Positions 1-64,000 of a stretch of DNA of 64,000 nucleotides are shown here, in pieces. Where the stretch lies: assembly GCA_905478925.1 (NCBI GenBank), contig CAJQKQ010000008.1, positions 1 through 64,000 of the forward strand. Reading direction: 5' to 3'. The position numbers and the translations under genes were made by a program. Numbering within the stretch: position 1 is the first letter of the stretch; each line of letters starts with the position of its first letter. This DNA comes from an uncultured Verrucomicrobiales bacterium (GTDB lineage: Bacteria; Verrucomicrobiota; Verrucomicrobiia; Verrucomicrobiales; Akkermansiaceae). Under the pieces are notes generated by a model that did not search any database, was not told the DNA's origin, and was given only the letters and a program-made list of their open reading frames with translations.

Positions 1-331
1 TTCTGCGGTTAGGTGTCTTCTTTTTCGTTTCATGTTTCTGGTCTCTTTTCGGGGATTTGCCCCCTCAAAGACCAGCTCATTTCATCAATAAGACTCTGGC
101 TCCGTTTTGCGGGACCACTTCAGAGAGTGGGAAGTTGATCTTCCGTAAGCCACTCATAAGTAATCCTCACAGTTGGTCGAGGCTCCCCTCGATCAATTCT
201 GAGGCCTGCCGCTTTCCCTTTCATCAAGGAAATTCCCTTGACGGGGATGCTAGAATCGATTGTTTTTCGGAAACAACGGATTGCACTGAACTCCGCTACG
301 CTGCGTCAGTGAATACCACTGTTGAACTAAA

Positions 332-889
332 ATGTTCCTGATCGGAAAGGATAGAGTACATGATATCGATCTGAGGCTGCTTTCGGATCTGGTCGCCGTC
401 ATCGATAAGCAATTGGAGCTCGTTGAGGAGCAGGCACAAGGACGATGGGAGGATGCCGACATGTCTGGCGAGTTTGATTGGGCGGAGCATGTGGCGGGTC
501 TTGGATTTACATCATGCCAGACCTACTTGGCGGCAACCTACCCATTTACGCGCATAACGAAGCCCGAAGCGTTGAATCTAGGTCCTATCGAATCCAAATC
601 GAAGCGGCCGGTAGTCTCCGTGATCAACGCAGCAGCGAACTTCTGGAAGCACAATCCAGAGTGGAGCTTACAGCCAGAAGCTCGGCGGGTTACGATAATC
701 AAAGAGGCGTTTGACGATGTCGGTTATCCTGTAGACTGCGATTATCCTCTCACCGGCATCTTAGCGGAGCTCACTGGTGGTGCGATCAGATTTCGCGCAA
801 TCATCCCGTTACTTGATGAGTGGCGTGACGCCCTGATCAACGAAGAAGCCCAACAAGCCGCACATAGCGACGCCGAACCACCCCCCTGA
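332..889 (+). CDS. hypothetical protein
   Basis: 185-aa ORF with plausible composition; no family recognised. Confidence 0.45.
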   Translation: MFLIGKDRVHDIDLRLLSDLVAVIDKQLELVEEQAQGRWEDADMSGEFDWAEHVAGLGFTSCQTYLAATYPFTRITKPEALNLGPIESKSKRPVVSVINAAANFWKHNPEWSLQPEARRVTIIKEAFDDVGYPVDCDYPLTGILAELTGGAIRFRAIIPLLDEWRDALINEEAQQAAHSDAEPPP

Positions 890-939
890 TTAAATCGGAA
901 GCTGACCCCGGCGCGCCATTGCTCAGACGTTCGCGAGAA

Positions 940-1359
940 TCATCGCCCGTATTCCTCTGGCGGCAGCGGGGCGACAGGGATAGTATCATCGGCATTGGCT
1001 ACGTTCCAGGCCTGGATCGCGAGGAGTGCGAGATCGTCGATGATTTCTGCCGCTCGGTGAAAGTCACGTTCGAGATTCTCCAGCCTGGTGATCTCGTTGC
1101 TCTGCGGAGCACCGAAGCACGTTTCCATGAGTTTCTTGTGCGCTTTGCCGTTGAATTTCTCCCCGGCTCGCGCCTGTGAACGTAAATATCCGCAAGCCTC
1201 GATTAGTGCCTCAAGTTCCATGGCGTTGTACATCGCAGGAGGATCGTTCGGAGATTGGAAATCATAATCTCGCGCCTCTTCCTCGGATAGTTTCCGGGTT
1301 CTATCGATTTCAAGTTCCATCTTTTTGGTGTCGTTGGGCATGTCCACATCATACCACAC
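940..1359 (-). CDS. hypothetical protein (start may be 1341)
   Basis: 139-aa ORF, helical charged composition; no family recognised. Confidence 0.5.
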   Translation of the reverse strand: MWYDVDMPNDTKKMELEIDRTRKLSEEEARDYDFQSPNDPPAMYNAMELEALIEACGYLRSQARAGEKFNGKAHKKLMETCFGAPQSNEITRLENLERDFHRAAEIIDDLALLAIQAWNVANADDTIPVAPLPPEEYGR

Positions 1360-1548
1360 CCCCGCCAGCTTCCCGCAGAACAGCCGCTGCGCGGAGCGCG
1401 CACCCGACCTTGGAATGAAGTTGCGTAAGGCTTGAGGGGTTTGATATGATCCATTGGAGAGAGGTTCGATTGGATCGAACTTCGCCGCCCGTGGTCAGTC
1501 AATACCTACTGTTATGCCAAGAAAAACCTCATCTGTGCTCCGATCTTT

Positions 1549-2211
1549 ATGCGCCATCTAGTTTTACCAGGAAAGGGCGTCGAGCCTGCGAAAAAGGTTG
1601 AAACCGATCAGAGTATTCTTTTCATCGGTGCGAATGGTTCAGGGAAGACCCGCCTTGGGACATGGATTGAGTTAGGGCGAATGCAAGGCTCAAGAATCCA
1701 TAGAATCTCGGCACAGAAATCGTTGGCCATGCCTGACTACACCACTCCGAAGTCGATTGAGCTTGCGCAGCGAGACCTTCTATTCGGCAATCCGAATGTT
1801 GAAAACAATGTGGGGGCTCATCGGTGGGGCAACCGCCCTGCTACGAGTCTGCTAAACGATTTCCAGAAGCTGATGGTCTATCTGTTCTCTGACGAGACAG
1901 AAAAGAACGCAAAGTTCAAGGCAGCCTGCACGCAATCGGCGGAGAGGCTTGAACCGCCGCGCACGAAACTCGATCTGTTAAAAGATGTTTGGGAAGCAGT
2001 GCTTCCACACAGAGAGTTAGTCATAGGAGGTTTGCAAATCGAAACCCGTGTGCTTGACGACAATGAATCCATCTACAAATCGTCAGAGATGAGCGACGGC
2101 GAAAGGGTGATGTTTTATTTAATCGGACAGTGCCTCTCAATCATATGTTCCCAGAGAAATAATAGGGAATCCCCTTGCCTTGTGATTTCCGGCGCTAGGA
2201 TGCGGGCATGA
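1549..2211 (+). pseudogene. N-terminal fragment of an AAA/ABC-type ATPase, truncated at the RAYT region
   Basis: Walker A FIGANGSGKT and SDGER signature-like motif present; no Walker B or C-terminal part; frame runs into the RAYT start. Confidence 0.6.
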
Positions 2212-3305
2212 GCAAGAAACGTTGGCTGGCCGCATGGGCGGATTCCGATACGAAACCAGCGATCTACCACTGCATTTCACGTGTGGTGGATCGGCGCTTC
2301 GCATTCGGGGACGAGGAGCGGGAGGCTTTCCGGATGTTCATGCGGATGTATGAGAATTTCAGCGGCTGCCGGGTGCTTTCCTACTGCGTGATGTCGAACC
2401 ATTTCCATCTCCTGCTGGAAGTCCCCCCGAAACCGGAGGACGGCATTTCCGATGAACTGCTCTTGCAAAGGCTCGGTGCCTTGCACAGCGAGAAATTTGT
2501 CGCGGGAGTTGCGGCGGAGTTGGCGGCAGCTCGAACCGAGGGAGGGCTTGTGGGCGGCAACGAGGCGCGGGTGCGGGAGATCCACGAACGCTTCACCTAC
2601 CGGATGGAGTCCCTGAGCCATTACATGCAGGGGCTGCTGATCCGATTCACCCGCTGGTTCAACCGAAAGCATAAGCGCTCGGGAACCCTGTGGGAGGAGC
2701 GTTTCAAGAGCGTCATCGTGGAAAGCGGAACGGCGGCGCGGACGCTGGCGGCCTACATCGACCTCAATCCCGTGCGGGCTGGCATGGTCGAAGATCCGGC
2801 GGAATATCGCTGGAGCGGCTACGGGGAGGCTGTCGGCGGAGGAAACAAGGGCAATGGGAAAAAGGCGCGGGAGGGACTCGTCAGGGCATACCTCTGCCAC
2901 AACGGAACGGGCTTCGACTCGGGAAAATGGCGGGATGTTTCGCGCGGATACCGGAGACTCCTTGGCATGGCGCTCGAGCGGAAGTCCGGCAGGTCAACGG
3001 CAGGAGACTCGACGAACGCTACGGAAGGGAAAAACCAAAACGAGGCTGAGACTCTTGAAAACGGGGAAACCGGACACGTGCTCAAGGAGCTTTCCGTCGC
3101 AAAATTTTTATCCCATCGTGTCAGGTATTTCACCGATGGGGCGGTCATCGGCAGCAGGGAGTTCGTCAACCATGCCTTTGCCACATCCAGGGAACGGTTT
3201 TCATCGAAACGAAAGGACGGGGCGCGGAAAATCCGAGATCTGCCGCCCGAGGCAAAAGGCCATCTCTGGAGTATGCGTGACCTGAGGGTGGAGGTATCCT
3301 CTTAA
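2208..3305 (+). mobile_element. REP-associated tyrosine transposase (RAYT, Y1_Tnp/TnpA_REP type)
   Basis: HUH-type MSNHFHLLLE motif; downstream Y-x-Q-GLLIRFTRWFNRKHKRSGTLWEERFKS typical of RAYTs. Confidence 0.88.
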
Positions 3306-3356
3306 AAAGTGTAAAGCGCGAATGCCACGGGAGTGAGCGGTTTTTAGCTTGCCGCT

Positions 3357-3377
3357 GTAGGGCTTGCGCCGCAAACC
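3357..3377 (+). repeat. GTAG-hairpin (REP-like) just downstream of RAYT
   Basis: GTAG-GGCTTGC-GCC-GCAAACC; 7-nt arms with one mismatch, 3-nt loop; CTAC follows at 3384-3387. Confidence 0.5.
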
Positions 3378-3547
3378 TCATATCTACGGGGAATGGCGTT
3401 GAGGTCGAGGGGGGATTTCGGGGCGAATGGGGGATTTTCGGTTGTTCGGCCTGTCGGTGTAGGTTCATTGAAATGTGAAAGTGCAAGTCCCGTTGCCCCT
3501 TTCACATTTGGGAAAGCATTACGAGAGAAAGATGATTTCAACCGCAG

Positions 3548-3672
3548 ATGGACGGGATGCACGCAGAGGAAAGAAGGGATTTCGGAAATTTAGGTTCGAA
3601 GTTTTCGAAAACGAACACAGCCAGCAATCAATCCCATTTTCATCGTCCCGGATCTGCGTCAATCCCGTCCAT
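3548..3672. repeat. Small element bounded by about 20-bp inverted repeats
   Basis: ATGGACGGGATGCACGCAGA (3548-3567) vs TCTGCGTCAATCCCGTCCAT (3653-3672), 18/20 complementary. Confidence 0.5.
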
Positions 3673-3820
3673 TTGACGAAATAATTTCGTTTCCAGTTCG
3701 TCTATGTCCGCTGCGCTCCCGTTGCGGTTTGATGTTTTTTCATGTAGACGCCCTGGATTCTCAGCCGTGTTGTATTGCGGTTGTAAGGGCGTTCTGATTG
3801 AACTGTCTGAGGATTCAAAT

Positions 3821-4273
3821 ATGAGACGTCAGAAGGAAAAAAATCGAGATTCCAGCAAAAAGCGCACGCGCGGGACTGCGCGAGACGGTCGTGCGGAGAC
3901 GGAGGAGTTTTTGAAGAAGAATCGCTTGAAAGCCGATGTCATCGAGACGCCGAGCGGACTGCAATATACGATTGTGAATTCGGGCGAGGGAGCGAGTCCG
4001 ACGGAGTGGAGCACCGTCGAGGTAAATCAGCGCATCCTGCTGGTAGACGGGACAGTCATCAAGGACACCTTTCGAACGCCGGACAATGACCGTTTCACCA
4101 TGCAAGAAGCAATCGCAGGGCTCAAGGAGGGCTTGCCGTTGATGAAGGAAGGCGCTCGATTCCGTTTCGTCGTCCCTCCGGACCTGGCGTGGGGGAAACG
4201 CGGAGCAGGTGACAAGATCGGACCCTACGCAACACTCGTCTTCGACATTCGTCTTGAAAGGGTGAGAGACTGA
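3821..4273 (+). CDS. FKBP-type peptidyl-prolyl cis-trans isomerase
   Basis: LQYTIVNSGEGASP...VVPPDLAWGKRGAGDKIGPYATLVFDIRL matches FKBP C-terminal pattern. Confidence 0.85.
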   Translation: MRRQKEKNRDSSKKRTRGTARDGRAETEEFLKKNRLKADVIETPSGLQYTIVNSGEGASPTEWSTVEVNQRILLVDGTVIKDTFRTPDNDRFTMQEAIAGLKEGLPLMKEGARFRFVVPPDLAWGKRGAGDKIGPYATLVFDIRLERVRD

Positions 4274-4321
4274 CCCGAATATTGAGCTATCTGACCCGAG
4301 ACAGATCGCCTGGCAAAAATG

Positions 4322-4348
4322 AGCGCCATCGGGTTCCCCGATGACGCT
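4322..4348. terminator. Hairpin between convergent genes, possible terminator
   Basis: AGCGCCATCGGG-TTC-CCCGATGACGCT, 12-nt arms with one mismatch. Confidence 0.5.
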
Positions 4349-4369
4349 TGGCTGGTTATTTTCAGCCCG

Positions 4370-4585
4370 TCAGGAAAGCCGCTTCTTGGCTTCCTCGACG
4401 AGATGATCAGGACCGGTCACGGAGACTTTTGATCGTCCGTCGTATTTGATCTTCAGGTTCCGCCCGAGGGTCGGTCCCAGCTTTTTTCTGATCCCATCTT
4501 CAGCAGCTTTGACAACCTGCTTTTCGAGATCTCGCTGGAACCGCCTCATGTCGGAACTCGACAGGAGATTATAGTTCTTTCCCAT
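4370..4585 (-). CDS. small hypothetical protein
   Basis: 71-aa basic ORF directly after the DUF2188 gene. Confidence 0.5.
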   Translation of the reverse strand: MGKNYNLLSSSDMRRFQRDLEKQVVKAAEDGIRKKLGPTLGRNLKIKYDGRSKVSVTGPDHLVEEAKKRLS

Positions 4586-4590
4586 CGGGG

Positions 4591-4818
4591 TTATCCCTTG
4601 CTTGAGGTTGGATCGTTGCCATGGCTGTCACGATCACGGATCTTACCATTGGGGCGGTGGATGAAGAGTTCACCCATTCCGGCTCGGGACGCTTCACGAC
4701 CGTGATCGATCGCTACAGCTTGAGTCGGGACGATGCCTGAGACACGTGAGGAACCCTCACGTCTCCAAGCCCAGTTTTCACCATGTTTAACGACATGGAC
4801 GTTTTTCGGATTAGGCAT
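4591..4818 (-). CDS. DUF2188-like protein
   Basis: NVHVVKHGENWAWRREGSSR...GRIRDRDSHGNDP-type pattern of DUF2188. Confidence 0.75.
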   Translation of the reverse strand: MPNPKNVHVVKHGENWAWRREGSSRVSGIVPTQAVAIDHGREASRAGMGELFIHRPNGKIRDRDSHGNDPTSSKG

Positions 4819-4938
4819 AATGCTAATTTTGTGAACCAGCTTCATCCTTGACGCGCCCAGCTGAATGCCGGATAAGAACTTCGTCGTCCGCGACAAAATT
4901 CCTTACGCTTCCATTGAAGTTGGAAGTTAGTTTGGAAG

Positions 4939-4971
4939 AAAAGGGTAGGTGTTTCAGCACCTGCCCTTTTT
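4939..4971 (+). terminator. Intrinsic terminator, possibly bidirectional
   Basis: AAAAGGGTAGGTG-TTTCAG-CACCTGCCCTTTT followed by T; 13-nt arms with one wobble. Confidence 0.75.
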
Positions 4972-5118
4972 CTTGGATGCGAATAGGAGTAGCCTATACC
5001 TTGGAGGGAGGCAAGGAGAAAGTTCGTGACTCCCGTAAGAATGTGGAAAAAAGTTCCCAATTCTGTAACTTTAGAGTTCCACCGGTGAACAAAGTATGAA
5101 TATCATGCATCCAACCCC

Positions 5119-5406
5119 ATGGAGATCATCGCGGTAGACAAGATCGAGAAGTTCGTTCGGAAGCATGCGAATGCCCGTGCGTCTCTTGCTTCCTGGCTAC
5201 TGATCGCCGAGGGTGCCGAGTGGACTTGCCCGCAGGATGTGAAGAACCACTTCCGCTCGGCAGACATCCTCTCGGGCAATCGCATCGTATTCAACATAGG
5301 AGGTAACAATTACCGATTGGTGGTTCTAGTCCGTTACAGGAATGGAATTCTCCTGATCCAGAAAGTAGGCACCCATGCGGAATACGACCGCTGGAAACTC
5401 GACTGA
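5119..5406 (+). CDS. higB: HigB-family toxin
   Basis: 95-aa; VKNHFRSADILSGNRIVFNIGGNNYRLVVLVRYRNGILLIQKVGTHAEYDRW is typical of the HigB toxin family. Confidence 0.85.
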   Translation: MEIIAVDKIEKFVRKHANARASLASWLLIAEGAEWTCPQDVKNHFRSADILSGNRIVFNIGGNNYRLVVLVRYRNGILLIQKVGTHAEYDRWKLD

Positions 5407-5422
5407 CCAACCCAACAGCATC

Positions 5423-6604
5423 ATGAAAATCATTAAAAACAGCAAAGACCACGAAGACGCACTCCGTCAGTTGGAGGAGCTGATGGTTGCCGACCCGGCA
5501 CCCGGCACCGACGATGATGAGAGGCTCCAACTTCTCGCCTTCCTGATCGCCGATTATGAGAAACGCATCGTGAAAATCCCACAGGCTTCCCCTGCAGAGG
5601 TGATCCGGTTCGTGATGGAACAGCGCGGCCTCAAGCAGCAGGAACTGGTGCAATACATCGGCTCAAAGGGGCGGGTGTCCGAGATCCTTTCCGGTAAGCG
5701 TGAGCTGACGCTCAAAATGATACGTGCCTTGCACGCAGGTCTGGATATCCCGTTCAAGGCTCTGGTTCAGGAGCAAGGATTTGAGGTGCCTGATAAGATT
5801 TTCGTCGAGGATTTTCCGTTCAATGAAATGCACAAGGCCGGGTATTTCCCCAGTGTTTTGAATGAGAAGGTAACGGCAATCAAAGATCGGGCGGAGGAGC
5901 TTCTCCATAGCTTTTTCTGTGGACGTGAAAATGATCCAATGATGGCTTTCAACAGGCAGAGCAAAGGCAAAGCTGAGATCGACAAGTTTGCGATCCATGC
6001 GTGGCGATGCCGCGTGTTGGACAGGGCGAAAAAGGCGAAGCGCGGCACCTACTCCCACGACGGAGTCAATCAGGCTCTGTTCTCACAGCTCACGGTATTG
6101 AGCGCCCTTGATACAGGACCGCTACTTGTCCGTGACCGACTCGCAGCGGCAGGTATTGCGGTTGTTTATGAACCCCACTTGGCAAAAACACGCCTGGACG
6201 GTGCGGCACTCTGGCATCCCGATGGATTCCCTGTGATCGGGCTTACCCTGCGGTATGACCGTCTGGATAACTTCTGGTTCACCCTCTTCCACGAACTCGG
6301 TCATGTTGCCCACGATCTGAACGTCAAGGCTATCGGCTTCATCGATACGGACATTGATTCGACATCAGAAAAGGAGGTTGAACAAAAGGCTGATACCTTT
6401 GCTCTGAACCAATTCATATCTCCCGATGACTGGGAGGAGCTGAAACACCTGACCACCGCCAAAGAAATTCGGAAAGCCGCCGAGACGTTGGCGATCAACC
6501 CGGCAATTCTTGCTGGCCGCCTGCGCAGGGAAGCGAAGGATTATGGGAGGCACCGCACTCTCGTAGGGCAGGGCGAGGTTCGTTCCCAATTCAATCTTCT
6601 GTGA
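5423..6604 (+). CDS. HigA-like HTH antitoxin fused to an ImmA/IrrE-type metallopeptidase domain
   Basis: HTH region (EQRGLKQQELVQYIGSKGRVSEILSGKRELTL) plus HExxH motif FHELGHVAHD in one ORF. Confidence 0.85.
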   Translation: MKIIKNSKDHEDALRQLEELMVADPAPGTDDDERLQLLAFLIADYEKRIVKIPQASPAEVIRFVMEQRGLKQQELVQYIGSKGRVSEILSGKRELTLKMIRALHAGLDIPFKALVQEQGFEVPDKIFVEDFPFNEMHKAGYFPSVLNEKVTAIKDRAEELLHSFFCGRENDPMMAFNRQSKGKAEIDKFAIHAWRCRVLDRAKKAKRGTYSHDGVNQALFSQLTVLSALDTGPLLVRDRLAAAGIAVVYEPHLAKTRLDGAALWHPDGFPVIGLTLRYDRLDNFWFTLFHELGHVAHDLNVKAIGFIDTDIDSTSEKEVEQKADTFALNQFISPDDWEELKHLTTAKEIRKAAETLAINPAILAGRLRREAKDYGRHRTLVGQGEVRSQFNLL

Positions 6605-6793
6605 GTCGGCGAATTTAAACAAGTCGCCGAAATTCCACTGCCAAAATGTGGGACGGATGTGGATTCTATTTTTGGGGGCGGGTGTCTCATTACAACATTT
6701 TCACAATACCAAAAATAGCGATGGGCTTCGGCTTCGCTGGGCGTAGTCCCAAAACTGAGCGCCTTCCTTTGAATTGCCACCAGCGAGATGAGT

Positions 6794-7174
6794 CTATTCA
6801 CGGATTTCGCTCAACGTCCTCAGATCCACGCGCTGGTCAGCGTTCATTTCCAAAAGAAACACCGTGGTGCGACCAATATCTGTCAGGCCAATCACGTGGG
6901 CGGATTCAATTTTGAAATGCTCCACCCACAAATGTTGCCGGGGATGGAAAAGGGTGACCAGCGCATCGCCATCAGGATCCCGACTGGTGAGATTCGGCCC
7001 CTTGAATAAATTGCAGTGGTGGCATGCGAGAGCCAGATTCGAGAAGTCGTCTGTTCCTCGGTGCTGCCGGGCGATGATGTGCTCCACGTGATATGTGTGG
7101 AATGGTTCCCAATTCTGGTGGGTTCCGCAGTATTCGCAGACACCCTGCGCGCGGGTTACGACCATACTCTTCAC
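6794..7174 (-). CDS. HNH endonuclease
   Basis: CEYCGTHQ...YHVEHIIARQHRGTDDFSNLALACHHCNLFKG. Confidence 0.9.
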   Translation of the reverse strand: MKSMVVTRAQGVCEYCGTHQNWEPFHTYHVEHIIARQHRGTDDFSNLALACHHCNLFKGPNLTSRDPDGDALVTLFHPRQHLWVEHFKIESAHVIGLTDIGRTTVFLLEMNADQRVDLRTLSEIRE

Positions 7175-7191
7175 CTATCCAGGGACGCCCA

Positions 7192-7437
7192 TCAGGCGGC
7201 GGAGTTCAGCTTCAGGCGGGCTTTGGTCTGCAATAGACCGAGGAAGTTTCCGAAGGAAATGGCGCTGTGGTATTCGTGGCGTTCATCTTCGGTGAGCAAT
7301 CCCTCGTTGGCGCGTTCCGCGAGCAATGCCATCCTTGCCGTTGCTTCGTCAGGTGCGCGCATATCCACAAGGGCATGCAGTGCATTCGCATCGAAGGTGT
7401 CGGCAACAGCGGCAAGCATCGTTTCCATCGCATTCAT
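7192..7437 (-). CDS. hypothetical protein upstream of the HNH gene
   Basis: 82-aa ORF from MNAMETML, same strand and adjacent to HNH gene. Confidence 0.55.
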   Translation of the reverse strand: MNAMETMLAAVADTFDANALHALVDMRAPDEATARMALLAERANEGLLTEDERHEYHSAISFGNFLGLLQTKARLKLNSAA

Positions 7438-7999
7438 GTAAGGGAGAATAGATCTGCAGATCCAGACGCGCAATTCCGTTTTTTGTCAGCCAGCCTATCG
7501 CAAGTTCCCATGGAAATCGTGAGAAACGCAATGAATACGGATTCTATGTGTGTGAAAAGAGGAGTCAGGCGCAAGGCTTGGCATCTACGGGATCTGTAAA
7601 TTCTCTTTTCCAACATGCAAAGCCACATGGCCTCGCCATTTTCCCCGTCAAATCTCACCAACTGGCAAAGGGATTACATCCGCTTCAAGGTATGTGGCGG
7701 ATGTCCGGCGAGAGTGGAGCAACTCGCTACCTGAGGCAGTGGCCCGGAGATTCTACAGCGGAAGGAGTCTCGCGGCGGCGAGTTCGTGTCGTTGGGAAGC
7801 GAGGGTTTCAATATGACGTAAGGACATGGGCAAGCAGGTTTCCCTGGGTGGAGATTGCAGGTATCAGAAAAGACCTGCAAAACATACATTACGATGTTTC
7901 TTTTGCAGAGTGATTGGGCGACGAATGCTTGGATTGAGTCAATTCTCGCAAAATCACATTTACCATTTGGGTCAGGATTTTCATTGAGACATCTTGCTA

Positions 8000-9325
8000 C
8001 TAGAATTCAGCGGCTTGGAGCATCCACTGCCAGGCAGGAAGGACTTGGATCGGGGGTGGGACGGCAGGGAATGGAAGCCGTGATTCGAGGGTTAGTATGA
8101 GTTGCTTGGCGCGGGGGTATTCGTTGGCGGCGTCTTGGAGGGCGCGGACTTCGCGGGCGAGGGTTCCGGGATCGTCGATGGATGTGCAGACTTGGATCAG
8201 CTCCTCGGAGTTGTCGGGATGGCGGGCGAGGAAATCGACTTCGTAGCCGTCCGGCGTTTTCACGTATGAGATGTCCGCTTGGCGGCGCTGAAGTTCGATG
8301 AAGACGGCGGTTTCGAGGAGGTGGCCGGTATTGCGTTTTCCGCTGCGGTCGAAAACGGGTATGAGTGCGGTATCGGCTGGGTAGATCTTGCGTGGATTCA
8401 CCTGGCGGCGTTTTTCTGAGTCGGTGGCGACGGGAATGGTGTGGAGGAGAAAGGCGTCCTCGATGTGGGAGAGGTAGGCGTAGAGGGTTTCGCGGCCGAC
8501 AGCGATGCCCTGGGATTTCATGTCAGCGGCGAATTTCGTGACCGAGAACAAGCCGGCAGGGCTGGAGAGTAGGCGGCGGACCAGCCAACGCAGGGCGGTG
8601 ACATTGGCGACTTGGTGGCGCTCGATCACATCGCGGAGGAGAAGTACGTCGATGTAGCCCTGCAAAAGCTGCCGCCTCTCGGGCGTGGGTAGACCCTGGG
8701 CTTCCGGGAAGCCGCCGATCTCCAGATAGCGGGCGAACTGGTGGTCGAGCGCCGTTGCCTTGCGGTTGGTGATGGCGGATGTTTTGGCAGGAATCTCCTT
8801 TTGATGATGGCGGAGAAATTCCTTAAAGCTGAAGGGATGGATGGTGATCTCCCAGGCTCTGCCGCGCATGGAGGTGGCGATCTCCCGGCTGAGGAGCTTG
8901 GCGGATGAACCGGATAGAAAAACCTCGTAGCCGGCGGTATCCAGTAGCCTCCGAATGAAAGTTTCCCAGCCGGGGACGATCTGGATCTCATCGAGAAACA
9001 GAGTGACTGGCTCGTTTTCCGGTTCGGGAAACAGGCGGAGGTGGATGTCCGCGATCAGGTGGAGCTGATCTGCGCGGATGTCGCCGAGACGTTCATCCTC
9101 GAAGTTGAAATAGATGAGGCGTGATGGGGTGCGGCCTGCAGCGATATAGTCGGCGCGGCATTGATAGAGGTAGCTGGTTTTTCCCGCTCGGCGCATCCCG
9201 ATGACGGTAATGGCTTTGCCTTTGATGGTAGGAAGGGCAGCGTCCCTACGCGTCAATACAGGTATGGGTGCGTCTGCAGCAGCGAGCACTTTGTTCTGGA
9301 TAATCTGGGATACTAGGACTTCCAT
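8000..9325 (-). CDS. AAA_14/DUF4143 ATP-binding protein
   Basis: Walker A GMRRAGKTS; LFLDEIQ; C-terminal DUF4143-type ALIPVFDRSGKRNTGHLLETAVFIELQRR. Confidence 0.92.
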   Translation of the reverse strand: MEVLVSQIIQNKVLAAADAPIPVLTRRDAALPTIKGKAITVIGMRRAGKTSYLYQCRADYIAAGRTPSRLIYFNFEDERLGDIRADQLHLIADIHLRLFPEPENEPVTLFLDEIQIVPGWETFIRRLLDTAGYEVFLSGSSAKLLSREIATSMRGRAWEITIHPFSFKEFLRHHQKEIPAKTSAITNRKATALDHQFARYLEIGGFPEAQGLPTPERRQLLQGYIDVLLLRDVIERHQVANVTALRWLVRRLLSSPAGLFSVTKFAADMKSQGIAVGRETLYAYLSHIEDAFLLHTIPVATDSEKRRQVNPRKIYPADTALIPVFDRSGKRNTGHLLETAVFIELQRRQADISYVKTPDGYEVDFLARHPDNSEELIQVCTSIDDPGTLAREVRALQDAANEYPRAKQLILTLESRLPFPAVPPPIQVLPAWQWMLQAAEF

Positions 9326-9366
9326 GAAGTCCTTTATATTAAAATAAAAGACTTCTGTGAAGTCTT
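9315..9366 (-). promoter_or_regulatory. Twin palindromes overlapping start and promoter region of the AAA_14 gene
   Basis: AGGACTTC-CAT-GAAGTCCT (9315-9333) and AAGACTTC-TGT-GAAGTCTT (9348-9366), centres 33 bp apart. Confidence 0.65.
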
Positions 9367-9430
9367 AATTTAGCTCCGATCGGACCAGGTGTTACGTTTT
9401 AACATCTCAGAAATCCGAGAACCCTAAGGA

Positions 9431-9470
9431 GTAGGTGGGTCTCCGCGCCTTGAGTCGGAGTAGCGTCTCC
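9431..9470 (+). repeat. Degenerate GTAG-hairpin-like repeat
   Basis: GTAG-GTGG-GTCT-CCGC then GGAG-TAGCGT-CTCC. Confidence 0.3.
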
Positions 9471-9493
9471 GCCGCCCGTCAAAAGTAGGATCA

Positions 9494-9515
9494 AACTCGA
9501 AATGAATTTCGAGTT
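9494..9515 (-). terminator. Palindrome downstream of metal efflux operon, possible terminator
   Basis: AACTCGAAAT-GA-ATTTCGAGTT, perfect 10-bp arms, 23 bp after the last gene. Confidence 0.5.
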
Positions 9516-9537
9516 CATGGCGTGTTGTGTTTTTGGT

Positions 9538-11723
<2,186 letters not shown>

Positions 11724-11727
<4 letters not shown>

Positions 11728-14700
11728 ATGGTGACAGGTTTTATAGATCGGATTTCTTTCGTCATGCAGAAAAGCACGGGCACGACGAACATGGTCATTA
11801 GCGCGATGAACATCCCGCCAAAAATTGGGACAGCCATGGGAACCATGAGATCGGAGCCGCGACCGGTGCTGGTGAGGACGGGGAGGAGCGCGAGCATTGT
11901 CGTCGCGGTGGTCATCAGGCAGGGGCGCACGCGGCGGAGTCCGGCCTCGAGTGTGGCCTGACGGATTTCGGAAATGCTGGTAGGTTTTAGCTCGGCGAAT
12001 TTCTGGCGAAGATAGGTGGAGATGACCACGCCGTCATCGGTCGCGATGCCGAAGAGCGCGAGGAAGCCGACCCATACCGCGGTCGAGAGATTCACCGGCC
12101 CCGTGTTGAAAAGTTCTCCGATATTGTGGCCGAAAATCTCGAAATCGAGGAATCCGGGACGGCCGTAGAGCCAGAGCATAAGGAAGCCTCCCGACCAGGC
12201 GACGGCGACCCCGGTGAATACGATGAGGGTAGTAGAGACGGATTTGTTATCGAAATAGAGCAGGACGAAAATAATACCAAGACAGAGCGGCAGCATGATC
12301 ATCAAGGTGCGGTCGAATTCTAGGGCGGCCTCGTAGTTTCCAGCGAAATCGTAGCGCAAGCCTTCCGGGCGGTTGAGCTTTCCCTCCGCTTCCATTTTCG
12401 CGAGGTAGTCGCTCGCGGCCTCGACGACATCGACCTCTGCGGTGCCTGGCTCGGAGCCGAAGGTGACGTATCCGGTGAGAAAGGTGTCCTCCGCCTTGAT
12501 TACCTGCGGGCCGCGCACGTAGCGGATCTCCGCGAGCTGGGAGAGCGGCACCTGGGCGCCTTCCGTGGAATCGACGAGGACTTTTTGCAGCGCTTCCAGG
12601 GTATCGCGGTCTTCGCGGGTGAAGCGCACCTGCACCATGAAGCGCTCGCGCCCCTCAATGGTGGTGGTGACCATTCGCCCGCCGATGGCCGTCTGGATGG
12701 TATCGTGCACATCGGCGATATTCAGGCCGTAGCGGGAGGCGGCTTTGCGATCGGGGACGATCTCGAGGTAGGGTTTACCGACGATTCGGTCGGCGTTCAC
12801 CGTGCCGGGGGAGAGTCCGGGGATTTCTCCGCTGCGCAAATGGCGCTCGACCTCGAGGCCGAAGCTTTCGATTTCTTCCAGCGATTTGCCTTTGATTTTC
12901 AAGCCCATGGGCGCGCGCATACCGGTGCGGAGCATGACGAGACGGGTCTCGATGGGTTGCAGTTTCGGTGCGCCGGTGATGCCGGGGAGGCGGGTCGCTT
13001 GGCTAATTTCTGCCCAGATGTCCGCGGGTGATTTGATGTGCGGGCGCCATTGGCGGAAAGGTTTACCGTTCTTGTCTTCGATGAGATTGCCGGATTTTTC
13101 GTAGGTGAAATTTCCTTCATCATCGATGCGGTATTTCAATACACGGCCTTTCGAATCGGATTTATATTCGGAGACGTAGTTCACCACGGTCTCGATCATG
13201 GAGATGGGCGCGGGATCGAGAGGGGTTTCCGCTCGGCCAATTTTTCCGACGACTTGCCTGACTTCGGGAATGGCGTGGATTGCGGCGTCGGTGATTCGGA
13301 GGGCTTCGCGTGCCTCCTCGATGGAGGCGTGCGGTGCGACAGTTGGCATGTAGAGGAACGAGCCTTCGTCGAGCGCGGGGCGGAATTCTCGTCCGAGGCC
13401 GGGGAATTTCTCCGAGGCATCCGTCCATAGGCGGGTTTCGGTTATGGCATTTCCTAAAGTGTTCGGGATGAAGGCGAAGACTCTTGGGAAACCGAGCCAG
13501 ATGCAGAGGGCGGAGATAAGCAGCAGCAGCGGGGCGGAAAGGAACAGTGCCTTGTGGTTCAGGCACCAGCGGAGGATGCTTCCGTAGGTCATTTCGAAAA
13601 GCCGGAAGAGCCCTAGCAAGCCGCCGACGGCGATGATGACAAAGGCGAGGTTGGATATATTCGAGCGGTCGAGCCCGAGTGGCATCCAGTCGACGGCGAG
13701 CAGGCAGGCGATGAGGAAGGCGACGATGAAATTCACCGTGACGATGCCGATGCGAAGTGATTTTCCCGAGACGAAAAGCGGTGCGAGGATACCGAATGCG
13801 AGGGCGATGAGGCCGAGACCCAGCCAGAGAGAGAATACGAAGGCGAAAATCCCCCCGATGGCGAGTAGTGCGGAGGAAAGGGTTCGGCGGGTTTTCACCC
13901 ACTGCGGGAGCACACCGAAAAGAAGGTGGGCGACGGGCGGGATGATGGTCAGAGCGACGATGATCGATGCGATGAGGGCGAAGGATTTCGTGAATGCCAA
14001 TGGCCGAAAAAGCCGCCCGGCCTCGCCGGTCATGGTGAAGACGGGGAGGAAGCTGACCACGGTTGTCGCTACCGAAGTGGTGACCGCACCGGAGACTTCG
14101 GTGACGGCGCGGTAGATGACGGAGGCCGTAGTGGTGACCTTCGGTCGCCCCTCTTCTCCATCCACTGGCGACCGAAGGTCACCACTACTTTCATCCAGGT
14201 GTTTCAGGATGTTTTCCGTGAGGACGATTCCCACGTCCACCACCGTGCCTATGGCGATGGCGATGCCGGAGAGCGCAACGATGTTCGCATCCACCCCGGC
14301 GAGTTTCATGCTGATGAAAGTGATCAGCACCGCCAGCGGCAGCATTGCGGAAATGAGAATGCTGGTTCGTAGGTGAAGCACCATCACAACGATCACGATG
14401 ATGGTGACGAGCACTTGCTGGTAGAGTGCTTCGTCCAAGGTGTTGAGCGTCTCGTTGATCAGGCCGGAGCGGTCGTAAAACGGGACGACAGTCACCTTGG
14501 AAGTCGTCAGCCATTCTGGCCATGCGCGGCGGTCGTTGGTTTTTGTGAAACTCAGCCAGTCGTCGTCGGATGCGGGATCCAGAGGATTTTCGATTCCCTG
14601 GCGCTCCGCGAAATTCGCAACTTCCTGCCGGTCGGTTTTTTCCCAATCGATGACCGCCTTGATCGGTAGCGCGCTTTCCAATTCGCCGATGCGCTGTTTT

Positions 14701-15656
14701 GTGTTGCGAATGGCTTCGAGAGGGTTTGCTCCGTATCGGGCAACGACCACCCCACCGACAGCGTCCGCGCCATTGACATCGAGCGCGCCGCGTCGGAGTG
14801 CTGGGCCGAGGGTGACCTCCGCTACGTGCTCGACGAGGGTAGGGGTGTTTTCGCGAACGGTGACGACTGCCTTGTTGATGTCGTCAACGTTCTCAATGTA
14901 ACCGGTTCCGCGGAGGAAATATTCCACACCGTTGACAGCGAGGTTGCGGGCGCCAATTTCCTGGTTCGACTTGCGGACGGCATCGACAACCTGTGCGAGG
15001 GTTACCTTCTGTGCTCGGAGTTTCTCAGGATCGACATCGACCTGGTATTGTTTTTGGAAGCCGCCGATGGAGGCGACCTCGGCGACGCCATCTGCGGAAA
15101 GCAACGAGTAGCGGACCTGCCAATCTTGGATGGAGCGTAGCTCATCGAGATCCCATCCTCCCATTGGTTTTCCGTCGGGATCGCGCCCTTCGAGCACATA
15201 CCAGAAGACCTGACCAAGACCGGTGGCATCGGGGCCTAGTGTGGGTGTGGCATCGGCGGGGAGGAGGTTCGAGGGGAGGGTGTTGAGCTTTTCCAGAATC
15301 CTACTGCGACTCCAGTAGAACTCCACGTCCTCCTCGAAGATGAGATAGACGTAGGAGGCTCCGAACATGGAAAAGGAGCGGACTTCCTTCACCCCGGGGA
15401 CTCCGAGCAGGGAAACGGTTAGTGGGTAGGTGATCTGGTCTTCGACATCCTGTGGGGAGCGGCCCTGCCATTCGGTGAATACGATTTGTTGGTTGTCGCC
15501 AAGATCCGGGATCGCATCCACGGCGACGGGATCGCGCGGGTAGTTTCCTGTATCCCAGTCAAAGGGCGCGACCCTGACTCCCCAGCCGATGAAGAAGGCG
15601 AGGAGGAGGAAGACGATGAGCTTCTGGTGAAGGCAGAAATGGATGAGACGGTTCAT
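11724..15656 (-). CDS. cusA: CusA/CzcA-family heavy-metal RND efflux permease
   Basis: 1310 aa; [56 protein letters not shown]; overlaps copA start. Confidence 0.93.
14128..14188. repeat. REP-like inverted pair inside cusA coding sequence
   Basis: GTAGTGGTGACCTTCGGTCGCC (14128-14149) and exact reverse complement (14167-14188), 17-bp spacer. Confidence 0.85.
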
Positions 15657-15704
15657 CGGGAAGTGGCTAGTGCCGAGTGATCAGTGATCAGTGGAAGACG
15701 GTTG

Positions 15705-17732
15705 CTATTCCTCGGTTTCAGGGGTGAGGGAGAGGGTGTCGGTGATTGAGCCGCAATCGAGCATGGAGTCGCCATAGTAGGGGTTGATGACTTGCGGGAC
15801 GTTGGAGAGCCAGTCGGCTCCTTTGTCGCCGCCGACCATTGGGCAGTGGAGGACGTATGCGTTGCCTACACGGTCGAGGCCGTTTGCGCGGACTTGGGAA
15901 ATGAGTTCGTTGCTGAGTGCCTCGAAGGCTGCACGCTGTGGCTTGATTTCCGCTGTGGCCGCGATGGTTTCAGCTGATTTGCGGATGGCAGGGAGTTCGG
16001 CGGATTGGGCGAGCTTCGCGGCGGCGTTGGCGGCGGCGCCCGGGTCGTCTGCGGCTAGTGCTTTGGCGATGGGGAGGTAGAGCTGGACCATCTGCTCCAG
16101 GCGGGCGGCTGCGGCGAGATCCAGTGGTTTGGGCGCGGTGCCGGAAGCGCGCAGGCCGAGGTTGCGTGCGGCCTGCTCGATGGAGCTGCGGACGATGGAT
16201 TTTGCGGTGACGGGATTCTTGTCATCAGCTCGGGTGAGATCCACGAGAAGGCGGTTGGAAAACTCGGGCCAGAGGCTTTTTAGTTCGGGTTGGAAGGTGT
16301 CGGTGTTGACCTTTCTGATGGCTGTTTTCATGATCTCGATTTCTTCGGAAAGATCTCCGGTTTCCATGCGACCGAGGGCGCGGAGCACGGGTTGCCACTG
16401 GCCCGAGAGGTCTTCCGGTGCAGAGTGTGCTGGCTTCTCCTCAAGGCCTGCGGAGGGGTTCATCATCGAGGGCTTGGCTTTGATCTGGAGTTCGGAATCG
16501 AGTTTGAAAGCACCCCGGGTGACGACCAATTCGCCTGCGGAGAGGCCCTCTCTGACGATGTAGCGTTTTCCTAGAGGCGAACCCAACAGGATGACTCGAC
16601 CTTCGAAGGTAGGCTGCTGATCGGCGGTGCGGACATAGACAACCGCGCGCTCGCCGGTGCGGAGGACGGCGGATTTCGGGACGGTGACGAGATTTTCGTT
16701 TTCCATACCCGGCGGTAGAGCTGGAGCGAGCACGCGGGCGCTGGCGAACATACCGGGCTTGATGCGGTCTTGTGGGTTCGGCACATCGACGCGGACACGG
16801 GCGAAGCGGCGCTGGGCGTCGATGAGGTGGTCGATGTATGCGATTTTGCCGGTGAAAGTTTCGCTAGGAAGTGCTTCGACAGTGAAGGTGACGGGCAGAC
16901 CCTCGCGCATGTATGCGAGCTCGCTTTCATAGACCTCAAGGTTCAGCCAGACATTGGAATGGTCCGCTACTGTGAAAAGGACGTCGCCTGTTTTTACGTA
17001 GCTTCCGAGTTTTACGTTTTTCTCCAGAACCTGTCCGGCGTGTGGGGAGCGAATGGTGATGCGGTCGGAGGGTGTGTCCGCTGTCTGAAGGGTGGCGATT
17101 TCATGGGGGGAGATTTCGAGAAGCTGGAGCTTGCGGAGAGCTGCCTCGTAGAGAGTGCGGCGAGTGCTCCGGACGGCAGGCGGGCCGGAGTCCATGGCAT
17201 TGCGAGCTTCGATGAGTTCCTTTTGTGCGAGATAGATTTCCGGAGAGTAGAGTTCTGCCAGCGCTTCGCTTTCGGCGACCAATGTGCCAGTGAAATCGGC
17301 GAAGAGCTTGTCGATGCGGCCGGCAATGCGGGCGGTGATGGAAGAAACGAGGCGTTCGTCGTGAGCGATGCGGCCGAATACGGTGACCTCATTCACCTGG
17401 GATTCGTTGAGCGCAATAACGGGGGAAACCCGGATGTCGAGAAGGGCGGACGCCTCCGGGCTGATGGAAACCTCGCGCATGCCGCCGCCGTCACCGCCTT
17501 CGAGAGGGATGAGATCCATGGCGCAGATGGGGCAGAGTCCGGGATCGGGTTGGCGAACCTGTGGATGCATGGAGCATGTCCAGATTGTGTAAGAACCTCC
17601 GCCATCCGTGGCGGGGGATTTTTTTTCCGAAGGGAGACCGAACCACCAGCCGAGCAGAAAGAGGGCGATCGGGAGGAGTATGGCAAGGGTTTTTCGAGGG
17701 GCCCGGGCGATGGATTTGAAATACTTTTTCAT
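15705..17732 (-). CDS. cusB: CusB-family periplasmic adaptor with heavy-metal-binding and DUF3347-like C-terminal regions
   Basis: TCSMHPQVRQPDPGLCPICAMDL; adaptor core; C-terminal CPMVGGDKGADWLSNVPQVINPYYGDSMLDCG. Confidence 0.9.
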   Translation of the reverse strand: MKKYFKSIARAPRKTLAILLPIALFLLGWWFGLPSEKKSPATDGGGSYTIWTCSMHPQVRQPDPGLCPICAMDLIPLEGGDGGGMREVSISPEASALLDIRVSPVIALNESQVNEVTVFGRIAHDERLVSSITARIAGRIDKLFADFTGTLVAESEALAELYSPEIYLAQKELIEARNAMDSGPPAVRSTRRTLYEAALRKLQLLEISPHEIATLQTADTPSDRITIRSPHAGQVLEKNVKLGSYVKTGDVLFTVADHSNVWLNLEVYESELAYMREGLPVTFTVEALPSETFTGKIAYIDHLIDAQRRFARVRVDVPNPQDRIKPGMFASARVLAPALPPGMENENLVTVPKSAVLRTGERAVVYVRTADQQPTFEGRVILLGSPLGKRYIVREGLSAGELVVTRGAFKLDSELQIKAKPSMMNPSAGLEEKPAHSAPEDLSGQWQPVLRALGRMETGDLSEEIEIMKTAIRKVNTDTFQPELKSLWPEFSNRLLVDLTRADDKNPVTAKSIVRSSIEQAARNLGLRASGTAPKPLDLAAAARLEQMVQLYLPIAKALAADDPGAAANAAAKLAQSAELPAIRKSAETIAATAEIKPQRAAFEALSNELISQVRANGLDRVGNAYVLHCPMVGGDKGADWLSNVPQVINPYYGDSMLDCGSITDTLSLTPETEE

Positions 17733-19054
17733 AGGGCTGCGGCTGCTTGGAGGGTTGCGATGGCTTTGCCGAGCTGGGCGCGGCTTTGGACAAGTTGCAG
17801 GCGGTAGGCGAGGAGCTCGCGCTGGGTGCCGATCACATCGGTGAAGGAATTTTTCCCTGAGGAATACCCGGTGAGCGTCACGTCGTATGCCTGTTGCGCA
17901 GACGGGATGAGGCGGTCGTTAAAAAGGGCGATGACATCGCGGGCGGTCTTCGCGCGGAAGTAGGCATCCTCGACACGGTAGCGGAGATCCGAGCGGGAGG
18001 ACTCCAGCATGGCGCGGGTTTCGGCCATACCCTCGGAAGCCTCGCGAACCATGGCTTTGCGTGGCTCCCGCCAGAGCGGAATGTTGAATCCGAGCGTGGC
18101 GAAGACCTGGTCGCGGCCGTTTGAGACAGGGGACAGGCCGGAGCCGGATACCGGCGCATAGGTGAGCCCGACGGTGGGATCGGGGAATTTCTCCAGCTTC
18201 GCTTTGCGCAGGCGCTGGGCGAAGGCGTCGGTGCGGGAGTTGGCGGCGGAGATATCCGGGTGGTTTGCCTCAGCACGGGCGATGAGGCTGTTGAGACTGC
18301 CCGTCGCGGGGACGGATGGCGCGGAAGGGGAGGGCAGACTCGCTCCAGCAGGACGGTTCAGCAGGGAATTGATGCGGGCTATGGCGGAGGATCGGACCTG
18401 GCGGAGGCTTACGAGGTCGCGGTCGAGCATGGTGATCTCGTTTCCGATACGAAGCTGGTCGGCCTGGGTGGCTGCGCCGGCTTCAACCCGTGTGGTTACG
18501 ATATCGCGGATGGTTGTGAGCAGCACACGGTTTTCGTTGGTGTAGGCGATGGTCTGATTCGCAAGGTAGTAATCCCACCAGGCGCTTTTCACCTGTTCGG
18601 AAATTTTAAGTGCGAGCGAATCGGCTTCGGAGCGGATGGCTGCGGCTTCGAGGCTGGCGGCGCGGCTGGCGGCCGCGCGTTTTCCGGGGAGCGGTATTTT
18701 TTGGGAAACCCCGACCATGGCCTCGACGCGACCTGCGGCGGTTTCTGGAAGGCTGCCGACGGAAATAGAAGCGTTCGGATCGGGGAGGGAAGCTGCCTGT
18801 GGTGCCCGGGCTTCCATGCGCTCGGCCTTGTGGCGGAGGGCTTTGATGGAGGGATTGTGGGCGACGGCGAAGGCTGCGAGTTTTTCCGGGTCGCCAGAGC
18901 CGACGGAGTAGTTCACCGGGCGCAGGTTTTCCTCCGGGATATCGAGGTCATCGAGCGCGGATCTCCCGCCAAGACCGCCGGAATCCGCGCATGCGGCGAG
19001 AATCAAAGCAAGCGACGAGGGGGCCAGCATCCGTAGAAGGTGTGAAGTGTTCAT
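17729..19054 (-). CDS. TolC/CusC-family outer membrane efflux protein
   Basis: Lipoprotein-like LILAACADSG; FPDPTVGLTYAP; start/stop overlap with cusB. Confidence 0.88.
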   Translation of the reverse strand: MNTSHLLRMLAPSSLALILAACADSGGLGGRSALDDLDIPEENLRPVNYSVGSGDPEKLAAFAVAHNPSIKALRHKAERMEARAPQAASLPDPNASISVGSLPETAAGRVEAMVGVSQKIPLPGKRAAASRAASLEAAAIRSEADSLALKISEQVKSAWWDYYLANQTIAYTNENRVLLTTIRDIVTTRVEAGAATQADQLRIGNEITMLDRDLVSLRQVRSSAIARINSLLNRPAGASLPSPSAPSVPATGSLNSLIARAEANHPDISAANSRTDAFAQRLRKAKLEKFPDPTVGLTYAPVSGSGLSPVSNGRDQVFATLGFNIPLWREPRKAMVREASEGMAETRAMLESSRSDLRYRVEDAYFRAKTARDVIALFNDRLIPSAQQAYDVTLTGYSSGKNSFTDVIGTQRELLAYRLQLVQSRAQLGKAIATLQAAAAL

Positions 19055-19107
19055 CAGGAGTGGGGAGCCGCCGCGCAGGTGCGACGGCGGCTCCGCGGGT
19101 TGATGTT

Positions 19108-19401
19108 TTATTCCGAGGCGTTTCCGAGTTTCCCGAGGTATTTCGCGGGATCCTTTTCGAACTTCGGCGGGCAGCTGTCGCAGCAGAATTTGATCTCCTG
19201 GCCCTCGTGGACGATGGCGACCGGTTCTCCCATACTGCCTAGTTTTTCACCGGACACGATGCAAACGTCGAGCGGGTAGGGTTTCACCGCGGCATCGCTG
19301 GTGGCGGGAGTGTTCGAATCGACCTCGGCTGTTTCCTTGTTGCAGGAGACGAAGGCGAGGGGCGAGAGGAGGATGAGTGTTGTTTTTGAAATGAAGGTCA
19401 T
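19108..19401 (-). CDS. YHS-like metal-associated lipoprotein
   Basis: Lipobox-like LLSPLAFVSC; CIVSGEKLGSMGEPVAIVHEGQEIKFCCDSCPPKFEKDPAKYL. Confidence 0.75.
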   Translation of the reverse strand: MTFISKTTLILLSPLAFVSCNKETAEVDSNTPATSDAAVKPYPLDVCIVSGEKLGSMGEPVAIVHEGQEIKFCCDSCPPKFEKDPAKYLGKLGNASE

Positions 19402-19532
19402 GGTTCTTAAATATTTGATTGGTTTGGAAAAATCGACACGGCTCCGAGTGAGCGCGATGTCTTGGGATAGCCGGCCCTGAAACTTCGGGACGCGGTGGTG
19501 GTGGCACGCGGGTGCGCACCATTTCCAAGGAA

Positions 19533-19922
19533 TCAAAACAGATAAGAACACTTCGCCGCCAGACGGGTGGCGGTGGAAGGCGTCGGCAAGGAGCCGGGCG
19601 GCCATTTCTTGAGAAAGGCCGTGGCCTGGGAGAGCTTGGGAAGGTGATCGCAGTCGTTCTTTGCGAAAACCGGGGGCAGTGGCTGGGAAGGGATGAGATC
19701 GGGGAGGATCGCCTCATGTTCTGGTGTTGCCTTTTCCTTCGCGAACGAGCAGCCGCAGGGTTTGTCTTGTTCCTTCGAGTCCTTGCCGGAGTTCGGGGAA
19801 GGCGCACAGCAGGAGGAGGAATTTTCGGATCCGTTCTGCGAATGTCCTTTGAGTGCGCAGCAGCACGCGGGATTGGCGATTGCCAATGCCATGAAGACTG
19901 CGACGATCTGTTTAAGGAACAC
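19533..19922 (-). CDS. Small secreted cysteine-rich protein at head of metal operon
   Basis: 129 aa; N-terminal hydrophobic segment; CCC, CC, CGC clusters and His residues. Confidence 0.6.
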   Translation of the reverse strand: MFLKQIVAVFMALAIANPACCCALKGHSQNGSENSSSCCAPSPNSGKDSKEQDKPCGCSFAKEKATPEHEAILPDLIPSQPLPPVFAKNDCDHLPKLSQATAFLKKWPPGSLPTPSTATRLAAKCSYLF

Positions 19923-19980
19923 AACAGGTAGAGTAACGCAGTTGTCCGATAATTCCAGAAAGTTTTCGTGGGAAGCTTTT

Positions 19981-20937
19981 TTAAGCCTCGGAGTTCCACT
20001 CGCCGAACTTGCGGAATTTCTCGTAGCGCTCGTTGAGGAGTTTGTCGGTTTTCAGGGAGCAGAGGTGATCCAAATGCTTTGAGAGGGCTTCGCGGAAGGA
20101 TTTTGCGGTCGCCTCGTGGTCGTGGTGGGCACCTCCGGTCGGTTCGGGGATGACATCATCGATGAGCTTGAGTTTGAGCAGGTCGGGAGCGACGAGTTTC
20201 ATGGCCTCGGCGGCCTCCGGGGCGTGCTTGCGGTGCTTCCAGAGGATGGCGGCGCAGCCTTCTGGGGAGATGACTGAGTAGTAGGCGTTTTCCATCATTA
20301 CGACGCGGTCGGCGACGCCGATGCCGAGAGCACCGCCGGAGCCGCCCTCACCGATAACGACAGCGATGACAGGGGTTTTGAGAAGCATCATCTCGCGGAG
20401 GTTGAAGGCGATCGCCTCGGCGATGTTGCGCTCCTCCGCGCCGATGCCAGGAAAGGCGCCGGGGGTGTCGATCAGGGCGATGATCGGCATCGAGAATTTT
20501 TCCGCAAGCTTCATGAGGCGGAGAGATTTCCGGTAGCCCTCGGGATGTGCGGAGCCGAAGTTGCGCTTGAGGTTTTCCTTGGTGTCGCGGCCTTTCTGGT
20601 GGCCTAGGACAACACATTTCCTATCGCCTAGCATGGCGAAGCCGCCGGGCATCGAGGCATCGTCGCCGATATGACGATCCCCGTGGAGTTCGCAAAAGTC
20701 ATGGAATGCCAGTGAAACGTAATCGAGCATGAACGGGCGCTGGGTGTGCCGTGCGATCTGGACACGCTGCCACGGGCTGAGGTTTTCGTAAATGGACGAA
20801 CGCGTTTCGGCGAGCTTTCGCTCCATTGTCGCAATTTCGTCGGACAAGTCGAGGTCTTGAGCTGCCGATTTGGCACGGAGCTTTTCGAGTTCCTTCTCAA
20901 TCTCGGCGGCGGGTTTTTCGAATTCAAGGAGCTGCAT
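19981..20937 (-). CDS. accA: acetyl-CoA carboxylase carboxyltransferase subunit alpha
   Basis: MQLLEFEKPAAEIEKELEKLR...GEGGSGGALGIGVADRVVMMENAYYSVISPEGCAAILWK. Confidence 0.97.
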   Translation of the reverse strand: MQLLEFEKPAAEIEKELEKLRAKSAAQDLDLSDEIATMERKLAETRSSIYENLSPWQRVQIARHTQRPFMLDYVSLAFHDFCELHGDRHIGDDASMPGGFAMLGDRKCVVLGHQKGRDTKENLKRNFGSAHPEGYRKSLRLMKLAEKFSMPIIALIDTPGAFPGIGAEERNIAEAIAFNLREMMLLKTPVIAVVIGEGGSGGALGIGVADRVVMMENAYYSVISPEGCAAILWKHRKHAPEAAEAMKLVAPDLLKLKLIDDVIPEPTGGAHHDHEATAKSFREALSKHLDHLCSLKTDKLLNERYEKFRKFGEWNSEA

Positions 20938-21041
20938 GCTGGAAATTTTTAAATTCTAAATTTCAAACCTCAAGGAAGAGGAAGGATTATGGTTGCGCGA
21001 GCCTAAGGGGAAAGCGTGGGGAATGGAATGGTGAAATGTCC

Positions 21042-21938
21042 TCATTTTTTGGGGTTGCGGATTTCGACCTTGTTGCCGGTGCGGGTGAGCAGGAACAGTT
21101 CCTCGATGTCGGATCTGCTGAGGAAAATGCCGAGCGGGGGGGCTTCGTCGGTGTCGTTGTAGGGGAAGATCTGGAGCGCCGGGCTCTTGAACTGTAGCGA
21201 CTTGGAAGTTGCGCGGTAGTTTTTTGCGGTCGAGGAAACGGCGCTTCCGTCGAGAGTGGCGCGGCGGGATGCGATCACGGTTTTTGCGGCGCGCGGGGAG
21301 GAGCCGTTGGTTCTGAGGATAGGATATTCACAGACAAACTTCGGTCCGTCCCAGAGGGAAACTGATTTGCGCTGCGGCTCGACCAGGACGCGGAAGTTGA
21401 GCGGCATGAGCTGCAGGTCGTCTCCTGGCTGGAGGCTCTTCAGCTCCATCATGCCGTTGAGGTGCATGATCATGTCCAGGGAGGTGTCGTTGCGTCCGGC
21501 GATTGCGAAGTAGGAGTCACCGCTCTTTACCTCGTAGTCGGTTTTCCCGGCCTCGAAATTGCTGGCAAGGATCTCGTCGAGATTCATCTGTCCGACGATA
21601 CGGCGGGCGGTAGGCGCGGCGGGGGAGGAAGGGAAGACGTTGACGATGGCCAACAGTTTTTCGCGGCCGGCCTTGATTTTTCCCAGTGCGATGAGTTCGT
21701 GGGCTTTCTGGAAGGCACGGTCGCCGGGCTCGAAATCCGGCATCTCGGCGGCGTCGAGGACTTTGGTGAAATCTTCCTCCTTGGCAGCTCGGAGAACGGT
21801 TCCCGCCTCGGGGATGATCCTCTCGAAAACCCCGCCGAGCGGCTCGACGACGATATGGTAGGCGAGCATCGCCGTGAAAGTGACCACGCTGGCCACGGCG
21901 AGACCTGCGATAATTTTGATGATGAGCCAGATTCTCAT
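21042..21938 (-). CDS. LysM-domain envelope protein
   Basis: N-terminal TM; YEVKSGDSYFAIAGRNDTSLDMIMHLNGMMELKSLQPGDDLQLMP. Confidence 0.75.
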   Translation of the reverse strand: MRIWLIIKIIAGLAVASVVTFTAMLAYHIVVEPLGGVFERIIPEAGTVLRAAKEEDFTKVLDAAEMPDFEPGDRAFQKAHELIALGKIKAGREKLLAIVNVFPSSPAAPTARRIVGQMNLDEILASNFEAGKTDYEVKSGDSYFAIAGRNDTSLDMIMHLNGMMELKSLQPGDDLQLMPLNFRVLVEPQRKSVSLWDGPKFVCEYPILRTNGSSPRAAKTVIASRRATLDGSAVSSTAKNYRATSKSLQFKSPALQIFPYNDTDEAPPLGIFLSRSDIEELFLLTRTGNKVEIRNPKK

Positions 21939-21972
21939 GCGAATTAAAAACTCAAATCAACAAGGCTTGGAT

Positions 21973-22509
21973 TCAAATAAGACCTTTGCGCATGAAATCG
22001 AATGCATTGATTTCATGAGAGCGCATGATCATCTCGAAGGAAAATTTCAGGATGGAGATCTCCCATGTGTCGTCGACGCCCTCGATGATGGCCAGCGAGG
22101 GATTTCCGGTACGGCGTATATCTTCAAGTGCGCGTTCGCGGACGGAGTCGATGGAGTCATGGACGAGTTCCTCGCTGACGGCTCCCCTCCGGAAGCGAAA
22201 TCCGTATTGGAGGAAAGCGAGATCCTTGCCCTGGGCTTTCATTTTCTCGACCAGTGCGTCGAGGCGGGCGCGAGCGTTTTCATCGAAGCCCTCCAGTTCG
22301 ATCTCGCGATATGGCTCTGGGCGGAGGATGCGTGGTTTCATTGCCTCCACTTCACCCTTGCGGATGCGTACCTTGCCGACCTGATCCATCGGTTCGCTGA
22401 GGAGCTGGAACTCGAAACGGGTTTCGCCGAAAGTCTGGATGCGGTGATCCGGTTCGTGGAGGACGCGGGTCGTCTCGAGCGCGTATTGGATGTCGTCTTG
22501 CGATGGCAT
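21973..22509 (-). CDS. hypothetical protein
   Basis: 178-aa ORF, good coding character. Confidence 0.65.
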   Translation of the reverse strand: MPSQDDIQYALETTRVLHEPDHRIQTFGETRFEFQLLSEPMDQVGKVRIRKGEVEAMKPRILRPEPYREIELEGFDENARARLDALVEKMKAQGKDLAFLQYGFRFRRGAVSEELVHDSIDSVRERALEDIRRTGNPSLAIIEGVDDTWEISILKFSFEMIMRSHEINAFDFMRKGLI

Positions 22510-22551
22510 TAGCTACCAGAGTATGCGCCCAAATCCGAGGGAATGCAAAGA

Positions 22552-22583
22552 AAAGGGCGGGAACCTTGCGGTGCCCACCCTTT
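22552..22583 (-). terminator. Intrinsic terminator downstream of acpP
   Basis: AAAGGGCGGG ... CCCACCCTTT (one mismatch), T-rich tract on - strand after stem. Confidence 0.7.
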
Positions 22584-22608
22584 CCGTGAAAAATAGAAAC
22601 CCTACGGT

Positions 22609-22851
22609 TCAGCCCTTCTTGCTGGTGATGAAGGTAACGACGTCCTTGACGGCTTGAAGCTTCTCGGCTTCGTCATCAGGAACTTCAACGTCGAATTCCT
22701 CTTCGAGAGCCATGACGAGCTCGACGGTGTCGAGGGAATCGGCGCCGAGATCCTCGACGAATTTAGCTTCCGAGGTGACTTGGTCGGCGCTGACTCCGAG
22801 TTGGTCCACGATGATATCCTTTACCCGTTCTTCGATCGATTTGTCTGACAT
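22609..22851 (-). CDS. acpP: acyl carrier protein
   Basis: [20 protein letters not shown]...[20 protein letters not shown]. Confidence 0.97.
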
Positions 22852-22960
22852 TTGTGTGTGAGTGGTTGTGTGTTGGTGTTGGAAACGGTTGCCGCTTGCG
22901 GGGTCAGCATGGCAACAATGAAAAATTGGAAAAGGGGAAAAGTGCCCCAAAGCGAAGATT

Positions 22961-23782
22961 CTAAGAGCCTTTCGATGAGGCTTCCGGCGATTCCTTCGGT
23001 TCCACGGCGGTGTATTCGATGAGTTCCCCGGAGAAATTCTCCCGGATCCTGGCCATCAACTGCTCTGCCGGCTGATCCTGCTCCTTCTTGAAGCCGCCGT
23101 AGGTCAGGCCGTCGATCTTCGCGCGCCCGCGCCCCGAATCGCCGTCGAAATCGACCAATGCGATGCCCTTGGTGTCCCATTTTCTGAGATCCAGCGTTTG
23201 CATGTCGGAATAGGGGATGCGTCTGCCATCTGCGGTGGAGAGGGCTTCGTCGTCCGCACGTATCGAGCGGCGGGCGGTGCGGACGAGGAAGAACAGGGTG
23301 GCGAGGGCAAGGGCGAGGCAGATATAGAAGACGATGATCTGCTCGTGGATCTTGTCTGCGTCGAATGGGTGTTCCGGAGGTGTCTTATCCATCCGCTGCT
23401 CTCCGGAATACTCCTGCCAGAGGAGATGCGGCTGGAGCGGCTTGACCCTATCGTAGTCCGCCAGGATTTCAGGCCAAGGCATGGGCAGTTCGAGATCCTT
23501 GGGCAGGACATTGGGATCCGGAGGGAATCCGACGGTCTGCCCTGATGCGAATGCCTTCCACTCCGCAGGAGTCAGGTTACCGTCCGAGTTCATCTTTGAG
23601 AATTCCTTGGTCGCAGGCTCGAAGGTGGCGTGGACGTAGTAAGCGAGGTTCTTTTTTCGGTATCCGGTGCTTCCGTCGACGAAAAAAAGCACGGAGAAGA
23701 CACTGAACATCGCGAGCATTGCGACGGCTCGGAGTGTGAACCAGGGAGTGGGTTTGCAGACGATCTGCTCCGGGGATTTCAT
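22961..23782 (-). CDS. hypothetical membrane protein
   Basis: Two hydrophobic segments; 273 aa. Confidence 0.65.
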
Positions 23783-23843
23783 AGGCTGGACTTAGGAAAG
23801 GATGTTAGGGGTGTGATTGCAAGGGGGTTTCGCCTTGGGTTTG

Positions 23844-24740
23844 TCAGTGCTTCCAGCGTTCGGCCAGCCATTTATCGAGGAGATCCGGCCATTTCGCGAG
23901 CGGGCCTTTGCCCTTCAGGCCGTAGCCGTGGCCGCCTTTTTCGAACATGTGCAGCGAGACGGGAACTTTGTTTTCCTTGCAGGCTGTGGCGAAAAGCAGG
24001 CTGTTCCGGCAATCCACGCCGTCGTCCGATGTGGTGAGAAGGAAGACGGGCGGGGTGTCTTTGGTGATCGCCGTTTCTGTGGAAAGTTTTTTGAGGCGCT
24101 CCGGAGAGGCATTCTCCCCAGCAAGATTCTTTCGTGATCCGGAGTGACCGGTGGCGCTCATGGTGATCACCGGGTAGCAGAGGATGGCAAAATCCGGACG
24201 TGCGGAGAGCTTGTCGGTGGTGTCAGCGGTCTCTTTCGTAAAAGTATCCTTGAAACGGGTGGCGCAGAGGCTGGCGAGGTGTCCGCCGGCGGAGGATCCC
24301 ATCACGCCGATACGATCCGGCTTGATATTCCATTTCGTGGCGTTGGCACGGACGGTACGGATGGCACGGCGGGCATCGAGGAAGGGGACGGGAAATTGGT
24401 AGCCGAGGCCTGTGCCGACGCGGTATTTCACCACGATCCCGGCAATTCCACGTTCGTTGAGCCATTTCGCGTAGGCATGGCCTTCGTGTTCCATCGCCAG
24501 GATGCTGTATCCGCCACCGGGGAAAATCACCGCAGCGGCGCCGTTGGCTTTCCCTTCCGGCGGGAGATGTACCCAGTATTGGGGCACTTCGATCATCCCC
24601 TTGTGGCCGCGATCGTTGGTGGTCTCGGTTCCGGTTGGCGGTTGGGGTGCACCGGGAGCTGCACTAGGCCAGAGGTTTGTCCAATCCGCCTGGAGTAGGG
24701 ATGTCGTGCCTAAAAAGGCGATCAGTAGGGTTTTTCTCAT
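23844..24740 (-). CDS. alpha/beta hydrolase (BD-FAE/acetylxylan-esterase-like), secreted
   Basis: AAVIFPGGGYSILAMEHEGHAYAKWLNERG; GSSAGGHLAS nucleophile motif. Confidence 0.85.
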   Translation of the reverse strand: MRKTLLIAFLGTTSLLQADWTNLWPSAAPGAPQPPTGTETTNDRGHKGMIEVPQYWVHLPPEGKANGAAAVIFPGGGYSILAMEHEGHAYAKWLNERGIAGIVVKYRVGTGLGYQFPVPFLDARRAIRTVRANATKWNIKPDRIGVMGSSAGGHLASLCATRFKDTFTKETADTTDKLSARPDFAILCYPVITMSATGHSGSRKNLAGENASPERLKKLSTETAITKDTPPVFLLTTSDDGVDCRNSLLFATACKENKVPVSLHMFEKGGHGYGLKGKGPLAKWPDLLDKWLAERWKH

Positions 24741-24768
24741 GGGAGGATGGATTTGGCGGGTTCCGGGG

Positions 24769-25734
24769 TCACTTTTTCAGCTCGAAGCCGCGTGACGATG
24801 TCGCCTCGGCTGCTGGGAAATCCTTGGGAATCTGCTGGGTGACTTTTCCGGTGGCTGCCCATTCGGATCCGCGGAGGAGGGTGACGATGAAACCTGCGCA
24901 TTCGAGCGCCTCGGTGTCGTGGCCAAGTGTGGTGTGGAACACGCGGCCTTTTTCGTAATCGATGGTCATCAGCATCGGCTCGTTGCGACCCGCTTCCTTG
25001 AGTTTCGGCGTGTCGGCGGCGGTGGCGAGAATGGTCATGTTCTGCGCAGGCCCGCGCAGGAGGGAGTAGCACTCGTCTTTCGCGTGCATCCAGAAATCGG
25101 GGAGCCCTTTCGTGATCGGGTGGGTCTGGTCACGCATGGTGATCAGGAATGCGCTCTGCGGGCCGTGGCTTCCGCAGTTGCCTTTGCTTTCGTCGCGAAC
25201 GATTTCGCCATCGGCATTGTAATAGACGTAGGGGCCGGATTTTTCATTGCGCCCGCCCCATCCGCCGAGGCCGATCATTTTGTTGAATTCCGGCCAGTTC
25301 GCCCAGCTGTTGTCCGCTGCGTGGACGACGACGAGGCCGCCGCCTTCCTTCATGTATGCCTCGAAGCTGGACTTGGTTTGCTCCGGCCAATCGGCTGCGC
25401 CGTATCCGAAGTTGCTGACCACGATGTCGTATTTCGTAAAATCAGGCGCGAAATCAGGATCGGGTTTGGGCTTGGGGGTGCCTTCGGATTCGCCGGCTCC
25501 GGCAAGGGGTAGCCATTTTTCCTCGCGCTTGAAGTTCGAGATGAATTTCGTCCGCTTCACGTCCACCTCGAACAGGCCGCTGTCCTCGAGATATTGCTTC
25601 ATCATCACCGTCGCCTTCGGCCAGACGGCGTGGTTGTTCTGGCCATCGACGATGAGAGCCTTGAGTTTCTCCGCAGCGGAGGCGGGGAGGGAAAGCAGCA
25701 GGAGGGCGAGCAGCGCCTGGCGGGTGTATATCAT
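24769..25734 (-). CDS. ThuA domain-containing protein
   Basis: KALIVDGQNNH...YMKEGGGLVVVHAADNSWANWPEFNKMIGLGGWGGR. Confidence 0.88.
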   Translation of the reverse strand: MIYTRQALLALLLLSLPASAAEKLKALIVDGQNNHAVWPKATVMMKQYLEDSGLFEVDVKRTKFISNFKREEKWLPLAGAGESEGTPKPKPDPDFAPDFTKYDIVVSNFGYGAADWPEQTKSSFEAYMKEGGGLVVVHAADNSWANWPEFNKMIGLGGWGGRNEKSGPYVYYNADGEIVRDESKGNCGSHGPQSAFLITMRDQTHPITKGLPDFWMHAKDECYSLLRGPAQNMTILATAADTPKLKEAGRNEPMLMTIDYEKGRVFHTTLGHDTEALECAGFIVTLLRGSEWAATGKVTQQIPKDFPAAEATSSRGFELKK

Positions 25735-25787
25735 GCCGGAACCATACGGCAGGGGAACCGGGCTTCGATCACAAAATCCCGTCCCGA

Positions 25788-27176
25788 TCAGCGAAGGCCG
25801 CGTAGAAGGAATTCAGCGTTGGTTTTGGTCGGCTTGAGATTTGCAAGCAGGGTCGTGATGGCGTCGCCGATCGGAAGGCCGGCGAGTTGGCGACGGACGT
25901 CGATGACTTTGACGAACTCGTCCGGGTGGTAGAGGCGGTCGTCGTTGCGGGTGCCGGATTCCGGGATGTGGATGGCGGGGTAAACCCGGCGCTCGGCGAG
26001 CTCGCGGTCGAGGCGGACCTCCATGTTGCCGGTGCCTTTGAATTCCTCGAAAACTACGTCGTCGAGGCGGGATTCGGTTTCCACTAGGGCTGTCGCGAGA
26101 ATGGTGAGCGAGCCGCCTTCTTCAATGTTGCGGGCGGTGCCGAAGAATTTCCGGGATTTCTGGAGGGCGGCAGGGGAGACGCCTCCGGAGCCGATTGGGC
26201 CGCCTTGCATGGCCTGGTTGTGGCCGCGTGCGAGGCGGGTGAGGGAATCGAGGAGCAGGACGACGTCCTTTCCTTGCTCGACCATACGCTGGGCGCGGGC
26301 GATCACCAGATCGGCGACTTGGGCGTGGCGTTTCGGAGTTTCATCGAAGGTGGATGAGAAAACGGGAACATCGACGGTTTCTTCGAAATCAGTGACCTCT
26401 TCGGGGCGCTCGTCGAGGAGTAGGATGACGAGCTCCACCTTCGGGTTGTTCATTTTGATCGATTTGGCGATCTGCTTGAGGAGGATGGTTTTTCCGCCGC
26501 GTGGCGGGGCGACGATGAGGCCGCGCTGGCCTTTTCCGAGAGGCGCGATCAGGTCGATGACGCGGACGCCGAGGTATTCCGTGCCCTCGCCCTCTAGGTG
26601 GATGCGGGCGTCGGGGAACATCGGGGTGAGCTTATCGAAATCCTGCGGCTCCACCCAATCGGCGGCCGGTTGGCCCTCGATTTCGAGGATCTCGGCGGTG
26701 GTGAGGTATTTGTCGCGCTGGACAGGTGGTTTGACCCTCACCTTGAGCAACTGGCCGTTGCGCAGGTTCGCGTTGGTGAGGACGGGGCCGCCGATGTGGA
26801 TGTCGTCCTGCGACTGGCGGAAGGAACGGCGCGGATCACGGATCATCGCGAAGTGCTCCTTGCCGAATTCGAGGACGCCCTCGCAGGTCACTTCCGTGCC
26901 GTTGGCGACGTAGAAGCAGATGATCTCGTAGATGAGCTGGGTCTTCGGGATGCCGCCCTGGATCCGAGCCGGGATAGCGACTGAGATTTTCTGGAGCTCG
27001 GAGAGGGTTTTTGTGCGGAATTCGTTAATTTCGATGGCCTCAGGCACGGGGTAGGGAGCCGGCTCTTGCTTCGCGGGTGGAGCGGGCTCTTGCTTTGCAG
27101 GGGCTTCCACAACGGCTGCGGGTTCGGCCGTTTTTTGTTCCGTTGCTGCGGGTTCTTTTTCGTTTTGTTCTGACAT
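25788..27176 (-). CDS. rho: transcription termination factor Rho (same frame as coaE, no stop between)
   Basis: PPRGGKTILLKQIAKSI; LLLDERPEEVTDF; DSLTRLARGHN; GGSLTILATALVETESRLDD. Confidence 0.96.
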   Translation of the reverse strand: MSEQNEKEPAATEQKTAEPAAVVEAPAKQEPAPPAKQEPAPYPVPEAIEINEFRTKTLSELQKISVAIPARIQGGIPKTQLIYEIICFYVANGTEVTCEGVLEFGKEHFAMIRDPRRSFRQSQDDIHIGGPVLTNANLRNGQLLKVRVKPPVQRDKYLTTAEILEIEGQPAADWVEPQDFDKLTPMFPDARIHLEGEGTEYLGVRVIDLIAPLGKGQRGLIVAPPRGGKTILLKQIAKSIKMNNPKVELVILLLDERPEEVTDFEETVDVPVFSSTFDETPKRHAQVADLVIARAQRMVEQGKDVVLLLDSLTRLARGHNQAMQGGPIGSGGVSPAALQKSRKFFGTARNIEEGGSLTILATALVETESRLDDVVFEEFKGTGNMEVRLDRELAERRVYPAIHIPESGTRNDDRLYHPDEFVKVIDVRRQLAGLPIGDAITTLLANLKPTKTNAEFLLRGLR

Positions 27177-27788
27177 GGAGAGTGGTGGGAAAATCTTGCA
27201 AAAGCGCTCTACCTGGGCTTCGAGGACGGAGGGTTCGCCGTCGTTCCAGAAGACAATATCTGCGAGTGCGGCTTTCGCTTCGATCGGCAGTTGGGCGGCG
27301 AGAACGGATTCGATCAGGTCGTCATCCCAGCCGTTGCGAGCCTTGAGCCTTGCGACCTGGGTGGCGCGGGTGGTGGAGACGGTGATCGCCTGCGACTGGC
27401 CGAAATCAAAGCCGTTTTCGAAGAGCAGCGGCACGTCCGCAAGGAAGCATCGCGCCCCCTGTTTAGCCGCTTTTTCCCTCAGAGCAAGACATTCCTGCCG
27501 CACTCGCGGGTGCAGTATGCCTTCGAGGAGCTTGCGTTTTCCGTCGTCAGCGAAGACCTGCTCGCGGAGTTTCTTGCGGATGATTCCACCCGTCTCCGGG
27601 TCGATGGTTTCGTCGCCGAAAAGTCCCGTCAGCTCGGAAATTACCTCCTCTGTTTCCAACAGCCCTTTCACCGACTCATCGCAATCGAAAACCACGATGT
27701 CCGGAACGAACTCTTGGAAGTGGCGGACGGCGGTGGATTTTCCGGTGGCGATGCCGCCGGTGAGCGCGAGGGTGAGCATGGAAGTCAT
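27177..27788 (-). CDS. coaE: dephospho-CoA kinase domain, continuous with rho
   Basis: MLTLALTGGIATGKSTAVRHFQE...DVPLLFENGFD; reads directly into MSEQNEKEP of Rho. Confidence 0.9.
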
Positions 27789-27800
27789 TGAACTGCGAAG

Positions 27801-28082
27801 GTGCCAAGTTCGCCAAGGAAGAAAAAGCTGCACTTGCGCCGTGCCGCGCCCCGCGTTACGGAATTCGCCGTGCTCATCATCGTCGTCAAGACCCTCCTTG
27901 TGCTGTTCCTGGTCTTCTGGCTCGGCTTCGGCGCGTGGCTGCTGATCCGGTTCGAGAAGCTCTTTGGTTATCATCCGGACGACCCTGCGGAAACACCCGG
28001 CGCGAGATCCCTGAACCAGACACAGATTTGGTCCTGCTGGTTCGGTATGTTCGCGGTGGCGGCGTATTTTCTGTTCACGTAG
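27801..28082 (+). CDS. small membrane protein
   Basis: TM segments LIIVVKTLLVLFLVFWLGFGAWLLI and WFGMFAVAAYFLF. Confidence 0.5.
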   Translation: MPSSPRKKKLHLRRAAPRVTEFAVLIIVVKTLLVLFLVFWLGFGAWLLIRFEKLFGYHPDDPAETPGARSLNQTQIWSCWFGMFAVAAYFLFT

Positions 28083-28090
28083 TTCGCTGC

Positions 28091-28110
28091 GCGCAGTCCA
28101 CGGACTGCGC
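28091..28110. repeat. Perfect palindrome between convergent ORFs
   Basis: GCGCAGTCC-AC-GGACTGCGC. Confidence 0.5.
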
Positions 28111-28116
28111 CGGGGC

Positions 28117-28325
28117 TCACGAGAGTTGGGTCTCTGCGAGGAAGCGGTAGGTGCCGTTGGCGGCGAGGAGTTCGTCATGGGTGCCTTGTTCGATAAGCTT
28201 GCCTTTGGAGATGACGAGGATTTGATCGGCGTGGCGGACGGTCGAGAGGCGGTGGGCGATGACGAGGGAGGTGCGGCCTGCCATGAGGCGTTCGAGGGCT
28301 TCGTTGACGAGGCGCTCGGATTCGC
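28117..28325 (-). pseudogene. C-terminal remnant of an ABC transporter paralogous to 29017-30783
   Basis: [52 protein letters not shown]...[10 protein letters not shown] repeated; 13 mismatches in 195 bp by manual alignment at exact 900-bp offset. Confidence 0.85.
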
Positions 28326-28395
28326 GAAGGAAGGACAGAGCGTTGGGGTGCAAAATGCTTGCTGAGGTGGGAAGGCTTTCGTAACCTCTATCATT

Positions 28396-28623
28396 ATGAG
28401 TCTTCTGGATCGTATCACTGTTGAGCCTGGGAAGTGCGGGGGGCGTCCCTGCATACGCGGCTATAGGCTGCGGGTGAGCGATGTGCTGGGGCTGATTGCA
28501 TCCGGGGCTTCGAATGTGGAGATCTTGGAAGATTACCCTTTTTTGGAGCCGGATGATATCGTGGCGGCGCTGCGGTATGCGGCACACCAGACGGATCATA
28601 CGGTGATCGCTGGGGCGGTATGA
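28396..28623 (+). CDS. DUF433 antitoxin-like protein
   Basis: [57 protein letters not shown]. Confidence 0.88.
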
Positions 28624-28949
28624 AATTTCTTGTGGATGTCCAACTGCCAGGAACGCTGGCGCGATGGCTGCGGGGGAGGGGTTGTGGCGCAGTGCATTTG
28701 CTGGAGCGCGGGATGGGTCAGGCGGATGATGTTTCCATCTGGAAAACGGCTAGCGCAGAGGGGCGGATACTGGTGACGAAGGATGAGGATTTCTTCATCC
28801 TTGCGACTAGACCGGGAGATCCGGGTCGGCTTTTGTGGCTGCGTATGGGGAATTGCCGGACGCAGGATCTTCTGACTCGACTGAATAAGGATTGGGATGT
28901 GATTGAGACTGCTTTTTCCGAAGGACAGAGGATCGTGGAAGTAAGATAG
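28620..28949 (+). CDS. DUF5615 PIN-like toxin
   Basis: [37 protein letters not shown]...TKDEDFF; overlaps DUF433 gene. Confidence 0.88.
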
Positions 28950-29016
28950 GCTGTCTGTTGTGCCGAGTTGAGGATGGTTCGCCGAGGTTGTCGCGATTTC
29001 TAAATCACGGTTCCTT

Positions 29017-30783
<1,767 letters not shown>

Positions 30784-30915
30784 GACGGATGGGAAACGAT
30801 GATCGCCGGGGAGTCAATGGCGGGGGTGAGGTATGGGTTGGTAACATTTGCCAAAAAAACGCTTGTGGATCGAACGGTGTAAAACCAAGGTGTAAGAATA
30901 AAGAACGACACCTGA

Positions 30916-32379
30916 ATGAGTCCGAAAATCCTCCCAAACGCGCTTCTCGCCACGTTTCTCCTTTGCTCGATCTGTTTGGCTCCCAATGCCTTCGGGCAAC
31001 TAAGTGTGGCGGAGAAAGAAGATGTCGGGTTCACGTCTCTTGGCGCACGCCTCGGGGACTCCACTCCGACCGGTAGCGGGATTTCGGTTAGCCAGGTTGA
31101 AGCGCGCACGAATCCACCCGCTGAGGGAGAGGCTGCCGCACCAGCGATATATCGTCCGGATGCGTCCCAATTCTCGGGGAAGCAGTTTTTCTATGAATCG
31201 GGCGGGGCTACCGACGCGTCCTCCCACGCGACCACCGTCGGGAGATATTTCTATGGATCTTCATCCCTGTCCCCTGACATCGGGATGTCGCCGGAAAGAA
31301 TCGGTGTTTATGACGCCAATGGATTTTTGAATTCGGACGTTCTCCATACATTCGACACCTCCGTATTGCCCGAGGTGGAAACCAATGATATCCAGAATCA
31401 CAGCTGGGTTGGCGAATTCGGGGCAAGCGAAGCTAATATAGATGCGATGAGGAGAATGGATTATTCGATCCAGCGTGACGATTTCGTGGCAACCTATGGG
31501 CTTAACAATGGTAGTGGAACATCCGTCCCCAGCCTCATGGCAGGTGCCTATAACGGCATCACGGTGGGGCGTTCCGATGGGCAGCACAGCAGGGGAGGAA
31601 TCACGCTCGACGGGGGAATTCGCACAAGGCCGGACATCGTGGTTCCCACCAGTTTGACCAGCTGGGCGGCTCCTACGGTGGGGAGCGCCGCCAGCCTTCT
31701 GGTCGAAACGGCGCGAAGCACCTCGGCACTTGCGAATGCGGACAGCTCAATCGTGGTGAAATCACTATTGATGACCGGAGCGACGCGGGATGAGGCGGAG
31801 TTTGGCGGGAACTGGACGCATACGGACACGAGTCCCCTTGATGCGATCTACGGGGCAGGCGAGCTGAACATCGATAGGAGCCACGGGATACTTGAAAGCG
31901 GAGAGTATCCAGCCGAGGCTGCGCAGGTTGCCGGGTCGACGGGTTGGGATCTCGGGCAATCCTCCGCGACAGTGCCACAGTTGTATTTTTTCGATCTCGA
32001 CCCGGAAAGTGTGGATTTCCAGATCGCCGCCACTCTTGTTTGGAACAGGGATATTGTGGTATCCGACGAACAGCCCGGGTTAGGAACGGACTATTCTTTC
32101 ACTCCCTCACTGGCGAATTTGAACCTGAAGCTGTATTCCGCAGAAGGTTTCATGATCGGCAGCCAGCTTGCGGAGAGTTCCAGTAGCGTGGACAATGTGG
32201 AATTGATCGCTGCCTCAGGTCTTGGTTCCGGCAGATACGTTTGGGAAGTCTCTTCTGACACGGATCTCACTGAATACGGTTTTTCGTGGCTTGTTGAAGG
32301 TGCCACCCCTGTCCCTGAGCCATCCGTTTTGTCTCTGTTCTGCCTGATCGGATTGTCTTTACTTAGGCGGCGACGTTAG
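30916..32379 (+). CDS. PEP-CTERM protein with degenerate S8/subtilase-like domain
   Basis: Signal peptide; ASSHATTVGRYF and TSWAAPTVGSAASLLVETA resemble S8 His/Ser motifs; C-terminal VPEPSVLSLFCLIGLSLLRRRR. Confidence 0.75.
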   Translation: MSPKILPNALLATFLLCSICLAPNAFGQLSVAEKEDVGFTSLGARLGDSTPTGSGISVSQVEARTNPPAEGEAAAPAIYRPDASQFSGKQFFYESGGATDASSHATTVGRYFYGSSSLSPDIGMSPERIGVYDANGFLNSDVLHTFDTSVLPEVETNDIQNHSWVGEFGASEANIDAMRRMDYSIQRDDFVATYGLNNGSGTSVPSLMAGAYNGITVGRSDGQHSRGGITLDGGIRTRPDIVVPTSLTSWAAPTVGSAASLLVETARSTSALANADSSIVVKSLLMTGATRDEAEFGGNWTHTDTSPLDAIYGAGELNIDRSHGILESGEYPAEAAQVAGSTGWDLGQSSATVPQLYFFDLDPESVDFQIAATLVWNRDIVVSDEQPGLGTDYSFTPSLANLNLKLYSAEGFMIGSQLAESSSSVDNVELIAASGLGSGRYVWEVSSDTDLTEYGFSWLVEGATPVPEPSVLSLFCLIGLSLLRRRR

Positions 32380-32394
32380 TTCACTAATCTTCCG

Positions 32395-32802
32395 ATGCAT
32401 CACTTCAGGAAAGCTTCGGAAAACGTGTTGAAACCGATCCGTGTTGTTTTGACCGGATTTGCAATTTCTCTCGCAGGTTGCGCACCGGGTGGAGGGCAGA
32501 TGGGTGATATGGCTGGCGAGGACGACGGTTCCGTCGGCGGGATCTCCGAGGTTCCTAACCCGGATGAGAAGATGGCGAGGGCAGCCGGGAAGCCGCTTTC
32601 CCAGCTACAGCGCGGGCATGAGGTTTACATGCTGAACTGCGGGCAGTGCCACCAATATCAGCTTCCTGAAGAGGTTGACATCTTTGACTGGGAGGATGCG
32701 ATGCCGAAGATGATCGGCCACGCCGGGCTGCCTACTTCCGATGAGAAGGCAGTACTCGACTACGTCGTGGCGGTGAAGAAAAGCAAGGGACAGGAATTTT
32801 AG
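32395..32802 (+). CDS. monoheme c-type cytochrome-like lipoprotein
   Basis: Lipobox-like SLAGC; single CGQCH. Confidence 0.7.
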   Translation: MHHFRKASENVLKPIRVVLTGFAISLAGCAPGGGQMGDMAGEDDGSVGGISEVPNPDEKMARAAGKPLSQLQRGHEVYMLNCGQCHQYQLPEEVDIFDWEDAMPKMIGHAGLPTSDEKAVLDYVVAVKKSKGQEF

Positions 32803-32856
32803 GTCAACCGGGCTTGCCAAGCCGAATCACACGTTGACACTGTCGCGAGCCAACGA

Positions 32857-34203
32857 GTGAAGAGTTATTTCCTACGAAGATTCCTGCTGATCCCGCCCAC
32901 GTTGCTGGGGATCACCTTTCTTGTCTTCGCGATTACGAGATTCGTGCCGGGCGGTCCGATGGACAGGATGCTTCAGCAGGCGGCGGGGAACTCGGAGGGC
33001 GGCGGTGGTAAGAAATCCTCCAGCGAGGCCAGCGGCGGTCTCAGCGAGGAGCAGATGGAAGAGCTTGAGGAGCAGTTCGGCCTCGATAAGGCGATGCCGA
33101 TTGCCTACCTGCAGTGGCTCGGGGCGGCACCGCGTGAAGTCGGACTTTCCAAAGGCGAGTTCGGAGAGCAGGGCGACGGCGTGATCGGCGGCGGTGGGAA
33201 GGATCCGGAAAATACGGCGACACTGGTGCTGCACGGCGACGGGCGCTTGGTTGAGGTGAGGAAAAAGGGGGGTGAGATCGTTTCCGCAAAATACCGGGTG
33301 AACGGCATGAGCATATTTGAGGATGGCTGGAAGCTGCGCTATGAGGATGCGGAGACCCGTGAGGAAAGGTTCAGGCGGCGCAGTCTGGAGGGTGCCGAGG
33401 TGCCGTCCTATTCGCCCCGAGCGGTCGCCTACAAGAGCAGGTTCAGCGGTCTTCTCCAGGGCGATCTCGGACGATCCACGGTTTACAACGATCCGGTTTG
33501 GGAAATGATTTTGGGAAGGGTGCCAGTGGCGCTCTACTTCGGGCTGCTTACGGCGATCATCACCTACGCGATCTGCCTTCCGCTGGGCGTTCTCAAAGCC
33601 CTGAAGCACCGGACGTTCATCGACAGCGCCAGCTCCATCCTGATTTTTATCGGTTATTCGATCCCCGGTTTCGCGCTCGGTGCGATCCTTCTGGTTCATC
33701 TGGGCGCGCGCATGAACCTCTTCCCGCTGTTCGGACTGATGAGTCCGGATTTCTCGGAAATGGCGCGGTGGGAGCAGGTTAAAGATCTGGCGCACCACAC
33801 AGTCCTTCCACTGCTCTGTTATCTGGTCGGTTCGTTTGCGATGCTCACCATGCTGACCAAGAATAACCTCATGGATCAGCTTTCGGCGGATTACGTCCGG
33901 ACTGCTGTTTCGAAGGGCGTGGGTTTCCGTAAGGCGGTTTTCGGCCATGCGTTCCGTAACTCGATGATCCCGGTCGCGACGAGTGCCGGCAGCCTCGTCG
34001 AGATTTTCATCGGTGGATCGATTTTGGTGGAGACGGTTTTCGATATCCAGGGCTTCGGCCTCCTCCAATACCAGGCGGTGGTCGCGCGGGATGTGCCGGT
34101 CATCATGGGCACCCTGACCATCGCGGCATTCCTGATGCTACTCGGAAAAGTGCTTTCGGATGTTATCGTTGCGATGGTGGATCCCAGGATTAAATTCAAA
34201 TGA
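32857..34203 (+). CDS. peptide ABC transporter permease (YejB/OppB-like)
   Basis: MKSYFLRRFLLIPPTLLGITFLVFAITRFVPGGP; NNLMDQLSADYVRTAVSKGVGFRKAVFGHAFRNSMIPVAT. Confidence 0.92.
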   Translation: MKSYFLRRFLLIPPTLLGITFLVFAITRFVPGGPMDRMLQQAAGNSEGGGGKKSSSEASGGLSEEQMEELEEQFGLDKAMPIAYLQWLGAAPREVGLSKGEFGEQGDGVIGGGGKDPENTATLVLHGDGRLVEVRKKGGEIVSAKYRVNGMSIFEDGWKLRYEDAETREERFRRRSLEGAEVPSYSPRAVAYKSRFSGLLQGDLGRSTVYNDPVWEMILGRVPVALYFGLLTAIITYAICLPLGVLKALKHRTFIDSASSILIFIGYSIPGFALGAILLVHLGARMNLFPLFGLMSPDFSEMARWEQVKDLAHHTVLPLLCYLVGSFAMLTMLTKNNLMDQLSADYVRTAVSKGVGFRKAVFGHAFRNSMIPVATSAGSLVEIFIGGSILVETVFDIQGFGLLQYQAVVARDVPVIMGTLTIAAFLMLLGKVLSDVIVAMVDPRIKFK

Positions 34204-35780
34204 GCAAGCGAACCATAGGATTCATCATGTTGCTCCTCGGGCTGTTCGCGGCCATCGGGGAAATACGCGGGATCGATTTCCCGACGGCCCGCTGGTTCTT
34301 CTCGGCGAGCCGTGATGTGCCCCTCCTGAAATGGAAAACGGAGTATGGGGCTTTCCTCTGGTTCGGCTGGATAAGCTCGGCGATTCTTGTCTTCGGCGGG
34401 ATTTCGCTTTGTATGAAGTCGTTTTCCGGTGGCCCGCCCAATCCGGTGGCGCTCCGTAGGGTGAAGCGTTTCAGGGAGATCAAGCGGGGATATTACTCCC
34501 TGGTAATCCTGCTTGGTCTGGCCGGATTCGCCTCGCTCGACCAGGTGGTTGTCGGTAAGCAGGCGCTGGCGGTTCAGTACGGAGGAAAATGGTTTTTCCC
34601 CGCCTTCAAGCCGAAACCTTTCAAGGGATCGGACTTCGGCATCGCGGGCGAGCTTGCCGAGGCTCCGGTGAACTACCGCAAACTGAAGAAGGATTTTGGC
34701 AAGGATGATTCGGCCGGGAAAGTGATCATGCCCCTGATTCCGTTCGGATCCACCGACGATACCCTGAAGCCGCGCTCCAAATCGCTTACGGAGAGGCTGG
34801 GGGTCTTCAATGAGTCAGGTGGCAGGGATCCTTATTTCGGCCTCGCCGCGAAGTATTACGACGTCGAGGAAGGTAGCTTTCATCTGCGCTTCACCTTGCG
34901 AAACGGAAAATTCAACGGGCCGGTGGACGGCTGGAACGCGGAGGGTGAAAGGGTCTATACTGCGGAGTATAGGAAGGGTGAGAAGCTCAAGGAGAAATTC
35001 AGCGGAGCGGGTTCGGTGGAGGATTTTCTCGCGATCGAAAGCGGCGAACTCAGGGCGCTGAAATACCATCCGTCGCCGCCGATCTGGGAGGAGGGGAACT
35101 TGCTGGGGACGACCTCGCAGGGCTACGACGTCCTCGCCTATCTCTACGGTGGTCTGCAGGTCAATTTTAAGGCGGCCCTGATCTTCCTTCCTATCGTCTA
35201 TGCGGTTGGGATCACCATTGGGATGCTGATGGGATATCTCGGTGGATGGTTTGATCTGGTGATGGACCGCGCCATTGAGATTTTCTCGAACATGCCGTTC
35301 CTTTTCGTGGTGATCATCCTCTCTAGCATGGTGCCGGAACAGTTCAAGGGGCTGCCGATCATCCTCACGATCCTGATGCTGTTCGGCTGGATGGGGATTG
35401 CTTCGCTGATGCGCACGGCGGCCTATCGTGACAAGGAGCGTGATTACATTGCCGCAGCCCGCGTGCTCGGCGCGGGGACACCGCGCATCATTTTCAGTCA
35501 TCTTCTGCCGAACACGGTGGCGATCATCGTGACACTGGTGCCGTTCACCATGTCGTCGCTGATTTCCTCGTTGACGGCTCTCGATTACCTTGGCTTCGGC
35601 CTGCCGCCCGAGTATGCGACATGGGGTCGCCTGCTCAACGATGGTCTCTCTAACCTTTCCGCGCCTTGGCTGGTATCTGCGACGTTTTTCGTGCTCGTCG
35701 GGTTGCTCGTCCTGATCACGTTCATTGGCGAGGCTGTTCGTGAGGCCTACGATCCGAAAAAATTCAGCTATTACCGTTGA
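34200..35780 (+). CDS. peptide ABC transporter permease (YejE/OppC-like)
   Basis: RDYIAAARVLGAGTPRIIFSHLLPNTVAIIVTLVPFTMSSLISSLTALDYLGFGLPPEYATWGRLLNDG. Confidence 0.92.
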   Translation: MSKRTIGFIMLLLGLFAAIGEIRGIDFPTARWFFSASRDVPLLKWKTEYGAFLWFGWISSAILVFGGISLCMKSFSGGPPNPVALRRVKRFREIKRGYYSLVILLGLAGFASLDQVVVGKQALAVQYGGKWFFPAFKPKPFKGSDFGIAGELAEAPVNYRKLKKDFGKDDSAGKVIMPLIPFGSTDDTLKPRSKSLTERLGVFNESGGRDPYFGLAAKYYDVEEGSFHLRFTLRNGKFNGPVDGWNAEGERVYTAEYRKGEKLKEKFSGAGSVEDFLAIESGELRALKYHPSPPIWEEGNLLGTTSQGYDVLAYLYGGLQVNFKAALIFLPIVYAVGITIGMLMGYLGGWFDLVMDRAIEIFSNMPFLFVVIILSSMVPEQFKGLPIILTILMLFGWMGIASLMRTAAYRDKERDYIAAARVLGAGTPRIIFSHLLPNTVAIIVTLVPFTMSSLISSLTALDYLGFGLPPEYATWGRLLNDGLSNLSAPWLVSATFFVLVGLLVLITFIGEAVREAYDPKKFSYYR

Positions 35781-37939
35781 TGCGAAACATACTGAAAACG
35801 ATTTTCTACACCGCTCTTGTTCTCGCGTTGGCGGGCTGCAGCAGGGAGGAGGATAGGGCGCTGAGGACTTCCGGTTTCGATGACTTTATTCCCCAATACA
35901 ACCGCTTCATCAGGGAATGGCTGCATGAAAGGCAGGCGGAGACGGCAGAGGAGATCAGTAAGGCGGAGAAGGGTATGCAGACGGCCGAGGGAGATCAGCG
36001 CGAGGCAGTCGAAAAACAACTGATCAACCTGAAAAGGGAGCAGGAGAAATGGGAGTTCCGGCTGGGTCTCGGAGATTATTTTCGGTTCGGGGATCCCTCG
36101 GACATCCCCGCGGATCTGGTTTGGGATGACGGGATGAATCATGAAGAGATCGGCGATCCCAGGGCGAAGAAAGGCGGCACATTCCGGGCATACATCTCCA
36201 CATTCCCGCCGACCCTGCGTGCGTTCGGCGATAACTCGAACAACAGTTTCAGGGGCGTGCTCTACGATGACATCGACATGCCTTTGGTAGGGCTGCATCC
36301 GAAATTGATGGAGATGATTCCCGGAATCGCCAAGGAGTGGGCAGTCTCGGAAGACGGGCGGACGGTGTATTTCAGAATCGATCCGGAGGCGCGCTATTCT
36401 GATGGTGTGCCGGTCAGGGCGCGGGACTATATTTTCGAATCATACCTGCGCATTTCCGACAACATCGTGAACCCGTATGCGAAGCAGTATTGGAAGGAAG
36501 AGATCGCCGGATTTGTGGCGTATGACGACCACACACTTTCGATCTCGCTGCCGGAGGCGAAGCTTTACGCTCCGGCCATTATAGGCAGTCTGAAGCCTTC
36601 TCAGCCAAATTTCTACGATGATTACGGTCCGGATTTTACCGAGCGTTATCAATGGGAATTCCCACCAACAACCGGAGCCTACGAGGTGCTTGCGGGGGAT
36701 GTCGTTAAGGGAGTTTCCGTGACTCAGACCAGGATCAAGGACTGGTGGGCGAAGGATAAAAAATATTACAGATACCGTTTCAACCCGGATCGCGTGCGGC
36801 ACGTGGTGGTGAGGGACGAATCGAAGGCCTTCGAGCTCTTCCGTGCCGGCGAGTTGGACAGCTTTTACATCACCCGCCCCGAGTATTGGTATGAGAAGTC
36901 TGAGGTCGATCCGGTTTTCAAGGGTTACATCGAACGCTACACGTTTTACACCCAGTATCCCGCCCTGCCGCGTGGGATGTATCTGAATATTACGAAACCG
37001 CTTCTCGATGAAAAGGATGTCCGTATCGGGATTCAGCATGCGATGAACTGGCAAAAGGTGATCGATGTGATTTTCCGTGGCGACTATCAGCGACTGGATG
37101 CCTTCAACCAGGGATACCTCCTCTTCAGCGATCCCTCGATCAAGGCTCCTCGATTCTCGATATCCGCGGCGCGTGAGGCGTTTGGGAAAGCGGGTTTCAC
37201 CCAGACGGGCCGCGACGGTATCCTGGAGAGAGCCGACGGGACGAGGCTTTCCGTTTCTGTCAGCTATCCGGCGATCCCGGCACTCGATCGTATGTTCGCG
37301 ATCCTGCGGGAGGAGGCAAAGGCTTGCGGATTCGATCTCCGCCTCGATTCCAACGAGCCGACGGTGAACTACAAGAAGGCGATGCTCAAACAGTATGACA
37401 TGGCCTTCACTGGTTGGGTGATTTCGCCGCCGGTGCCGAATTTTCACCAGTTCATACATTCGTCGAACGCACGTGACGAGAGGGGGAACATCAAGCCTCA
37501 GACGAATAACCTGTGGGTTTGGGGTAGGGATGACACGGATCTACTCAGTGAAAAAGCCCGCAATGCCCGTACCGAGGAGGAAATGCGAGACGCTGCCGTG
37601 AAGCTCCAGCACATTATCCATGAGGAGGCAGTTTTCGTCCCGTCCTACACGGTAGATTTCGTGAGGGTCGGTTCATGGCGCTGGGTTCGCTGGCCAGACT
37701 GCGAGGAAACCCGGTTCTGCCCGCCCGTGATGTATGAACCGCTGGAGGTGCATGTTCATTGGGTCGATGAGGAAATGATGGATGAGACGATGGCGGCGCG
37801 CCGGGACGGAAAGACTTTCGAAGAAGTGAACCGGATTTTCGACGACTATCGCTACCCTGTCACCGAGCAGCCGGAGTCCGAGCCGGTCGAAGAAGTGGTG
37901 TTGCCCGAACCTCCAGTCGAAACGGAGGTGCCGGAATGA
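35780..37939 (+). CDS. extracellular peptide-binding lipoprotein (SBP_bac_5, YejA-like)
   Basis: LALAGCSREED lipobox; PEARYSDGVPVRARDYIFE; YPALPRGMYLNITKPLLDEKDVRIGIQHAMNWQKVI. Confidence 0.9.
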   Translation: MRNILKTIFYTALVLALAGCSREEDRALRTSGFDDFIPQYNRFIREWLHERQAETAEEISKAEKGMQTAEGDQREAVEKQLINLKREQEKWEFRLGLGDYFRFGDPSDIPADLVWDDGMNHEEIGDPRAKKGGTFRAYISTFPPTLRAFGDNSNNSFRGVLYDDIDMPLVGLHPKLMEMIPGIAKEWAVSEDGRTVYFRIDPEARYSDGVPVRARDYIFESYLRISDNIVNPYAKQYWKEEIAGFVAYDDHTLSISLPEAKLYAPAIIGSLKPSQPNFYDDYGPDFTERYQWEFPPTTGAYEVLAGDVVKGVSVTQTRIKDWWAKDKKYYRYRFNPDRVRHVVVRDESKAFELFRAGELDSFYITRPEYWYEKSEVDPVFKGYIERYTFYTQYPALPRGMYLNITKPLLDEKDVRIGIQHAMNWQKVIDVIFRGDYQRLDAFNQGYLLFSDPSIKAPRFSISAAREAFGKAGFTQTGRDGILERADGTRLSVSVSYPAIPALDRMFAILREEAKACGFDLRLDSNEPTVNYKKAMLKQYDMAFTGWVISPPVPNFHQFIHSSNARDERGNIKPQTNNLWVWGRDDTDLLSEKARNARTEEEMRDAAVKLQHIIHEEAVFVPSYTVDFVRVGSWRWVRWPDCEETRFCPPVMYEPLEVHVHWVDEEMMDETMAARRDGKTFEEVNRIFDDYRYPVTEQPESEPVEEVVLPEPPVETEVPE

Positions 37940-38916
37940 GTGAGGAAAACCTTTTGGAAGTGGATCGCCTGATCACTTCGTTCGAGACCGAGCGTGGGCT
38001 GCTGCGGGCGGTGGATCAGGTCTCATTCAGTATCCCGTATGGAAAGACCGTCGGCATCGTCGGTGAATCCGGATGCGGAAAGAGTGTCACCGCGATGTCG
38101 ATCATGCGCCTATTGCCGCAGCCTTCGGGCAAGGTGCTTGGTGGCGAAATCCATTTCAAGGGGGAGGATCTCCTACATGCCAGCGACAAGCGGATGCGCG
38201 AGGTACGCGGCGGTGAGATCGGAGTCATCTTCCAGGAGCCGATGATCGCGCTGAACCCGGTCCACCGGATCGGCCGGCAGGTGGCGGAGGTCTTCCGAGT
38301 CCACAAGAAGATGTCGAAGAAAGATGCATGGGATGCGGCGACGGAAATGCTGGCGCTGCTGCGGATCCCAGCTCCCGAGAAGCGAATGATGGATTATCCT
38401 CACCACCTTTCCGGCGGAATGCGTCAGCGTGTCGTCATCGCGCTCGCACTCGCCTGTCGTCCGGATCTGATCGTCGCCGATGAACCGACAACCGCCCTTG
38501 ATGTAACCGTGCAGGCGCAGATCCTCGATCTGCTCGGCCAGCTGCAGAGCGAGATGGATATGTCCGTGATGCTCATCACCCATGATCTCGGAGTCATCGC
38601 CGAAACATGCGATGAAGTGGTGGTCATGTATGCGGGTCGCGTGGTGGAGAGTGCGCCGGTTGAGGAGCTTTTTGGAAACCCTCTCCATGCCTACACGAAG
38701 GCACTGCTGCGCTCGATCCCGACGCTCGATACGCCTCCGAAATCCGTGCTGCCGACGATTCCCGGTACCGTCGCGGCGCTGGCGGATTACACGCACGATT
38801 GCCGGTTCTGCCAGCGGCTCGGAAAAAAGACGGTCACCACCCGCGAGCGGCCTGAGTTCAAGGAAGTGCAGCCGGGTCACCGGCTGGAAATCTGCAAGGA
38901 ATGTTCCGACCTATGA
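37936..38916 (+). CDS. peptide ABC transporter ATP-binding protein (OppD-like)
   Basis: [58 protein letters not shown]. Confidence 0.94.
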
Positions 38917-39917
38917 GCGATTCACCGATGCTGAAAGCCGATGATCTCCGCGTGCACTTTCCCGTGCGCAGCGGCCTTTTCCTGCGCCAGACAGGAGCCG
39001 TAAAAGCGGTGGACGGCGTTTCGTTGGAGCTCGCTGGCGGGGAGACACTAGGCCTCGTCGGTGAGTCGGGCTGCGGGAAATCGACCCTCGGTAAGGCACT
39101 TGTCCGTCTCTTGAAGCCAACCTCCGGCAGTATCCATTTCGAAGGCCGTGACATGAGTCACATCGGGCAGCGCGCCTTGCGCCCGCTTCGTCGGGATTTC
39201 CAGATGATTTTCCAGGATCCCGCTGAGTCGCTCGACGCTAGGATGAGTGTCCGTTCCCTCATTGAGGAGCCGTTTCGTATCCACGGGATGGGCAGCCGCG
39301 CCGAGCGAAAAAAGTGGGTCGATGAATTGCTCGACACCGTCGGCCTGTCCGCCGCATCTGCGGAGCGCTATTCTTTCGAATTTTCAGGCGGGCAACGCCA
39401 GCGCATCGGCATTGCACGGGCGCTCGCACTGAAGCCGAAGTGGCTGGTTTGCGACGAGCCGGTCTCGGCACTCGATGTTTCCGTGCAGTCGCAGATTCTG
39501 AATCTGTTGGTGGATTTACAGAAAGAATTCGGCCTGTCCTATCTCTTCATCGCCCATGACCTCTCCGTGGTGAAGCACATCAGTGACCGTGTGGCGGTGA
39601 TGTATCTCGGGAAAATCGTCGAACTCGCGGATTCGGAAACGATCTACCGGAATCCAAAACATGCTTATACCAAGGCACTGCTCTCCGCCGTGCCGGTTGC
39701 AGATCCGAAAGTAAAACGGAAAAAAATCCTCCTCGAGGGTGACGTCCCATCGCCCATCGACCCTCCCGAGGGAAGCGCCTTCGGCCATCGCCTCAACCAT
39801 CCCCGGTATGATGAAACGATAGGCATGGATCTATCCCTGAAGGAGATCGAACCCGGCCACTGGGTCGCAGCAGATCCTTGCTGCCTGGAGCCGGAGGACT
39901 GGAAGAGGCTTTCCTGA
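38913..39917 (+). CDS. peptide ABC transporter ATP-binding protein (OppF-like)
   Basis: [57 protein letters not shown]. Confidence 0.94.
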   Translation: MSDSPMLKADDLRVHFPVRSGLFLRQTGAVKAVDGVSLELAGGETLGLVGESGCGKSTLGKALVRLLKPTSGSIHFEGRDMSHIGQRALRPLRRDFQMIFQDPAESLDARMSVRSLIEEPFRIHGMGSRAERKKWVDELLDTVGLSAASAERYSFEFSGGQRQRIGIARALALKPKWLVCDEPVSALDVSVQSQILNLLVDLQKEFGLSYLFIAHDLSVVKHISDRVAVMYLGKIVELADSETIYRNPKHAYTKALLSAVPVADPKVKRKKILLEGDVPSPIDPPEGSAFGHRLNHPRYDETIGMDLSLKEIEPGHWVAADPCCLEPEDWKRLS

Positions 39918-39983
39918 TTACGACGACCGTTGTTCCGCTAGCGTGCTCGCATGGAATGATTCCGGCTGTCGTGGAAGAGGAAT

Positions 39984-42263
39984 TCACTCTGCCGCGTGAA
40001 GCTCCAGGAGGCGAAGCGATTCCTTGATTAGGAAATCGATGTCCATGAACGGATCGGCTGCGATGTCCGACCAAAGAATCCGTCCTTTTGGATCGAGAAC
40101 AAAGGTACCATGAAGAGCCGCTCCCTCGAAGTCGTCATGTGTGCCAAATGCCTTAAAAGAAGCTTTCGTGGGATCGGCAACAAGTGGGAAGGGAAAGGCT
40201 TCGCCATCCTCTGAGTAGTTGGATTGAGATTTTGCAAGTTCCGCGAGAGTATCGGTGCTGATCGCCAAAACCGGGAGTCCCGCCGCCTTGAAATCATCAA
40301 TTCGTTCGGCGATTTCATTGAGCTGCTCGGAACAGTGGAGGCATCCGTATCCAAGGTAGAATATAAGAACCAGCGGTTTGCCTCGGTGACTCTCTAGGCT
40401 GACCGAATCTTTATTCTGATCAAGAAGGCTGAAGGATGGTGCCGAAGGTGGCTGCCAGTGAATGGGGCCGAGGGTATTGACGTCAGGGCGCTCACCAAAG
40501 TCGGATGGGGGCACATAAGGCAGGGTCCAATCATCAGGAAAATCAAGGCTGCGGGCGATAGGCAACAGGCGGGCGAATGGAGGTGCACTCAGGTCGATCT
40601 GCGAGGAAACCTTACGCAGCCTCTCGAAGCACTCGCGGGCTTCTTCCGGTTTTTCGAGATGGTGAAGGACTTCGATCCTTGCTGCCAGGGGAAGAGCCTG
40701 CCTCTTGTCACCGCTCACCTCAGCTTTGCTCAGGGAGTCGGCTTTCTCCAAATCTCCGAGGGAAATGTATTCCAGTGCTGCTGCGTGCTTTGGGCGACTG
40801 GATTTCTCCAGTGCCTTGAGCGCGGCATCTGTATCGCCTTTCAGCGCCGCTAGGCAACCTTCCAGTTCGGCGCGGGTTTTCTTGATTCGGTCAATCTGGT
40901 GCCCCTGCTTTTTCCCGGCGTCCTTGACAATTTTTTCGATTTCTTCGGGCTTTTTCTTTTCTTTCTCGGCCTTGGTTTTGGCTTCCGCTTGTGCTTCCTC
41001 GTGGTTTTTCTTCGCCACACCGGATAGCGCGTCGACCTCAGCCAATACCTGCTCAAGCTCCTTCTGGTTGCCTAATTCGAAGTGGGCGAGACCGATCAGC
41101 CGCAGTCGAGGGTTTTCGTGTTCGGGTATCTCCAGGGGCTCCAGCCATTCGCTGGCAGTGAGCTCGAGCGCATCATCCCACAATTCGAACTTCTCGAGGA
41201 CGTTGATCAGACGCGTCCGCCCGTATCGATACGAATGCGCCTTGCCTTCGACTGAGTTGAGCTTCGGGTGACGCGGATTGGCGAGGAGCGACTTCGCCAT
41301 TTCAAAGGCCGCTTTGCGGTTGCCGAGATTCATCCAGTTTCTGGACAGCCATTCGTTGTTGTGCGCGTAGTTGTGAATCTGGTCGGGTAGTAGGCGATGT
41401 TTCAGCATATGTGCGTGGTCGACGCGTGCTGATGCCTGCTGATGCCATGCGGCATCCTCGTAGCGATGGAGCTTCGAGTAGATGTGTCCCGGCATGTGCC
41501 ACATGTGGGCGATGCCTGGAGCGGTGAAGGCGAGCTTGGCCGCAGAGTCTAGGGCGCGCTTCGCCTTCCGGTTGTCCCAGAGGTGGATGCGATAATGATG
41601 CACTGGGTGCATCGGTTCCTTGGCGAGCACCTGCTGGAGCAGGGCGTCGATTGCCTCATGGCTGTTGATGGGGATTTGCGGGGACTTGTATGAAAATTGC
41701 CAGATCCGGACTGCGAGGAAGGCTTTGGCTTCGATGTCATCTGGAAATTCGTGAACCAGATTCTCCAAGTCGCGCAGCATTTCCTGCCGGCGTGCTTTTT
41801 CATCCGATGGTTTTTCGTCGAGATAATTTGTCTGGGCTGCAATATATGTTTGGGCATGCTTGCCCGCTTTTTCGGTCAGGGTGTTGGCTTTCTCGATAAA
41901 CTCTTTCGAACGCTCCGGATTCTCCCAGTTGGCCATCGCCATGCCCCAATAGGCCATCGCACATTCGGGGTCATGCGCGGCGATTTGGCGGAAAGACCGC
42001 TCCGCTTCGTAATACCAGAAACCGTGAAGTTGGCCGAGCCCTTGGTCGAAATAGGCCTGTCCGTGTTGCCATGTGGTTTTGATGGGGATTGTGACTTTCC
42101 CCGTGCCCTTGATGAGTTCGGACGCCTGGCGAGGGCCGTCATTGAAGGAGTGTCCTTGATGGGAGTGTCCGGGCTCCACCGTTTCTGCACCAAATAGACA
42201 GGCGGACAGGCCAACGTTAAAAAGGAGGATTCGGATGGTGAGGGAAGTATGTAGATGAGTCAA
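39984..42263 (-). CDS. TPR-like repeat protein with C-terminal peroxiredoxin/redoxin domain
   Basis: AERSFRQIAAHDPECAMAYWGMAMANWENPERS; C-terminal LVLIFYLGYGCLHCSEQLNEI. Confidence 0.85.
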   Translation of the reverse strand: MTHLHTSLTIRILLFNVGLSACLFGAETVEPGHSHQGHSFNDGPRQASELIKGTGKVTIPIKTTWQHGQAYFDQGLGQLHGFWYYEAERSFRQIAAHDPECAMAYWGMAMANWENPERSKEFIEKANTLTEKAGKHAQTYIAAQTNYLDEKPSDEKARRQEMLRDLENLVHEFPDDIEAKAFLAVRIWQFSYKSPQIPINSHEAIDALLQQVLAKEPMHPVHHYRIHLWDNRKAKRALDSAAKLAFTAPGIAHMWHMPGHIYSKLHRYEDAAWHQQASARVDHAHMLKHRLLPDQIHNYAHNNEWLSRNWMNLGNRKAAFEMAKSLLANPRHPKLNSVEGKAHSYRYGRTRLINVLEKFELWDDALELTASEWLEPLEIPEHENPRLRLIGLAHFELGNQKELEQVLAEVDALSGVAKKNHEEAQAEAKTKAEKEKKKPEEIEKIVKDAGKKQGHQIDRIKKTRAELEGCLAALKGDTDAALKALEKSSRPKHAAALEYISLGDLEKADSLSKAEVSGDKRQALPLAARIEVLHHLEKPEEARECFERLRKVSSQIDLSAPPFARLLPIARSLDFPDDWTLPYVPPSDFGERPDVNTLGPIHWQPPSAPSFSLLDQNKDSVSLESHRGKPLVLIFYLGYGCLHCSEQLNEIAERIDDFKAAGLPVLAISTDTLAELAKSQSNYSEDGEAFPFPLVADPTKASFKAFGTHDDFEGAALHGTFVLDPKGRILWSDIAADPFMDIDFLIKESLRLLELHAAE

Positions 42264-42412
42264 AACGGTTGGTTTCTATAGTGGTTCAATGTCGCGAATC
42301 TTTCATCCAATTTCAATCCTGACATGAAATACCGGACGTTATAATCCGTCCAGGCACTTGCTCGGTAGTGGTCATTGCTTGCGAGTTGTTGGCCGCTATG
42401 TGAGATTCGAAC

Positions 42413-43603
42413 ATGCAGAAAGCGCTGTCTTGGATTCTCGCCTTCATAGGTTTTGCAGGTTTCGTTCGCGCAGAGTGGATCGAACTGCCATGGCCGCAGT
42501 TGGGTGCGAGTCTTCCGATCTGGAAGCCAGATAACTTTGATCCCTCCAAGCGCTATCCGGCCATCGTTTATTATCACGGCACTGGCGGCACTCCCACGGC
42601 CTCATACATGCACCGGGCTACGGAGGGTAAGGGTTTCATCTTGGTGGGCATGACCTACCTCCATAAAAGTGGCTTTGAATACTCGGATGGCGAAATTGCG
42701 GATTCACTCGGAATGCTGAATGCACTCAAAAAGACTTTGATAAAATCCCTCGCGGTAGATCCACAGCGGATCTACGTCGGCGGCTTCAGCAAGGGAGGTT
42801 GGCACACCGCCATGCTGCTGGATCGCGATCGCAGCCTCGCTGGAGGAATGATCTTGGGAGCGGGTGTGTTTGAGAAACGCGCGAAAGCTCGGGCTTTCTC
42901 CAAGCAGCTTCCGGTTTTCCTCGGCTGCGGGCGCTACGACGGGAATTATCCGCAGGCGCTCGGCGCGCTCGTGCATTTCCGCAAGCTGGGAGCGGAGGTG
43001 ACCTTGGACACCTGGCCAAGTATAGGGCATCAATTTCCCGAAGCTCCGCCCGAAGCCATGCGCCAATGGCTGAGGATGCGCGCCGGGGGGGCGGGACTGG
43101 AGGTCGAGGCCGGGAAATGGATCTCGAAACGGCTCCTCGAACTGCATGCCATTTCCGATCCGGTGGAAAGCTGGTTCGCCCTTGAGGAGTTCGTCAGCTT
43201 GCCCTTCGTGAAGTTTTTCGGAGTTACTGCGGAGAAGTCCGCCCGCGAAAAGATCACGGATCTGCTCACAAATCCTGCGGTGGCCACCGAGAAAAAATGG
43301 CGAGGCGAATCCCGGAAAATCCTCGCTCGCGAGAGCCGCGACCGCTTGCTCGGGACTCTGAAAGCCGCATCGACGGCTCATGCGGTGCTGGCGCAAAAAG
43401 CGGCTGGAACCCGTGCGGGGGCGGATGCGGTCCGCGATCTCGAACGCACCCAGAAACTCCTCAAGACGGCGAAGGTCGTGACCCGGCCCGGAAAGCCCGC
43501 GGCGCACCCCATCACCCCTGAGCTACGCCCTTCGGCGCCTTCCACCAACCCCGACCGCAGTCCGTTCCTTCCCCCTGGTATCAAGGTGAAACCGGCGAAG
43601 TAA
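42413..43603 (+). CDS. secreted alpha/beta-hydrolase-like esterase
   Basis: Signal peptide; YPAIVYYHGTGGTPTASY; VGGFSKGGWHTAML nucleophile-like motif. Confidence 0.7.
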   Translation: MQKALSWILAFIGFAGFVRAEWIELPWPQLGASLPIWKPDNFDPSKRYPAIVYYHGTGGTPTASYMHRATEGKGFILVGMTYLHKSGFEYSDGEIADSLGMLNALKKTLIKSLAVDPQRIYVGGFSKGGWHTAMLLDRDRSLAGGMILGAGVFEKRAKARAFSKQLPVFLGCGRYDGNYPQALGALVHFRKLGAEVTLDTWPSIGHQFPEAPPEAMRQWLRMRAGGAGLEVEAGKWISKRLLELHAISDPVESWFALEEFVSLPFVKFFGVTAEKSAREKITDLLTNPAVATEKKWRGESRKILARESRDRLLGTLKAASTAHAVLAQKAAGTRAGADAVRDLERTQKLLKTAKVVTRPGKPAAHPITPELRPSAPSTNPDRSPFLPPGIKVKPAK

Positions 43604-43818
43604 CGAGTTTGTGCGCATTTCCGTTGTGCTGAGCGTTTCTTTTCCGCAATTGAGGCCGTGAGCACGCAACCAGACAATCCGCATCCCGGGGGGAGCATGA
43701 TCGCCGACCTCAAGCTTCCAGTCCGGAACTGCTCTGGGCGTTCTGCGGGGTCGTTGCTACGGGGCTGATCCTGGTGCAGCCGATGGCTGTGGGGTGATGG
43801 TTTTGACGTGCTTCAGAT

Positions 43819-43892
43819 TGTAAGCGAACGAGTGCATTCGTATTCCTGTATGCGATCGATTACATAAATTATATTGCATATGTTCGCTTACA
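43819..43892. promoter_or_regulatory. Operator-like inverted repeat upstream of HipB-like gene
   Basis: TGTAAGCGAAC (43819-43829) and GTTCGCTTACA (43882-43892), perfect 11-bp arms. Confidence 0.65.
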
Positions 43893-43913
43893 TGCTGCTT
43901 TTTTGCCGTGAGG

Positions 43914-44162
43914 ATGAAATTGGTCAGGTCGGTCGGTGCGTTGGTGCGCGACCAGCGCAAGCAACGAGGTTTGTCTCAAGGGCAACTTGCCGAGAAGGTC
44001 GGCGTGAGCCGACTTTGGGTAGGCCATCTGGAGAAAGGGAAAGAGTCTGTGGAACTGGGGTTGGTTCTCAGAACATTACGCGTCCTGGAATTGGCGGTTG
44101 ATGTCTCGCGTTTGGAGAGCTTACGGCTTGATGTGCTAGATCCTAGGAGCCAAAGGCCATGA
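43914..44162 (+). CDS. HipB-like XRE/HTH antitoxin
   Basis: RDQRKQRGLSQGQLAEKVGVSRLWVGHLEKGKESVELGLVLRTLRVL. Confidence 0.85.
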   Translation: MKLVRSVGALVRDQRKQRGLSQGQLAEKVGVSRLWVGHLEKGKESVELGLVLRTLRVLELAVDVSRLESLRLDVLDPRSQRP

Positions 44163-44944
44163 CCGATTCGCTGCATATCCTGCATGGGGACGAGCTTGTC
44201 GGTCGCATCGACTACGAGCGGAAGAGGGATGCGATTTCGCTCCACTATGAGGACGAGTGGCGTTTCGGTGCAGGAGGATTTCCGGTGTCGGTTGCGAAAA
44301 GCGAGGTGCTGAAAATCGGCGATATGAAGGTTCTCAATGTCGAGCGATACGATAGGCTGCCGGATGCCGCCGGTGTGCGGGTAGCCCGCCTGCATCAGGA
44401 GGATGTCTGCCAAGCATTGGGGCATTTACCCAATAGCAAGTATGAGAGTGAGGGCGGGCCTTCCGCATCGGACGTCGTTCGCCTGCTTCGCGCGGAATCA
44501 TCTGATTTTGAGGAAGATGTCTCTCGTTTCGTGATGGCATTGGCCATCAATTGGGTCATCTACGGTAGTGATGCCCATTCGAAAAACTACTCACTGATCC
44601 ATGTGCCGGGAAGTTATCTGAGGCTGGCTCCGCTTTACGACATCGCCTCCAACCTGCCCTATGAAGGAAACCCGAAATCTCGGAAGCACAAGTTGGCGAT
44701 GAAAGTGGGCGGCGATTACCAGCTTCACCGGATAGCTCGGAAAAGCTGGCGGAAGTTTGCAGATGAAAGCGGTCTGGATCCGGTGATGGTGGATGTCAGC
44801 GTTGAGTTGATGATCGATAAGATCGAGAACCATGTGCGGGCTACGGCTGAGCAGGTTTCAAACCACTGCGAGACGGATTTCATCGAGGGGCTGTGCGGGA
44901 TGATATTGGAAAGGGTGGAAGTTTGTCGGGATGCGATGGGGTGA
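44159..44944 (+). CDS. HipA-like kinase, internally shortened
   Basis: VERYDR, RLHQEDVCQALG, NWVIYGSDAHSKNYSL and LAPLYDIAS match HipA; middle region absent; 261 aa. Confidence 0.8.
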   Translation: MTDSLHILHGDELVGRIDYERKRDAISLHYEDEWRFGAGGFPVSVAKSEVLKIGDMKVLNVERYDRLPDAAGVRVARLHQEDVCQALGHLPNSKYESEGGPSASDVVRLLRAESSDFEEDVSRFVMALAINWVIYGSDAHSKNYSLIHVPGSYLRLAPLYDIASNLPYEGNPKSRKHKLAMKVGGDYQLHRIARKSWRKFADESGLDPVMVDVSVELMIDKIENHVRATAEQVSNHCETDFIEGLCGMILERVEVCRDAMG

Positions 44945-45022
44945 CGAGGCAGACTGGTGTCAGACTCTCCAATGAGGGACGATGCGGATTGCAAATCGTC
45001 GTCTGGCAGGTAGAGCTTGTGC

Positions 45023-46564
45023 ATGGGTTCTTGGGATACGGCGGTGGAGGTTCTGGAAAATTCGGTGAAAGCCGGGGTGGGGGAGTTTGTGGTTTGCGGG
45101 GGCGCGCGCAATGCGGTGCTGCTTGAGGTGCTTTCCAGGATGGAGGCGGCGGGCAAGGTTCGGGTTTGGAGCCATTTCGAGGAGCGTTCGGCGGGGTTTT
45201 TCGCGTTGGGAAGGACGATGGTCACGGGGAAACCCTGCGGAGTGGTGGTGACAAGCGGGACGGCGGTTGCGGAGCTTCTGCCCGCCGTGGTGGAGGCGTT
45301 CTACCAGGCGAGGCCGCTGGTTCTCATCACGGCGGACAGGCCGGAGTCGTTTCGCGGTAGCGGTGCGCCGCAGGCGGTGGAGCAGGTGGGGATCTTCTCC
45401 GAGTATGCCGCTTGCGATCCCGGTAGCTGGGATGGCAAAGCTCCGCTGCACCTCAATGTGGAGCTCGGCGAGGATTTCGAACCCGGCGCAGAAACTTTTG
45501 CGGATCTCGATGCCGGGGATTTCTCCGTGGATTTCGGCAGGCCGAATGTCGGCGGGCTGGCGAAGTGGATTCGGGAGGGTTCGCTCCACGGTTTGGTTGT
45601 GATGATAGCTGATCTTGAGCCCGATGAACAGGAGGAGGTATTCCATTTCTGCGAGACATTGGGCGCACCAGTGGTGGCGGAAGCGACGAGCGGGCTGCGC
45701 GAGGCGCTGCAACATCTCGCGGTGATCGGTGCGGATAGCGAACTGAAAAACTCTCCGCCATCGAAAGTGCTGCGGCTCGGCGGGGTGCCGAGCGGGCGTT
45801 TTTGGCGGGATCTTGAGGAAATGCCGAACGTCTCGGTCTGGTCCGTTTGCCGCAACGGCCTGCGTGGGCTTGGCAGGGAGGCCGAGGTGCTGAGGAGCTC
45901 GCTGGCCAGGGTTTTGCCCGCGATGGGTGAGGTGGAGGAGCTTGGTGATGTCTCGGATCGGCTCGAAGGGGTCGAGGGGCGAGGGCAGCGAATCGAGGAG
46001 GCGCTTGAGGCGTGTCCCGACAGCGAGGCCGGCTGGATCCGGACGCTTTCGGTTTTTGGCTCGATCGGGGAAAGTGTCTATCTCGGCAACAGCCTGCCGA
46101 TTCGCGAGTGGAATTGCTATGCGCAGTGGGAGCGCCCGGTGCGGACGGTGCGCGCAAATCGCGGAGCGAACGGGATCGATGGCCAGATCAGCTCCTGGCT
46201 TGGTGCGAGTGCCGCGGAGCAGAACGCGTGGGGGATTTTCGGCGATCTCACGGCGCTGTACGACATCGCGGGGCTGAAAATGCTCTCGCAGGTGGAGTGT
46301 CGGGGGCGGGTTCTCGTTGTGATTAACAACGGAGGCGGGAAGATTTTTGGGAATGTGCCGCGCTTGCAGGGCATGAGCGATTCCGCGAAAGCTTGGATGG
46401 CGGCGGAAACCCCGGCCGATTTCGGTGCGGTGGCGAAGGCTTTCGGGCTGGATCACCTATGTGTCACAAGGGTGGACGAGTTCGACGGGGTCGAAGACGG
46501 CGGGAAAGTGCTGCTGCTGGAGGTCGTTCCCGACGCTGTGCAGAGCAGGGATTTCTCCGGTTGA
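45023..46564 (+). CDS. menD: SEPHCHC synthase MenD
   Basis: VVCGGARNAVLLEVL; SHFEERSAGFFALG; GVVVTSGTAVAELLPAVVEAFYQARPLVLITADRP. Confidence 0.88.
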   Translation: MGSWDTAVEVLENSVKAGVGEFVVCGGARNAVLLEVLSRMEAAGKVRVWSHFEERSAGFFALGRTMVTGKPCGVVVTSGTAVAELLPAVVEAFYQARPLVLITADRPESFRGSGAPQAVEQVGIFSEYAACDPGSWDGKAPLHLNVELGEDFEPGAETFADLDAGDFSVDFGRPNVGGLAKWIREGSLHGLVVMIADLEPDEQEEVFHFCETLGAPVVAEATSGLREALQHLAVIGADSELKNSPPSKVLRLGGVPSGRFWRDLEEMPNVSVWSVCRNGLRGLGREAEVLRSSLARVLPAMGEVEELGDVSDRLEGVEGRGQRIEEALEACPDSEAGWIRTLSVFGSIGESVYLGNSLPIREWNCYAQWERPVRTVRANRGANGIDGQISSWLGASAAEQNAWGIFGDLTALYDIAGLKMLSQVECRGRVLVVINNGGGKIFGNVPRLQGMSDSAKAWMAAETPADFGAVAKAFGLDHLCVTRVDEFDGVEDGGKVLLLEVVPDAVQSRDFSG

Positions 46565-46649
46565 AGCCCCCTGTGGGGAATATGATCGAAAATTTCGCTT
46601 GGAGGTTTGGCCTCGCCCTTTCTACCCTCCGGGAGCGAGACTCATTCCT

Positions 46650-49427
<2,778 letters not shown>

Positions 49428-49429
49428 AA

Positions 49430-49474
49430 CGTAGCTGGCGCATCCTGCGCCAGGCCGTTCGGGGGGATTCCAGC
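49430..49474 (+). repeat. 45-bp REP-like repeat, copy 1 (upstream of vapBC)
   Basis: CGTAGCTGGCGCATCCTGCGCCAGGCCGTTCGGGGGGATTCCAGC; contains GTAG-CTGGCGCA-TCC-TGCGCCAG. Confidence 0.9.
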
Positions 49475-49602
49475 TCCCAGTCAACCACTGCGAGGAGCCA
49501 TGACGGCTCTTTAAACGGTCTGAGGTCAGAGTCCCCAGCCACGATTGTCCTGTGTAAAAACGAATTGCATCTTTGATGGACTAAGAGTAAGATTTTCCTA
49601 CG

Positions 49603-49839
49603 ATGACCACCGTTCTTTCACAAAAAGGCCAGATCGTCCTGCCCAGCGCCGTGCGCGAGCAACTGCACCTCGAGCCGGGGCAGGATTTTGAGGTCATCAT
49701 CGAGGATGAGGACAGCATCACCCTTCGCCGTATCAATCGTCCGCCCAACCATGGCTTGGTGGATCATCTTCTTGCCTGTCCTTACCCGTTCGAGATTCCT
49801 CCGCGGGCAAAAGATTTTACCAAGCCGCTTTCTCTGTGA
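49603..49839 (+). CDS. vapB: AbrB/SpoVT-like VapB antitoxin
   Basis: TTVLSQKGQIVLPSAVREQLHLEPGQDFEVIIEDEDSITLRRI. Confidence 0.88.
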   Translation: MTTVLSQKGQIVLPSAVREQLHLEPGQDFEVIIEDEDSITLRRINRPPNHGLVDHLLACPYPFEIPPRAKDFTKPLSL

Positions 49840-50252
49840 GCTACCTCGTGGATACGAATGTCTTCAGCGAACTGGCCAAGACCAAACCGGATGCCCAAGT
49901 CGTCGCGTGGCTACGCGACCACGAACCGGATCTCTACCTGAGCACCATCACCATCGGCGAGCTCCGCCGTGGCATTGAGAAGCTTCCCGCCGGAAAGCGG
50001 AAAACGGCGTTACAAAGCTGGTTCACCGGCCTCTGCAAGCGGATGGAAGGTCGCATTCTTAGCTTTAACACGAGCACCGCCCACATCTGGGGGCAACTGG
50101 TGGCCGCATGGGACAAAAAGGGCATCAGCGTCCCTTCACTCGATAGTCAACTCGCCGCCACCGCGCATCGCCACAACCTGACCATGGTCACGCGGAATGT
50201 CCCTGATTTCCAGAACACGGGAGTAAAGATCTTTAATCCCTTTGCTCCGTAG
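49836..50252 (+). CDS. vapC: VapC PIN-domain toxin
   Basis: SYLVDTNVFSELAKTKPDAQVVAWL...TITIGELRRGIEKLP; overlaps vapB. Confidence 0.93.
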   Translation: MSYLVDTNVFSELAKTKPDAQVVAWLRDHEPDLYLSTITIGELRRGIEKLPAGKRKTALQSWFTGLCKRMEGRILSFNTSTAHIWGQLVAAWDKKGISVPSLDSQLAATAHRHNLTMVTRNVPDFQNTGVKIFNPFAP

Positions 50253-50292
50253 CTGGCGCATCCTGCGCCAGGCCGTTCGGGGGGATTCCAGC
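50248..50292 (+). repeat. 45-bp REP-like repeat, copy 2 (overlaps vapC stop codon)
   Basis: Identical to 49430-49474; followed by CGGGGGG-ATTCCAG-CCCCCCG hairpin. Confidence 0.9.
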
Positions 50293-50323
50293 CCCCCGTA
50301 AAGTACAGCTACGCGACCGTCGG

Positions 50324-50462
50324 AGGCTCTGGACTGCTGCGGTTCATATCCGCAGCCTTCAGGGTGGATGTTGATTGCGCGGGAATACCCCGCAGCCACG
50401 ATCATCGACGCTTCCCGTGAGAGCTGGGAATAAGAATCCCAGCAGTCCAGAGCCTGCGGCGC
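50324..50462. repeat. Composite palindromic repeat element
   Basis: AGGCTCTGGACTGCTG (50324-50339) vs exact reverse complement (50440-50455); 50409-50462 recurs at 61684-61738. Confidence 0.75.
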
Positions 50463-50635
50463 AATTCCTCCGCAACATTCAAAAAGTAGGCGTCCGAAGG
50501 GGAAGTCACAAGGCGTTGGGAAAGCACCCACAATTTTGTTACCTGGCTTGTGATTATCAGAGACGTCAACGCAAAGAAATGAACTTGGATACGCCTAACA
50601 AGTGTAGAAGTAAGTCGCGGTGGCACCGCGTAAAC

Positions 50636-51474
50636 CTACTCAGGCTCAGTCAGCTTGATTTTCTCGTCCTTGTGCTTTGCAAGCAGGGCATCGAGCCGTG
50701 GCTCGATCTCGGCCTTGTTGCCCATGATCATCCAATAGCGGTATTCCAAGGTCGATTGGGGACCGAGTTTGACGGTGCCGATCGGAGCGAGATGCATGCA
50801 TGGAGAGTCCGTTGGTTTTGCGTTGGGGTTGTATTTCCCATGCGGACCGAAGTTCCAGTGGTTGTTTGCCGTGGGGCTGAATACCGTGATGCCCTGTCCG
50901 TTGTCTGCAAAACAGGCCATGATATTGAGTTTTGGATGGGCACGGCCCCATGGCGGTCCGGGTGCTTGTTTCACTTTCTCCCACGTACCATCGCCGAGGT
51001 ACATTTCGACGTTGCGGAACTTGCTGGTGAAGTAGCAGGCGGGAGTTCCTGATGCCGGGGAACGGCTTTGCCCCAGCTGTCGTTTTTGCTCCGTTTGCAG
51101 ATCAGGTGGTTGCTAACCTCGATGACATTCGGCATGTCCGCCACAATTTCCGTGATCTGCACCATGACTGCTTCGGCTTCCTCGTCGGGCATGTCCCACA
51201 GCTTCGGAACCATCTCGGCTTAGAGTCTCTTGCCGGCGTAATAGGATTGCTGCAGCAGTCGAACCGGGTCGTGAATGTTGATGCTGTTTTCAGGATGGTT
51301 TTTCCATGAAAGCCAGGTAACCGCCGCGGCCATGGAGCGATCGATTGCTATCTTCACTACTTGGTTGTCGATATGGAGCAGATCCGGCTTGGGGCTTTCC
51401 GGTTTCGCTTCCTAAGAGATCGCCAGCAGCAGGGCTGCTATTCCAATTTTAAGAAAACCGGTTTTGAGCTTCAT
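50636..51474 (-). pseudogene. Degraded gene for a secreted protein of unknown family
   Basis: From MKLKTGFLKIGIAALLLAIS the frame has TAG and TAA stops, then a frameshift near 51040, continuing to KLTEPE*. Confidence 0.75.
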
Positions 51475-51542
51475 CGGCAATAGCTATTCATAGGTCTGGT
51501 ATCCGGGCAACACCGATGTCCTTACAACTCCCTTGCGTGAAT

Positions 51543-51604
51543 CGCGTGACTCCAGTCGCGCAAGACACCGCTCCATAAGTGACCGGCGCGACAGGAGTCA
51601 CGCG
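51543..51604. repeat. Inverted-pair palindromic repeat (BIME-like)
   Basis: CGCGTGACTCCAGTCGCGC (51543-51561) vs GCGCGACAGGAGTCACGCG (51586-51604), one mismatch. Confidence 0.75.
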
Positions 51605-51645
51605 TTCCTATTCTGGTCTATGCTGCACGAGATAGTCGGCGTGGG

Positions 51646-52878
51646 CTATTTCTGCAGGTGGACGAAGCAGCCCTTCTTGTTGCCTACGACGATGTCGGTC
51701 TTTTTGTCACCGTTCACGTCGGCGGCCATGACCTGGCAGCCGATACCGCTGTCATCATCGATGATCTCGGCGGTGTAGGAGGCTTTGCCGTCCTTGCGGT
51801 TCAGGAGAAATGCATAGAGGACGGCGGGTTCGTTCGGCTCCGGGTCGCCCTTGGGGCCGTGTGCCCAGAAGCGTTTGCCGGTGACGATGTCGATGGTGCC
51901 GTCGCTATTGATGTCGGCGATATCGATGCCGTGTGGCTGGGAGAAGGCGACGCCGGTGGAGCCTTTTTCATTCTTGGTATCGGTGAGCAGGTGTCGCGCC
52001 CATGATCCGTCTTCCTTTTGCTCAAACCAGCAGAGGCCGAAGCCGTGGGCTTCGAGTGAGGTGATGACGTCGGTGCGGCCGTCGGCGTTGACATCGTAGC
52101 CATACATCTGTGCCCCGCCTTTACCGAAGTCCATATCGTGGCGTTTCCATGGGGATTTCCCGTCCCAATCGGCGGGTTGTTCCCACCAGCCCTTGGCTTC
52201 GAGGATGTCGGTGAGGCCGTCGCCGTTGATATCGCCGTGGCCGATGCCGTGGGTGAAGCGCTGGTAGTCCTTTTTGTTCTCCGGGGAAATGGCGTTCCAT
52301 TTCCATGCGGCATCGGGGTTGGCTGGATCGGAGGTGGCGTAGCCGACGGTGCCGTTGCTCATGCAGAGGAGGTTCAGGCGCTTGTCACCATCGATATCCG
52401 CGAGCATGGGGGATTCGTTGTCAGTGACGGCGATGGCGGTGTGACGAGACCACGAGCTTTCTGCTGTGCCGGGGTTCTCATACCAGAAGGTTTCCTTTCC
52501 AGGAAAGCCGATGACCAGGTAGTCGGGCCGACCATCGGCATTGAAGTCGCCGGAGTAGGAGAGGAAGTTGTCCGAGTATGCGTTCTTCTTGCTGAGTTCA
52601 CCCTCGAAGCCGGGAATTTTTTCTTCCCCGATATCGAAGTTTTTGGAGGCCGGATAGATCGTGTGGGTGGTTTTGAAATCCGGTCCCTCGAACCAATACG
52701 GACCGGAGAGGATATCCATTTTGCCATCGGCATTTATATCCGCGACGCAGGCGCCCTCCGCCCAGAAATAGCGGGAGAGTTGGTGCTTCTCCCATTTTGC
52801 TGTGAGGGGGGCTGGCTTGGTCGAGATCACCGCCGTGGTAACTCCGGCGGCGGCGAGAAGGGGAAGGAGGATCGGCTT
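51646..52878 (-). CDS. FG-GAP/VCBS repeat protein
   Basis: Repeated ADINADGKMDIL, GDFNADGRPDYLV, GDINGDGLTDILEA, ADVNGDKKTDIVVG. Confidence 0.9.
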   Translation of the reverse strand, partial: KPILLPLLAAAGVTTAVISTKPAPLTAKWEKHQLSRYFWAEGACVADINADGKMDILSGPYWFEGPDFKTTHTIYPASKNFDIGEEKIPGFEGELSKKNAYSDNFLSYSGDFNADGRPDYLVIGFPGKETFWYENPGTAESSWSRHTAIAVTDNESPMLADIDGDKRLNLLCMSNGTVGYATSDPANPDAAWKWNAISPENKKDYQRFTHGIGHGDINGDGLTDILEAKGWWEQPADWDGKSPWKRHDMDFGKGGAQMYGYDVNADGRTDVITSLEAHGFGLCWFEQKEDGSWARHLLTDTKNEKGSTGVAFSQPHGIDIADINSDGTIDIVTGKRFWAHGPKGDPEPNEPAVLYAFLLNRKDGKASYTAEIIDDDSGIGCQVMAADVNGDKKTDIVVGNKKGCFVHLQK

Positions 52879-52913
52879 CATGGCGGTGGTTTTCCGGAAA
52901 CCGGTTGCAGGGC

Positions 52914-53864
52914 TTATTCGGCCGCAACATCCCAGCGCAGGATGCGACCCCACTTGTTCCACTCGGTGGTGACGACATTGCCGTCCTTATCGAAAGTGGC
53001 ACCGTGTGGAGAGGTCGTGACTCCTTCACGCCAGTTTTCGGGGGCGACTTTATTGGTGTTGAACTCCTTGGGGTTGTCGTTTGCACCGAGGCGTTTGACG
53101 ACTTTTCCTTCTTTGTCGAGAATGGTGATGCCGCTGGCTAGTTGGGCGACGGCAGCGAGGTCACCATGGAAATCGACGGTGCAAGGACGGGCGACGCCGG
53201 TGGCGAATACGCTGAGGAAATTGCCTTCCAGATCGAGGTGAACGAGGCGGTCGTTGGAGCGGTCGCAAACCAGAACGCGAGCGGGCTCATAACGGGTGTC
53301 GAAGGCGAATTTGTGGGCGGTCTTGAATTTCCAAGGTTCGCCTTTGCCTGCGACGGTGCTTTTGAATTTCCCGTCCTTGTCGAAGATGAAAATCCGGTCG
53401 GAGCGATATCCGTCGATGATCCAGATGTCGCCGTTCGGAGCGCGATCCGCATGGGTAAGTGCGAACTTGGTTCCGATTTCTTCAGGAAATGCCGAGAGTG
53501 GGATTTCGAGAAGGACTTCGCCGTCCGTGCCGAGTTTGAGGAATGCGGTTTTTGGGTCGCCGAGGCAGGCTGCGTAGAGGATGTCCTTGCCATCTTCCTG
53601 CACGATGGTGAAACCGTGGTGGTTGTTGCGGGCGTTGGGGAGGTTGCGGAGGTATTCGCCTTTAGGGGAGTAAATCTGGATACCACTTTTGTCACCACCG
53701 ACGATGGAAACGTAGAACAGGCCTTTGGAATCGACATCGATTTCGCCGTGTGAGTCACCGACGTGCTCGAGACCCTTGGGGGCGTTGAGCCAGTCTTTCT
53801 TGTGATTGTATTCGTGTGCGGTGGCGATGGTCGCGAATGCGGCGAGGAGTAGGATTGGTTTCAT
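52914..53864 (-). CDS. NHL/six-bladed beta-propeller secreted protein
   Basis: HGEIDVDSKGLFYVS; APNGDIWIIDGYRSDRIFIFDKDGKF. Confidence 0.8.
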   Translation of the reverse strand: MKPILLLAAFATIATAHEYNHKKDWLNAPKGLEHVGDSHGEIDVDSKGLFYVSIVGGDKSGIQIYSPKGEYLRNLPNARNNHHGFTIVQEDGKDILYAACLGDPKTAFLKLGTDGEVLLEIPLSAFPEEIGTKFALTHADRAPNGDIWIIDGYRSDRIFIFDKDGKFKSTVAGKGEPWKFKTAHKFAFDTRYEPARVLVCDRSNDRLVHLDLEGNFLSVFATGVARPCTVDFHGDLAAVAQLASGITILDKEGKVVKRLGANDNPKEFNTNKVAPENWREGVTTSPHGATFDKDGNVVTTEWNKWGRILRWDVAAE

Positions 53865-53992
53865 AAGTTTCAAATTTCAAAATTCAACCCTCAATAAAAG
53901 AGGGTCAGAAGGTGGATAGTTTTGCGTTTGTTAAAAATGCTCGCCGGGATGCTGGCAAGCTTGGGGCGGGACAGGAAGTTGGAAGTTGAGTT

Positions 53993-54418
53993 TCAGGCGC
54001 ATCTTGGACAGATACCGAAAAACTCAAGTTCATGATACAGGCCGCGGTAGCGGGTTTTTTCACGGATCTCGTCCTCGAGTTCGTGGACGGGGCAGGGGGC
54101 TTTGATGGCCTCGATTTTCCCGCAGCCGGTGCAAATGAGGTAGTCGCTGTGTTTGCCTGGCTGGAGTAGGGTGAAATAGGCAGCGCGCTCGTGGAGGCCA
54201 AGGCGACGGAGGATTCCGTGCTCAGTGAGTCTTTGCAGGAGGCGGTAGACAGTCGCCTTGTCACACAGCTCGGTGAGGCGCGGTGAGGCTGAAAGCTCGG
54301 CGAGTGTCATCGGGCGCTCTGCCTCGACAAGCGTTGCCAGCAGTTCCTCAAGCGCTTTCGTGCGGCGCAGGCCTAGCTCCCTGCAGCGGGCGACGGCCAA
54401 TGTGACGACTTGTTGCAT
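53993..54418 (-). CDS. Fur-family transcriptional regulator
   Basis: LGLRRTKALEELL...DKATVYRLLQRLTEHGILRRL; CTGCGK and CPRC. Confidence 0.88.
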   Translation of the reverse strand: MQQVVTLAVARCRELGLRRTKALEELLATLVEAERPMTLAELSASPRLTELCDKATVYRLLQRLTEHGILRRLGLHERAAYFTLLQPGKHSDYLICTGCGKIEAIKAPCPVHELEDEIREKTRYRGLYHELEFFGICPRCA

Positions 54419-54470
54419 CCTTATGGGAGGATAGCGTTGGGCATATGGAAGGGAAGGGGAAATTCGCCGA

Positions 54471-55661
54471 CTATTTCCGCATTTCAAGCACGGCATCGGC
54501 GAAGGCCTTGCCCATCACAGCGAAGGTTTTCGCACATCCCAGATAGTGGTAACCCGCATTGGAGGCACCGCGCTTGCGGATGGCGCTTTCCTCGGGCGTG
54601 ATCAGTTCGGTCTCGAATTTCGCCAGGTAAGCCTTTTGGTCGTCTGCTGACATCGAGCCGTCCTTGTTCGGGCTATTCTTGTTTTTCGTTCTCAGGAGAT
54701 GCGCCATCTGTTTCACCTTCCCGCGTTTCTTCTCGATCTCACCGAGTTGCTCGTCCCAGAACGGGCTTGTCGGAACGGCGGTGACGTTGCCCTTGAATTC
54801 CGGAAGCGAGGCCAGAGCGGCCATCGCCTCGCGGAATTGCTGATTATCGCCGCCCGGATCTTTTCCGCCAACGCCCATCACCCCGATGACGAAGGGCATT
54901 TTGGGAGCGTCGAAATCCTTGCGGACATCGCGGATGAAATCGGCCATCCACCCGCTGTATTTGGCGAAACGGTTCTGTTTGCTGTCCGCTGGGAGCGTCG
55001 GATAGACGTCGCGGTTTATCATATCGTTGAAGCCTTGGAACCAGACGAAACCGGCGATCTCATAGCCATCCTTTGCATCGTAATCCGGGACTACGCGCTT
55101 GATGTCGCCGAGCACGCTTTTTACATGGGATGTCATCAGCCGGTAGTAGTGGCCGGAATTGCTTTCGGGGTTCTTGTCCTTCTCGATGTCCTTTTCGCTG
55201 CGCGGATAGACTCCTGCACTCGGCGGGCGGTAGTCGTAGTAAAGCGACTTGCCACCCCACGCCGTCTTGATGATGAGCACGGGTTCCTCGAACGCCCCGT
55301 CCATCGTGATCCCGAATGTGAATTCCGGGCCGATCTTTCCGCCGTCCTCGGTAGGGTTGCCACGGGAGCCGTAGCCGGTGGTCAGTTTTCCGAAGCCCTC
55401 GCCGTTGTTTTCCCCTCTGCCGGTGAAATAGGTGATCCAGGCACCGTCCGTGATGCGGGGCGTGCCGTCCTTGTTGCGCATTTTTTTTAGGAGCGGGGCG
55501 GTGGCGGGATCGTCGCCGATGTAGTCGAAGGTCTCAACCCGGGCGAAGCCCTCCATGTTGGATTGTCCAGCGAGTATGAAGACTTTAAGTGGTTTCGCTG
55601 AGGCACTGGCCAGTAGGGAAAGTCCCAGTGCTGCTATGCCGAGTGTGGATGTGAGTTTCAT
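54471..55661 (-). CDS. sialate O-acetylesterase-like (SASA) protein
   Basis: Signal peptide; KVFILAGQSNMEGFA; WFQGFNDM. Confidence 0.88.
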   Translation of the reverse strand: MKLTSTLGIAALGLSLLASASAKPLKVFILAGQSNMEGFARVETFDYIGDDPATAPLLKKMRNKDGTPRITDGAWITYFTGRGENNGEGFGKLTTGYGSRGNPTEDGGKIGPEFTFGITMDGAFEEPVLIIKTAWGGKSLYYDYRPPSAGVYPRSEKDIEKDKNPESNSGHYYRLMTSHVKSVLGDIKRVVPDYDAKDGYEIAGFVWFQGFNDMINRDVYPTLPADSKQNRFAKYSGWMADFIRDVRKDFDAPKMPFVIGVMGVGGKDPGGDNQQFREAMAALASLPEFKGNVTAVPTSPFWDEQLGEIEKKRGKVKQMAHLLRTKNKNSPNKDGSMSADDQKAYLAKFETELITPEESAIRKRGASNAGYHYLGCAKTFAVMGKAFADAVLEMRK

Positions 55662-55677
55662 GGTCTGGTTTCTTGAC

Positions 55678-56706
55678 TCAGAAAAGTTTCGTCTGTGGGT
55701 CGTCCGGTTTCGGCGGCAGTGGCGCGCCGATCTTCGTGTAGGCGGCGGGCATGGCGGTTCTTCCGCGCGGAGTGCGCTGGATGAAGCCCTGCATGATAAG
55801 GAACGGCTCGTGGACTTCCTCCAGCGTTGAAGCGTCCTCACCGACGGCGACCGCAAGAGAACTCAGGCCGACGGGACCCCCACCGAACTTGTAGATCATC
55901 ACTTCGAGCAGGCGCTTGTCCATTTCGTCGAGGCCGTCGGAATCGATCTCGATCATGGCGAGGGCGGCGGCGGCGTTTTCTTGGTCGATGACACCGGATC
56001 CGCGCACCTGAGCGAAGTCGCGGCTCCAGCGGAGGAGGGCGTTTGCGACGCGGGGAGTGCCGCGCGAGCGAGCGGCGACCTCGAGGGCTCCGTCTCGGTG
56101 AATTTCTACTTCGAGGAGGCCGGCTGAGCGCTCAATGATGTCGGCGAGTTGCTCGTGGTTGTAGTAGTCGAGGCGGTTGATGAGCCCGAAACGGGAGCGC
56201 AGCGGCGCGGTCAGCATCCCGGAGCGGGTGGTGGCTCCGACGAGCGTGAAGCGCGGGAGATTGATCTGGATTGAGCGTGCGGAGGGGCCGGAATCGATGA
56301 TGATGTCGAGCCGGTAGTCCTCCATCGCGGGGTAGAGGTATTCCTCGATGGCCGGGTGCAGACGGTGGATTTCGTCGATGAAAAGGATGTCGCCTTTCTG
56401 GATGTTCGTGAGGATTCCGGCGAGGTCTCCGGCTTTCTCAATCTGCGGACCCGAGGTGGTGTGCATCTGGGTGCCGGCGGCCTTGGCGATGAGGTTTGCC
56501 AAGGTGGTTTTGCCCAGACCCGGGGGGCCGGAGAGGAGGACGTGATCCAGAACGTCGCCGCGGCGTTTTGCGGCCTCAAGCATGAGGAGGACGCGATCCT
56601 TAACCTTTTCCTGGCCTATGAATTCGGAGAAGGCCGGGGGGCGCAGCGAGACATCGAAGGGCGTCTCCGGCGCTTCGGTGGTCTGTTGGTAGAAGTTTTC
56701 TGGCAT
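55678..56706 (-). CDS. ruvB: Holliday junction helicase RuvB
   Basis: [54 protein letters not shown]. Confidence 0.97.
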
Positions 56707-56725
56707 GGAAGGTTGGGGGATTTCT

Positions 56726-56760
56726 ACCGCAAAGACGCGAAGGCGCAAAGGCGCAAAGGC
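56726..56760. repeat. Short periodic CGCAAAGG repeat upstream of ruvB
   Basis: ACCGCAAAGACGCGAAGGCGCAAAGGCGCAAAGGC. Confidence 0.7.
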
Positions 56761-56796
56761 TGGGGTTATGGAAGTTTTTGAGATATTTCCTAGGGC

Positions 56797-57183
56797 TCAT
56801 GATTCCGGCTGGTTACGCATGAAATCGGCAATTTGTTTAAAAAAGGAATCGAGAAATGAGCGGGCGTATGCAGGGACTTTAGTTTCATCCATGGCCTCGC
56901 CCATCAGCTTGAGCCAACGATCACGCTCGGCGATACCGATCTGGAACGGTGCGTGGCGCATCCGCAGGCGTGGGTGACCACGTTTTTCCATATAGGCGTT
57001 GGATGCTCCGAGGCGGAAGAGCATGAAATCGGAGAGGCGTTCTTGCGAGCCTTCCCAGTCGTCATCGGGATACATCGGGCCGATGAGGTCGTCGTTGCGG
57101 ACGCGGCGATAGAAGGCTGCGACCATGGCTCGGATGCCGGCTTCGCCGCAGGCTTTGATCACGTCTTGTTCAGTGGGAGTCAT
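56797..57183 (-). CDS. truncated hemoglobin-like globin
   Basis: MVAAFYRRVRNDDLIGPMYPDDDWEGSQERLSDFMLFRLG...RGHPRLRMRHAPFQIG. Confidence 0.9.
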   Translation of the reverse strand: MTPTEQDVIKACGEAGIRAMVAAFYRRVRNDDLIGPMYPDDDWEGSQERLSDFMLFRLGASNAYMEKRGHPRLRMRHAPFQIGIAERDRWLKLMGEAMDETKVPAYARSFLDSFFKQIADFMRNQPES

Positions 57184-57202
57184 GGGGATGTGTTGGGTGG
57201 GG

Positions 57203-57221
57203 CGTGGGCTTTCAGTCCGCG
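57203..57221 (+). repeat. Hairpin, 8-bp stem with wobbles and TTC loop
   Basis: CGTGGGCT-TTC-AGTCCGCG. Confidence 0.4.
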
Positions 57222-57239
57222 GTGGTTACAGGCTTGGGA

Positions 57240-57587
57240 AGTCATATAGCTCCTTGGTAATGATCTCTGTCTTGTCGCTGTGGAACCATTCCACGTAACG
57301 CCAGTCGCTTGTGCGAACCGTGTAGCCCATCGCTTCTTTTTCGTCCGGCGACCCCAAATGCCATGTCGCAAAAACTGGCTGAACGCGTGTGTCTTGGCTT
57401 CGAGGTTTGCGTTTCCGAAATGCTTCGCAAAGCTTTCACCCGCCAGTCCATCGGGCTGGGGGAGGCCGGCGAGATCGCACAGGGTGGGATAGATATCCAC
57501 GGACTCAACGATCTGCTGACGTTTGGTTTCTTCTTTATGGTAGGAATGGTCAAACGGGTGGTGGTGGTATGAAGCGCGGCTTTGCAA
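57240..57587 (-). pseudogene. Frameshifted C-terminal remnant of a sulfatase
   Basis: VESVDIYPTLCDLAGLPQPDGLAGESF in one frame; AMGYTVRTSDWRYVEWFHSDKTEIITKELYDFPSL* in another. Confidence 0.8.
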
Positions 57588-57593
57588 GCCGCT
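57571..57593 (+). repeat. GAAG-hairpin, REP-like
   Basis: GAAG-CGCGGCTT-TGC-AAGCCGCT. Confidence 0.5.
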
Positions 57594-57638
57594 GGGGGTT
57601 GGTTATGCGGAGTGGGTGAACTTTGCGGGACGTCAGAA

Positions 57639-57661
57639 AGCGGATTGAAAAGCCGCGCTCC
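57639..57661 (-). repeat. GGAG-hairpin, REP-like, opposite orientation to 57571-57593
   Basis: - strand GGAG-CGCGGCTT-TTC-AATCCGCT. Confidence 0.5.
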
Positions 57662-57685
57662 CTAGGCCTTTGGAGAGCCGTGCTT

Positions 57686-57988
57686 TCAGTCGGATTGGAT
57701 GGGATTGGAAAACTTCCGGTGGCGCATGATTGCGACGATGAAGAGGACGAGAGCAGCGAGGGCGAAGGGAATCGCGAGCATGCTCATGATGATCGATGTG
57801 GAAATCGCACCAGCGAGTTCGGCGGGATCGGCAGCTCCGGTCGCACTCAAGGTGCTGAACGCATTGATCATCGCGAGGGCGGGCACGGCGACTCCGGCAC
57901 AGATTGACAGAACCAGAGAGGCTGCGGAAATCCAGATCATCTTTCCCCATAATTTGCGTTTGTTTTCGGCGTCTGTCTGACGGGTCAT
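57686..57988 (-). CDS. small membrane protein with two TM segments
   Basis: MIWISAASLVLSICAGVAVPALAM and IIMSMLAIPFALAALVLFIVAIM. Confidence 0.6.
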   Translation of the reverse strand: MTRQTDAENKRKLWGKMIWISAASLVLSICAGVAVPALAMINAFSTLSATGAADPAELAGAISTSIIMSMLAIPFALAALVLFIVAIMRHRKFSNPIQSD

Positions 57989-58020
57989 TCGTGGATGGGC
58001 TTTATTGATACCGATGGAAT

Positions 58021-58043
58021 CGGCGACCGAAGATCGCCGCTAG
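58021..58043 (-). repeat. REP-like hairpin related to the cusA-internal repeat
   Basis: - strand CTAG-CGGCGATC-TTC-GGTCGCCG. Confidence 0.6.
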
Positions 58044-58044
58044 G

Positions 58045-59118
58045 TCACATCCCCGCCTCGGCGAGGCGGTCGGCCATTTCGTGTTTCATGAGCTCGGCGG
58101 TGACCTCGCCGAGTTCGCCGGACATGATGCCGTCGAGGTTGTGGGAGGTGAAGCCGATGCGGTGGTCAGTGCAGCGGCTCTGCGGGAAGTTGTAGGTGCG
58201 GATTTTTTCCGAGCGGTCGCCTGAGCCGATGAGCGAGCGGCGGTTCTCGGAATACTCCGCCTGCTGCTCCTGCATTTTTTTTTCGTAGAGCCGTGAGCGC
58301 ATGATCTGGAGGGCCATCTCCTTGTTCTTCGTCTGGGAGCGGCCGTGCTCGCAGCGGACGTAGAGACCCGTCGGTAAATGGAAGATCTGGACGGCGGAAT
58401 CGGTGGTATTGACGTGCTGGCCGCCTGCGCCGCCTGCGCGGCAGACCTCGATGCGGAGGTCTGTCATTTTCATGTCCACATCGATCTCTTCCGCCTCTGG
58501 GAGGACGGCAACGGTGATCGTGGAGGTGTGGATGCGCCCCTGTGTCTCGGTGGCCGGGACACGTTGCACGCGGTGGACACCGGATTCGTATTTTAGGTGG
58601 CGGAAAACCTCGTCACCGGTGACTTTCAGGATCACTTCCTTGAAGCCGCCGACCTCCGAGGGCGAGCTCTCTAGGTGTTCGGTCTTCCAGCCCTTCGTAT
58701 CGGCGTAGCGCTGGTAGAGGCGCATGACCTCTCCGGCGAAGAGCGAGGCCTCGTCGCCTCCGGCACCGGCGCGGATCTCGACAAGCGCGTCGCGGTCCTC
58801 GTTTGGATCGGCGGGGAGGAGGGCGTATTGTATGTCCTCGCGGAGCTTTTTCAGGGACTTCTCAAGCTCCGGGATTTCCATGGCAGCCATCTCGGCCATC
58901 TCTGGATCGTCGGAGCGGGCGAGTTCCTGGTTTTCGCTGAGCTGCGTCTCGGTGGACTGCAGGGTGTCCCAAAGCTCCAGTGTCTGCTGCAGCTTGCGGT
59001 GCTCGCGCAGGATCTCCGTTGCCCGCTTCGGGTCGGAAAAAAGTTCGGGGTCTCCGACCGCTTCCTCCAGTTCACGGAAGCGTTCTTGGCGTTTGGCGAT
59101 GAGCTGGGAGTAGTCCAC
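58045..59118 (-). CDS. prfA: peptide chain release factor 1 (GTG start)
   Basis: RAGAGGDEASLFAGEVMRLYQRYA; RAGGAGGQHVNTTDSAVQIFHLPTGL. Confidence 0.95.
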   Translation of the reverse strand: MDYSQLIAKRQERFRELEEAVGDPELFSDPKRATEILREHRKLQQTLELWDTLQSTETQLSENQELARSDDPEMAEMAAMEIPELEKSLKKLREDIQYALLPADPNEDRDALVEIRAGAGGDEASLFAGEVMRLYQRYADTKGWKTEHLESSPSEVGGFKEVILKVTGDEVFRHLKYESGVHRVQRVPATETQGRIHTSTITVAVLPEAEEIDVDMKMTDLRIEVCRAGGAGGQHVNTTDSAVQIFHLPTGLYVRCEHGRSQTKNKEMALQIMRSRLYEKKMQEQQAEYSENRRSLIGSGDRSEKIRTYNFPQSRCTDHRIGFTSHNLDGIMSGELGEVTAELMKHEMADRLAEAGM

Positions 59119-59334
59119 GGGAAAAATTCAAATTTTAAAACTCAATCCGCCGCGGCGGATCAAGAGGGAAGAAGAGTAGGGCGCTGGTATTAGCGTGATA
59201 TTGCGGGGCTGTCCAATCTTGCATTGGGGTGCTCGGTATACTGGGTGCCTGGCATGGACTCCGATCTGTTTTAAAAATGCAGAATCTGGAGATTGGTATT
59301 TGGCTAACTGACAGCCCAAGTCCAACATGATCCC

Positions 59335-60225
59335 ATGAATGATATGAACAACAGCCCCACTATCCTCGCCGGAATCGATTTCTCGGACTCCTCAGCCATC
59401 GTGCTGAGGCATGCGATTCATGCAGCGGAGCCTTTGGGTGCGAAGGTGGTTGCGGTGCATGTCCTCGACAAGGGGCTGCGGGAACACCGGGAGGCAAGCG
59501 GTCTCGGTAATCCCGGATTTGAGGTGATCAAGGAGCAGGCGGAGGAACGGTTCGCGGCGCTGCTGGCGGGAAAGGAGTGCAGTGTGCCGGTTCAGTTTCT
59601 CGTGAAGATCGGCAAGCCGGCGGAGGAGTTGCGCCGCATTGCGGCCGACCTGGACGTCTCTTTTCTTGTTATTTCCGCAAATGACCTAACCAAGAAGCGG
59701 TTGGGTTCCATCGCGGCGCGATGCCTGAGGATGGTGCCGTGCGATGTGCTGGTGCTGCGCGACTGGCAGGGAGGGGATTTCGGAAAGATCGTGGTGTGCA
59801 CGGATTTTTCGAAGACGGCGGATCGGGCGATCGAGAGAGCCGCTTCACTGGCGCAGCACTGCGGCGCGCATTTGGAGATCGTCAACGTGATGTATCCGCC
59901 GGGGCGCGACAGCTGGGGCAAGGTGCTGGAGCACGCGGCGGATTCACCGACGACTTACGAGGATGACTGCAAAGCGGAGGTAAGGGGGATGATGGATCGC
60001 TGCCTGGGTAGGAATAAGGCCGCCCTTGAAGGTGTGCGGCACGAGGCTGTGGTGCTGGAGTCCCAGTTGCCTGCGGTCGAGATCACCGGGCATGTGCGTT
60101 CCATCGCTGCGGATCTGGTGGTGATGGGAACCCACGGACACTCGCCCATCGCGAGCCATTTCATCGGGACGAATGCGGAGCGCCTGATCCAGGATGCGCC
60201 GGTCTCGGTGTTTGCGGTGAGGTAG
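59335..60225 (+). CDS. tandem-domain universal stress protein
   Basis: ILAGIDFSDSSAIVLRHAI and VVCTDFSKTADRAIERAASLA; C-terminal VVMGTHGHSPIASHFIGTNAERLIQDAPVSVFAV. Confidence 0.92.
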   Translation: MNDMNNSPTILAGIDFSDSSAIVLRHAIHAAEPLGAKVVAVHVLDKGLREHREASGLGNPGFEVIKEQAEERFAALLAGKECSVPVQFLVKIGKPAEELRRIAADLDVSFLVISANDLTKKRLGSIAARCLRMVPCDVLVLRDWQGGDFGKIVVCTDFSKTADRAIERAASLAQHCGAHLEIVNVMYPPGRDSWGKVLEHAADSPTTYEDDCKAEVRGMMDRCLGRNKAALEGVRHEAVVLESQLPAVEITGHVRSIAADLVVMGTHGHSPIASHFIGTNAERLIQDAPVSVFAVR

Positions 60226-60243
60226 GGTGGGAGTGGAAAGCCT

Positions 60244-60291
60244 CGCCCCGAGACGGGGCTTGCACGGCCTGCTGCGAGACGCGGCAGCTAC
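60244..60291 (-). repeat. Dual-hairpin GTAG REP-like element
   Basis: + strand GCCCCG-AGA-CGGGGC then ACGGC-CTGCTGCG-AGA-CGCGGCAG-CTAC. Confidence 0.8.
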
Positions 60292-60374
60292 GTTCGTGGC
60301 GATGAGTTGGGAGGATTCGGGTGGATTCAGGGAGTCTTGCCAGTTGCCCGTGTTGTTGCTGGGCGCATCAGGAT

Positions 60375-60737
60375 TTATGCGAGGGATCCGAGGGTAATCC
60401 CGGTGACGTAACAGAGGAGGTCTGACTTCAGGAAACCGGCTCCGAGCAGGAGTTTTCCGGGCAAGCTCTGCCGGAGTTGGTTGATCCACGGTGCCTGGTA
60501 GAGTTGGCTGAACTCTACGGAAAAGGATATTGCGATTGCAGCAGCGGCGATGGCTGCGGTGGGTGCTCTCGGGAAGGTGAAACCCAGAACTAGAAAGACA
60601 GTGAGTGCCCAGAGAGTGTCACCGGCATAGGTGGCGAGAAACGGGGGGATGTGGGAGGCGGCAGCGGAGCGGGACGCGAGTCCTGCCGCGATGATGATGA
60701 GGGTGGCGAGAGCGTAGATGGGGCGGGATCGGTGCAT
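60375..60737 (-). CDS. DUF2809-like membrane protein
   Basis: Small polytopic protein; ISFSVEFSQLYQAPWINQLRQSLPGKLLLGAGFLKSDLLCYVTGI. Confidence 0.85.
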   Translation of the reverse strand: MHRSRPIYALATLIIIAAGLASRSAAASHIPPFLATYAGDTLWALTVFLVLGFTFPRAPTAAIAAAAIAISFSVEFSQLYQAPWINQLRQSLPGKLLLGAGFLKSDLLCYVTGITLGSLA

Positions 60738-60756
60738 GAAGATCTCTGGTTGTGCT

Positions 60757-60804
60757 GGAGGCGAGACGCCTCTTTTACGGCCTGCCGCGGGACGCGGAAG
60801 CTAC
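60757..60804 (-). repeat. Dual-hairpin GTAG REP-like element
   Basis: + strand GAGGCG-AGA-CGCCTC then ACGGC-CTGCCGCG-GGA-CGCGGAAG-CTAC. Confidence 0.8.
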
Positions 60805-60851
60805 TTCGTCCTGCTGGGAGTGTTCGGGGACGAGGTGGGAGCTAGTTCTTT

Positions 60852-61250
60852 CTACTCAGTCCAATCCTCGCAGCGGAGATCGGGAACGCGTTTGAATTCT
60901 CGGAAATTCGCGGTGACGAGAGTGGCTCCGGCGGCGCGGGCGGTGGCGGCGATGATCAGGTCGTTGGGGCTGATGGGGGTTCCCTTCGTTTCTAGGTCGT
61001 AGCGGATTTCTGCGTAGTGCGTGGCTGCCCCGGAATCGAAAGGCAGGCTTTGGAAGGGGGCTAGCAGTTCCCCGATCCGGGCTGTGAGTTCCTTGGCCTT
61101 GCTACTGCGTTTCGCCCCGAAGAGGAGTTCGGCGCGGATCAGTTCGGTGACGCAAAGTTCGGAAGCGGTGTGGGATTTTAGGTTTTCCACCAGCGCGGCG
61201 TTCGGCCGCCGCAGGAGGTAGGACCAGATGTTCGTATCGAGGCAATACAC
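60852..61250 (-). CDS. vapC: VapC-like PIN toxin
   Basis: MYCLDTNIWSYLLRRPNAALVENLKSH...TELIRAELLFGAKRS; SPNDLIIAATARAAGATLVTANFREFKRV. Confidence 0.93.
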   Translation of the reverse strand: MYCLDTNIWSYLLRRPNAALVENLKSHTASELCVTELIRAELLFGAKRSSKAKELTARIGELLAPFQSLPFDSGAATHYAEIRYDLETKGTPISPNDLIIAATARAAGATLVTANFREFKRVPDLRCEDWTE

Positions 61251-61255
61251 TGCAG

Positions 61256-61492
61256 TTAGTCCTCGAGGTTGGGGATAGGGCGGTGCGAACCATCCCGGGA
61301 CGGTGGATCGAAGTCATTCCCGGCGACTCCCGTGAAGAGCGAGACATGATCCCAAGCTGTGGCTTCAGATTCTTCGGCTGCCTTCGCTAAATGCTTCCGC
61401 GCCCAACTGGAAAGAGAAACCGCCTCTCGCTTTGCCGCGAGCGTGAGTTTCCGTTGGGTCTCGGAATCGAGATAGATGGTAAGCTGGGACAT
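61256..61492 (-). CDS. antitoxin partner of VapC
   Basis: MSQLTIYLDSETQRKLTLAAKREAVSLSSWARKHL; immediately upstream of vapC. Confidence 0.8.
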   Translation of the reverse strand: MSQLTIYLDSETQRKLTLAAKREAVSLSSWARKHLAKAAEESEATAWDHVSLFTGVAGNDFDPPSRDGSHRPIPNLED

Positions 61493-61683
61493 TTCGGGAA
61501 GCTTATCAAGAGAAAGATGATTGGCAAGTATAAGTGCCGATTGTCTCTCGTGTGCAGCGATACTAGGGAAGGGAAGGTTTGGGGAAGGGGGCGGTTAAAG
61601 TGGTTTGGGGAGATCGATTGGGGGTAGACTTTTTTTAAGGCCGTTTTACAAATACCACATCGAGCGATCCACGCGGGATAGTG

Positions 61684-61738
61684 GCGCCGCAGGCTTTGGA
61701 CTGCTGGGATTCTTTATTCCCAGCTCTCACGGGAAGCG
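61684..61738 (-). repeat. Second copy of the 54/55-bp repeat found at 50409-50462
   Basis: Reverse complement differs by one indel and one substitution by eye. Confidence 0.85.
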
Positions 61739-62072
61739 ACGCTTCACCGGAGCGTTTGAGCTGTCCGATCTCCGGGGGGACGTGTGCGACCTATGTTAGA
61801 TAATTCGAGAGCCCCCTTACCAGATAGCCGACAAGATTCGATTTTCTCCAACGCCGAGTCGTATGAGGCTCTCTCTTCTGGAGTCTTTTTTGGCAGAGGC
61901 CGGGAATGAAGTGGTTCGGAGCTCGTCCGAAGAGCCCCGATTACTGGAAGAATATGGGCTGGGGCGGACGGGTAGCGAGTGATTTTTTTGTCGAGTGAGG
62001 TATCGTGGGGAGAGAGTAAATATGAATTTCAGCTCCCTATGATAGTTCGTGGATCAACCGATGCCCACGGAT

Positions 62073-62659
62073 CTATTGCTCATCATCGGGGCGTAATTCG
62101 GAGTAACTCCAATCCCAGCGATCCAGTAGCTCGGATGCATCACTATCGAATTCCTTGCGGTAATAATGTTCATGTGGCGAGGGAACCTCCGGGATGCCTT
62201 CGGTGAATTTGAGGCTTTTGAAACATTCGAGAAATTTCGCTGTGATGCCATATGCGAAGATCAGATTGTGGCGATCCCACACCAGTGTAGCCTGATCCGT
62301 TGGGGAATGGATCCAAAGATCGAACCTAGAATCGGAGGAAAAGAAGCTGCCGAACCGATCGAGGAAGTCCTTCAGCTCTTCGCCAGCCAATGGTGAGCTC
62401 TGGTATCTGCCAGGTTTTCCTTCGCCACGTGGGGTGTGAACACATACAGCACGATGCAGGGCTCCGACATGCATTCCGTCAGCTTACCGAAAACCTTGGT
62501 GTCACCATGCGGGAGGGTGGCTTCGATCCGCGGATTTGTTTCGCGCGAGGAGGAGTCCCGGAATACGGGCGGATGAACGCGCTCCTGCCAGATTCCATCC
62601 GCAAGATGTCCGATCTTGTATGCCGGTTCCAGCATGGATCCGGTTGTGGATTCGCTCAC
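62073..62659 (-). pseudogene. hypothetical protein gene split by a frameshift near 62386
   Basis: N-terminal frame ...DTRAHHWLAKS* overlaps C-terminal frame ...SSPLAGEELKDFLDRFG; GTG start overlaps stop of downstream-listed methyltransferase gene. Confidence 0.6.
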
Positions 62660-63831
62660 CTCGTGGCGATGACCTGGGAGGTGAAGCCTTTGAGGTAGGA
62701 AGTTTCCGGAAGGGTGATGAGGACGGGGTGGTCGGGGCGCTGGGTGTGCTCGGCGACGAGGCGCAGGGATTTCTTGGCGTCGACTGAGGCGTCGGCGAGA
62801 TTGGAGAGGAAGAGCTCGCGAGAGGCGTGGTGGGAGCAGCAGAAGGTGGAAAGGAGGCCGTCCTTTTCGAGGAGTTTCAATGCGCGGAGGTGGATCTCCT
62901 TGTAGCCGCGCATGGCGTCGTTGAGTGTCTTCTTGTTTTTTGTGAAGCTGGGAGGATCGAGGATGATGAGGTCGTATTCCGGTTCAGCGGCTTTGATGAA
63001 ATCGAAGACGTTGGCCTCGATAACATCGATATCCAGGTTGTTTAGTTCGGCGTTTTTGCGGGCGGAGGCGCAGGCGGGGCCGGAGATGTCTACGGCGGTG
63101 ACTTTGGCGGCGCCGGCTTTGGCGCAGGCGAGGGCGAAGCCGCCTTGGTTGGTGAAGCAGTCGAGGACGCGTAGGCCTTTGGACATTTTCGCGATCTCGG
63201 CGTGCGCCTGTAACTGGTCGAGGTAGAGACCTGTCTTCTGGCCGTCGATGAGGTCGATCTCGTAGGTGATGCCGTTGGACTCGACGGGGAAGGAGCCGGG
63301 GTTTTCGCCGTGGATGAGTTCGATGGATTGCTCCATGTCCTCGGCTTTGCGGGAGGGGGAGTCGTTGCGGAGGGTGATAGATTTCGGAGCGAGAAGTTCC
63401 ACGAGGGCGTCGCGGATGAGGTCTTTCCGCATGTCCATGGCGAGGGTGGTCGTCTGGACGCAGAGGTGATCGCCATAGCGGTCGACGATGAGGCCGGGGA
63501 TGCCATCGGACTCGGACCAGACGAGGCGGCAGAGGGTTTCATCGATGCCTTCGAGCTCCTTGCGGAGATTGATTGCCTGCTGAATACGGCGGGTGAAGAA
63601 GTCGAGGTCGAGATCTTGGCGGCGGCGCGAGAAGCGGCGAGCGACGATCTGGGAAGCGGGGTTGAAGATCGCGGAGCCGAGCGGGCGGTCGCGGAAATCT
63701 TTCAGCGTGATGACATCGCCGGGCTGTGGGTTTCCGAAGGATTTTTTGATCTCGGAGGCGTAGACCCATTCGTGGCCGTGGAAGATTCGAGCGCGTGGGG
63801 AAATGATGAGGCCGGGCATGCGCGAGACCAT
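62656..63831 (-). CDS. class I SAM-dependent rRNA methyltransferase (RlmI-like)
   Basis: HEWVYASEIKK PUA-like start; GLYLDQLQAH; VLDCFTNQGGFALACAKAGA; LIILDPPSFTKNK. Confidence 0.92.
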   Translation of the reverse strand: MVSRMPGLIISPRARIFHGHEWVYASEIKKSFGNPQPGDVITLKDFRDRPLGSAIFNPASQIVARRFSRRRQDLDLDFFTRRIQQAINLRKELEGIDETLCRLVWSESDGIPGLIVDRYGDHLCVQTTTLAMDMRKDLIRDALVELLAPKSITLRNDSPSRKAEDMEQSIELIHGENPGSFPVESNGITYEIDLIDGQKTGLYLDQLQAHAEIAKMSKGLRVLDCFTNQGGFALACAKAGAAKVTAVDISGPACASARKNAELNNLDIDVIEANVFDFIKAAEPEYDLIILDPPSFTKNKKTLNDAMRGYKEIHLRALKLLEKDGLLSTFCCSHHASRELFLSNLADASVDAKKSLRLVAEHTQRPDHPVLITLPETSYLKGFTSQVIATR

Positions 63832-63892
63832 AAATTTTAAACCTTAAACTCCAAGGAAGAACTAGGGAGGCAGGATGCTTCCTGGATGGCTC

Positions 63893-63939
63893 ACGGCGGG
63901 ACGCCGCTTTCACGGCCTGCTGCGGGACGCAGCAGCTAC
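63893..63939 (-). repeat. Dual-hairpin GTAG REP-like element
   Basis: + strand CGGCG-GGA-CGCCG then ACGGC-CTGCTGCG-GGA-CGCAGCAG-CTAC. Confidence 0.85.
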
Positions 63940-64000
63940 TTAATCTTGCTTAAGATTTCGAGTTTAGGGCTTCTCGAAGATGAGGAGATGCTGCCAGGGG

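Follow-up and report, generated by a model that had tools for sequence, protein, structure and literature searches.

Two inverted repeats stand at the start of an AAA_14-DUF4143 ATPase gene in an uncultured Akkermansiaceae bacterium, the second with the start codon at its centre, and they raise the questions of whether they act as DNA or as RNA and of what reads them. The analysis covers a 64,000-nucleotide window of contig CAJQKQ010000008.1, the 3.8-Mb genome to which it belongs, and homologous loci elsewhere (numbered with the prefix L). The pair is probably a twin DNA operator, with the ATPase itself as its most likely binder and transcriptional autorepression as the outcome.

A defence-candidate ATPase gene with twin palindromes at its start

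The gene product (Table 1) is a phage-defence candidate by its match to PDC-S01, which is reported as the fourth commonest defence across prokaryotes and which, like most such candidates, awaits experimental validation (PMC12988326). The literature searched holds no study of the regulation or operator of the AAA_14-DUF4143/PDC-S01 family, and nothing was found there on how PDC-S01 works. The distribution is patchy, with a match in 35 of 146 relatives and, phylum-wide at a stricter cut, in 51 of 388. Matches at L027, L030, L031, and their near-identical partners contain one in-frame stop; these genes may be pseudogenes, or the stop may fall at the edge of the match.

Table 1. Coordinates of the ATPase gene, its domains, and the elements around its start codon
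Feature	Position	Strand	Remarks
AAA_14-DUF4143 ATPase gene, 441 aa	8000..9325	-	PADLOC PDC-S01 (E=3e-101); Pfam AAA_14 (E=2.7e-33) and DUF4143 (E=1.3e-16)
DUF4143 domain, residues 231-381	8183..8635	-	Pfam match overlaps the predicted winged helix
Predicted winged-helix DNA-binding region, residues 242-297	8435..8602	-	AlphaFold2 model, Foldseek, weak profile match
Predicted recognition helix, residues 278-290	8456..8494	-	Contains E279 and Y282
AAA_14 ATPase domain, residues 36-171	8813..9220	-	Walker A GMRRAGKT, Walker B LFLDEIQ
Site 2, AGGACTTC-ATG-GAAGTCCT	9315..9333	-	Putative operator; centre 9324 on the start codon; right arm falls within codons 2-4
Start codon ATG	9323..9325	-	At the centre of site 2; ATG or GTG kept at the same place in homologs
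-10-like hexamer TATAAA	9333..9338	-	5/6 matches; 17 bp after TTCACA
Spacer between sites, TTATTTTAATATAA	9347-9334	-	
Site 1, AAGACTTC-ACA-GAAGTCTT	9348..9366	-	Putative operator; centre 9357, -32 from the A of ATG
-35-like hexamer TTCACA	9356..9361	-	5/6 matches; within site 1, at its centre; best family-wide register

Pfam finds only AAA_14 and DUF4143 in the protein, with no match to the Orc1/Cdc6 family and no WYL domain of the kind present in BrxR and CapW. An AlphaFold2 model of moderate confidence (pLDDT 76; single-sequence prediction gives 41 only) builds residues 242-297 as three helices and a strand in a winged-helix-like arrangement, and a profile search weakly links residues 242-287 to the DNA-binding region of sigma-54 (E=0.005). 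The best Foldseek match is an archaeal Orc1/Cdc6 on origin DNA (2qby), with low full-length TM-scores of about 0.3, and this modelled likeness backs the type of domain only; Card1 is also among the matches. In DUF4143, residues E338, D364, and Q378 are invariant, as in PD-(D/E)XK-like folds, and the usual lysine after Q378 is absent (QVC), so the domain is possibly an inactive nuclease fold.

The letters and coordinates of both palindromes, and the 33-bp distance between their centres (9357 to 9324), are exactly as the earlier note on this locus gave them. The motif RGACTTCN3GAAGTCY occurs exactly twice in the window, at the twin sites, and five times with up to two mismatches (0.94 expected). 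Across the 3.8-Mb genome there are three copies of the core GACTTCN3GAAGTC, two of them being the twin sites, and the full pair at 33-bp spacing is present once, even with three mismatches permitted. The pair is therefore private to this gene, and neither the core nor the pair search of the genome reveals a scattered-site regulon.

Other elements in the window include a hairpin, AACTCGAAAT-TC-ATTTCGAGTT, at 9494-9515 after a heavy-metal P-type ATPase gene (9538-11727); it folds at z -3.6 and is absent from the terminator listing. By eye, an open reading frame at 5375-6604 is of the XRE-ImmA type: its N-terminal region resembles a helix-turn-helix, and it contains HELGH, a zinc-peptidase motif. 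A small one at 6794-7174, also judged by eye, has an HNH-endonuclease-like motif (VEHIIARQ...LACHHCN).

The spacing and dyads are conserved and the arms are not

Homologs with 83-44% identity to the query vary in the letters at their gene starts and share a constant layout. In a direct-repeat scan, at least 8/9 matches are found at a spacing of 33 in 11 of 29 loci, with 0-2 loci at every other spacing from 15 to 49. A combined score, which adds the two dyads to the direct repeat, was applied to 93 non-redundant upstream regions, and with ties counted the top-scoring spacing is 33 in 45 regions and 32 in 19, with no other spacing reaching more than 6. At spacing 32/33, preset from the query and with cut-offs picked afterwards, scores of at least 24 are reached in 39/93 regions and of at least 27 in 19/93, compared with 0-3 and 0 for dinucleotide shuffles; these 19 are the only scores of at least 27, with none at 28 other spacings. 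A generic promoter or composition effect is rejected, as neither the shuffles nor 228 control segments from the same loci reproduce a comparable spacing peak.

Alignment of 32 homologs at the start codon shows the same two centres, with complementarity peaking at -32 (69%) and +1 (57%) and lying near 25% at most other centres tried; information content is approximately zero upstream of -46. Some homologs, such as L005, L022, and L036, have no clear twin site. The layout recurs in homologous genes, and the palindromes are not missing from orthologous loci, an absence that the earlier note had named as refuting its reading.

The arms are alike at the two sites of one gene and unlike from gene to gene, with GWCY, GGAN, GACC, AGAGA, and CTGG types. 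Examples are AAGTCY in the query and in L048, where both dyads are very clear, AAGACC in L049, AAGGAK in L007, L020, and L043, and AAGAGA in L008. L054 stands for another group, with CTGGAAA/TTTCCAG at a spacing of 32. Several types occur within one genus, and arms follow the gene subfamily rather than being fixed per lineage. A search upstream of other DUF4143 genes with the literal motif RGACTTCNNNGAAGTCY, as once suggested, would overlook the homologous sites, since the arms vary in sequence. L008, a Desulfobacteraceae MAG, has at 2930-3020 two near-identical dyads 33 bp apart and a third half-site 22 bp farther downstream, at the start codon.

The sites are in register with a predicted promoter

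The two hexamers, TTCACA-N17-TATAAA, match the consensus at 10/12 positions, with 7 nt between TATAAA and the ATG. Across the 32 homologs the best sigma-70 register is -36, a 17-bp spacer, and -13, and the query has the same register. TAATAT, the -10-like hexamer proposed before between the sites, is displaced by TATAAA, which is a better match and slightly downstream. A simple promoter scan omits TATAAA, as it requires T at the sixth position. Judged from this register, transcription appears to start at about the A of the ATG, giving a leaderless mRNA, and most homologs have a pyrimidine run before the start in place of a Shine-Dalgarno sequence. In the query subfamily, site 1 thus apparently has the -35 hexamer at its centre, and site 2 has the start codon, where the leaderless mRNA would also begin. 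The proposal that dimers bind a pair of operators on a promoter with almost no leader is supported here, with spacing and dyads kept through changes of the arms and a register that fits leaderless transcription.

What binds the pair

Covariation may point towards the ATPase. When protein residues are correlated with operator arms, using the residual after overall protein distance is removed, residue 279 at the start of the predicted recognition helix ranks first of 293 variable columns in the scan that picked it out (r=0.51; next 0.39), and residue 282 ranks tenth. E279 occurs with AAG[TA]C arms and D279 with AAGG, and N279 in L025 and L046 accompanies AAGAG-like arms; with D and N pooled, the residue class matches the arm class in 29/32 members. 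Covariation at residue 279 supports recognition of the operator by its own ATPase and falls short of proof, because it reflects about three changes on the tree and only two well-supported independent pairs (sign test p 0.5).

The architecture alone does not identify the binder, and a host factor could also read paired dyads, so that the twin DNA operator would belong to some other regulator. We consider this unlikely. The genome has the full pair only once, leaving such a regulator no visible regulon; no neighbour gene is common to more than 2 of 58 loci; and the arms change with the gene subfamily, several types being held by one genus, and track, if weakly, the predicted recognition helix of the ATPase itself.

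A further step away is a reading in which the ATPase, similar to Orc1/Cdc6 in domain order, assembles on the pair as a loading or signalling site, with gene control secondary. The best structural match, bound as it is to origin DNA, speaks for such a platform, as does the extra half-site 22 bp on in L008, which shows that arrays can grow. However, the sites keep a fixed register on promoter elements, there is a single pair in the genome, and the structural likeness is at the level of domains only, making this quite improbable. Autorepression by the ATPase at a twin operator is the reading that we retain as the most likely.

DNA operator or mRNA hairpin

The palindromes could instead act in the transcript, with hairpins masking the start codon and the AGGA and so controlling translation. 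The RNA does fold, with 71 nt at -24.9 kcal/mol (z -6.8) and the start hairpin by itself at -10.5 kcal/mol (z -2.1), but folding is expected of any DNA palindrome. Asymmetries between the arms of site 2 in the 32 homologs comprise 53 A-C combinations, unpairable in RNA, versus 15 G-U, a bias to which the composition of the first codons contributes. The stem is thus not kept through RNA-compatible changes, and a start-codon riboregulator is rejected. RNA hairpins need neither an exact 33/32-bp spacing nor resemblance between sites, site 1 is not transcribed if the promoter is as placed, and most homologs lack a Shine-Dalgarno sequence before the start, having a pyrimidine run there. The mRNA hairpin that the earlier note offered as its second option is disfavoured by the A-C excess, the fixed spacing, and the likeness of the sites, and we regard it as very unlikely. 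A DNA operator is favoured because of the fixed spacing, the A-C mismatches in site 2, the lack of conserved neighbours, and the position of site 1 upstream of the likely transcript start.

Chance or mobile-element ends merit almost no credence: the patchy distribution in relatives does suggest horizontal transfer, but the sites lie only at the gene start rather than flanking the gene, and the shuffles and flank controls do not yield the signal.

A distant subfamily has a longer spacing

Relatives on plasmids and viral contigs, with ∼30% identity to the query, form a separate AAA_14-DUF4143 subfamily. In a set of 34 non-redundant members, 17 score best at a spacing of 40 and 7 at 39 (24/34, ties counted). 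A score of at least 30 is reached eight times, in six cases at 40 and once each at 39 and 34. The AAA_14 genes of L129, L132, L136, L155, L168, and L184 are preceded by inverted repeats paired at 39/40 bp. The sites overlap the -10 element in several members, and in many others both are upstream of the predicted -35, where they could serve activation or accompany a further, degenerate site. Spacings of 22, 32/33, and 39/40 would come close to two, three, and four turns of the helix. A DNA-level search of plasmids and a search of viral contigs with the single query protein gave no matches.

A proposed model of autorepression

We infer that the ATPase binds here, that it acts as a repressor, and that a signal releases it, as follows. 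One dimer, or a pair of winged-helix domains, would sit on each dyad of 19-21 bp, and with about three helical turns in the 33-bp spacing the two dyads would share one face of the DNA. Site 1 would lie over the -35 element and site 2 over the transcription start and start codon, with the -10 in between, and full occupancy would exclude RNA polymerase because the sites cover or enclose these elements. The most likely binder, the ATPase itself, would attach to its own promoter through its internal winged helix and repress its own gene, with release when it is drawn off or its nucleotide state shifts.

More speculatively, and in our view doubtful as a whole, PDC-S01 ATPases may be one-gene sense-and-respond units, each parked on a private twin operator by its internal winged helix. 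Recognition residues and operator would diversify jointly to give each lineage an orthogonal switch, and invasion would remove the ATPase from the operator and raise its own expression.

For a group reported among the commonest prokaryotic defence candidates, the conserved twin operator points to the predicted winged helix as a DNA-binding part. The homologs amount to a naturally varied set of proteins and operators that could be used to derive a recognition code or to obtain orthogonal repressors. The locus is also a case of a start codon as operator centre, such that codons 2-5 may be partly dictated by putative DNA binding.

Comparison with known systems

The domain order of Orc1/Cdc6, an ATPase followed by a winged helix, is shared by the query as predicted, but AAA_14 is another ATPase family, the query has DUF4143, and with low TM-scores the likeness is confined to domains. 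The mechanism most likely resembles that of known autorepressors of defence loci, BrxR and RptR, with the query a member of neither family. RptR represses restriction-modification islands, with autorepression through several short palindromes that overlap the -10 box (PMC12255303). Autorepression of a defence locus through palindromes is what we propose here too, although RptR is a small helical dimer that uses 6-bp palindromes in 9-bp direct repeats, and its protein and layout are unrelated to those of the query. BrxR, a WYL-family winged-helix regulator of defence islands, binds inverted repeats at its own promoter and represses its defence locus, and dyads are common upstream of its homologs (PMC9122601). 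Like it, the query has inverted repeats at its own promoter and a candidate defence locus, and its protein is predicted to include a winged helix. However, BrxR has regulation as its only role, is distinct from the effectors, and recognizes 11-bp repeats with a 5-bp gap, whereas here the sole gene is the ATPase candidate itself, and its two dyads keep a constant distance of 33 bp, with one of them centred on the start codon.
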